From Akkermansiaceae bacterium (GTDB lineage: Bacteria > Verrucomicrobiota > Verrucomicrobiia > Verrucomicrobiales > Akkermansiaceae): a stretch of DNA of 43,445 bases. The notes under the pieces are model-generated. The model saw nothing but the letters and a program-made list of their open reading frames with translations. It was not told where the DNA came from and made no database searches. The stretch is taken from positions 1 through 43,445 of the forward strand of contig SUVM01000003.1 in NCBI GenBank assembly GCA_015062015.1, in the 5' to 3' direction. A program made the position numbers and the translations under genes. This document shows, piece after piece, positions 1-43,445 of the stretch (its first letter is position 1; every line of letters starts with the position of its first letter).

Positions 1-329
1 GAGAGTACGGCATCCACCTTGAGGGTGCCTTGTGCTGTTTCTGTGGTGGTTACTTGGGTGTCTGTGAGGTTGAGGTAGGAGATTTTTTCGAGCCGGGGTG
101 CGTAGTATTCCAAAACATCGATGGGCTGCACCGTGTGTGGGGTTGCCGTGGCATCCGTCGTGTTGGTAGAGGCGGCTGCGGATGGCTCTGTTGCTGTGTT
201 TTGCTCGCCTTGTTGGGTGCCTTGGGGAGCTGTTGCTGCGTCTGCGCCGGCGGAGTCTGTTTTGTCACAAGAGGCCAGCATGGATGCCGCAAGTGAGGTA
301 AGGGCAAGGTGAATCAGTTGCTGTTTCAT
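1..329 (-). CDS. Putative lipoprotein, N-terminal part only (runs off the left edge)
   Basis: Minus-strand frame open from ATG at 329 to the window edge: MKQQLIHLALTSLAASMLASCDKTDSAGADAATAAPQGTQQGEQ...; lipobox LASC followed by an Ala/Thr/Gln-rich linker. Not in the ORF track because there is no stop inside the window. Confidence 0.7.
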   Translation of the reverse strand, partial: MKQQLIHLALTSLAASMLASCDKTDSAGADAATAPQGTQQGEQNTATEPSAAASTNTTDATATPHTVQPIDVLEYYAPRLEKISYLNLTDTQVTTTETAQGTLKVDAVL

Positions 330-438
330 AGCGATGTTCCGGGGTGTGTCTCTGCGCGGGGGGGGATTTGGCGTAGGGGTATTTTGCCTTATTTTGAAAG
401 AGTTGTCAAGCTTCGGTTTGATATTGCAGCGGCGGGGC

Positions 439-1329
439 TTATTGTTTTTTTGTCTTACGGAAACTCCAGTCAGAAATGGCAGGTATGGAGGGGAACTCTA
501 CCGTGCCGAGACGGGCGCGCAGCAGGAACCACAATTTACGGAAGTTGTTGACGCTGTAGCGGCGCTCAAAGATGCGGTACTCGTCGTCTTGCATTTTGTT
601 GAGGATGTTGTGGTAGATGAGGCTCATGGCCTGCGCGGGGATGAGGGCGTTGCGGTCTTCCACCGGCAGTTTTTGGTAGTGCTCTTCGGCTTCTCCGAAG
701 AACTTTTCGGCCAGTGCGGCTTCGTATGCCAGCAGTTGGCGCACGCGATAGTTGTAGCGTTGGTTGCGAATGTCGTCGTGTGTGACGCCAAAGAGCTCCA
801 TATCCGCTTTCGGGAGGTAAAATCTGCCGTATTTGCGGCAGTCATCGGCTACGTCTCGGAGGATGTTAACAAGTTGCAGGGCGTAGCCCAAGGCAATGGC
901 ATATTGCCGCGCCCGGTCCGATGCCCCCATCACCTTGGCACTGGTTATGCCCACGCAAGAGGCCACTTTGTATGCGTAGGCCAGTAGGCCTTCTCGGGTT
1001 TCGGGCTGCACCGGCGATATGTCGCTGCGGCAGCCGTCTATCAGCTCCAACATCGGGGCGGGATCCAACTGTAATTTGGCGATAAGTTGCGCTACTTCGG
1101 TTTCGATGCCGGGTTGGGGCTCGGTTTGGGCGGTCACTATGTCTGCCCAACGGTTAAGGGCGCAGTGGCGCTCCTCGGCACTCATGCCCGGTTCGTCCAC
1201 AATGTCATCCACAATGCGGCAAAAGGCATAGAATTGTGCCATTTGCATACGTTTTTCGGGGGGCAAATCCAGCAGGGTGAAAGCGAGGTTGGATTTGGCG
1301 TTTTTGGTGATGGTATCTGCTTCGGACAT
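439..1329 (-). CDS. Squalene/phytoene synthase family protein (HpnC/HpnD-like)
   Basis: FYAFCRIVDDIVDEPG, YAIALGYALQLVNILRDVADD and GRFYLP motifs typical of trans-isoprenyl diphosphate synthases of the squalene/phytoene type. Confidence 0.88.
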   Translation of the reverse strand: MSEADTITKNAKSNLAFTLLDLPPEKRMQMAQFYAFCRIVDDIVDEPGMSAEERHCALNRWADIVTAQTEPQPGIETEVAQLIAKLQLDPAPMLELIDGCRSDISPVQPETREGLLAYAYKVASCVGITSAKVMGASDRARQYAIALGYALQLVNILRDVADDCRKYGRFYLPKADMELFGVTHDDIRNQRYNYRVRQLLAYEAALAEKFFGEAEEHYQKLPVEDRNALIPAQAMSLIYHNILNKMQDDEYRIFERRYSVNNFRKLWFLLRARLGTVEFPSIPAISDWSFRKTKKQ

Positions 1330-1373
1330 GGTGGTGAGGAGAAGGCGGCAGGTTGTTGCGGGAAAGGCGGTTT

Positions 1374-2642
1374 TTAATCAATAGTACCCCAGTGGTTGGT
1401 GAATGGCCAGAGGGTGAAGACGGCCGGGCCGAGTACGTTGAATTGATGCACGGTACCCCAGTAGCGAGAATCTTGCGAGTCGCCGGTGTTATCGCCTAAG
1501 GCGGCATATTCTCTTACATTAGGGTTATCGGGGGCGTTGCTGAGGTGGAGCGTTGGTTTGACTAAGCTGAATGCGAGTTTACTATACCCATGGAGCGCCG
1601 CAATGTCGATGAACGGGTCGCCGGTGGGTTTGGGGTTATCCGGGTAATGGTAGCCTTTGTCGTCGTAGGGGGCTTCGCCTTTTGCAACGCGGGTGATGGT
1701 GGCTTCTTGGGCAGGGGCTCCGTTGACGATGAGCTGCGGGGATTGGATTTCGAGCGTATCACCGGGGATGCCGCAGAGGCGTTTAATGTAGTGGCTGGCG
1801 TTGCTTTGGTCCGGCATTTCGGGGGCCATGTTGGTGTTGATGCCACGCGTGTCGAACACGAAAGTTTCTCCGCGCTCGGGTTTGCGGAAGTGGTAGGCCA
1901 TGCGGTTAACAATTACCATATCGCCGGCATCGATACGGGCGCAAATGAGTTTCTCGCCGGGTTGGAGTACTCTGCCCAATTTACCGTGTTTTTTGAGGTA
2001 TCTTGTCAGTTCTCCGCGCGCACAGGGGATGGTAACGGTGGTGCCATCCGTAAAGCGGATGACGGAGCGTGTGAAAATCATGAGGTACGGCTCCTGTTTA
2101 ATATCGTACTCTCCTTTTGGAGTGAGTGCGATGGCTTTGGGGCTGTCGATGGTGATGTCTACATACGAGCTGCCGAGGGTGATGGCATCCATCCACCGCT
2201 TGGGGGCAGAGGGGATTTGCCCGTCCTCTAACGGGTGGATGATGATGCCGTTGAGAGACGGCTGCATGGAGCCGGTGGGGATGCGGAAGGGTTGGAAGTA
2301 GTATGTGCGGATGCCTAAAAAGACAACCATGATGACGAAAAAGGATTCTACGAGCTCCAGCCCGCTGTTGCGTTGAAAGCCCTGAAGCCCCTCACCCATG
2401 CTTTTGGCTTTATCGGTAAGCTTTTTGATTTGTTCTTTATCCCATACCAACAAGGCGGCTTTAAGCTCTTCTACTAAGTGGGTTATTTGCTCTGCGCGCT
2501 CGGTGGTTAAGGATTTTTTGTTGTAGTTGTAATAACGTTGCAAGGCGGCGCGTGCCTCGTTACCACGGCGGCGCCAGCCGGGGGTAAACCAAGCCAAAAT
2601 GGAATCTGCGATAAAGTTGAGAGGCTTCAGTAGATAATACAT
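1374..2642 (-). CDS. lepB: Signal peptidase I, large form (422 aa)
   Basis: RIPTGSMQPSL (catalytic Ser), GDMVIVNRMAYHFRKPERGE, YIKRLCGIPGDTLEI (catalytic Lys), ALGDNTGDSQDSRYWG. Confidence 0.92.
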   Translation of the reverse strand: MYYLLKPLNFIADSILAWFTPGWRRRGNEARAALQRYYNYNKKSLTTERAEQITHLVEELKAALLVWDKEQIKKLTDKAKSMGEGLQGFQRNSGLELVESFFVIMVVFLGIRTYYFQPFRIPTGSMQPSLNGIIIHPLEDGQIPSAPKRWMDAITLGSSYVDITIDSPKAIALTPKGEYDIKQEPYLMIFTRSVIRFTDGTTVTIPCARGELTRYLKKHGKLGRVLQPGEKLICARIDAGDMVIVNRMAYHFRKPERGETFVFDTRGINTNMAPEMPDQSNASHYIKRLCGIPGDTLEIQSPQLIVNGAPAQEATITRVAKGEAPYDDKGYHYPDNPKPTGDPFIDIAALHGYSKLAFSLVKPTLHLSNAPDNPNVREYAALGDNTGDSQDSRYWGTVHQFNVLGPAVFTLWPFTNHWGTID

Positions 2643-2715
2643 GCTGCATGTATTTTACTACATCTGCCGCGAATGAAAAGCACAAAATCCGCCATAGAAC
2701 GCGATTTTGGCTGTA

Positions 2716-3585
2716 TTAATTGAATTTGAAGTCGGCAAAGAGAATGAGTGCCAGCATGACGAGGGCTGCCGCTAAGCGATACCAGCCGAAAATGGCCAAG
2801 CTGTGCCTGTTGAGGTAGCCTACCATCCACTTGACGGCGATGACGGAGCTGAGCCATGCAGTAAAGGTACCAACAATAATGGGCCACCAGCCGAATGCTG
2901 CCACCATTTCGCCGCCGTGTTTGCAGGCATCGTACACGGTGGCCCCGCCTAATGTGATGAGACCGAGCAGGAAGCTGAACTCTACTGCTGCGGCTATGCT
3001 TAAGCCGGTGCAAAGACCGCCCAGCATGGTCATAAGGCTGCGGCTTACACCCGGGCACATGGCAATACATTGCATCAGCCCCACCGTGAGGGCATTTTTG
3101 TAGGTGAGCTCCTCTAATGCTTTGCCTTGCCCTTTGATGCCTTTTTTCTTTTGAGCGCGTACATAGAGAAGAATAACGAGTCCGCCTAATGCCCAAGTGA
3201 GGGTGACAACGGGTGCATCAAAGAGGTAGTGTTTGATGAGGTCGTCAAAAATCAGCCCCAATACCACTGCCGGGATGAATGCGATGAGCATGTTGAGCAG
3301 CAGGCGCAGCCCGTTGGGCAGGGGGTGTTGCGCGCGCTCTTTGTCTGCCAACCATGTAAGGGAGTCTTTGGCCATGCCTTTAACACGCTGAAAGTAGATA
3401 CCCAGCACCGCGAGAATTGCTCCGCTTTGAATGCAAATATCGAACGCCTTTTGTGCATCAGTGTTTTGCATGCCCAGCAGGAAACGCGTGATGATGAGGT
3501 GCCCGGTCGAGCTCACCGGCAGGTATTCCGTTAACCCTTCGACTATTCCCAGTATGATGGCATCAAATATTTGCATGGCGGGCAT
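2716..3585 (-). CDS. uppP: Undecaprenyl-diphosphatase (UppP/BacA)
   Basis: IVEGLTEYLPVSSTGHLI and MCPGVSRSLMTMLGG signatures; polytopic membrane protein. Confidence 0.95.
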   Translation of the reverse strand: MPAMQIFDAIILGIVEGLTEYLPVSSTGHLIITRFLLGMQNTDAQKAFDICIQSGAILAVLGIYFQRVKGMAKDSLTWLADKERAQHPLPNGLRLLLNMLIAFIPAVVLGLIFDDLIKHYLFDAPVVTLTWALGGLVILLYVRAQKKKGIKGQGKALEELTYKNALTVGLMQCIAMCPGVSRSLMTMLGGLCTGLSIAAAVEFSFLLGLITLGGATVYDACKHGGEMVAAFGWWPIIVGTFTAWLSSVIAVKWMVGYLNRHSLAIFGWYRLAAALVMLALILFADFKFN

Positions 3586-3732
3586 CTCTGTACCTTATTT
3601 TGTTAAAAAGGTCAATCATAAAACGCAAAATATGACATTTGCCGCCCAAAAGTAAAAAAAATGATTGAACAAGCAGCCCAAATATGGTAAAGATAGTCCC
3701 AGTATAGAGTATACCGCCTCCTTTCTCCGTTT

Positions 3733-4584
3733 ATGAAAATCGCCTTCAAAAAAGCTGCTGCCGGTTTTACCTTGGTGGAACTGTTGGTAGTGATTGCTAT
3801 TATCGGTATTTTAATGTCCTTGGGTGCCAATGTATTGCAGGACCCGGGGCGCTCTAAGAACGTGACTGCCGGTGTGCAGGTGTTGCAGAATATGATTCAG
3901 GAGGCTCGCGCCACTGCCATTGGTAACGATACTTGTGCGCGTGTTGTGATTGCTTGTGATGAGGCGGATGATTCTCCCGATTCGTTCCACCTGCGTTATA
4001 TGACCGTGCAGGTGTATAAGCGAGACGAAAATGAAAACAAAGAGTACGACGGCACGGATACCGAGCGTGTGGGTGAGTGGAAATCCACCTCCAGCGGTAC
4101 CTTCCTGCCGGCGGATGTGTTTTTCTCCCCCACATACAGCACGCAGTTGCAGTGGGAGGGCGGCAGCGATGTGCCCCTGGAGCAAACGCAAACTCGTTTG
4201 GCCGGCTATGGCGAGGCCGATGTGTATTACATAGAGTTTGATGAAAAAGGGCGTTTTGTGACACCGGACACAAAGCCCGGCGAGCCGGCGCGTGCACGCC
4301 GTTTGGTGCTCATTTGCGGTTATCGAGACAATGGCAGTGGCTCCGTAGATGGTGTGTTGCCGTCCGAGACGGATCCGGAGCACGGAAACCGCCCCAAGGA
4401 GGCCGGCGGTATCGTGTTGTGGCCTTCCGGCAACATCAGCCCCATGAAAACCGCTGCGCAGGTGTATGATGAAGAGTTGTTCAAATCCTCCGGCTCGTCT
4501 CGCAAAAAGGCTTCTTCCAAAAAGAATAAACAGCAGAAGAAAGGCGGCAAATCCGGCAAAAAAAAGGATAACAGCAAAAAATAA
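3733..4584 (+). CDS. Prepilin-like protein (type IV pilin/pseudopilin N-terminus; resembles Verru_Chthon cassette protein D) with Lys-rich C-tail
   Basis: AGFTLVELLVVIAIIGILMSLGANVL class III signal; C-terminal SSRKKASSKKNKQQKKGGKSGKKKDNSKK. Confidence 0.75.
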   Translation: MKIAFKKAAAGFTLVELLVVIAIIGILMSLGANVLQDPGRSKNVTAGVQVLQNMIQEARATAIGNDTCARVVIACDEADDSPDSFHLRYMTVQVYKRDENENKEYDGTDTERVGEWKSTSSGTFLPADVFFSPTYSTQLQWEGGSDVPLEQTQTRLAGYGEADVYYIEFDEKGRFVTPDTKPGEPARARRLVLICGYRDNGSGSVDGVLPSETDPEHGNRPKEAGGIVLWPSGNISPMKTAAQVYDEELFKSSGSSRKKASSKKNKQQKKGGKSGKKKDNSKK

Positions 4585-4626
4585 CCAGCCGCTTCTCGTT
4601 ATTCGCGGAGCATTTTCTCTACTATT

Positions 4627-5367
4627 ATGAAATACCGTAACAATAAACGTTGCCTTTTTGGCTTCACGTTAATGGAGACCCTTTTGGCACTTGCATTGGT
4701 GTCTACCTTAGTGTCTATCTTCTTAGTTGTGTTTGTGCCGGCGCGCGGCATGGTGCAGTCTGCCTTGGCTAAGCAGGATACGGACCGCCTGGTCGGTGTG
4801 TTGCGTGGGGAGTTCAAAACGATTCGCAACGACGAGCGCACCACCGGCAAGTCCTCCGCAACCAAATATGCCTCTGCGTTTGATAAGGCTTTTTATTGGA
4901 TTAAGAAAACCGGTAAACCGGAATCTGCCATTTTGATTTATTCTTACCGCGAGGATTTGTCTCAGAAGCCGCGTAAAGATGGCACCCGCAAACCCATCCC
5001 CGCCTATGAGAGCATACCCGGTGAGACCTCTCACCTTATCACCATTGCCTGCCCTGTGGATGACCCCATCCACGAGGATGAGCTGCGAGATGCCGTGGGC
5101 CCGGTGTATTTGGTGCGTTTGACTATGCAGGAGTACAAGGGCGACAAGTGGGAGCGCGTCTCCAAGCCCGGCGACATTGCAGGAGCCGGCTCCCCGGCAG
5201 AATATTTGGCTAAGTGCGACAAGAACCCGGCCGGCGGAGCGGCACTGTTGTTTGTGGCGGATTTCTTCCTCTTGCAGTCTTCGGATGCCCGGCTTCTGGC
5301 GGGCAAAAAATGGTCCGACATGGGTAAGCCTATTTTCTCTGCCAACATGTCTGTTTCTAACAATTGA
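4627..5367 (+). CDS. Prepilin-like protein (possibly Verru_Chthon cassette protein B-like)
   Basis: FGFTLMETLLALALVSTLVSIFLVVFV class III signal with Glu5; co-directional in a three-pilin cluster. Confidence 0.68.
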   Translation: MKYRNNKRCLFGFTLMETLLALALVSTLVSIFLVVFVPARGMVQSALAKQDTDRLVGVLRGEFKTIRNDERTTGKSSATKYASAFDKAFYWIKKTGKPESAILIYSYREDLSQKPRKDGTRKPIPAYESIPGETSHLITIACPVDDPIHEDELRDAVGPVYLVRLTMQEYKGDKWERVSKPGDIAGAGSPAEYLAKCDKNPAGGAALLFVADFFLLQSSDARLLAGKKWSDMGKPIFSANMSVSNN

Positions 5368-5403
5368 TAAGATTATTCTGAGCTGATAATAGCAAATACA
5401 TAT

Positions 5404-6468
5404 ATGAAACCGGCCCGAAAGATTGTGCGTAAAGGCTTCACGCTGGTGGAGCTGTTGGTAGCTATGGCAATTACGGCTATCATCGTTGGCGTGATATTAA
5501 AGTTAACTATCACCGGTGTATCCCTGTGGAAGTCCGTTAATGACGATGTTACAACCGCTTCTTCCGCCCGTATAGCCTTGCAGACGTTGGCATCGGATTT
5601 GGAGTCGTACCAAATGAAATCCGGCCCCAATGAGTACGAGTGGTTTGTGGCATGCAAGGATTCCGATGCCGAGAAGGCTGTTTCTAAGGGTAAGAAGAAG
5701 AATAGACAAAAGCCCGAGGCCTTAGCCTATGTGCCCGAGTCGTCTCGCGTGGTTTTCTTCTCTTGCGCACCGGACCGCAACCCTGCCGTATCCAGCGACC
5801 CGGTTTCCCGCAAAGGCTACCGTGTGGATTTGTCCACCTCTCAAGATGCAAACGACGAGCCCTACCGTGGCGATGTGAGCGTGATTGGTTATCGTTTGGA
5901 GTATAAGGATCACATCCTCAACAAATCTGCCAGCGATGAGGCAGAGGGCGTGTTCCCCGTATTTGCATTGTATCGCCATGTGGTATCCCCCAGCCGTACA
6001 TACGAGAAGGCCATGTTGCAGGAGAACCTGTACCGTGCATTCTTGCAGTTGGCCGACGATGCCGAGCAGGACATCATCTGCGATAACGTGGTGGAGATGA
6101 ACTTGTCCGTTAACATTGAGTACATGGAATCCGAACCCAAGAAAGGCAAACAGGCCCAGAAGCGCTTGGAAACGGTTACGGTCATCACCACCTCCGGCGG
6201 TGCTAAAGATGACGATAAGAAACGCGCCTCGTTTAAGGAGAACGAAGTGAAGGTGAAAGGTAATGATGTGTTGGCGAACGGTAAGGTATATGCCGGCGGG
6301 CGCATCGTTTCCGCCAACATCTCCGTAACCGTGCTCACGGAAGAGGGTGTGGCACTGGTGGAGAATATGCGTAAAGGCTTGGTGCCCATTCCCCCGCCTC
6401 CGGTTGAGTTCTTTGCCCGTTACTCTCGCCAGTTCTCCACCTCTGTGGCTTTGCCGCGCCCGTTCTGA
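5404..6468 (+). CDS. Prepilin-like protein (GspJ/Verru_Chthon cassette protein C-like)
   Basis: KGFTLVELLVAMAITAIIVGVILKLTITGVSLWKS class III signal; long C-terminal domain. Confidence 0.72.
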   Translation: MKPARKIVRKGFTLVELLVAMAITAIIVGVILKLTITGVSLWKSVNDDVTTASSARIALQTLASDLESYQMKSGPNEYEWFVACKDSDAEKAVSKGKKKNRQKPEALAYVPESSRVVFFSCAPDRNPAVSSDPVSRKGYRVDLSTSQDANDEPYRGDVSVIGYRLEYKDHILNKSASDEAEGVFPVFALYRHVVSPSRTYEKAMLQENLYRAFLQLADDAEQDIICDNVVEMNLSVNIEYMESEPKKGKQAQKRLETVTVITTSGGAKDDDKKRASFKENEVKVKGNDVLANGKVYAGGRIVSANISVTVLTEEGVALVENMRKGLVPIPPPPVEFFARYSRQFSTSVALPRPF

Positions 6469-6476
6469 TTCGCGTT

Positions 6477-7220
6477 ATGATGGATTTTGGTATGCAACAG
6501 CAGGATGCGGCAGCATTGTTGCCGCAAAGTATCCGCCTCTGGTGCGACCCCATTGCCCGTGGTGGTTATGAAAACATGGCTGCGGACGAGCTGCTGAGCC
6601 GCCGCCCCGAGGCGTGGCTGCGTATATACGGTTGGGCACGCCCGGCTGTGAGCTTTGGCTATTTCGATTCCACGCCCGTGGCGGCCGCCATTTTTCCGGG
6701 CGAGGGGATTGAGTACATCCGGCGTTGGACCGGTGGCGGCATAGTGGACCACCGCAAGGGCTACACTTATACCGTTACCTTGCCGGCGCGGGACGGCATC
6801 ATTTATCCCCCGGCAGATAAGTTGTATAAGTGGATACATGGGGCTTTGGCACAAGCCTTACAGCAATGCGGTGTAGAATGCACCTTGTTGGTGGAAGATG
6901 CGCCGGATGGTGGCCGCGCCTGTTGGGCAAGCCCCGTGGCAAGCGATATTGTGGACCCCGCCGGTAACAAATTGGCCGGTGCAGGCCAGCGCCGCTATAG
7001 GGGGGCAGTATTGCACCAGGGCTTAATACAGGAGTGCGAGCCAAGTGCCGGTTGGCCCCGGTTGTTAGCGCAGTATTTGGCTCCGCAAGTGGAAATAGTG
7101 CAGGGCGAGGAGCCCTACCCCGGCTTTGCGGATGAGTTGCAGGAGCTGTGCCGCAGCAAGTATTGCACCGAGGCATGGAATGACGAAACCCGAGGCCGCA
7201 GAAAGCCCGGCCACTCATGA
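6477..7220 (+). CDS. Biotin/lipoate A/B protein ligase family protein (LplA-like)
   Basis: YIRRWTGGGIVDH, CWASPVASDIVDPAGNKLAGAGQRRYRGAVLHQGLIQ motifs. Confidence 0.82.
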   Translation: MMDFGMQQQDAAALLPQSIRLWCDPIARGGYENMAADELLSRRPEAWLRIYGWARPAVSFGYFDSTPVAAAIFPGEGIEYIRRWTGGGIVDHRKGYTYTVTLPARDGIIYPPADKLYKWIHGALAQALQQCGVECTLLVEDAPDGGRACWASPVASDIVDPAGNKLAGAGQRRYRGAVLHQGLIQECEPSAGWPRLLAQYLAPQVEIVQGEEPYPGFADELQELCRSKYCTEAWNDETRGRRKPGHS

Positions 7221-8401
7221 GCGAACGCTCCAAAGAGTACCGCCGTAATGTGGCAGCCGTTATTGTGGATGCTGCGGGGCGTGTCTTGCTGGGGCGTAAG
7301 AGCGATTCGTCTCGCTTTTGGCATTTTCCGCAAGGAGGTGTTGGTCATAAAGAAACTTTTGAGCAGGCTTTGTGGCGCGAGCTTCGGGAGGAAACCGGTT
7401 TGACCCCCGAGCACCTGCAAATCGTTGCCCGTGTAGGCGGGTTGCGCTACCAATACCGCAAAAAAAACAAAAAAAGCAAAGTGTGGGCAGGGCAGCAGCA
7501 AACATATTTTTTGTTACGCTGTACCGGGGCGCATGTTGTTGCAGATGCCGGGCATTCTGCAGAGTTTGCCAAGTTGGAGTGGCTGCCGTGGCGCACGCTT
7601 TCACCGCATATGTTTGTATCTTTTAAGCGCGAGGTGGCGCAAGAGGTATTGGCTGCGTTTTTCCCGCCCGATGTGCGGGATTTGGAAGCCTATTGGCAGC
7701 AATTGAATGCCTTGAGCCGCTACGAGTTTGGCCCGGATAGTATGTTGGCTGCATACGCGCCGGAGGATCGCTCTCTTTTTTTGGGCACTAAAGAAGAAGC
7801 CCGAGCCGCTATGGAAGATTTGCGGCACCGGGTACGCGCGGTGCAGCGGCAATGGGAAAGCATGGCACACCCGCCCCGCATGTTGGTGGTGATACACGAT
7901 GCTGCCCCCACCCCCGGCAAAAGAAGCATCAATTGCCTGCGTCATGCCGCGGATTTGCCGGATCCGCTACATGTGCAGGTATGTAGTCCCTTTGTATCTG
8001 CCGCTTTGCCGCAAGATGCGCTTGCGCCCGTTACGTTCCCACTCCCCCGAGCTTCGGAGTGCTTGTTGACGGCACATTCCCCCTATCGTGCCGTTCTTAC
8101 CGATACCGCGATGCACGACGCTATTGCCGATAACGAGCAACGCTTGCTTGAGCAGCAGGTGTGCCTCTTAAAATTGTATTTGCATATCTCGCCCGAGCAA
8201 TTCTTCAAAACCTGCCCCACAGCCCCGCCCGCTGCCTATGAAAACCATACCTCTGCCGCAGAATGCTTCTTGCGGCGCACAGCGCAGGTAGTGCCCTGGT
8301 TTATTATCCCCGCAGAAAAAAAGTGGTACCGAGATTTTGTTATTGCCACACTTTTGACGACAATGGCAGAAAATGCGACCACCGAAGCACTTTCTCGGTG
8401 A
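7217..8401 (+). CDS. RppH-like Nudix hydrolase with C-terminal degenerate PPK2-like domain
   Basis: Perfect Nudix box [23 protein letters not shown] (Gx5Ex7REUxEExGU). C-terminal half resembles PPK2: [55 protein letters not shown] overlap with the upstream gene. Confidence 0.8.
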
Positions 8402-8439
8402 AAAATGGGGCATTTGCCCGCCGATATCGAAAAATTGGC

Positions 8440-8468
8440 TCGCCAACGCGGACTCGGAGTGGTATAGT
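8440..8468 (+). promoter_or_regulatory. Putative asnS promoter: TCGCCA-N17-TATAGT
   Basis: 29-mer tcgccaacgcggactcggagtggtatagt immediately upstream of ATG at 8475. Confidence 0.5.
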
Positions 8469-8474
8469 GGCTTC

Positions 8475-9839
8475 ATGAAAAGAACTCTGGTAAAACATGC
8501 GCTGGCAAGTGAGGCCGCGCAGGATTCTATTCTTGTTGAAGGGTGGGTGCGTACCCGCCGGGATTCTAAGGCTTTCTCCTTTTTGGAAATCAATGACGGC
8601 ACCTCTCTGGCATCCATTCAAGTTATTGCAGATGCCGGTATCCCCGGTTACGAAAATATCGGTAAAATGTCCACCGGGGCTTCTGTTTCCGTTGTAGGCC
8701 GCTTGGTAGAGAGCCCCGGCAAGCAGAAGTGGGAAATACAAGCCACAGAGTTGCGTCTGGTCGGCACATCGCCGGAAAGTTATCCCCTGCAGAAAAAGGG
8801 CCACTCCCCGGAGTTTTTGCGCACAATCGCCCATTTGCGCCCGCGTACCAACCTGTTCGGCGCTGTCTTCCGTACGCGTTCTCGTATAGCGGCTGCCGTG
8901 CATCAATTCTTTACGGAGCGTGATTTTGTGTGGGTGCATACCCCCATCATTACCGCGTCGGACTGCGAAGGTGCCGGCGAGATGTTCCACGTCACCACGC
9001 TAGATCCTTTGGCGGACAACAAGAGCTACGATAAGGATTTCTTTGGTAAAGCTGCCAGTTTGACCGTATCCGGCCAGTTGGAGGGAGAAACCTTTGCCTG
9101 CGCCCTTAGTAATATTTATACGTTCGGCCCCACTTTCCGTGCAGAAAACAGCAATACCACCCGACACGCAGCAGAGTTTTGGATGATTGAGCCCGAAATC
9201 GCCTTCTGCGATATTTTCGGCGATATGGATGTGGCAGAATCTTTCATCAAGCACATTGCCGACACCATGTTGGCCGATACCTCCGGCGATTTCGATTTCT
9301 TCTGCAAGTTTGTTGATAAAGGCCTGCGTGCCCGCTTGGAGGAAGTCAGCCAAAAGCCCTTCATCCGTTGCTCGTATACAGAGGCCATAGAGATTATGCT
9401 GGCCAGTGGAGAGAAGTTTGAGTATCCGCCCTATTGGGGGATGGATTTGCAGAGCGAGCACGAGCGCTTCCTGACAGAACGCCACTTCAAGAGCCCTGTT
9501 ATCGTTTACAACTATCCCAAGGAAATTAAGCCTTTCTACATGCGCCTTAATGATGATGGCAAAACTGTAACCGCTATGGATGTGCTGGTACCCGGTATCG
9601 GCGAAATTATCGGCGGTAGCCAACGTGAGGAGCGCTTGGACGTGCTCGAGGGCAACATCGCCCGCTTGGGTATGGATGCCGAGGCCTATTACTGGTACAA
9701 CGACCTCCGCCGCTATGGTACCGTGCCGCATGCCGGTTTTGGTGTCGGGTTCGAGCGTCTTATCATGTTTGTAACCGGCGTACAGAACATACGCGACGTG
9801 TTGCCCTACCCGCGTACCCCCCGTAACTGTGAATTCTGA
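8475..9839 (+). CDS. asnS: Asparagine--tRNA ligase
   Basis: [73 protein letters not shown]; start placed at [10 protein letters not shown] rather than at the ORF-track start. Confidence 0.95.
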
Positions 9840-9860
9840 TTCCCGATACGCAGTTTTAGC

Positions 9861-9889
9861 TTGTCATGTAATTCTTTTAATGCTAAATT
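9861..9889 (+). promoter_or_regulatory. Putative sigma70-type promoter for ROK kinase: TTGTCA-N17-TAAATT
   Basis: Hexamers with 17-bp spacing, 14 nt before ATG at 9904. Confidence 0.6.
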
Positions 9890-9903
9890 AATCTCGTAAC
9901 GTT

Positions 9904-11301
9904 ATGAATATCCAACCGAAATTCACACCTGTGCTCGACCCGGACTTCGTAGCTCCGGTACTTTGGAACAAGGCCTATGAGGAGAAGGTAGCCGCTACCC
10001 CCGATTCTCATGCCATTGATATTGCTCTTACCCGTATCGACGGAACCTGCTTCCGTTGGAGCGGTAAAGTGTTGCCCTCTTCCGAGGAGAACGACGCTCT
10101 GAACAATCAGTACATTGAGCGTATTGTTAAGTTCTTGCTTTGGATGAAAGGCGGCTGCACCATTATGGTTGCCGGTGATGACAAGATTGCCGATATGCTG
10201 GCTGCAACATACTGTGCCGGGGGTGCCCGCGAGTTCGACTGGGATTTCATCGGTAAAAAGATTTACGACCGTCCCATCGAGGTGGTGAAGGTAGCCTGCG
10301 CTTGCGAACTGCCCGCAGAAAACTCTACCTCCGTTTCTCTGGGGCGCAATCTGGACGGCTACCGCATCGGTTTCGACCTCGGCGGTTCGGACCGCAAGTG
10401 CGCCGCCGTAATCAACGGCGAGGTAGTGTACTCCGAAGAAGTGGTGTGGGACCCCTACCACCAGACGGACCCCAACTACCAGGTAGAGGGTGTGCACGAC
10501 TCCTTGGAGCGTGCTGCTAAGCACTTGCCGCAGGTAGATGCCATCGGCGGTTCCGCTGCCGGTGTGTATGTGAACAGCGAGCCCCGCGTCGGCTCTCTTT
10601 TCCGTGGCATTGCTCAGGATGATTTTGTGAACGTCATTCGCCCCATGTTCAAGAACCTCAAGGACCGCTGGAGCAAGATTCAGGGCAAAGAGGTACCGTT
10701 TGAGGTGGTGAACGACGGCGAGGTAACGGCTCTTGCCGGTGCCATGGGCATGAACGATGATGCCGTGCTCGGCATTGCCATGGGTACCTCTCTGGCTGCC
10801 GGTTATGTGGACCCCGAGGGGCATATCATGCCTTGGCTCAACGAGCTTGCTTTCGTACCCGTTGACTATCAGCAGGACGGCGGCGTAGACGAATGGTCCC
10901 GCGATAAAGGTGTGGGTGCCATGTATTTCTCCCAGCAGGCTGTGGCTCGTTTGGCTCCGCGTGCCGGTTTCGAGTTCGGTGCCATGCCGTACCCGGAGCA
11001 GCTTAAAAAGGTGCAAGCCGCTATGGCAGAGGGAGACGAGCGCGCCCGCAAGATATACGAGACAATCGGCGTAGAGTTTGGTTACACCATTGCCTATTTC
11101 TCCAAATTCTATGCACTGCGCAATCTGCTCTTCCTGGGGCGTGTTGCTACCGGCGAAGGCGGGCAAATCATCATCGACAAGGCTAACGAGGTGCTTGCCT
11201 CCGAGTTCCCCGAGCTGGCCATCACGCTTTGCGTGCCCGATGAAAAGACGAAGCGCCATGGGCAGGCCGTTGCAGCCGCATCGCTGCCCAAGCTTGCTTA
11301 A
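9904..11301 (+). CDS. ROK family sugar kinase (glucokinase-like)
   Basis: IGFDLGGSDRKCAAVINGEVVYSE (phosphate-binding), VVNDGEVTALAGAMG, VLGIAMGTSLAAGYVDPEG. Confidence 0.78.
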   Translation: MNIQPKFTPVLDPDFVAPVLWNKAYEEKVAATPDSHAIDIALTRIDGTCFRWSGKVLPSSEENDALNNQYIERIVKFLLWMKGGCTIMVAGDDKIADMLAATYCAGGAREFDWDFIGKKIYDRPIEVVKVACACELPAENSTSVSLGRNLDGYRIGFDLGGSDRKCAAVINGEVVYSEEVVWDPYHQTDPNYQVEGVHDSLERAAKHLPQVDAIGGSAAGVYVNSEPRVGSLFRGIAQDDFVNVIRPMFKNLKDRWSKIQGKEVPFEVVNDGEVTALAGAMGMNDDAVLGIAMGTSLAAGYVDPEGHIMPWLNELAFVPVDYQQDGGVDEWSRDKGVGAMYFSQQAVARLAPRAGFEFGAMPYPEQLKKVQAAMAEGDERARKIYETIGVEFGYTIAYFSKFYALRNLLFLGRVATGEGGQIIIDKANEVLASEFPELAITLCVPDEKTKRHGQAVAAASLPKLA

Positions 11302-11315
11302 TGCCATTTAACAAG

Positions 11316-11353
11316 CAGGAGCCGGTGCCCGTATTCAGCCCGGCTCCTGTTTT
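11316..11353 (+). terminator. Intrinsic terminator after ROK kinase
   Basis: caggagccgg (11316-11325) pairs with ccggctcctg (11340-11349), followed by TTTT. Confidence 0.75.
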
Positions 11354-11385
11354 GTATCAATCTTTTTAATTATTTAACAAAGACA

Positions 11386-13404
11386 ATGGCCGGCGGTATA
11401 GAGACATGGTATTGCCCGGAGTGTTCCACCCCGGTAGATATTGCGTCCTTGGGTTTTTACACCGAGGTAAAGTGCCCGTCCTGCGGGCGCGAGGACCATG
11501 TGCATGTACTGTTGGCCAACTTTCGGCTGGAGGGGTTGTTGGGTATCGGCGGCATGAGCGTGGTGCTGCGCGGGCGCGATGTGCTGCTGAATCGGCCCGT
11601 AGCCATTAAATTGTTGAATGATACCTACCGCGAGCGTCCGGAGCGTATAGCACGCTTCGAGAACGAGTGCTCCCTTATGGCTAAAGTACGCCACGAAAAC
11701 GTGGTTTCCGTGTACTCTGCGGGCTGGGCCAAGGAGCAATTTTATATTGCCATGGAGTTGCTGGAGGGCGATAACCTGGAGTCTCTCGTTACAACCGAGC
11801 AGCCCTTGCAACCCCTGCGTGCCATAGATATTACCATTCAGATTGCCCGGGGGCTGGAGGCCGCACACCGCGCCGGTATGTTGCATAGGGACATGAAGCC
11901 CGGCAACGTCATCATTACCCCGGATGGCGTGGCAAAGGTGTTGGATTTCGGCTTAGCCCAGGCAGATTCCGAGGAAGACACGGAAGAAGTCATTTGGGCT
12001 ACCCCATACTATGTAGCCCCCGAAACCCTGCAACGCGGCGCGGAAGATGCCCGTACCGATATTTACTCTCTGGGTATGACGCTCCGATACCTCTTAACCG
12101 GTATCGAAACCCTCGGCGAAAATCATCATTCCGTATCAGCCTTGTTAGAGGCTAAACATCAGTTACCGACTCTGGAAAAGATTTTACCCAAGGCAGATGA
12201 TACCCTGTGCGATTTGGTAAATCATATGACGGAGTTTTTGCCCGAAAATCGGCATGATAATTATGCGGATTTGCTTGCAGAACTCTGCGAAGTGCGCTCT
12301 GTGTTGAAGGAGAAACAGTTGGTAAAAACATCCCCGCGTAAGCGCCTGGTTCGCCTGCGCAACAGGTTGATTGCCGGTACCTCCGTAGTCATAGTTGGTG
12401 TGGGTGCCTTTTTCGGCGGTTATTACCTCAATACGCCATCTCCTCAACAGGCCGTTCTGCCTGTAGCTGCTTCCTCTGCTATGGGGGCTGCCCATGCCTC
12501 CTCCGTCAGCGCTGCATTCAAGGCAATGCGTAAATCTCGTTGGGATAAAGCTTTGGAGCACTTCAATAAGCAACTTACCCCGGAAGCAGAGCCTACACAA
12601 GCTGCTTGGTCCGCTTTGCATGCAGCGGCATTGGCCTATTTGCTCAACAAGGATGCCGCCCTTGTAGACGACTATGTGGCCGCCTACCGCAACGCCGTGC
12701 AAGGCATGCCCGAATCCGGCATCGCGAGCGAAGAAATCGCTCGCCAACTTCGCATCATTAACCAAGCCCTGGATACCCCGGAAAAGTTATCGGAGGTGGC
12801 AGATCGCCGCTTGCTGGGGCTGGCACATATTTTGGCCGTACGTTATTATTTACAAACAAACGCGGCCAATAAGGCAAAGGCAGCTATCGCTGCCGCGTGC
12901 GATGAGTTTAAGCTTGTGGGTAGCTCCCCTTACGACTCCGCATATTTCGACTTGGCGCAACAGCTGGAAACAACGTATACCACTGTTTTCTACATTGCAT
13001 CATACCACGAGGCTTTACAATTGTTGGCCGACCATCAATTTGACGAGGCAGAGCGTAAATTAAATGATTTGCAGGTGCAAGCAGGCGATAAGGCGGAAGA
13101 AATTCGCGTGCTCGCAGAGCTTTGCAGCCTTGGTAAAACCTTGCAGGATACCTTGGTGAGAGTCATGAAAGATGCCTATACCCCCGGGTTGAAAGCAGAT
13201 GATTTTATAAAACTCAACAACGAGAAAAAATTTGTCAACAATCAGCGCGCAAGAGAGATTTGCACTCTTTTATCATTGTTGTCTCACTCCTATACCAAGG
13301 CATTCGAGGAAAACCCATACAAATCGAAGCCGGATAGTAACGAGCCCCTTGCCATCCTGTTGAGGGATTGGCAAAGACGCCTTGCGCCTTACATGAACGA
13401 GTAA
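11386..13404 (+). CDS. Serine/threonine protein kinase with N-terminal zinc ribbon, TM helix and helical-repeat C-terminus
   Basis: WYCPECSTPV...VKCPSCGRED zinc ribbon; GIGGMSVVLRG, VAIKLL, HRDMKPGNVII, DFGLAQ, APE motifs; TM segment LIAGTSVVIVGVGAFFGGYYL. Confidence 0.92.
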   Translation: MAGGIETWYCPECSTPVDIASLGFYTEVKCPSCGREDHVHVLLANFRLEGLLGIGGMSVVLRGRDVLLNRPVAIKLLNDTYRERPERIARFENECSLMAKVRHENVVSVYSAGWAKEQFYIAMELLEGDNLESLVTTEQPLQPLRAIDITIQIARGLEAAHRAGMLHRDMKPGNVIITPDGVAKVLDFGLAQADSEEDTEEVIWATPYYVAPETLQRGAEDARTDIYSLGMTLRYLLTGIETLGENHHSVSALLEAKHQLPTLEKILPKADDTLCDLVNHMTEFLPENRHDNYADLLAELCEVRSVLKEKQLVKTSPRKRLVRLRNRLIAGTSVVIVGVGAFFGGYYLNTPSPQQAVLPVAASSAMGAAHASSVSAAFKAMRKSRWDKALEHFNKQLTPEAEPTQAAWSALHAAALAYLLNKDAALVDDYVAAYRNAVQGMPESGIASEEIARQLRIINQALDTPEKLSEVADRRLLGLAHILAVRYYLQTNAANKAKAAIAAACDEFKLVGSSPYDSAYFDLAQQLETTYTTVFYIASYHEALQLLADHQFDEAERKLNDLQVQAGDKAEEIRVLAELCSLGKTLQDTLVRVMKDAYTPGLKADDFIKLNNEKKFVNNQRAREICTLLSLLSHSYTKAFEENPYKSKPDSNEPLAILLRDWQRRLAPYMNE

Positions 13405-15638
13405 GCGTCTATATCCAGCGTTATCGTCACATCCTCCCCGGCATTCAGTTTGCGAATTTCTGCGGAAACCACATCCGCAATCAGCCGTGCGCTGCTGCAT
13501 TTGAGGGTGCATTGAAAGCGGTACTGTCCATAGGCTTTGGCAATGGGGGCGGGCATAGGGTCGCAGATGCTGACGGAGCCCGGCATGCAAGCCAGCAGGC
13601 GTTTGTGGAGCGTGTTGACGGAGAACTCTGCCACCTCCTCTTTAACCGAGCGTACCGTTAACACAGCCATATGGGTGTAGGGCGGAAACTCCAGCTCTTG
13701 GCGCAATTTCAGTTCATCTTCTGCAAAGCCGTCCGTATCATGCCTGCGTGCATATTGAATGGCTGCTGCATGCGGCGTGTAGGTTTGGATGATTACCTCT
13801 CCGTCAATATCCCCACGTCCTGCGCGGCCTGCCACCTGCGTAAGCAGTTGGAATGTGCGCTCTGCTGCACGCGGATCCGGCATGCTCAACCCAATATCCG
13901 CATTCAGCACCCCCACCAAGGTAACCCCGGGAAAATCCAATCCTTTGGATATCATTTGCGTGCCCAACAAAATATCGATTCGGTGAGCTCGAAAATCTGC
14001 CAGTATATCCCGCAGTGCGTTTTTGCGAGTTGTTACATCGGCATCCACTCGCCGAATCCTTGCCTGCGGAAAGCACCGTTGCAGCACTCGCTCCACTTTC
14101 TGCGTGCCGTACCCCTCTAATAAAATACCGGCGGACCCGCACTGCGGGCACTTTTTGGGTGTTGCGGCGCGGTAGCCGCAAATATGGCAAATCAGGCGGT
14201 CTTCTGTCACATGGTAGGTGAGGGGGATAGCGCAATGCTCGCAACACACCATGTGCCCGCAATCCGGGCATTGCAAAGACCTCGCAAAGCCGCGCCTGTT
14301 GAGCAGTAAAATCGTTTGTTCCCCTTTGCGCAGCCTGTCTTCTATGGCCATGCGTAACCGCTCGGACAAGATGCCGAGGTTGCGTTTATCCTTGGCTTCT
14401 GTGCGCATGTCCAGCACGCGCGTCAGGGGCAGGCGCTGCCCGTCCGCACGTTTATCCATACGCAGCATGGTATATTTGCCGGAGTGTACGTTAAAAAGCG
14501 TTTCCAGCGATGGTGTGGCAGAGCCCAGCACAACGCAGGCATTTTCCAAATGGGCGCGCAGCACGGCCAAATCTCGCCCGTGGTAACGCGGCGTGTTCTC
14601 TTGTTTGTATGAGGCATCGTGCTCTTCGTCCACAATAATGAGCCCCGGGCGTTGCACCGGGGCAAAAAGGGCAGAGCGCGGCCCGATGGCAATGCGGGCT
14701 TCCCCGTTTCGGATGGCGTGCCACTCATCGAAACGTTCACCATCGCTCATAGCACTGTGCAGAATCGCCACCTTAGTGTTGCTTTCGCAAAAACGGCTTT
14801 TGAAGCGTGCCATCGTCTGCGGCGTAAGAGAAATCTCCGGCACCAATATTAACACTCCTTTGCCTTGTTGCAACACATGCGCTGCCGCTTGCAGGTACAC
14901 CTCCGTTTTGCCGGAGCCGGTAACACCTTGCAATACAATAGGCTTAGGTTTATCGGCTTCACATGCAGCCGTAATCGCGCTTAGGGCGGCCTCTTGCTCA
15001 TCGTTCAGGGCTAAAGGGGCAGAGGGCGCAAACACCTCATCCCCCACAGGGTCGCGGTGCACTGCCTCATCTTCTATGCGTACAAAACCGCGCTTCTCCA
15101 GCGCGCGGCAGGGGGCTAATGCCGGGCTGCCGCCTAAATCTGCCAATGGCTCTCGCTTTTTTTCACCTTGGTGCAGGTAACGCAGAATAGCCGCTTGTCG
15201 GGGGGCGCGAGTATTGATTTTGTTCATTTCCTCATCTCCCGGCCATTGGGTCAGCACCACCATCTTGCGGGTCTTCTCTTCGTGGCGCTCGCGGCGCACC
15301 GGCTCGGGTACAATGCAGCGAATCAACTGCTCCACCGGCACCGCATAATATCGTGCAGCCCATTCTGCCAAATCCATCAGCTTATCGCTTACGGCGGGGG
15401 CATCTTCAATTAATGCCGCCAGCGGCTTGAGGTGGTTTTTCCAAACGGCCTCCGGCGTGCCGACGGAAATCACCGTGCCCGTTGTGAGCCTGTTGCGCAG
15501 CGGAATCATGACGCGGTATCCGCGTGTAATATGTTGCATGCTCTCCGGTATGGCGTAATCCAGCACCATATCGTTAAAGCCATCCAGCAACACGCGAGCT
15601 GCCCGTATGCTGCTCTCCGCTCCGAACAAATCGTTCAT
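13389..15638 (-). CDS. priA: Primosomal protein N' (PriA helicase)
   Basis: LQGVTGSGKTEVYL Walker A, IIVDEEHD, CPDCGHMVCCEHC...CHICGYRAATPKKCPQCGS zinc motifs, GTQMISKGLDFPGVTLVGVLNAD, QVAGRAGRGD. Confidence 0.96.
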   Translation of the reverse strand: MNDLFGAESSIRAARVLLDGFNDMVLDYAIPESMQHITRGYRVMIPLRNRLTTGTVISVGTPEAVWKNHLKPLAALIEDAPAVSDKLMDLAEWAARYYAVPVEQLIRCIVPEPVRRERHEEKTRKMVVLTQWPGDEEMNKINTRAPRQAAILRYLHQGEKKREPLADLGGSPALAPCRALEKRGFVRIEDEAVHRDPVGDEVFAPSAPLALNDEQEAALSAITAACEADKPKPIVLQGVTGSGKTEVYLQAAAHVLQQGKGVLILVPEISLTPQTMARFKSRFCESNTKVAILHSAMSDGERFDEWHAIRNGEARIAIGPRSALFAPVQRPGLIIVDEEHDASYKQENTPRYHGRDLAVLRAHLENACVVLGSATPSLETLFNVHSGKYTMLRMDKRADGQRLPLTRVLDMRTEAKDKRNLGILSERLRMAIEDRLRKGEQTILLLNRRGFARSLQCPDCGHMVCCEHCAIPLTYHVTEDRLICHICGYRAATPKKCPQCGSAGILLEGYGTQKVERVLQRCFPQARIRRVDADVTTRKNALRDILADFRAHRIDILLGTQMISKGLDFPGVTLVGVLNADIGLSMPDPRAAERTFQLLTQVAGRAGRGDIDGEVIIQTYTPHAAAIQYARRHDTDGFAEDELKLRQELEFPPYTHMAVLTVRSVKEEVAEFSVNTLHKRLLACMPGSVSICDPMPAPIAKAYGQYRFQCTLKCSSARLIADVVSAEIRKLNAGEDVTITLDIDAYSFM

Positions 15639-15639
15639 C

Positions 15640-15915
15640 TCACCCCCTTACTTCTTCGCTAGACTCTATATGCACCACCACTTTTATGCCGGCTTTTTCT
15701 CCGGCAGCCTTCGCCATCGACCGTATGGCCGATGCCGTCATTCCGTTTCGGCCTATGACTCGTGCTACATCCCCGGCTTCCAGCAACAACCTAAAACGTA
15801 TTACCCCCTCGCTCTCGCTAGGGGTGGCTGTAATTTGCGCTTTCTCCGGATGCGCAATCAGCGGAAAAATGACTCTTTCTAAATAATTTCTGATGGCTCG
15901 CTCGAGTTGCTGCAT
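15640..15915 (-). CDS. khpA: KH-domain RNA-binding protein (KhpA-like)
   Basis: GDVARVIGRNGMTASAIRSMAKAAGEKAGIKVVVHI (GxxG loop); small protein upstream of priA. Confidence 0.8.
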   Translation of the reverse strand: MQQLERAIRNYLERVIFPLIAHPEKAQITATPSESEGVIRFRLLLEAGDVARVIGRNGMTASAIRSMAKAAGEKAGIKVVVHIESSEEVRG

Positions 15916-15937
15916 ATCGGGTTAGGTGCTTTGCTAC

Positions 15938-15966
15938 ATCTTACCGCACACCCTTGCTCTTGTCAA
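15938..15966 (-). promoter_or_regulatory. Putative promoter for khpA-priA: TTGACA-N17-TAAGAT
   Basis: Minus strand ttgacaagagcaagggtgtgcggtaagat. Confidence 0.7.
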
Positions 15967-16056
15967 GCTTTGCCAAGCGGGGGGATGCGGTCTACGCCTT
16001 CTTTTTATACACGCTTGCGGCTTGTTGTAAAGAAAGGCAGTACCCCAAGTGCAGAA

Positions 16057-16074
16057 CGGGGGCTTGCGCCCCCG
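16057..16074 (-). terminator. GC-rich hairpin downstream of serA (possible terminator, no U-tract)
   Basis: Minus strand cgggggc-GCAA-gcccccg, 7-bp perfect stem with GNRA-type loop, just past serA stop at 16114. Confidence 0.4.
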
Positions 16075-16113
16075 CTATAGATAAAGATGAGAACGTGCTT
16101 AACTTTCTCTTTA

Positions 16114-17682
16114 TTACAACACCAGAGAGAACGCTTGTTTAGCGGAAATGGCGCGGGAGATGGAGAGGAGCAAATCGTCTGTAATGGGATGATTCGTTTT
16201 GATAACGGCCAAGGTATCGCCGCTTTTGTGATCCACGGGCGCAACGATGTTGTCTATGTTAATGCCGCTTTGGGAGAGCAGTTGACCGATGGAGGCAATG
16301 ATGCCGGGGCGGTCCTGATAGCGCAGGATGACGGTGTTGCCGGCGAGGGTTGCGTAGAGGTGGTCGAAGTTGTCGATACGGGAGACAACCGGCTCACCGT
16401 CTATCACAACGCCGCGTACGCTGGTTTTGTGTTGCTCACCATTGTCTTCTGTAAAGAGGTCGAGGGTGAGGGCATCGTCGTAGAGTTTATCGTCCATGGG
16501 TTCGCGGGCTTTGTAGACGATGCCGTGCTCACGCAGGGATGCTTCTGCCGCTGCCGGCATAAGACCATGTTCCGCCCCGGGGACAGCACCTTGCAAAATC
16601 CACGGAGTAAACCACTTGCGGTAGGAGCGCAGGTTGTTGTAGAAGGTGCATTCTATTTTGCGGATGGGCTTGGCATTGCTGGCTTTGTGGCACAGTTTGC
16701 CCAGCATGGCAGCCAGTTGCAGGTGAGTGGGGTTGAGACCGAGGGGTTTTTCGGCATTGATGACGCAAGAGGTGTCGCCGTTTTCAAAATAGGCCTGCAT
16801 TTGCGAGGCAGAGCGCATAGCTGCCAGTTTGTTGGCTTCTTTGGTGCTTGCCCCCAAATGCGGTAGCAATATATCTGCTACGTCGGCACTGGGTTGCATG
16901 GCTGCGGTGTCTTTGGGGTGCACGTCTGTGCAGTATATGAGTTTTTTGCCGGCGGCTTTTGCATCTCGGATGGCGTTTTCATCTACAACGCCGTAGCGGG
17001 AGCAGTTGATGAGCATGGCACCGTCTTTCATGCTGTTGATGAGGCGGGCATCGATGAGGTTGCGCGTGGCGGGTCCACCGGGTACATGCAGGGAGATAAT
17101 GTCTGCCGCTGCAAAGATTTCTTCCATCGAGGCAGGGGTGGCTCCAATGTTTAAGGCTCGTTGTTTGGAGAGGAAGTGGTCGTACCCAAGCACCTTGCAC
17201 TCGAAGCCTTGCAGTCGCTTTACCAAGAGTCTTCCTATGTTGCCCAGACCAAGGATACCGACGGTTTTTCGCGTGAGCTCTTGGCCCATGTATTTCTTTT
17301 TGTTCCATTCTCCGGCGCGGGTGGTGTTATCTGCCGGAACAATGAAGCGGTAGGCAGCCAAAATCATGGCAATTACTTCTTCTGCCACGGCATTGGAGTT
17401 GGCCCCCGGGGTGTTCATGACGTCGATGTTTTTTGTGCGGGCGTAAGCGTAGTCAATATTGTCGTAGCCTGCACCTGCACGGATGATGCATTTGAGGGCG
17501 GGCAGGGCATCGATGATGGCGGGGGGCACTTTCTCGGTGCGGACGATGAGACCGGCGGCATCTGTGTGCGCGGCAACGAGTTCTTCTAAGGGTGTGGTGT
17601 CGTCTTGTACTACGGTAAACCCTGCTGCACTGAGGGAGGCAGCGGCAGCTTTATCCAGTTTGGTGGGGATGAGGATTTTCAT
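16114..17682 (-). CDS. serA: D-3-phosphoglycerate dehydrogenase with C-terminal ACT domain
   Basis: IIRAGAGYDNIDYAYARTKNIDVMNTPGANSNAVAEE, TVGILGLGNIGRLL, HLGASTKEAN, C-terminal RYQDRPGIIASIGQLLSQSGINIDNI ACT. Start placed at MKILIPTKLDKA. Confidence 0.95.
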   Translation of the reverse strand: MKILIPTKLDKAAAASLSAAGFTVVQDDTTPLEELVAAHTDAAGLIVRTEKVPPAIIDALPALKCIIRAGAGYDNIDYAYARTKNIDVMNTPGANSNAVAEEVIAMILAAYRFIVPADNTTRAGEWNKKKYMGQELTRKTVGILGLGNIGRLLVKRLQGFECKVLGYDHFLSKQRALNIGATPASMEEIFAAADIISLHVPGGPATRNLIDARLINSMKDGAMLINCSRYGVVDENAIRDAKAAGKKLIYCTDVHPKDTAAMQPSADVADILLPHLGASTKEANKLAAMRSASQMQAYFENGDTSCVINAEKPLGLNPTHLQLAAMLGKLCHKASNAKPIRKIECTFYNNLRSYRKWFTPWILQGAVPGAEHGLMPAAAEASLREHGIVYKAREPMDDKLYDDALTLDLFTEDNGEQHKTSVRGVVIDGEPVVSRIDNFDHLYATLAGNTVILRYQDRPGIIASIGQLLSQSGINIDNIVAPVDHKSGDTLAVIKTNHPITDDLLLSISRAISAKQAFSLVL

Positions 17683-17707
17683 GTTGTGGTGGTAAGGGGG
17701 TGGGTGA

Positions 17708-18946
17708 TTATTCTTCAATTTCGTGCAGGAAAAGCCCGGAGCGCAGTTTTGGCTCAAACCATGTGGATTTGGGTGGCATAATTTCGCCGTTGTCCGCCAC
17801 GTTAAAGAGATCTGCCATGGTGACGGGATAGAGTGAGAACGCTACGCCGACCCCGCAGCGGTTCTGCAGCTCCTCTAAACCGCGAATACCGCCTACAAAG
17901 TCGATGCGGGTGTCGGTTCGCGGGTCGTCGATGCCCAGGATTGGTTGCAGGAGGTTGGCTTGCAGGATGGCGCAGTCCAGACTCTCGATAGGGTGCTCTG
18001 CATTAAAGGTGCCGGGTTTGGCGGTAATGCTGTACCACTTGCCGCCCAAGCACATGCCGAACTCGTGTTTGCGGCGTGGTGCGTAGGGGGCTGCCGGGGC
18101 TTCGCATACATCGAATACGGGTTGCAGGGCTTGCAGAAAAGCCTCGGGGGTTTGCCCGTTGAGGTCCGCCACAACGCGGTTGTAGTCCATGATGAAGAGG
18201 TCTTCGTCGCAGAAGGTGACGGCCATGAGGTAATTGAACTCTTCGTTGCCGGTATAGCCCGGGTGTTGGGTGCGGCGCTTGGCGGATACCGCAGCACTGG
18301 AGGCCGTGCGGTGGTGTCCGTCCGCAATGTAGAGGGCGGGTACTTCCTCAAATCCTTTGCGGATGGTTTCTATCACCTCGGGAGCCGTCACAGGCCAGAG
18401 GAGGTGGGTTACACCGTCATCTGTCTTAAAATCGTACTCGGGTTTGTGGAATTTAATCCATTCGCGGATGGCGGCAGAGATGCCCTCGTGTTTGCGATAG
18501 GCCAAAAAGACGGGTTCTGTTTGGCAAGAGCAGGTATCGAAGTGGTTGATGCGGTCCAGCTCTTTTTCTTTGCGGGTCAGCTCGTGTTTCAGAATGGTGT
18601 TGTTGAGGTATTCGTCCACAGCGGCACAGCCTACGATGCCTGTTTGTATGCGGCCCCACATCATTTGGCGGTAGATGTAGTAGTAAGGGGCGGCATCTCG
18701 TTTCAGAAATCCTTTGCGGATAAATTCCTGCAGGTTGCTGCGGCTTTTTTCGTAAGTGACGGCATCGTGGATGGCGGCTTCGCTCGTATCAATATCGGCA
18801 CGGCAGATGTGCAGGAACGACGAGGCATTGCCGGCCGCCATGGCGCAGGCCTCTTGGTGGTTCATTACATCGTAGGGCAGGCTCGAGACTTGCTCTACAT
18901 ATTCTTTAGGCGGTCGCAATGCTGCGAAGGGGCGGATGGTGGCCAT
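17708..18946 (-). CDS. DUF1015 family protein
   Basis: ATIRPFAALRPPKEYVEQVSSLPYDV, LYIADGHHRTASSAAVSAKR, DYNRVV motifs; adjacent to serA. Confidence 0.85.
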   Translation of the reverse strand: MATIRPFAALRPPKEYVEQVSSLPYDVMNHQEACAMAAGNASSFLHICRADIDTSEAAIHDAVTYEKSRSNLQEFIRKGFLKRDAAPYYYIYRQMMWGRIQTGIVGCAAVDEYLNNTILKHELTRKEKELDRINHFDTCSCQTEPVFLAYRKHEGISAAIREWIKFHKPEYDFKTDDGVTHLLWPVTAPEVIETIRKGFEEVPALYIADGHHRTASSAAVSAKRRTQHPGYTGNEEFNYLMAVTFCDEDLFIMDYNRVVADLNGQTPEAFLQALQPVFDVCEAPAAPYAPRRKHEFGMCLGGKWYSITAKPGTFNAEHPIESLDCAILQANLLQPILGIDDPRTDTRIDFVGGIRGLEELQNRCGVGVAFSLYPVTMADLFNVADNGEIMPPKSTWFEPKLRSGLFLHEIEE

Positions 18947-18993
18947 ATGTTTGTGAGATTGTTGAAGTGTTTTTAAGGGGGGGGGGAAGGGTG

Positions 18994-19485
18994 TTAAGCC
19001 TGTTGTGCGTCTCGGGTTAAAAAGAACCGTACTAAGAGGAAGTTTACCGGTACCACAACCATGAATACAGGTAAGGGTAACAAATTGGCCGGGTCTGCGG
19101 CTGCCGGTATGCTTTCTGCCAGCCACGGCATGCAAAATTGTACGGCCTGTGCCAAGTATGAGCCTACGTTGAGAAGCAGGAAGAGGTTGAGCAAGCCAAT
19201 GTGCATCAGATAGTTAACTGCATGGCTGAACATGAACCCCAACCCTTTGCTGACGGACCCTTCCGTTTTGAATGTCCATTTGAGGGAGGCGAAGTAATTA
19301 CCGATAAAGCTCAGGACGTAGCCGGCAGTATAGGTGCAGGATAACGCCAATTCGTCCTCCTTTGTCAGCCCGAAGATGTTGTTGAGCAACACATAGATGC
19401 CCCAGTGCAGAATCGTGGCACCTACGCCCACAACAAAGAAACGCGTGAATTGCGCGCCGTATTTGTCCCAAATGCTGCGAATCAT
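18994..19485 (-). CDS. GtrA-like integral membrane protein
   Basis: FTRFFVVGVGATILHWGIYVLLNN ... YVLSFIGNYFASLKWTFK; start at MIRSIWDKY overlaps the upstream stop (ATGA). Confidence 0.8.
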   Translation of the reverse strand: MIRSIWDKYGAQFTRFFVVGVGATILHWGIYVLLNNIFGLTKEDELALSCTYTAGYVLSFIGNYFASLKWTFKTEGSVSKGLGFMFSHAVNYLMHIGLLNLFLLLNVGSYLAQAVQFCMPWLAESIPAAADPANLLPLPVFMVVVPVNFLLVRFFLTRDAQQA

Positions 19486-20279
19486 GCCGGTAAGTCGGGC
19501 CTGAAGTAGAATTTTAACAGTTCCAGCTGGTCTTCTTTTGTTACCAAGTAGCCATCCTTGGGATCCAGCCATTGGAAGGAGTGAATGGATTTGCGGTTCG
19601 AGCCTTTGGGATCCTCCGGTTTATAGGAGGGGAGCCTGTCGAGCAGTTCCGGGGCAATAATTTCTGCAATTTCCGTGGTGGTTAACGGGGGCATAGCCGG
19701 AATGACGGAGGGGATGCCCAGTGGTATGCAGCGCTCCACATCGCCTAAGATGCGCTGAGAGAAGTAAAGCTGGTGTTGCTCTTGCGGGGCAAGGGGCAGC
19801 GGCCCTTTCGCCGGGGGGGAGAGCAGGGTGTCTATCACCTTGCTGAACCCGCGGTCCGTCATCGATGCGACTTCCGGCAGGTGCACGTTGAGTACGCGTC
19901 CGTATTGACGGTTAAGCTCTCGGTATAAGTTGATTCTGTTTTGAATGTAGGGGTCATCGCTGCTTTCCGGAACGGGGGTGGTTTCGTCTGCATCTGCGGG
20001 AAGCATGTCGCAGGTGGTGACAAATACCGTGAGCTCGGGGCGTATATCCGCCAAGTGGGAAATAAGGTAATTGGTGGCGCGTGTGTCTGCCTCTATATTA
20101 GCCTTCACATTCTCGGGACCGTTGGCAACAGCACTATCCAAATACACCATCATGCGGAAAGAACGCCCAAAGGTTAAGTGGAAGTTGTCTTTGTTGATAA
20201 GATAATCGAAATAGCGGCGCTTGGTCCAATATTGACCCAACACCGTATTGGCTCCGAGGAAGGCTGTTTCGTGTGCCAT
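19482..20279 (-). CDS. Conserved protein of uncertain function; weak resemblance to an extended SDR/NDP-sugar epimerase fold
   Basis: Continuous ORF translationally coupled to GtrA; FLGANTVLGQ resembles a degenerate GxxGxxG, followed by VVYLDSAV-type and RELNRQYGRVLNVHLP segments. Confidence 0.4.
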   Translation of the reverse strand: MAHETAFLGANTVLGQYWTKRRYFDYLINKDNFHLTFGRSFRMMVYLDSAVANGPENVKANIEADTRATNYLISHLADIRPELTVFVTTCDMLPADADETTPVPESSDDPYIQNRINLYRELNRQYGRVLNVHLPEVASMTDRGFSKVIDTLLSPPAKGPLPLAPQEQHQLYFSQRILGDVERCIPLGIPSVIPAMPPLTTTEIAEIIAPELLDRLPSYKPEDPKGSNRKSIHSFQWLDPKDGYLVTKEDQLELLKFYFRPDLPA

Positions 20280-20309
20280 AGTAAGAATATTTTGTTGCTA
20301 CGCAGAGCC

Positions 20310-20338
20310 AATATAGCACAAGAATGAAGCTTTGGCAA
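20310..20338 (-). promoter_or_regulatory. Putative promoter for 19482-20279 operon: TTGCCA-N17-TATATT with TGTGC extended -10
   Basis: Minus strand ttgccaaagcttcattcttgtgctatatt. Confidence 0.6.
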
Positions 20339-20390
20339 GTTGGAAGCAGCGTGCTGCGTAAAAAAATGTAAGCCGAGCCGTTTTTTGAGC

Positions 20391-20419
20391 TGGAAAAGCG
20401 GACGGAATTGTGCTAGAGT
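20391..20419 (+). promoter_or_regulatory. Putative promoter for the first pilT-like gene: TGGAAA-N17-TAGAGT with TGTGC extended -10
   Basis: tggaaaagcggacggaattgtgctagagt. Confidence 0.45.
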
Positions 20420-20432
20420 AAGCTATGTTGAT

Positions 20433-21824
20433 ATGAGCGATACATACATTTTCCATAATTTGAACAGCTATTTAGAGTTGGGGCATCAGGTGCTGAGCCC
20501 GACGCTGTATCTTGCTCCCGGGTACCAGCCGTATATGATGCAGGCTGCTCAATATGTGCCGGTGGCAGATACTGCAGCTGTGCTCACCCCGGAGGATACC
20601 TCCGCCTTGGTGGCAGGCTGCACCACGGCAGAGCAACAGGCCACCTTGGCAGAGACAGGTACGGTGGATTTTATTGCAGATTCCCCCGTCGGTAAATACC
20701 ATGCCTACATCTATGCACAAGAGAGCGGGTACCTGATTGTGACGATTAGCCTGCGTGTGGATGCGTACTTGAAGCAAGGCGTAGATTGCCGTTGCTCGGA
20801 TATCCATATCCCCTCGGCGTGTCCGCCCTCGTGGCGCAGATTCGGTACCCTGCAACCCATTTGGGAGGGAGCCCCCGTGCTGACGGCAGAGGATGCAGAA
20901 TACCTCACAGACAGTTTCTTGGGAGAAAAGGAATGGGCTCGCCTTAAAGAAATCGGCGATGTGGATTTTGCTTATTCTAACGAGCTTGGGCGTTACCGTG
21001 CCTCGGTGGTGTCTCAACGCCTTGGGTACAATATCTGTTTCCGTATTATTAACAGCACCGTGTTGTCGATGGAGCAAATCGGCTTGCCTGCAGATTATGT
21101 GGTGCCGTTGACTCGCTTCACAAACGGGCTCATTTTGGTAACGGGTTCCGTGGGCTCCGGTAAATCGACCACGCTTGCTTCCATTATCGACTTTATTAAC
21201 CAAGACCGCCACGACCACATTATTACGCTGGAGGACCCCATCGAATCCGTGTTCGTACCGAAGGGGTGCCAAGTAAACCAACGCGAGGTGCGCCGCCATA
21301 CCCAGTCGTTCGAGCGTGCGTTGCGTGCCGCCTTGCGCGAAGACCCGGACGTGATTATGGTGGGCGAAATGCGCAACTTGGAGACGATTTCTTTGGCCCT
21401 TACTGCGGCAGAGACGGGGCACTTGGTGTTGGGCACCTTGCACACCGGGTCTGCCGCGCGCACTATCGACCGTATCTTGGACGCATTCCCGCTCGAGGAG
21501 CGAGACCACATTCGTATCATGGTGTCGGAGTCCCTGCGCGGTGTGTTGTCTCAGCAGCTCATACCCAAGAAAGACGGTACCGGGCGTGTGATGGCTTTGG
21601 AGATGCTTGTCAACACCTCTGCCGTTGCCAACTGCATCCGCGAGGGTAAAACCTTCATGATTCCCGGTCTTATCCAAACCGGTAAAAACCAGGGTATGCG
21701 CCTCATGGACGATTCTTTGCAGGAGCTTTACAAGAACGGCTCCATCTCTGCCGAGGAGTGCATGCAGCGAGCTACCGACCATGTGATGATGGAGAAATTC
21801 CTGAAAGAAAATCCCGTGGCCTGA
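20433..21824 (+). CDS. PilT/GspE-family ATPase with duplicated N-terminal domain
   Basis: VTGSVGSGKSTTLASIIDFIN Walker A, VGEMRNLETISLALTAAETGHLVLGTLHT; two similar N-terminal segments (about aa 20-130 and 130-235). Start at MSDTYIFHN. Confidence 0.88.
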   Translation: MSDTYIFHNLNSYLELGHQVLSPTLYLAPGYQPYMMQAAQYVPVADTAAVLTPEDTSALVAGCTTAEQQATLAETGTVDFIADSPVGKYHAYIYAQESGYLIVTISLRVDAYLKQGVDCRCSDIHIPSACPPSWRRFGTLQPIWEGAPVLTAEDAEYLTDSFLGEKEWARLKEIGDVDFAYSNELGRYRASVVSQRLGYNICFRIINSTVLSMEQIGLPADYVVPLTRFTNGLILVTGSVGSGKSTTLASIIDFINQDRHDHIITLEDPIESVFVPKGCQVNQREVRRHTQSFERALRAALREDPDVIMVGEMRNLETISLALTAAETGHLVLGTLHTGSAARTIDRILDAFPLEERDHIRIMVSESLRGVLSQQLIPKKDGTGRVMALEMLVNTSAVANCIREGKTFMIPGLIQTGKNQGMRLMDDSLQELYKNGSISAEECMQRATDHVMMEKFLKENPVA

Positions 21825-21847
21825 TAAACCTTTAACCTTTTATCGGA

Positions 21848-22942
21848 ATGAAACACAGAATTGATACTTATTTTCAGGCACTTGTAGAGAACGGAGGCTC
21901 GGACTTACATCTTTCTGAGGGGCAGCCGCCCAAAATCCGTGTGCATGGCGATATTACGGCCATAGAAGACGGCATCCTGACCCACGAGGATATGGTGGAG
22001 CTCATGGAGCCGATTTGCCCGCCGAAACTTTGGAAGATTTTTGAGGAAGGCGGTGATGCCGACTTTGCATACGAGATGGACGCTCAATCCCGCTTCCGTT
22101 GCAACTACATGAAGCAACAGCGCGGCTATTGCTGTGTGTTCCGCCTCATTCCCACCAAGATTCTGACGATGGAGCAGCTTAATGTTCCCGAGCAAATTAA
22201 ACGCTTCGGCGAGATGCGCTCCGGCCTGGTGCTGGTAACCGGTCCCACCGGCTCCGGTAAATCCACTACCTTGGCTGCGTTGATAGACTACATCAATACC
22301 AATTTCTCGCGCCACATCATTACGGTGGAAGAGCCTATCGAGTTTGTGCACCCCTCTAAGAAGAGCATCATTACCCAGCGCGAGGTGCCGGAGAATTGCC
22401 CCACTTTCGCGGATGGATTGCGTGCTTCGTTGCGCGAAGACTCGGACATTGTGCTGGTGGGCGAAATGCGAGACTTGGAGACGATTTCACTTGCTCTTAC
22501 GGCAGCAGAAACCGGCTTGCTGGTGTTCGGTACACTGCATACCAACAACGCGCGCAAGACGATAGACCGTATTATCGACGTGTTCCCCGCAGAGCAGCAG
22601 GCACAGGCCCGCACCATGTTGGCCGGTTCTTTGCGCGGTGTGGTGGCACAGTTGCTCATGAAGCGTTGCGACAAGCCGGGGCGTGTTGCCGTTAACGAGA
22701 TTCTGTTTGCCACCCCTGCCGTTGCCTCCATTATACGCGAGGGCGCCACGCAGAAGTTGGCAGACGTTATTGTAGGCGGTAAAGCCTTGGGCATGCAGTT
22801 TATGGACGATGCCATTTGGCAAAAGCTGCAGCAGGGGCTTGTCTCTCCGCAAGAAGCTTACATGAAGGCTATAGACAAAGCCCGCTTCAAGAACTTCCTG
22901 CCCCCGGAGGATGCCAATTTGGCTAATGCCGGCGGTGCATAA
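21848..22942 (+). CDS. pilT: Twitching motility ATPase PilT
   Basis: GSDLHLSEGQPPKIRVHG, VTGPTGSGKSTTLAALIDYIN, VGEMRDLETISLALTAAETGLLVFGTLHTNNA. Confidence 0.95.
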   Translation: MKHRIDTYFQALVENGGSDLHLSEGQPPKIRVHGDITAIEDGILTHEDMVELMEPICPPKLWKIFEEGGDADFAYEMDAQSRFRCNYMKQQRGYCCVFRLIPTKILTMEQLNVPEQIKRFGEMRSGLVLVTGPTGSGKSTTLAALIDYINTNFSRHIITVEEPIEFVHPSKKSIITQREVPENCPTFADGLRASLREDSDIVLVGEMRDLETISLALTAAETGLLVFGTLHTNNARKTIDRIIDVFPAEQQAQARTMLAGSLRGVVAQLLMKRCDKPGRVAVNEILFATPAVASIIREGATQKLADVIVGGKALGMQFMDDAIWQKLQQGLVSPQEAYMKAIDKARFKNFLPPEDANLANAGGA

Positions 22943-22962
22943 TCTTTACTTTTTCTGCAAAT

Positions 22963-22994
22963 AACAACCGCGCGTTTCTATTCGCGCGGTTGTT
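22963..22994 (+). terminator. Hairpin between pilT and coaD, likely terminator
   Basis: aacaaccgcgcg (22963-22974) / cgcgcggttgtt (22983-22994), 12-bp perfect stem, 8-nt loop; U-tract weak. Confidence 0.65.
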
Positions 22995-23011
22995 CTTGCA
23001 TACAGAATGAT

Positions 23012-23515
23012 ATGAAAAGGATAGCTGTTTATGCCGGTAGTTTTGACCCGCCAACCCTCGGCCACTTGTGGATGGTGCGCACCGGGGCTTCGCTCTTTGA
23101 CGAATTGGTGGTTGTTGTAGCTTACAACCCGGATAAACCCGGTATGCTCAGCTTAGACGAGCGCCTCTCTCTGTGGCAACAACTGTGTGCCGATATGCCC
23201 GGCCGGGTGCGTATTTGTACGCTTCATCGCGGTTTTTTGGCAGAGTATGCCCGGCAGCTCGGTGCCTGCTGCCTGTTGCGCGGTATTCGCAATACTGTAG
23301 ATTTTGAATATGAAAAGGGTATGGCTCGCATTAATGCCTCTGTGGTGCCGCAACTCTCCACCCTTTTCCTTACACCCCCGCCGGAGCTGGAAAACGTGAG
23401 CTCCTCCCTTATTCGCGGCTTCCTTGGGCAACCCGGCTGGCAGCACTGGGTAAGCCCGCATGTGCCGCAGGCTGTTCTTTCTCTCTTAAATAGCAAGTTC
23501 CCCGTATCGGAATAA
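23012..23515 (+). CDS. coaD: Pantetheine-phosphate adenylyltransferase
   Basis: YAGSFDPPTLGHLWMV, LRGIRNTVDFEYEKGMARIN, TLFLTPPPELENVSSSLIRG. Confidence 0.92.
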   Translation: MKRIAVYAGSFDPPTLGHLWMVRTGASLFDELVVVVAYNPDKPGMLSLDERLSLWQQLCADMPGRVRICTLHRGFLAEYARQLGACCLLRGIRNTVDFEYEKGMARINASVVPQLSTLFLTPPPELENVSSSLIRGFLGQPGWQHWVSPHVPQAVLSLLNSKFPVSE

Positions 23516-23598
23516 AAAACGTCTGTTGTAAGATTTTCTGTTTGGGCATAATGGTAGCCTGTGCGCGGAGAAATGTAGACCAAAGCGCGAAAAGCGGC

Positions 23599-23627
23599 TT
23601 GACATTAGGGGCGTAACGTGGCACTAT
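23599..23627 (+). promoter_or_regulatory. Putative promoter: TTGACA-N17-CACTAT (or TATTCT)
   Basis: TTGACA at 23599-23604 and CACTATTCT at 23622-23630, close to ATG at 23638. Confidence 0.45.
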
Positions 23628-23637
23628 TCTGGCCGAT

Positions 23638-24084
23638 ATGAAGCACCTTGTTATACTTCTTACAATCGGATTATTTGTTGCCGCCCCCGTAACAATGGCG
23701 GAATCTGACGATGCTCCTAAGTCATCTGCCGAGTTGCGCGTGGAGAAAAAGGAAGCCGCAGCTTGGTACAAAAAGAAGCTGGCGCGCCAAAAGAAAGCCA
23801 TAGCGGCATTGAAGAAAGTGAAGGATGAAAAGAGTGCCAAAAAGGCGGCTTCTTCTATCATGAAGCTGTACGGCCATTTGGTAGGTGGAGAGCAAACAGC
23901 TATGGGAACTACGGGGGCTGCGGAAGTACCCTCCGGCGAGGCGGCGGATGAGGTGGCAGCCAAATACGAAAAACAGCTCGATAAATTGCAGGAGCAACTC
24001 AACAAAGAGCTTGAGCGCATCGGTGAGTTAGAGCTTAGCGTGCCCGAATTGGATGAGGCCATAGATGCTGTTAATAAATACTGA
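23638..24084 (+). CDS. Small secreted helical/coiled-coil protein, unknown function
   Basis: Signal peptide MKHLVILLTIGLFVAAPVTMA, then Lys/Ala-rich helix; stop overlaps next start (TGATG). Confidence 0.7.
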   Translation: MKHLVILLTIGLFVAAPVTMAESDDAPKSSAELRVEKKEAAAWYKKKLARQKKAIAALKKVKDEKSAKKAASSIMKLYGHLVGGEQTAMGTTGAAEVPSGEAADEVAAKYEKQLDKLQEQLNKELERIGELELSVPELDEAIDAVNKY

Positions 24085-25202
24085 TGATTTATTGGGATAA
24101 CAACGCCACCACGCCTCCGGCAGAGGAGGTGGTGGCTGCCATGTTGCCGTATTTGCGGGAGTGTTATTTCAACCCTTCCGCAGCTTATGCTTCTGCGCGT
24201 AAGGTGAAGCGTGCCATAGAAGAAGCGCGTGCTCAGGTGGCAGCTTTAGTGGGGGCGTATCCCGATGAGATTATTTTTACCTCCGGCGGCACAGAGGCTA
24301 CGGTAGCAGCCTTGAGCCATTTTAGCAAAACCTTGGTTCTTGCTACCGAGCACCCGGCGGCATTGCGCACGGCCAAGGGGGCCACTTGCCCGGTAATGCG
24401 CAACGGGCAAATTGATTTGCAGACGTTTAAGGAGCTTTTGCCGGAGTTTGATAGCGTGAGTTTTGCGTGGGCAAACCACGAGACGGGAGTGCTGCAACCC
24501 GCGCGCTCGATTTGCCTTGTTGCGGCAGAAGCCGGTGCGCAGGTGCATGTGGATGTGGTGCAGGCCGCCGGTAAGTTACCTATTAATTTGCACGAATTAC
24601 CTGTGGATTTTGCTTCGCTTTCGGCTCATAAAATCCATGGTCCTAAAGGGGTAGGAGCCTTGTATGTACGCCGTGGGGTGGCGTTTGCTCCGCTTGTTAC
24701 CGGGGGGGCTCAAGAGGATTATCGGCGAGCGGGCACAGAAAATGTGCCGGGCATTATAGGTTTTGGCAAAGCGGCGCAACTGGCCATGCAATCGTTCCCG
24801 CAGTACGAGGCATTAGCCCGTTTGCGTGCGCGTTTTTTGCAAAGCGTGCGCTCCGCCGGTATAGAAATTGAGGAAAACGGCTCTGCCGCGGCACGCTTGC
24901 CCCATGTGTTTAATGTGCGGGTACCCGGTACCAGTGCAGAGTCTTTGTTTTTATTGTTGGAGCCGCTGGGGCTGATATGCTCTACCGGCTCTGCCTGCAC
25001 CAGCGCAGAGCCGGAGCCCAGCCATGTATTGCGAGCCATGGGAATGGCAGATGCCGAGGCGCGGGAGAGCCTGCGCTTTTCTATGAATCGGTTTACCACC
25101 GAGCAAGAGGTGGACCAAGCTGCGGATATTTTTATTCGCGCTGTGCGCAAAGTCAAGTCTGTTCAGTCCGCCGTGACCGGGCCGGTTATGGTATACCGTT
25201 GA
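24084..25202 (+). CDS. Cysteine desulfurase (NifS/IscS-like, class V aminotransferase)
   Basis: YWDNNATTPPAEEV, IFTSGGTEA, SAHKIHGPKGVGALYVRRG, GTENVPGIIGF, CSTGSACTSAEPEPSHVLRAMG. Confidence 0.93.
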   Translation: MIYWDNNATTPPAEEVVAAMLPYLRECYFNPSAAYASARKVKRAIEEARAQVAALVGAYPDEIIFTSGGTEATVAALSHFSKTLVLATEHPAALRTAKGATCPVMRNGQIDLQTFKELLPEFDSVSFAWANHETGVLQPARSICLVAAEAGAQVHVDVVQAAGKLPINLHELPVDFASLSAHKIHGPKGVGALYVRRGVAFAPLVTGGAQEDYRRAGTENVPGIIGFGKAAQLAMQSFPQYEALARLRARFLQSVRSAGIEIEENGSAAARLPHVFNVRVPGTSAESLFLLLEPLGLICSTGSACTSAEPEPSHVLRAMGMADAEARESLRFSMNRFTTEQEVDQAADIFIRAVRKVKSVQSAVTGPVMVYR

Positions 25203-25209
25203 GGACCTT

Positions 25210-27261
25210 ATGCGGAGCAAACTGCGGCATTGGCGAAAAGCTGCAAGGGGGCGATTGAATGCAACGCCCCTTTTTTTGCCTTTAGTGGCTGTGGTGGGTG
25301 TTGTGGTAGGTGGTGTATGGTTTTATTTATTGAGTGGTGCTGCGTTGTTGGCGGCTGCGGTTTGTGGGCGCTTTCGCATAGCGTTGTATTGTTTGTTGTG
25401 CTTGGTAGTGGCGGTGCTGCAAGAGCAGCGTGCGGCGTTGCGTTTGCAGGAGTTCGAAGCCGGGTTGCAGAAGTCTCCTGTTATTGAGGTGCAAGGTGTT
25501 GTGGAACGCACGCTCAGCAAATCCTGCATTCTGAGAGACGAAGAAACCGGGGTGCGCATTGTGTTGCGAGCAGATGAGATGCCGTGGCGTGCCGGGGATT
25601 GTTTGCGGGTACGTGCACAGGTGTTGCCCGAGCGTGCTGTGCCGGTAGAAGGCATGTTTGATTCCGGAAACTGGCTGCGTTGTAACGGTTTGGCTGCTTC
25701 TGCCGCCTGTATAGATGCGCAATATGTGGGGCATCCGTTTTCTTGGGCTGCTGTGATTGGCGTAGCGGACGAGATGCGCGCACGGCTGGCGCATCTGTTG
25801 ATGGCCCCTGCCAAGCCCGGGGATGCCCGAGCCCGGGTGCTATGTGCGTTGGTATTGGGCGACAAAACGTATTCCGACCCGGAGACGATAAACGAGTTTC
25901 GGCGCGGCGGCTGTTTGCATATTTTTGCTGTAAGTGGGTTGCATGTGGGCATCGTGGCTTTGCTGGTGCATATGTTGTTGCGAAAGTTATTGTTGCGTAG
26001 TCGGTTGCGTTCCGGGGTCGTGATCGTTTTTTCCGGTTTGTATGTGTTGATGACGGGTATGTCTATACCGGCTTTGCGTGCATGGTTGATGCTGGCGTTG
26101 CTGCTGCTGGGTAGGGAGCTGAAGCGCCCGGTGGGCATGGCTAACATATGGTGTGCCGCCGCATTGTTAGTGTTGCTGGCGGCACCGTGGCAATTACAGA
26201 ATGCCGGGTTCTTGTTATCATTTGCAGTGTATGCTGCCATTTGTGTGGGGGTGAGGTACGGCATGGCCTGCAAGCCTTGGGTGCAGCCGGACCCGTTTAT
26301 CCCCAAGCGTATTTACACCCGGTACGAGAGATGGTTATTGCGGGCGGATTTCAGCTTGCGCAGCGTGGTCATCGTTTCTCTGAGTGCGTGGCTGGTGGCC
26401 TTGCCCATTACGATGCTGTATTTCCACACTTTCAATTTGTACGGCGTGTTGACGAATATAGCCATTACTCCTTTGTTGTTGCCGTTGATGTTGGTGGGTA
26501 TTCTCGCCTTAGTGTTGTCTGCCGTACCTATGGTGGGGGCAGCTGTGCATGCGCTTGCTTTGTATGGTGCAGGCATGTTGTTGGGTGTGGTGGGTGCGTT
26601 TTCCGATATGCCGGCAGCGTATCTTCCGCATTGCGAGCCGCAGAGCCCGCAATCACTGATGGTGTTGGGGGCAGGGTATGGACAAAGTGTGTGTGTATTG
26701 GGCAATCCCGGTGCTGTTATTGTTAATGGCATGGAGCAAACGGCTCGTTTTTGTGCGGAGCCGGCGGTGTTTCATAGTGGCTTTTCGCCCGTTTTGATGC
26801 TGGATGTACGCAAGGATAAGGATGATGCAGCTACCGCTGCCGTGTTGGCAGATGCTTTCCCGGGGCTGCGCTGCATGAATGCGTACAATTTGGCGGATGA
26901 ATTGACCGTGTACGAGACTCCGGCCGGAACATTTACCCTGATTCCGCCTCCGCAGGATATTAACCCGTCTCCTGCGGAAAACCATGCCCCTGTTATTCAT
27001 TGGCAGGGTGCGGGGCGCAGTGTGTTGTATGTTGGGGATGCCTCTTTGCTGACCTTGGAGCGTGTGCCGTTGCGGTACCTTGCTGCGGATTATGTGATTT
27101 GCGGTTATAACAAAGGCTTGCCGGTGCCCCCGGCTCGGTTAACAGAGCTGATGCCCTTGACGCAGCTTATTGTGTTACCCGCTGCTGCGGCGTATACAGA
27201 GGTTGATTGGCCGCAAGACGCTATGCGGGTTTCAGAGGCAGCCCCGTTGCTTATCCCTTAG
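25210..27261 (+). CDS. comEC: ComEC/Rec2-family DNA internalization protein
   Basis: FRRGGCLHIFAVSGLHVGIVALLVHMLLRK, MTGMSIPALRAWLMLALLLLGRELKR, multiple TM helices; C-terminal MBL-like region lacks the metal motif. Confidence 0.85.
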   Translation: MRSKLRHWRKAARGRLNATPLFLPLVAVVGVVVGGVWFYLLSGAALLAAAVCGRFRIALYCLLCLVVAVLQEQRAALRLQEFEAGLQKSPVIEVQGVVERTLSKSCILRDEETGVRIVLRADEMPWRAGDCLRVRAQVLPERAVPVEGMFDSGNWLRCNGLAASAACIDAQYVGHPFSWAAVIGVADEMRARLAHLLMAPAKPGDARARVLCALVLGDKTYSDPETINEFRRGGCLHIFAVSGLHVGIVALLVHMLLRKLLLRSRLRSGVVIVFSGLYVLMTGMSIPALRAWLMLALLLLGRELKRPVGMANIWCAAALLVLLAAPWQLQNAGFLLSFAVYAAICVGVRYGMACKPWVQPDPFIPKRIYTRYERWLLRADFSLRSVVIVSLSAWLVALPITMLYFHTFNLYGVLTNIAITPLLLPLMLVGILALVLSAVPMVGAAVHALALYGAGMLLGVVGAFSDMPAAYLPHCEPQSPQSLMVLGAGYGQSVCVLGNPGAVIVNGMEQTARFCAEPAVFHSGFSPVLMLDVRKDKDDAATAAVLADAFPGLRCMNAYNLADELTVYETPAGTFTLIPPPQDINPSPAENHAPVIHWQGAGRSVLYVGDASLLTLERVPLRYLAADYVICGYNKGLPVPPARLTELMPLTQLIVLPAAAAYTEVDWPQDAMRVSEAAPLLIP

Positions 27262-27749
27262 TGTTCTTTCTCTGCCGGTTCCGGGGTGGACGATAAAGTA
27301 TCCAAAAAAACAGCAAGCTCGGTTTGCAAAGCCAATGAGCCATAGCATGCCGGTTCTTGCAGAATGGTGAGTTGTAATGCGTGGCCGGCACTTTGCCGGC
27401 ACAGGTCTTTCAGTGAGTTTTCTGAAAGGTTGGTTTTGAGGTATTCTTGTACAGCGCGTGACGGGCGTGGCAACTTGGACTCTTGCCGTTTGAGCCCGCG
27501 CAGTTGGTAGGTAAGCTCTGCTACTGTGGGGGCTGCTGCCTCTGCTGTGGCTTTGTCGTGCACGGTTGCGAGGCATGCAGATATTTTTTGGAGGATGGCG
27601 ACGTATTGCTGCGAGAGTTTAAGGTACGGCAAGGCGGCAATGCCGATGCCGGTTGCCTTGACGGTGGGCAGGGCCTTTGCCGTTGGCGCACAGAGCGCGA
27701 TGAAGACCGTGCCGAAGATATATAAACTCTTGCAGGGGGGGTGCGTCAT
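27258..27749 (-). CDS. Small secreted protein, unknown function
   Basis: N-terminal hydrophobic signal (SLYIFGTVFIALCAPTAKA); convergent with comEC with overlapping stops (TTAG). Confidence 0.6.
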   Translation of the reverse strand: MTHPPCKSLYIFGTVFIALCAPTAKALPTVKATGIGIAALPYLKLSQQYVAILQKISACLATVHDKATAEAAAPTVAELTYQLRGLKRQESKLPRPSRAVQEYLKTNLSENSLKDLCRQSAGHALQLTILQEPACYGSLALQTELAVFLDTLSSTPEPAEKEH

Positions 27750-27754
27750 AGCTG

Positions 27755-28027
27755 TTAATTGTGCCCCTTGAGCGTGGCAGATGGTTTGAATGCCACTACC
27801 GAAGCAGCCGGGATATTGACTGTTTCTCCGGTTGCCGGATTTCTGCCGATGCGTGCCGTGCGGGTTTTGGTTTCGAAGGTGCCGAAGCCTTGAATTTGCA
27901 CTTTTTCGGTTGCCACGGCTTTGGTGATGGCTGCCAGCGTGGCATTCAGTGCTTCCGTGGCTGCTTTAATGGTGGCATTGGCTCCTAATTCGTGGCGTAT
28001 GGCGTTGATAAGTTGTGTTTTGTTCAT
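27755..28027 (-). CDS. HU/IHF family DNA-binding protein
   Basis: MNKTQLINAIRHELG...VQIQGFGTFETKTRTARIGRNPATGETVNIPAASVVAFKPSATLK. Confidence 0.95.
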   Translation of the reverse strand: MNKTQLINAIRHELGANATIKAATEALNATLAAITKAVATEKVQIQGFGTFETKTRTARIGRNPATGETVNIPAASVVAFKPSATLKGHN

Positions 28028-28061
28028 GCGTTGAGAGATGATTGGGTGTAAGTGGGTGCTT

Positions 28062-28090
28062 ACATTAGCACAGGCTTGTCGCTTTGGCAA
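28062..28090 (-). promoter_or_regulatory. Putative HU promoter: TTGCCA-N17-TAATGT with TGTGC extended -10
   Basis: Minus strand ttgccaaagcgacaagcctgtgctaatgt. Confidence 0.6.
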
Positions 28091-28123
28091 GGCAAAAAAT
28101 CTGTTATTTTGCCGGTCATGCTC

Positions 28124-29479
28124 TCATGCACTCGGTGTGCCCAGCATTTGGCGTACTTCTTTCCAACAAAGGGCAAAGGAGGACGCAAAATCTTGCGGGC
28201 GGCGTTCCAGCCATGCATCAATTACTGCGGGCGGGAAGGGGATTACCCCATCTATCTCTGCCGCCGGGAAGCGTACTTTACCGTCGTGCAGGGCGGCATA
28301 AAGGGTAATGTGCTCCATGCCGGTGGCGTCAGAGGGCGGAATTTGGCATACCTCGATAAGCTTGGTGTCTTCTATGCCCAGTTCTTCCTGCAATTCTCGT
28401 ACGGCAGCTTGGTGGTAGTTTTCACCTGCATCCAAATGGCCTGCGGCAGACGAATCCCATACCCCCGGGTGGCGGTCTTTGTGCATGGAGCGTTTTTGCA
28501 AAAGGCAATCGTGCGTTTTTTTGCTGAACACGAGAATGTGTACGGCACGGTGCAGCAGGCCTTGGTCGTGCACTTCCTTGCGTGTGGCTTGCCGCACCAC
28601 ATTATCCTGAGCATCTACAACGTCAAAGAGCTCGTCTTGCTTTTGTGCTATGTCGTTGAGTGGGTGCGGGTCGTACATGCGGGTAAGGTGCACCCATTGT
28701 TGCAGCCCCAGTTCTTCTGCCCGAGCAGTGTAGGGGATATTGAGTTGCCGGGCTACTTCCTCCCATTCCGGGGAGTCCGGCAGTTGTTTGCGCATTTGCT
28801 TGCGGCGTTGGGAGAAACAGCGGCGCATGAGCTCGTCCATCAATTTATGGTCAAACGGCGGTAGCTCTAACGGGTTGCGCGGTGTTAACAGCATAACGGT
28901 GGAGTCTATTTTCGGGCGCGGCGAAAACGCTTCCGGCGGTACTGTTTTGAGTGCTTTGGGCACCCAGTTCATTTGAATTCTCAGGGAAAGCAGCCCGTAG
29001 GCATCGTCCCCGGGACCGGCTAAAATGCGATCGATAAACTCTTTTTGCAGCATGACAACGGCTCTGCTGCAGGCGCAGGGCGATGTAAGGAAGTTAGCAA
29101 GGATGGCACCACCTGCCGAGTAGGGCAAATTGCCCATGAATTTGACCGGTTGCTCGGCAAAAAGGCGGCGAGGATCCCACGTTGCACCGTCTGCATGGTG
29201 AACTTCCACATGGGGGCTGTTTGCCCAACGTTTTTTTTGGTATTCTGCCAAACGGGCATCAAACTCCACCAAAATAAGTTTGCGGCACAGGGGGGCTATA
29301 TGCTCCGTCAGGGCTCCGGTACCGGGGCCAACCTCTACAACGCAGTCATCGGACGAAATCTCGAGCTGGTTGACAATCCATTTGGCGATGTTTTCGTCAA
29401 TCAGGAAGTTTTGCCCCAGAGATTTGGATGGAGATACGTCAAACGTGTTCAGGACTTCGTGAATTTGCGTTGCATTCAT
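28124..29479 (-). CDS. rsmA: 16S rRNA dimethyladenosine transferase (RsmA/KsgA) fused to C-terminal Nudix (YfcD/IDI-like) domain
   Basis: KSLGQNFLIDENIA, VVEVGPGTGALTEHI, MGNLPYSAGG, AFSPRPKIDSTVM; then GHLDAGENYHQAAVRELQEELGI, a perfect Nudix box. Start placed at MNATQIHEVL. Confidence 0.92.
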   Translation of the reverse strand: MNATQIHEVLNTFDVSPSKSLGQNFLIDENIAKWIVNQLEISSDDCVVEVGPGTGALTEHIAPLCRKLILVEFDARLAEYQKKRWANSPHVEVHHADGATWDPRRLFAEQPVKFMGNLPYSAGGAILANFLTSPCACSRAVVMLQKEFIDRILAGPGDDAYGLLSLRIQMNWVPKALKTVPPEAFSPRPKIDSTVMLLTPRNPLELPPFDHKLMDELMRRCFSQRRKQMRKQLPDSPEWEEVARQLNIPYTARAEELGLQQWVHLTRMYDPHPLNDIAQKQDELFDVVDAQDNVVRQATRKEVHDQGLLHRAVHILVFSKKTHDCLLQKRSMHKDRHPGVWDSSAAGHLDAGENYHQAAVRELQEELGIEDTKLIEVCQIPPSDATGMEHITLYAALHDGKVRFPAAEIDGVIPFPPAVIDAWLERRPQDFASSFALCWKEVRQMLGTPSA

Positions 29480-29520
29480 GCTGCAAGGCATTATACGCTT
29501 TCGGCGCAAAAAAGCAAGTT

Positions 29521-30465
29521 TTAATCTTTGGCAGATTTGGGGTCTATGGCATCGCGTAGCCCATCTCCCAGAAAGTTAAGGGCCAACAGGGTGAGACAAA
29601 AGAATAGTGAGGGGAAAATCAAAAGCTCCGGCGTTACTTCCATGCGGTCCGCTCCTTCTTTAATCAGGGTTCCCCAAGACGAGTTGGGGGCTTTAACCCC
29701 CAGACCTATAAAGGAGAGCGTGGATTCTGTGAGCATGATGCCCGGCACGGCTAAGGTGGTGTAAACTACCACGGTGCCTAAAAGATTGGGTGCGATGTGC
29801 CGAAACAGAATCCGCAAATGCCCCAGCCCCAGAGATCTCGCGGCTTGGACATATTCCAATGCTTTAATCTCCAGCGTTTGAGTGCGTACGATGCGCGCCA
29901 GAGTAAGCCACCCGAGCGCGCCTATGGCAATGAATAGCGGCACTAAGCCCAGGATTGGGGCAACGGTTTCCCGGCTCCACCCGGTATGCCCGATGATGAA
30001 CACGGAGAGCTCCCGGCACGGGGCTTCGATGCTCAGCGAAAAGACGATAACGAGCACAATAAAGGGTAGCGCAAACAACACGTCTACCGTGCGCATCATG
30101 AGGCTGTCTGTTTTGCCGCCGATGTAGCCCGAGATGAGGCCGTACACCAAGCCGATGATGAGTGCCACGAATGTGGCTACCAGCCCAACCAGCAGAGAGA
30201 TTCTCCCGCCGTAGAGTACGCGTGCCAGCAAATCTCGCCCCAGTTGGTCCGTGCCGAAGGGGTGCTGCAAGCTGCACGGAGCGGCAATGTTGTTCAAATG
30301 GGTTGTATTGGGGTTGGCTATGCAGGGGAGAATCGGCAAAATAAAGCAGGCCACAGCCATAAGCAACAGAAAGCAAAGAGATACCATGGCGGCTTTGTTG
30401 CGGTAAAGCCGTTGTCGGGCATCTTTCCACAGAGAGTTTCCTTGTTGGTATTGCCGGGGCTGCAT
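29521..30465 (-). CDS. oppC: Peptide ABC transporter permease (OppC-like)
   Basis: HPFGTDQLGRDLLARVLYGGRISLLVG and EYVQAARSLGLGHLRILFRHIAPN; start at MQPRQYQQG. Confidence 0.92.
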   Translation of the reverse strand: MQPRQYQQGNSLWKDARQRLYRNKAAMVSLCFLLLMAVACFILPILPCIANPNTTHLNNIAAPCSLQHPFGTDQLGRDLLARVLYGGRISLLVGLVATFVALIIGLVYGLISGYIGGKTDSLMMRTVDVLFALPFIVLVIVFSLSIEAPCRELSVFIIGHTGWSRETVAPILGLVPLFIAIGALGWLTLARIVRTQTLEIKALEYVQAARSLGLGHLRILFRHIAPNLLGTVVVYTTLAVPGIMLTESTLSFIGLGVKAPNSSWGTLIKEGADRMEVTPELLIFPSLFFCLTLLALNFLGDGLRDAIDPKSAKD

Positions 30466-30494
30466 AGGCGGGGATGGAGGTGCGGGGTGTGGTA

Positions 30495-31421
30495 TCAGGC
30501 GGTTCCCTGCGAGCGCAGGCGTGGGTTGAGGGCTACTAAGGCCAAGTCTACTACTAAATTGGCAATGACGATGAGGATGCCGTAGCAAAGCACCAACCCT
30601 TGGATGAGGAAGTAATCCCGATCCGTGGTGGCATTGACAAAGTGCATGCCCATCCCCGGTACTTGGAAGCAGGTTTCCACCACAAAAGAGCCGGTGATGA
30701 GTGCGGCAAATGCCGGCCCCAGATACGATACGGAGGGCAGTAACCCGCTCCGCAGGGCGTGTACGAGCATAATGCGCAGGCTGCTTGCGCCTTTGGCCTT
30801 GGCGGTGCGTATGTATTCCTGAGACAGCACCTCCAGCATGCCGCCACGCGTGAGCCTTGCCAAATAGGCTGCGTTGATGAGCCCCAGCGTTAGCGCGGGT
30901 AGTACAATGCACAAGGGGGAGTCCCACCCCGCCACGCTAAGTCCCGGTAGGCTGCCCAATGTCTTGCCTAATACCGGCCCGGATACGAAAGCCGGTATGC
31001 AAATGCCCAGCATGGCCAGCAGCATGAGCAGGGCATCCGGCCATTTGTTGCGGTAGCAGGCACTGAGCATGCCGGCAGGTATGCCGATGCAAATGGCAAT
31101 CAACATACCTACGATACCCAGGCAGAGAGACACCGGGAAAGACTCTGCAATAATGTGCGAAACTTGTAGCCCTTCCCGCACCAGAGAGGGTCCGAAATCC
31201 CCGTGGCAGAGGATGTTTTTCCAATAATGGTAATATTGCTCTATGCCGCTTTGGTTAAGGCCGTAGAGATTGTTGAGCTGCTCCATAATGTGCGGCGGCA
31301 GCTTGCGTTCCCCCAAAAACGGGTTGCCCGGCAGCATGCGTACCAGAAAAAAAGTAATGGTTTCCAGTACAAAGATTACCAGCACACCCTGGCCTAAACG
31401 CTTGAGCAAAAGTTTTATCAT
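30495..31421 (-). CDS. oppB: Peptide ABC transporter permease (OppB-like)
   Basis: FFLVRMLPGNPF, LARLTRGGMLEVLSQEYIRTAKAKGASSLRIMLVHALR. Confidence 0.93.
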   Translation of the reverse strand: MIKLLLKRLGQGVLVIFVLETITFFLVRMLPGNPFLGERKLPPHIMEQLNNLYGLNQSGIEQYYHYWKNILCHGDFGPSLVREGLQVSHIIAESFPVSLCLGIVGMLIAICIGIPAGMLSACYRNKWPDALLMLLAMLGICIPAFVSGPVLGKTLGSLPGLSVAGWDSPLCIVLPALTLGLINAAYLARLTRGGMLEVLSQEYIRTAKAKGASSLRIMLVHALRSGLLPSVSYLGPAFAALITGSFVVETCFQVPGMGMHFVNATTDRDYFLIQGLVLCYGILIVIANLVVDLALVALNPRLRSQGTA

Positions 31422-33046
31422 GGCATCACTTCGATGGCATCCAGTGGGTAGTTATCTAACAGGCGGGCTTTTGCCCCGCGTATATGCCGTGCAGAGCGCA
31501 GGTAGGTACGCTCGCTATGATATAGCGGGATGATGGGGTGGTGTTGCAGCATGAGCTGCTCTGCCTCTTGCAGCAGGTGGCGGCGTTGGGCGGCATCTCT
31601 GCATGCGCCGGCTTGGGCGGTGAGGGTATCAAATGTATGGTTGCTCCACCCCGTGCAGTTGTTGCCGCCTTGGCCGCGCCATAATTCGATGAATGTGGCA
31701 GGGTCCAGGTAATCCCCACTCCACGAGGAGGAGGATATATCGTAATCTTTGCTTTGCTGGGCGGCTTTGTAGGCTGTCCATTCGCAGGCGCGTATCTCAA
31801 CATGGATGCCGAGAGCCTCTGCCCACATGGCCTGTATGGTTTCTGCCATAATGCGCTGTACATCGCGAGAGGTGGTCATCAGCTCCAGTGTGGGGAATCC
31901 TTTGCCCCCGGGGTAGCCTGCCTCTGCCAAAAGCTTGCGCGCTGTGGCCAGGCGTTCTTCTGCAGAGTACATTGCCGCTTTGGGGGTAGGTGGCGTGTAG
32001 CCCGCCCCGGCCGGTGTAAACGAGAAGGTGGGGGTGCCGGCTCCGCGTACAACTTTGCTGACAAGCGCATGGCGGTCTATGGCGAGGCTGAGGGCTTCTC
32101 TCACCCGCACATCATCCAGTGGGGGGCGTGTGGTGTTGAGGCGGTAAAAGATGGTGCAGTAGTATGGGTCCCGGCAAAAATCCTGCGGGGCTTTGTTGCG
32201 TGCGTACAAAATCATCTCCGGCGGCACATTGTTGGTCATGTGCAGTTTGCCGCCCATGTACATGCGGGTTTCCGTGTATCCGTTAACAATGGGAAGAAAG
32301 CGTATGCCCCCGTTTTTAAGTTCTTTTGCACGGTGATACCGGGGGTTTGGCTTGACGCTGAGATAGTGGTTGAGGCGGTGCTCGTCCACCACATAAGCTC
32401 CGTTACCCACCCAATGCCCGGGGGTGGCCCAAGTGCTGCGCCGGTCCAGCATGCCGCCGTGTGCTTCCACATGGTGGCGGGGGATGGGGTACCATGTGAA
32501 GTGTAGCAGCAGTTGCGGTAAATGAGGGGTGGGCCCTTGCAATGTAAGCTGTAAGGTATAGGCATCCAATGCTTTTACCCCAACTGCCTCCCATGGGGCT
32601 TCTCCTTTGTTAAATGCTTGCGCGTGTTGTAGCGGGTAAAGCATTTCTGCATACCTGCCGCCAAACTGCGGGTGCAGTATGCGCCGGTAGGCATAGGCAA
32701 AATCATGCGCCGTCAGCGGGGTGCCGTCGCTCCATGTATTGTCGCGCCGTAAGCGGAATGTCCATACCTTGGCCTCGGCATCGTGCTCCCAATGCTCGGC
32801 GGCCCCGGGTAATACGCCGCTTTCATTCTCGGGGTCGGGCCGCACCAAGCCCTCCAGCAGAGTGGAGATGATTTTGCCGTCTGCCACTGCCGTTGCTTTG
32901 TGGGGGTCTAAGCTCTGCGGCTCTGCATTGTTGCCTATCAGTAATATTTTCTCTTGCGCAAATCGTTGGGCGGAATTTTTGCCGTCGCCGCATTGTACGA
33001 GCACCAGACTGCTCAATATACTCAATATTACGGCAAACTTACGCAT
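31418..33046 (-). CDS. oppA: Peptide ABC transporter substrate-binding lipoprotein (OppA-like)
   Basis: Lipobox LVLVQC; GNNAEPQSLDPHKA, RRDNTWSDGTPLTAHDFAYAYRRILHP, VREALSLAIDRHAL. Confidence 0.92.
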   Translation of the reverse strand: MRKFAVILSILSSLVLVQCGDGKNSAQRFAQEKILLIGNNAEPQSLDPHKATAVADGKIISTLLEGLVRPDPENESGVLPGAAEHWEHDAEAKVWTFRLRRDNTWSDGTPLTAHDFAYAYRRILHPQFGGRYAEMLYPLQHAQAFNKGEAPWEAVGVKALDAYTLQLTLQGPTPHLPQLLLHFTWYPIPRHHVEAHGGMLDRRSTWATPGHWVGNGAYVVDEHRLNHYLSVKPNPRYHRAKELKNGGIRFLPIVNGYTETRMYMGGKLHMTNNVPPEMILYARNKAPQDFCRDPYYCTIFYRLNTTRPPLDDVRVREALSLAIDRHALVSKVVRGAGTPTFSFTPAGAGYTPPTPKAAMYSAEERLATARKLLAEAGYPGGKGFPTLELMTTSRDVQRIMAETIQAMWAEALGIHVEIRACEWTAYKAAQQSKDYDISSSSWSGDYLDPATFIELWRGQGGNNCTGWSNHTFDTLTAQAGACRDAAQRRHLLQEAEQLMLQHHPIIPLYHSERTYLRSARHIRGAKARLLDNYPLDAIEVMP

Positions 33047-33056
33047 CACAGCTACT

Positions 33057-33085
33057 AATCTATCATATATTTACCCGCTTGACAA
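33057..33085 (-). promoter_or_regulatory. Putative oppA promoter: TTGTCA-N17-TAGATT
   Basis: Minus strand ttgtcaagcgggtaaatatatgatagatt. Confidence 0.6.
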
Positions 33086-33167
33086 GCCTACAATGCGACA
33101 TCGGTCAGAAAACTTTAATGGCATAGTTTCAAAGAGTAAGAAAAAATTAAAAACTAAGCGAAAAGAG

Positions 33168-33195
33168 TTGTTAAAAGTAAAAATAAGCGTACAAT
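33168..33195 (+). promoter_or_regulatory. Putative promoter for DMT transporter: TTGTTA-N16-TACAAT
   Basis: 10 nt upstream of ATG at 33206. Confidence 0.5.
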
Positions 33196-33205
33196 TTTTG
33201 CAGCC

Positions 33206-34150
33206 ATGATGGGTGAACGAGTAAAAGGCCATGCAGCGGCGCTGTTGGCGGCTTGTTTGTTCGGACTGATGAGCCCGATGTGTAAGCTTGTTATGCAAAT
33301 GGGGAATATAGACGGCATATCGCTGGCCCTGATGCGGGTGAGTCTGAGTGCTGTGTTGTTCTGGTGCATATCGGCTTTTGTGAAATCTCAGCGAATACGG
33401 CGCGAAGACTGGCCGTCACTCATCATTATGTCTCTATGCGGCATAGCCCTGAATCAATTTTTATATGTAGGCGGCGTCCAGTATACGGTGCCGACGAATG
33501 CGAGCGTTACTTCCACGGCTATACCGGTGTTTACCTTATTGATGGCTGCCTTGTTTATGGGGCAGCGAATTTGTTTTAAGCGGGGGCTGGGTATCGCTTT
33601 GGCATGTAGCGGCGCGCTGGCGATGGTGTTGTCTTCTGCTCGGGCGGATGAAGGCAGCGGTGCGATGATTGGCGATTTGATGTGCTTGGGCTCGCAGGTA
33701 TTTGCTGCTGCTTATTTTGTGTTTTTCTCGCAATTATTAGCACGGTATGGGGTGTTAACGCTCATGAAATGGCTTTTCACCATATCGGCTTTGGTAACGT
33801 GGCCGCTCTTTTCCTCTTATTTGCAGGGGATTCAATGGGCTGTTGTCTCGTCGGAAGAATGGTTGAGTTTGGCCTATATCGTCGTTATCGGCACCTTTGT
33901 GTGTTATTTGGTGCTTAACTATGCGCAGCACAGGTTGGAATCTCCCGTAGTGGCTTCATATAACTATATTCAGCCGGTTGTGGCAACGCTTTTCAGTTTG
34001 TTATGGGGTGTGGGTACTATCTCTTGGGTGGGTGGTGCCGCTGTGGCTCTCATATTGGTGGGTGTGTGGATGGTGAGCTATGTGCCTAAGCCGGCAAAAA
34101 ATCACCTGCCGCCCAAACAGGTGCGGCAGGTGCGACAAGTTAAAATCTGA
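33206..34150 (+). CDS. EamA/DMT-family transporter
   Basis: About ten TM helices; ALNQFLYVGGVQYTVPTNASVTSTAIPVFTLLMAALFMGQRI and SYNYIQPVVATLFSLLWGV. Confidence 0.88.
   Translation: MMGERVKGHAAALLAACLFGLMSPMCKLVMQMGNIDGISLALMRVSLSAVLFWCISAFVKSQRIRREDWPSLIIMSLCGIALNQFLYVGGVQYTVPTNASVTSTAIPVFTLLMAALFMGQRICFKRGLGIALACSGALAMVLSSARADEGSGAMIGDLMCLGSQVFAAAYFVFFSQLLARYGVLTLMKWLFTISALVTWPLFSSYLQGIQWAVVSSEEWLSLAYIVVIGTFVCYLVLNYAQHRLESPVVASYNYIQPVVATLFSLLWGVGTISWVGGAAVALILVGVWMVSYVPKPAKNHLPPKQVRQVRQVKI
34096..34132 (-). terminator. Minus-strand intrinsic terminator inside the 3' coding end of the DMT gene
   Basis: cacctgccgc (34103-34112) / gcggcaggtg (34123-34132); on the minus strand the stem is followed by ATTTTTT. 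Confidence 0.75.
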
Positions 34151-34160
34151 TGCGGGTTAT

Positions 34161-34787
34161 TCAGGCCCCGGTGCCGTACAATATGCCGCTGCCGGTGGCT
34201 GCCGGGGCGGTAGCCGGGCCGGGGATTGCGGGTGCTGCGCCGGGCTGCGGAAGTTGCTGTGCCGGGTCGGGCTGCACGGGGGCAGGTTGTTGCGGTACTC
34301 CGGGGTAGGCGGGGTATGCCGGTGCGGCGGGCATAGCAGGTTTGCGAGCCAATCTGGTGCAGGGGCGGATGTTGATGCCTTGCGGCTCGTCAAAGAGGAA
34401 GAGGTGGTCTATTTTGATAACGGCTTCTTCCCCGCTTTGCATTTTGCTGATTTCTTCTATAACCGAAGTGGGTTGTCCCGGCAAGGCGGGGTCGAGGGAG
34501 ATGGTGAATATCATCCCGGCGGGCATGAGGCCGTCTCCGTAGCGTACATGGCGCTTATGAGCCAGATTTTGTACAACCTCGAACACGGCGACCTGAGAGT
34601 TGTCTTTATCGCCGGTTAATTGAATACCGCGAAAAATGGCACGAACGGTGTTGGAAGCCATTAAATCGCAGTTGCCTTGGCCCACGGTGGTGGTGGCCGG
34701 GGTGGTGGTACCCGTTTGAGCCATGGTTGTGCCGGTAAAAGCTACCATGGCGGCAAGCATGATGGTGAGTTTTGTTTTCATGTTCAT
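34161..34787 (-). CDS. Secreted protein with Pro/Ala/Gln-rich C-terminus, unknown function
   Basis: Signal peptide MNMKTKLTIMLAAMVAFTGTTMAQ; tail PAAPAYPAYPGVPQQPAPVQPDPAQQLPQPGAAPAIPG. Confidence 0.65.
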   Translation of the reverse strand: MNMKTKLTIMLAAMVAFTGTTMAQTGTTTPATTTVGQGNCDLMASNTVRAIFRGIQLTGDKDNSQVAVFEVVQNLAHKRHVRYGDGLMPAGMIFTISLDPALPGQPTSVIEEISKMQSGEEAVIKIDHLFLFDEPQGINIRPCTRLARKPAMPAAPAYPAYPGVPQQPAPVQPDPAQQLPQPGAAPAIPGPATAPAATGSGILYGTGA

Positions 34788-34854
34788 GTTTTTGGGGTTT
34801 GCGTAGGTTGACCCGCACCGGGCGGGGAGGTTGGAGGGTGTTAAGTGAGAGGGG

Positions 34855-35754
34855 TTATTGTTCGTACACAACCGGTATGTTAATTTCCGGTACAACGTTG
34901 ATGCGCAATATTTTTTTATGGTGCACGCGCGCGTGCTCCAAGGCTTTGACAAGGCGCGAGAGCTGCGCGGGGATATCGTGCAGATTGCTCATGGTGACAG
35001 AGGCGCCGTTTTCGAGCCGCATGTTAATTTCCCAGCGTTCGGTGTTGTCGATGGGCAGCTCGATACTCCGGATGTTGGGCAGCTCTGCGGGGTCGTACGC
35101 ATTGGCCTCCTTAGCCAATTGTATAATGGGGGTACAGATGGCGGGCGAGATGCGTTGCCCCGGTAAAAACTTCTCCACATCGGGCGCGTGCAGTCGCCAC
35201 ACCGGCAAGTTGTTGAATTTTTCGTGCAGTTTCGCGTCGATGGGGAAGATGAGCCCCTCGGGGCTGAGGTAATAACGGGTGGTGCGCCCCGTGATGGCAC
35301 TATCCGCAGGTTCCACAAACAGCAGGGGTACATGCTCCTCGATTTCGATATGCAGAGAATTGTTGCCGGTTTGGGTGATATGGGCTGCTGCGATGGAGGG
35401 TTGGTGGCGCAACTTGTTTTCCAGTTCTTCCAAATGAAGCATGCTCAGCGTGGTTTCCTCGGTAATGCCCAAAAGCTCCAGTACTTGTTCTTTGCTGATA
35501 ATATCGGATGCCGAGCTATAGGTGATATGGCGTGTGTTGTTGCTGTAAGAGGAGAATACATAGCTGAACAGCATCTTGGCTCCTTGCAGACACAAAAGCA
35601 CCAATATGACGATGATGATGCCTTTGACGACGCGCCGAGAACCGCGCAAAAAGGCTAACAAACTGAAAACCCGATCCTTGAGCGAGAGCTTTTTTTCCAG
35701 CTCTCGCACATTTTGGCGGGATTGTTGTCTGTACCTGTTTTGCGGGGGACTCAT
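34855..35754 (-). CDS. ftsQ: Cell division protein FtsQ (POTRA domain)
   Basis: Single N-terminal TM, POTRA-like ASDIISKEQVLELLGITEETTLSMLHLEELENKLRHQPSIAAAHITQ; downstream of murC-murB and ddl. Confidence 0.82.
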   Translation of the reverse strand: MSPPQNRYRQQSRQNVRELEKKLSLKDRVFSLLAFLRGSRRVVKGIIIVILVLLCLQGAKMLFSYVFSSYSNNTRHITYSSASDIISKEQVLELLGITEETTLSMLHLEELENKLRHQPSIAAAHITQTGNNSLHIEIEEHVPLLFVEPADSAITGRTTRYYLSPEGLIFPIDAKLHEKFNNLPVWRLHAPDVEKFLPGQRISPAICTPIIQLAKEANAYDPAELPNIRSIELPIDNTERWEINMRLENGASVTMSNLHDIPAQLSRLVKALEHARVHHKKILRINVVPEINIPVVYEQ

Positions 35755-35766
35755 GCAGCCGTGTAT

Positions 35767-36690
35767 TTAGCTTCTGGCTTGGTTAAGAGAGATTTGAGCA
35801 ATGCGCGCGCACAGCTCCCCGAAGCTGATGCCTACGGCGGCTGCCGCTTTCGGGAATAGGGAGGCACTTGTCATGCCGGGTATGGTGTTGATTTCTAACA
35901 CATAGGGGCGGCCATCCGCTGTCAGCAGTACGTCAACGCGCCCATATACCTCTACGTTAAGGGCTTTGTAGGCTGCCAAAGCTGCGGCTTGGACGGCTTG
36001 TGTCTCTTCTTCGCTGATGTCTGCCGGGCAAATGTAGTCCGACCCCACAGCCCCTGAAAGTGCCGGGTATTTATTGGCAAAGTCGTAGAAACCTTCGCGC
36101 GGGGCTATGTGGATAACGGGCAGGGGGGTGCCGTCTAAGATGGCAACCGTAAGCTCTTTGCCTTCAATGTATTCTTCCACCAACAAATCGGTGCCGTATT
36201 TGGCGGCTTCTGCCACGGCTGCGGGTAGTTCTTCTTCGGTACGCACAATGCTTACGCCTACGGAAGAGCCTTCGCACGGGGGTTTAATGACACAGGGTAT
36301 ACCGATGGTCGGCATCTCCCCGGGGTGGATGATGGTATCTTGCGGCGTGGGAACCCCGGCCGCGAAAAAGGCTTTTTTGGTAAGAATTTTGTCGAAGCAA
36401 TGTTTGCTGGTAACAGAGCCGGCACCGGTGTAGGGCACGCCCAGCTCTTCCAAGTAGCTTTGCAGGCCGCCGTCTTCTCCGTAGGTACCATGTATCATGT
36501 TGTAGCACAACTCTGTGCCTTGGGGAATTTGCGGACGCTCGCAGTCTACAACGACCGGGGTAACGCGGGTGAATCCCTCTGCGCGGAGGGCTTCTAAAAC
36601 TGCTTTGCCGGATACGAGGGATATTTCTCTTTCTGAGCCCGGTCCCCCCATCAACAGGGCAATGGCGGTGTCTTTGGTGAGTGTTTTCAT
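35767..36690 (-). CDS. ddl: D-alanine--D-alanine ligase
   Basis: LMGGPGSEREISLVSGKAV, PCVIKPPCEGSSVGVSIV, EEYIEGKELTVAIL, YVLEINTIPGMTSASLFPKAAAAVG. Confidence 0.97.
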   Translation of the reverse strand: MKTLTKDTAIALLMGGPGSEREISLVSGKAVLEALRAEGFTRVTPVVVDCERPQIPQGTELCYNMIHGTYGEDGGLQSYLEELGVPYTGAGSVTSKHCFDKILTKKAFFAAGVPTPQDTIIHPGEMPTIGIPCVIKPPCEGSSVGVSIVRTEEELPAAVAEAAKYGTDLLVEEYIEGKELTVAILDGTPLPVIHIAPREGFYDFANKYPALSGAVGSDYICPADISEEETQAVQAAALAAYKALNVEVYGRVDVLLTADGRPYVLEINTIPGMTSASLFPKAAAAVGISFGELCARIAQISLNQARS

Positions 36691-36714
36691 GTATGGTGTG
36701 TATTGGCAAAAAAA

Positions 36715-39015
36715 TCAGAACTGCGGCTCGCGGTCGCCGATAACCTGTACCTCCGTACGCAGGGTAATTCCGCGTTCCGTTTTGGCTTTGTTGCGAATGT
36801 AGTCTATCAATTCGGTGATATCCGTTGCTTTGGCCCCGCCTTTGTTGATGATGAAGTTGGCGTGCACCTCAGACACCTGAGCCCCGCCGATGCTGAAGCC
36901 CTTGAGCCCTAACTCGTCAATAAGCTTGCCGGCGGGTATTTCCTGCGGGTTAACGAAGGTGCAGCCGGCACTGGGGGCAACGGGTTGGGTGCTCTTGCGG
37001 TGGATTCTGCTTTCGTCCATGCGTTTGCCGATGGCTTGGGCATCATCCGGTGTACCGCAGAAGGTGGCTTGCATGACAATGTTGTGCTCAAATTCGGGGA
37101 TGCGGCGGTAGCTGGCCCCCTTCATGCTTTCTTTTTCAAATTCCACGATGTCGCCGTCTTCGTTGAGGGCAACGGCAGAGCGGAAGACGCTCCACATGTC
37201 GCCGCCCATGGCACCGGCATTCATACGCAGGCTGCCGCCAACGTAGCCGGGGATGCCGTCCATCCATTCAAAACCGGCAATGCCGTTTTGCGCGGCAAAC
37301 GCTGCCAATTTTTTGAGTTTTACACCGGCTCCGGCAACGATATTGCGGCCTCGCATTTCGATTTTGTCAAATTCGCCGCAGCGCGGGTGGATAACAGCCC
37401 CGCGTATGCCGCCTTCTCGTACAATTACGTTAGAACCGCGGCCAATCACATGTACGGGGATGTTGCGGTCTTTGAAGAAGTTGACAACAGCCTGTAATTT
37501 TTCGAAGCTGTTGGGCTCTACCCAATATTGGGCTTCGCCGCCTACCCCCATGGTGGTGTGTTTGCTCATGGGCTCGTAGAGGCGGAAGTTGATGTCTTCT
37601 CCGCATTCCTGTTGCATTTCTGCCAATATGCGTAAATCTGCGGCTATCTTGGCACCTGCTTCGTGCACATTGCCGGCTCCCAGGGTAATGAACATGTCTC
37701 CCGGGCGAAGGCTGTTGCCAACTACATGGTGTGCCAAGGGCAGTACGGGCAGGAAACTCGCATCCACCGGCCCGTTCTCTTGCACGGCATCGACAATGGT
37801 TTGCCCGCTGATGCCCGGTATCGGCAGCTCGCTGGCCGGGTATACATCTGCCACATACAGTTTATCAAGATTTTGCAGCACTTTGCCGAAATCGTCTCGC
37901 AGTAGCTGTGTGCGCGTGTAGCGGTGCGGTTGGAAGAGTACAATCAAGCGCTCCGGTTTCAGGCTTTGAGCCGTTTGCAGGGTGGCGGCAATCTCTGTGG
38001 GGTGGTGGCCGTAGTCGTCCACAATGCGGTAGTGGCGGGAGAGGTATTTGGTCTCGAAGCGGCGGCGTGCGCCGGCAAAGCTGACAAGGCCGCGCGTGAT
38101 GCTGGCAAAGTCGCATCCCAGCTCCAGTGCCAGGGCAGTGGCTGCTAAGGAGTTGAGCACATTATGCCGACCGGGGATTCCCAGCTCCACACGGCCTAAC
38201 GGTTCTCCTTTATAGTTGATGGTGTAGAGGGTGCGCCCTCGTTTTACCGTCATATCGGTTGCGGTGTAGTCCGCATCCTGCCAACCGTAGGAAATGGTGT
38301 TGGCGTATTGAGAGCAAACATCATGCGCGCCGGCATCATTTTTACAATAGATGAGTTTGCCGCGTGTTTGGCGGCACAGGCGGTGGAAAACGCTCTTGAT
38401 ATGGTCTAAATCGCGGTAGAAATCCAAGTGCTCTGCCTCGATGTTGAGGATGATGCTGTGCTCGGGGATGTAGTTAACGAGGGTGCCGTCGCTTTCATCG
38501 CCTTCTGCTACCAGGTATTCACTATCCTCGTTCCAGTGGGCATTGGCACCCAGCACGGGGATTTCTGCCCCCACATAGTGGCAGGGGCGCATGCGCCCTT
38601 CGCGCAGCAGGTGGGCAGACATGGCAGACGTAGTGGTTTTGCCGTGTGTACCCGCTACCACAACGCCTTTTTTATTGTTGAGGATGGCCGCCAGACACTC
38701 GGCACGGCGAAGACATAAACTGCCGTTTTTGCGAGCAGCTGCCAAGGCTACATTTTCTTCTCGAATCGCGCTGGAGTAGATGATAATTTCTGCATCCTGA
38801 ACGGATTCCGCGCTGTGCGGGCAGGAGAACACAAGCCCGGCCTGTTGCAGCTTTTCGGTTTCTGTGCTCGTTACGCGGTCACAACCGCTCACTCTGTGCC
38901 CCATTTCCAGCAACATGCGTGCCAACCCGCTCATGCCGGCACCGGCAACTCCTATAAGATGGATGCGTACGGGATGCTCCCGATCCAAAAGCCGTTTGCG
39001 TAACTGTTCTATCAT
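36715..39015 (-). CDS. murC/murB: Bifunctional UDP-N-acetylmuramate--L-alanine ligase / UDP-N-acetylenolpyruvoylglucosamine reductase (MurC-MurB fusion)
   Basis: MurC: IHLIGVAGAGMSGLARMLLEMGHRVSGCD, VVVAGTHGKTTTSAM, VDDYGHHPTEIAATL. MurB: HTTMGVGGEAQYWVEP, VIGRGSNVIVREGG, GIPGYVGGSLRMNAGAMGGD, SAGCTFVNP. Confidence 0.95.
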   Translation of the reverse strand: MIEQLRKRLLDREHPVRIHLIGVAGAGMSGLARMLLEMGHRVSGCDRVTSTETEKLQQAGLVFSCPHSAESVQDAEIIIYSSAIREENVALAAARKNGSLCLRRAECLAAILNNKKGVVVAGTHGKTTTSAMSAHLLREGRMRPCHYVGAEIPVLGANAHWNEDSEYLVAEGDESDGTLVNYIPEHSIILNIEAEHLDFYRDLDHIKSVFHRLCRQTRGKLIYCKNDAGAHDVCSQYANTISYGWQDADYTATDMTVKRGRTLYTINYKGEPLGRVELGIPGRHNVLNSLAATALALELGCDFASITRGLVSFAGARRRFETKYLSRHYRIVDDYGHHPTEIAATLQTAQSLKPERLIVLFQPHRYTRTQLLRDDFGKVLQNLDKLYVADVYPASELPIPGISGQTIVDAVQENGPVDASFLPVLPLAHHVVGNSLRPGDMFITLGAGNVHEAGAKIAADLRILAEMQQECGEDINFRLYEPMSKHTTMGVGGEAQYWVEPNSFEKLQAVVNFFKDRNIPVHVIGRGSNVIVREGGIRGAVIHPRCGEFDKIEMRGRNIVAGAGVKLKKLAAFAAQNGIAGFEWMDGIPGYVGGSLRMNAGAMGGDMWSVFRSAVALNEDGDIVEFEKESMKGASYRRIPEFEHNIVMQATFCGTPDDAQAIGKRMDESRIHRKSTQPVAPSAGCTFVNPQEIPAGKLIDELGLKGFSIGGAQVSEVHANFIINKGGAKATDITELIDYIRNKAKTERGITLRTEVQVIGDREPQF

Positions 39016-39029
39016 AACTCTTGCGCGTT

Positions 39030-39057
39030 ATTATACCCGATTATCTTCCGGAATCAA
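39030..39057 (-). promoter_or_regulatory. Putative murC-murB promoter: TTGATT-N16-TATAAT
   Basis: Minus strand ttgattccggaagataatcgggtataat, 14 nt before ATG. Confidence 0.65.
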
Positions 39058-39143
39058 GTCCAATTTCATCTCCCCGCCTCCTTTGTACGAAAATCACTCC
39101 CCTGCCGCCTGTTGCCAAGGTATGCTGCCGCAGGGGCTTTTGC

Positions 39144-39178
39144 AAAAAAAAATGCGAAAGCCCGGTGAGCTTTCGCAT
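39144..39178 (-). terminator. Intrinsic terminator downstream of GH57 gene
   Basis: atgcgaaagc/gctttcgcat 10-bp stem; minus strand followed by a run of 8-9 T. Confidence 0.85.
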
Positions 39179-39204
39179 GGTGCGGAAACCTGATTGTTAC
39201 TGCT

Positions 39205-40389
39205 TTATGCCGTGGTGACTTTGTGGGCGAGGTGCAGCATTTCTGCCTCTCGTTTGACGCGAACCTGAAGATCTGCCAAGGCATTCATGTAGTAAATATA
39301 CGCATCGAAGGGGGAGGGGTAGGGGGTAAACCCGTTGCTCTTCTCCATGTAGTGGAAGTGGTCTGCACTCTGCAATTTACGCCATACATGGATCATGTCC
39401 CGATCCTCGCTGTCTTTCACAGAGGTTTCAAGGTCATATATCTTCTTGATGGCCTCTTGCTGCATGACGTTGCCATTCCAATGTGTGGTGGTGCCAAAGG
39501 TGGAGCAGCTCACCGGGTTGGGGCAATCTATGGTGCCCGTGGAGGGGAACTCCTTTACCACTTCGCCCGGCGTCATAAAGGTGTTGCCGTTGAACAAGGT
39601 TGCCATTATCATGGTGCGCCAGAACTCGAATACGCCCGTGGTATCGGGCTGGCGCTCGCCAAGTGTTTCGTAGTCCATAGACAGGTTGACAACCTGCCCT
39701 TCCTGTTGTCCGAGCCACTCTGCAAAGGTGTAGGGGGAGAGCGGGTATTCGCTCCAGCTGGGGTCCACACGGCGGTTGGCCAAGTCGTTAGAGAGGTGGC
39801 GGTTGCGGATGATGGTTTTTGTTTTGGCAATGAGGGGGGCGCATTGCAGGTCATTAGTATGGCGGTTGGACATCATGCGGCTGTTGCCGTCTGCCATAAT
39901 ACCTTCAAACCCCATATCATAAGCCTGTGCTGCGATGGCGTTGGAGTAGAGCATGCCGGTGTTCCACAGCACGGTGGGGCGCTGGCCGAAAAGCTCTTCT
40001 ATCAAATCCATATGCTCGTTTACCTGCTCTGCAAACTCGCCTGTGGAGTACAGGGAGGAGAGCGAGGCATAGTACGGCATGGCCAAAAATTCTACACAAC
40101 CGGTATCTGCAAGTTCTTTGAAAGACTCGATGAGGTCCGGGCGGTGGTATTTGGCTTGCTCCAGAATAACACCGGAGATGGCCAAGGCAAACTTGAATTT
40201 ACCGTCCGAGAGCTCGATGAGTTGTTTCATGAGGCGGTTGGCGGGCAAGTAGCAGCGTTCTGCTACTTGGCTGAGTACGCGCCCGTTGAGCTCGTCGTCT
40301 TCATAGAAGGCATGCTCGCCAATCTTGAAGAAGTCATACGGCGTCAGTCTGTTGGGCTGGTGCGCGTGAAATGTTAAAGAGATGTTCAT
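39205..40389 (-). CDS. Glycoside hydrolase family 57 (alpha-amylase-like) protein
   Basis: MNISLTFHAHQPNRLTPYDFF, PTVLWNTGMLYSNAIA, LSMDYETLGERQ; size and order of GH57 conserved regions. Confidence 0.9.
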   Translation of the reverse strand: MNISLTFHAHQPNRLTPYDFFKIGEHAFYEDDELNGRVLSQVAERCYLPANRLMKQLIELSDGKFKFALAISGVILEQAKYHRPDLIESFKELADTGCVEFLAMPYYASLSSLYSTGEFAEQVNEHMDLIEELFGQRPTVLWNTGMLYSNAIAAQAYDMGFEGIMADGNSRMMSNRHTNDLQCAPLIAKTKTIIRNRHLSNDLANRRVDPSWSEYPLSPYTFAEWLGQQEGQVVNLSMDYETLGERQPDTTGVFEFWRTMIMATLFNGNTFMTPGEVVKEFPSTGTIDCPNPVSCSTFGTTTHWNGNVMQQEAIKKIYDLETSVKDSEDRDMIHVWRKLQSADHFHYMEKSNGFTPYPSPFDAYIYYMNALADLQVRVKREAEMLHLAHKVTTA

Positions 40390-40413
40390 TGTCGCTTAAA
40401 GAGTAAGGGGTGG

Positions 40414-41712
40414 TTACCAACCAAGCACATGGTGGTAAACGCGCAGCATCTTATCGGCTGCGGTCTCCCAGTTGGAGTTTTTAATGTCTTGGGCACTTTG
40501 CTCTGCCACTTGCTTGTAGAGCTCTTCGTCCGTTATGAGGTTGACGATGTGTTTTGCCATCATGTTCACATCCCAGAAGTCTGCCTTGAGAGCGCCTTTC
40601 ATCACCTCTGCCACTCCGCTTTGTTTGGAAATAACAGCGGGGATGTTGAATTGCGCGGCTTCCAGTGCAGAGAGCCCGAAAGGCTCGGATACCGAGGGCA
40701 TGCAGTAAACGTCCGTCATGCTCAAAAGCTCATTGACTTTCTGCTTGTTCAGGAACCCGGTGAAGTGGAACTTGTCGCCCACACCGTGGAAAGCCCCGGT
40801 CTCTATCAACTGGCGCAGCTTCTCGCCCGTGCCGGCCATCACAAAGCGCACATTGTCGGTCTGCTCCAATACCTTTGCGGCAATTTGCAGGAAGAACTCC
40901 GGCCCTTTTTGGGCGGTAAGGCGGCCAAGGAAGAGTACCAGCTTTTCGGGGAATTTCTTTTTGGTATGGAAAACCTCCACAGGGTCTGCACCGTTGTGTA
41001 CCGGGAAAATCTTGGCGGGGTCGATGCCGTAGTGCCCGGCAGCTACGGTGCCGGTGTATTTGGAGACGGGGATAACGGCATCTGCTTGCTCCATGCCGTA
41101 TTTTTCGATGTCATAAATCCAGCCGCGGGCATCTGCGCCGGCGCGGTCAAACTGAGAGGCGTGCAGGTGTACCACCAAAGGCTTGCCTGTGGCGCGTTTT
41201 ACCTCTACACCGGCCAGGTATGTCATCCAGTCGTGCGCGTGCACTACGTCAAAGTCGTAGCCGCGTGCCATGACGGCGCATATCTTGGAGAACTCGATAA
41301 CCTTGCGGGCTAAGTCCCCGGCATACAGGTCTTCCTTGCCGGTAAAGAGCTCTAAATCTGCCTTATGTACCTTAGAGAAGAGCAGCTTGCCTTCCTTGGT
41401 GAAGGTGATGTTGCCCGGGGTGCCTTCCTCGCTCGCATAGGGGTCCAAATTCACCGGGGCTTTCCCTACTACGGTAAAGCTTTCGTAGGTGTAACCCTCG
41501 CTCTGTACCTCCATCTCGGAGTGTTGTAAGTTGTTAATGCCGGTAAGCTCAAATCCGTCATATTCTACGCCCTTTTTGGCCTTAGGAACAATGACTGAAA
41601 GATCTACCTTTTTTGCTAATGCTTTGGATATGCCCATGCATGCAACACCGAGTCCGCCGTTAATCAGTGGCGGAAACTCCCAACCCAATTTCAGTACTTT
41701 TATTCTCCTCAT
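40414..41712 (-). CDS. Glycosyltransferase, glycogen-synthase-like (GT4/GT5)
   Basis: LKLGWEFPPLINGGLGVACMGISKALAKK, DVVHAHDWMTYLAGVEV, FLGRLTAQKGPEFFLQIAAKVL, PSVSEPFGLSALEAAQFNIPAVISKQSGVAEV. Confidence 0.92.
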   Translation of the reverse strand: MRRIKVLKLGWEFPPLINGGLGVACMGISKALAKKVDLSVIVPKAKKGVEYDGFELTGINNLQHSEMEVQSEGYTYESFTVVGKAPVNLDPYASEEGTPGNITFTKEGKLLFSKVHKADLELFTGKEDLYAGDLARKVIEFSKICAVMARGYDFDVVHAHDWMTYLAGVEVKRATGKPLVVHLHASQFDRAGADARGWIYDIEKYGMEQADAVIPVSKYTGTVAAGHYGIDPAKIFPVHNGADPVEVFHTKKKFPEKLVLFLGRLTAQKGPEFFLQIAAKVLEQTDNVRFVMAGTGEKLRQLIETGAFHGVGDKFHFTGFLNKQKVNELLSMTDVYCMPSVSEPFGLSALEAAQFNIPAVISKQSGVAEVMKGALKADFWDVNMMAKHIVNLITDEELYKQVAEQSAQDIKNSNWETAADKMLRVYHHVLGW

Positions 41713-41916
41713 GACTTTGTGTGATAAGCTAGTTGACTATCCCGGTCGATGCTGCTTGCACCGCTCCGCGAGGATTAGACACCATCCCTTGCCGATTGTC
41801 CAGAACAAAGTGTGACAGCGCATCGTTTCTGCGCCTTTTTCTCTTTTACTTTGTTGCCTGGCATGGGTGGTGCTGCTGCCTCCTCCGTCTCCCGATGGCT
41901 GCGCCGGTTTCCGGCA

Positions 41917-42123
41917 TCAGTTTTCGCGGTTGGCGCGTCGTATGTCCTCGAGAGCTGCGATAAAATCATCCAAAATTTCAGCCGGTACCATAATGCGGTC
42001 TCGGTTAGAGCTTACTTTTTCGGTGATGCGTACCACACGGCCTCGCGCATTGCTTTTGAGGTCGATGAAGAACGTTTTGCGATCCGCTATAATTTTTTCC
42101 GTACAAATGATATCGTCGTCCAC
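41917..42123 (-). CDS. Small PUR-alpha/DUF3276-like nucleic-acid-binding protein (GTG start)
   Basis: CTEKIIADRKTFFIDLKSNARGRVVRITEKVSSNRDRIMVPAEILDDFIAALEDI resembles a PUR repeat. Confidence 0.65.
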   Translation of the reverse strand: MDDDIICTEKIIADRKTFFIDLKSNARGRVVRITEKVSSNRDRIMVPAEILDDFIAALEDIRRANREN

Positions 42124-42161
42124 AGTATTGTAACGGGCCTGGTTATCTGACCCTCAGCCTG

Positions 42162-42191
42162 ATTATATACCTAAATGCAGCGGTAAGTCAA
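42162..42191 (-). promoter_or_regulatory. Putative promoter for the PUR-like gene: TTGACT-N18-TATAAT
   Basis: Minus strand ttgacttaccgctgcatttaggtatataat. Confidence 0.65.
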
Positions 42192-42244
42192 TCCGCAAAT
42201 GTCTATATGGCGGCAAAATCTGCTAAAATATGCCCATTTTGGCA

Positions 42245-42284
42245 AAGAAAAGCGGTGCAACCGGCGTGTTGGCGGGTTGCACCG
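42245..42284 (-). terminator. Terminator downstream of birA
   Basis: cggtgcaacc (42253-42262) / ggttgcaccg (42275-42284); minus strand followed by CTTTTCTTTG. Confidence 0.65.
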
Positions 42285-42312
42285 TAGGGAAAACCGAGCA
42301 GTGGCGGGTGGG

Positions 42313-43041
42313 TCAGACCAGTTCTTTAAGTCTGTTGATGCTAATGGCCGGTACGGTGATAAACGTACCGTCTGCCTTGCGGAGAATGGGCGAGCCATCT
42401 GACTCTATGCCGGAGAAGAAACCGCAGATGCGCTCCGTATCGGTAATAGCGACTACCGGTAGGCTGGGTCCCCATGCTTGTTCCAATCTTTTCAGAATCG
42501 GTGCACTGCCGTTGTCAATAAAGTCAGTAAATGTTTTGTAAAGTTCTTTCGCTAAGTGGTCTCGCAATGTGTCTACGGTGGGACACGTCGCGGGGATGAG
42601 GTCCACCAAACGCACGGGTACATCTGTGGTGACTCCCTGTAATTTTACGAGGTTGTTGTAAACATTGACACCAATGCCCACGGATACCATGTCTTGCGCC
42701 GGACGCTCTACCAGAATCCCGGCCAGCTTGTTGCGTTTTACCAGCAAATCATTGGGCCAGCGCAGCCGTAAGCCCTGTATGCGGTAGGCCTCTAAGGTGT
42801 CTATAAGAGCAACTCCGGCAACTAAAGGCATTAAGCCCCAAGGCCGCTTGGATTTCGGGTCTATGGGTAAGTTGTAGTTTGCCCACAAGCCGCCTTCCTC
42901 GCCATACCATGCACGGTTAAAGCGCCCGCGCCCTTTGTTTTGGCGAACACTGCTTACAACGGACCATGCAGGCATGTTTCTGGCTTCTGTGAATGTGGAT
43001 TCGCAGACCTCAAGTTTCTTAACTTTCCACTTAATGCTCAT
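42313..43041 (-). CDS. birA: Biotin--[acetyl-CoA-carboxylase] ligase
   Basis: SSVRQNKGRGRFNRAWYGEEGGLWANY, LRLRWPNDLLVKRNKLAGILVE, VSVGIGVNVYN. Confidence 0.93.
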   Translation of the reverse strand: MSIKWKVKKLEVCESTFTEARNMPAWSVVSSVRQNKGRGRFNRAWYGEEGGLWANYNLPIDPKSKRPWGLMPLVAGVALIDTLEAYRIQGLRLRWPNDLLVKRNKLAGILVERPAQDMVSVGIGVNVYNNLVKLQGVTTDVPVRLVDLIPATCPTVDTLRDHLAKELYKTFTDFIDNGSAPILKRLEQAWGPSLPVVAITDTERICGFFSGIESDGSPILRKADGTFITVPAISINRLKELV

Positions 43042-43142
43042 GTCTTCATTCTACACTTCTTTTTGTGTAAGTCCATAAAAAATATGGCGTGCTGACATAA
43101 ATTAGGGTGTCGGGTACGTGTTGTTTGGGGTAAGATGGCTAC

Positions 43143-43445
43143 ATGGCGTTTGTGGTACAGAGGTTGCAGGATGTCGGCAGCAGAGAATTTGCGGAAGCTT
43201 GGGGGCTGTATTGCTCGGCCTTTCCCTTGGCAGAGCGTAGGGATGCGCACCTGCATGCCGCAGCCATGGCGCAAGCCCCCGATTTTGTTTGTTTGCACCT
43301 CAGAGATGCCGGCGGTTTTGTCGGTTTGTTATTTTATTGGTTGTTTTCGCACTGTGTTTATGTGGAGCATTTGGCCATTGCAGAGCCCCGCCGCGGGCAA
43401 GGGTTGGGGCAGCGTGTGTTGGCTCTGGCACAGCAGCATGGCTTG
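43143..43445 (+). CDS. GNAT family N-acetyltransferase, partial (runs off right edge)
   Basis: Translation from ATG 43143: MAFVVQRLQDVGSREFAEAWGLYCSAFPLAERRD...VYVEHLAIAEPRRGQGLGQRVLALAQQHGL; acetyl-CoA-binding RRGQGLG motif. Confidence 0.75.
   Translation, partial: MAFVVQRLQDVGSREFAEAWGLYCSAFPLAERRDAHLHAAAMAQAPDFVCLHLRDAGGFVGLLFYWLFSHCVYVEHLAIAEPRRGQGLGQRVLALAQQHGL

Follow-up and report, generated by a model that had tools for sequence, protein, structure and literature searches.

A predicted RppH-type Nudix hydrolase of Akkermansia is joined to a class III PPK2 domain that has lost its kinase active site and is retained

The fusion gene and its surroundings

In this study, we analysed a window of 43,445 nucleotides from a genome that is an Akkermansia; related loci in the public record come from Akkermansia MAGs of ruminant and other guts. 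The plus strand holds an ORF for a protein of 394 amino acids at 7217–8401, preceded on the same strand by the LplA-type ligase gene lplA (6477–7220), a conserved upstream neighbour whose stop codon overlaps the start of the ORF, and followed, also on the plus strand, by the asparaginyl-tRNA synthetase gene (8475–9839), which comes next in the ruminant clade as well as in the window clade. Sequence and structure profiles together with an AlphaFold2 model of the window protein (pLDDT 85.7) confirmed that the predicted product combines a Nudix hydrolase of the RppH type with a class III PPK2 domain that is degenerate, in line with an earlier note that had proposed this combination. When the model was used with Foldseek, RppH was matched with an E-value of 1.3e-14 and a class III PPK2 (5ld1) with 7.8e-13, the latter being the structural match of the C-terminal part on which the earlier proposal hinged.

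Further upstream, positions 3733–6468 contain three consecutive pilin-like genes, two of them with a Pfam N_methyl motif, which are fast-evolving, yet syntenic across much of the genus. On the other side, the gene at 9904–11301 has no Pfam match, though it is 92–96% identical among near relatives and shows, by eye, an ASKHA/ROK-like DLGGSD motif. The gene at 11386–13404 encodes a serine/threonine protein kinase with N-terminal Cys motifs and has an identity of 42–66% among the same near relatives.

The Nudix half

The Nudix domain of the RppH type covers residues 7–149 (7235–7663). The N-terminal half matched Pfam NUDIX with an E-value of 1.4e-19, E. coli RppH structures matched residues 7–149 with 5.7e-18, and the Nudix box, which the earlier note had recognized, is complete at residues 40–62 (7334–7402). 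The catalytic glutamates E55, E58, E59 and E116, the last corresponding to the fourth glutamate of RppH, E120, are present in all 46 fusion proteins described below. It has been reported that the 5'-triphosphate ligands of E. coli RppH are R8, N10, Q37, Y77, Q95 and K140 (PMC7144940); their counterparts R9, N11, Q39, Y78, Q93 and K137 are all found in the window protein and are kept in 45–46 of the 46 fusions. The fused domain is therefore like E. coli RppH in its catalytic Glu set, its triphosphate ligands and its fold. However, the window protein has an extra C-terminal domain and scores below NCBIfam cut-offs (98.8 versus 139 bits for the RppH equivalog), and the RppH base-cleft residues R27, S32, V137 and F139 are aligned, in a loop where the alignment is uncertain, with K28, R33, V134 and F136, so that R27 and S32 appear not to be conserved. 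RppH processes the 5' ends of RNA and also cleaves (p)ppGpp and NTPs, though slowly (PMC7144940). The genome containing the window encodes another protein of the RppH type elsewhere (G000:C48:622-1074), and the RNA decapper is therefore not necessarily the fused enzyme; the link from polyP to RNA decay or alarmone cleavage put forward in the earlier note is a conjecture.

The PPK2 half and its lost catalytic parts

The degenerate class III PPK2-like domain spans residues 164–394 (7706–8398). Pfam PPK2 matched the isolated C-terminal half with 28.5 bits against a cut-off of 22.3, the M. ruber PPK2-III structure matched residues 166–385 with an E-value of 1.5e-10, and a profile of the family found M. 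ruber PPK2 with 2.9e-69. TIGR03709 gave an E-value of 4e-13, yet with 49 versus 247 bits missed its NCBIfam cut-off. A Pfam PPK2 search of the whole genome missed the window protein (E 0.001), and family models therefore understate this degenerate type of PPK2.

The window domain shares its fold with the class III PPK2 proteins of M. ruber, D. radiodurans and Erysipelotrichaceae (EbPPK2), and seemingly also the entrance of their polyP channel, whereas the Walker lysine, the base contacts and the lid are absent from it. In the ruined Walker A (residues 225–242, 7889–7942), S237 occupies the position of the catalytic lysine and A230 that of the aspartate, while R242, which corresponds to EbPPK2 R75, is kept. 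A visible GK had been read as a remnant of this site; the alignment rules this out, as the GK is a coincidence of a three-residue insertion. The ruined Walker B and nucleobase loop (residues 283–292, 8063–8092) replaces xxFNRSHYED and has AHS where (D/N)RS/NRS is expected, and the equivalents of the EbPPK2 nucleobase contacts R106 and D127 are P271 and A292. Finally, the basic lid (R-x3-R and K198, K201 of EbPPK2, with their helices) is deleted, the alignment placing the deletion site at residues 330–338 (8204–8230). The same losses run through the 29 degenerate proteins, among which the Walker A lysine is absent without exception (R in 17, L in 9, and C, S and M in 1 each), the Walker aspartate is lost or replaced by Glu in 25, the lid lysines are missing in 28, and the equivalent of R106 is left in 2 proteins and that of D127 in none. 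The predicted catalytic death of the PPK2 half, also put forward in the earlier note, is thus borne out at the sequence level. The degenerate form that looks least changed, L008 (G050), reads GLDGSGCD, with the Walker lysine changed to Cys, a few other changes and a lid that is mostly present; judged by these residues it is possibly a transitional form.

Distribution, orthology and a single loss of the active site

A PPK2-type domain is present in 46 of 77 Akkermansia genomes, and each of the 46 has it fused to a Nudix domain; in one further genome of the genus (G055), which is outside these 46, the locus is interrupted by a contig end. In samples of 288 genomes from the order and 146 from the phylum, the fusion was confined to this genus, and elsewhere Nudix and PPK2 proteins are separate. 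This distribution shows that the joining of a Nudix domain to a class III PPK2 took place in Akkermansia. Every catalytic motif of PPK2 is intact in 17 of the 46 fusions, which belong to the A. muciniphila-like half of the genus and to basal lineages and carry QAMDAGGKDG or QGMDASGKDG, FNRSHYED and a full lid; the Walker A is therefore not always lost in this architecture, a point that the earlier note had raised as a question. The PPK2 domain is degenerate in the other 29, the window protein included. The intact A. muciniphila-like fusion (L012, L014, L023; 447 amino acids) has the same architecture and is orthologous by tree, but possesses all of the PPK2 catalytic motifs and the lid that the window protein lacks. 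In addition, the fusion lies directly behind lplA in the degenerate genomes and likewise in G013 and G028, two basal genomes with an intact domain, and this shared position also shows that intact and degenerate fusions are orthologous.

In a PPK1 species tree, the intact genomes form one side of a branch (100*), and the difference between intact and degenerate domains is a single change; the tree of the Nudix half contains the same single split (branch 99*). Both trees show that the kinase active site was lost once, on the branch ancestral to one half of the genus, and many independent catalytic losses are unneeded. In 15 genomes without the gene that were examined, no remnant of either half was found beside lplA, which is still there; on the tree they represent two independent whole-gene losses, both in the degenerate half. 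A Nudix half without the dead domain was found in no genome of the genus survey.

Most stand-alone PPK2 proteins from other genera of the family are 53–69% identical to the intact fused PPK2, from which we infer that the latter most likely came from the family's stand-alone gene. A second, stand-alone class III-like PPK2 is encoded approximately 10 kb away in most A. muciniphila-like genomes with an intact fusion (L146, L147, L150, L152 and others; G017, G097, G004, G047). Among the intact-fusion genomes, the fusion is the only PPK2 in G013, G028 and G114, whereas none of the genomes examined with a degenerate fusion yielded a second full PPK2. PPK1 is present in 75 of the 77 Akkermansia genomes, and polyP can therefore be made.

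Constraint on the dead domain

Values of dN/dS were calculated by the Nei–Gojobori method for close pairs. The dead domain gave 0.13–0.195 in the pairs G002/G043, G040/G052, G002/G006, G008/G014 and G008/G111, and 0.01–0.04 in most pairs of the ruminant clade, where dS is near saturation; the latter values are often below those of the Nudix half of the same genes and similar to those of the intact PPK2 among A. muciniphila-like genomes (about 0.01–0.06). Considering dN alone, the pair G105/G106 has 0.095 in the Nudix half and 0.013 in the dead domain. Mean identities within the ruminant clade are 69% for the Nudix half, 84% for the dead domain and 86% for PPK1, compared with 66%, 47% and 85% within the window clade, and for G000, G103 and the G002/G006 pair the dead domain is only 36–41% identical, versus 57–64% for the Nudix half and 80–87% for PPK1. 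The dead domain thus evolves in two regimes, frozen in the ruminant clade and fast in the window clade. In the ruminant-gut loci (L032–L037, L039, L138–L141), the dead PPK2 varies less than the catalytic Nudix half and has a new conserved stretch, RPEWQPEEYDMVALQQYPAESEIRLMCRRMQDR. The computed pI of the domain falls from 8.8–9.0 (the A. muciniphila-like G017 and G028) to 6.3 in the window lineage.

The reading frame is open in all 46 fusion genes, which together with the dN/dS values rules out a decaying pseudogene as the main reading. As both domains are present in all 29 degenerate proteins, the losses were of whole genes, dN/dS is low and the ruminant clade is well conserved, the dead domain is not simply decaying. 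Constraint and joint retention show that the Nudix enzyme has held on to it as a part without catalytic function.

Surviving residues and the polyP channel

With single exceptions at several positions, the 29 degenerate domains have kept Y169, G190, K192, E194, R242, D249, P250, P277, E307, L322, P365, W370, Y371 and R372. Nine of these (Y169, D249, P250, P277, E307, L322, P365, W370 and Y371) resemble the fold core. The polyP channel of EbPPK2 is lined by K29, K70, R75, R188, R192, K198, K201, R241, K242 and R246 (PMC12257356), and when mapped on the family, K29 corresponds to K192 (7790–7792), which is basic in all 29 degenerate proteins (28 K, 1 R), R75 to R242, and R241/K242 to K368/K369; R372 is aligned one residue before the R246 position. 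The latter three residues of the window protein lie in a conserved block at residues 360–373 (8294–8335). K369 is mostly kept, and K368/K369 are lost in several lineages. The polyP pocket proposed for FtPPK2 includes K228, K229 and R232 (PMC4748334), a K-K-x-x-R spacing that would correspond to K368-K369-W-Y-R372 here.

The intact domain has 39 basic columns, and of these only K192, R242 and R372 are basic in all 29 degenerate proteins. The six best-kept of the 39 include four of the nine polyP-channel positions (hypergeometric p 0.018, or 0.002 with R372 counted as a channel position, both values ignoring shared ancestry). The fold does not require R372, as 10 of 23 stand-alone PPK2 proteins are without it. 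The pattern that emerges is a polyP channel whose entrance keeps its basic residues, with the active site, lid and base pocket erased. This residue pattern fits a grip on polyP or another polyanion better than nucleotide sensing, although structural roles may also be involved, and the retained basic residues would be compatible with polyP sensing as suggested in the earlier note. Its other suggestion, a nucleotide sensor, is unlikely on account of the lost base contacts and was set aside.

Interpretation and alternatives

We consider it likely that the fusion protein is a predicted live Nudix enzyme of the RppH or Ap4A-hydrolase type with a pseudo-PPK2 domain, whose catalysis was lost once and which is kept in a non-catalytic capacity, as a presumed scaffold or regulator, with polyP or another polyanion as the likeliest ligand. 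In this reading, the joining of the two domains in Akkermansia, shown by the distribution, was followed by the single loss of the kinase active site that the trees show, and the dead PPK2 was then retained, presumably as a scaffold and/or regulator of the Nudix half. If there is a ligand, polyP or another polyanion would be gripped by the surviving entry half of the channel, and once bound would tether or tune the Nudix active site. Selection keeps the dead part, which has therefore probably taken on a new role other than catalysis, for example binding polyP or holding the enzyme together. However, the fast change of the dead domain in the window clade would also fit slow decay, and the drop in pI in the window lineage and the loss of K368/K369 in several lineages also count against this proposal.

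A possible, though tentative, alternative is that the dead PPK2 fold is kept purely because it lets the Nudix half form dimers or tetramers and stay soluble, with no ligand. PPK2 proteins are oligomeric, ranging from dimers to octamers (PMC8776046), many of the invariant residues resemble the fold core, and the ruminant-clade model is predicted to be well packed overall (pTM 0.85). On its own, however, such a scaffold gives no account of the three fully kept basic columns in or beside the polyP channel, one of which, R372, is dispensable for the fold. A more far-reaching version of the favoured reading, in which the pseudo-PPK2 is a polyP receptor that gates or tethers the Nudix domain, so that the polyP level would set RNA 5'-end processing or dinucleoside-polyphosphate cleavage, seems rather unlikely to us; if true, one half of a bacterial genus would have made a ligand-sensing domain out of a kinase.

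We give little credence to the idea that the domain is dying, that is, a tolerated tail decaying slowly after the loss of catalysis and on its way to gene loss. The low identity and the indels in the window clade and the two independent gene losses in the same half of the genus would agree with it, but dN/dS lies far under 1 for every close pair of degenerate genes, ruminant-clade values are as low as those of the intact PPK2, and no truncated Nudix-only form accompanies the uniformly open frames. Similarly improbable is substrate delivery, in which the dead domain would grip polyP and feed it to the Nudix site, making the protein a polyP hydrolase. The channel-entry residues are kept, and two reports describe polyP cleavage by eukaryotic Nudix enzymes such as DDP1 and T. 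brucei NUDIX hydrolases (PMC8064635, PMC6522730). Against this, Ppx is also found in most genomes (64 of 77). Moreover, the Nudix half is RppH-like, and bacterial RppH is not known to be a polyphosphatase. It is most improbable that substitute residues keep the PPK2 half catalytic since, although some lineages hold a glycine-rich loop with R for K, the Walker lysine, base contacts and lid are all lost, and changing K66, R118 or R178 of FtPPK2 to alanine strongly cuts activity (PMC8776046).

Several known systems share features with the fusion. Mycobacterial MutT1 (a weak whole-chain Foldseek match) is likewise a two-domain Nudix enzyme with a C-terminal phosphate-handling domain, but this has a histidine phosphatase fold and not that of PPK2. 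In P. aeruginosa, PPK2C/PA3455 also holds a catalytically inactive PPK2 domain; however, it is fused to an active PPK2 and not to a Nudix enzyme (PMC8776046). In the RppH–DapF complex, the fold of a metabolic enzyme stimulates RppH (PMC7144940), but DapF is a separate protein of unrelated fold, whereas the Akkermansia partner is covalently fused and catalytically dead. Our literature search, which most subscription journals were outside of, yielded no relevant description of a Nudix–PPK2 fusion, a PPK2 pseudoenzyme or an Akkermansia PPK2; within the literature searched, a Nudix hydrolase with a pseudo-kinase accessory domain is thus without precedent, and the earlier note was likewise aware of none. 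It is a clear addition to the short list of degenerate PPK2 domains. One genus offers a natural experiment, in which the kinase is live in A. muciniphila-like species and, in the sister half, dead yet under selection, and two proteins would suffice to ask whether a hydrolase that processes nucleotides or RNA is controlled by the binding of polyP as distinct from its chemistry.

The Nudix half also differs between the two states. In a loop where the alignment is uncertain, the position of RppH R27 is Asp in 16 of 17 intact fusions and Lys or Arg in 20 of 29 degenerate ones, and that of V137 is Pro in 16 of 17 and Val in 24 of 29, respectively. Going by these residues, the specificity of the Nudix enzyme may have shifted when the kinase died.
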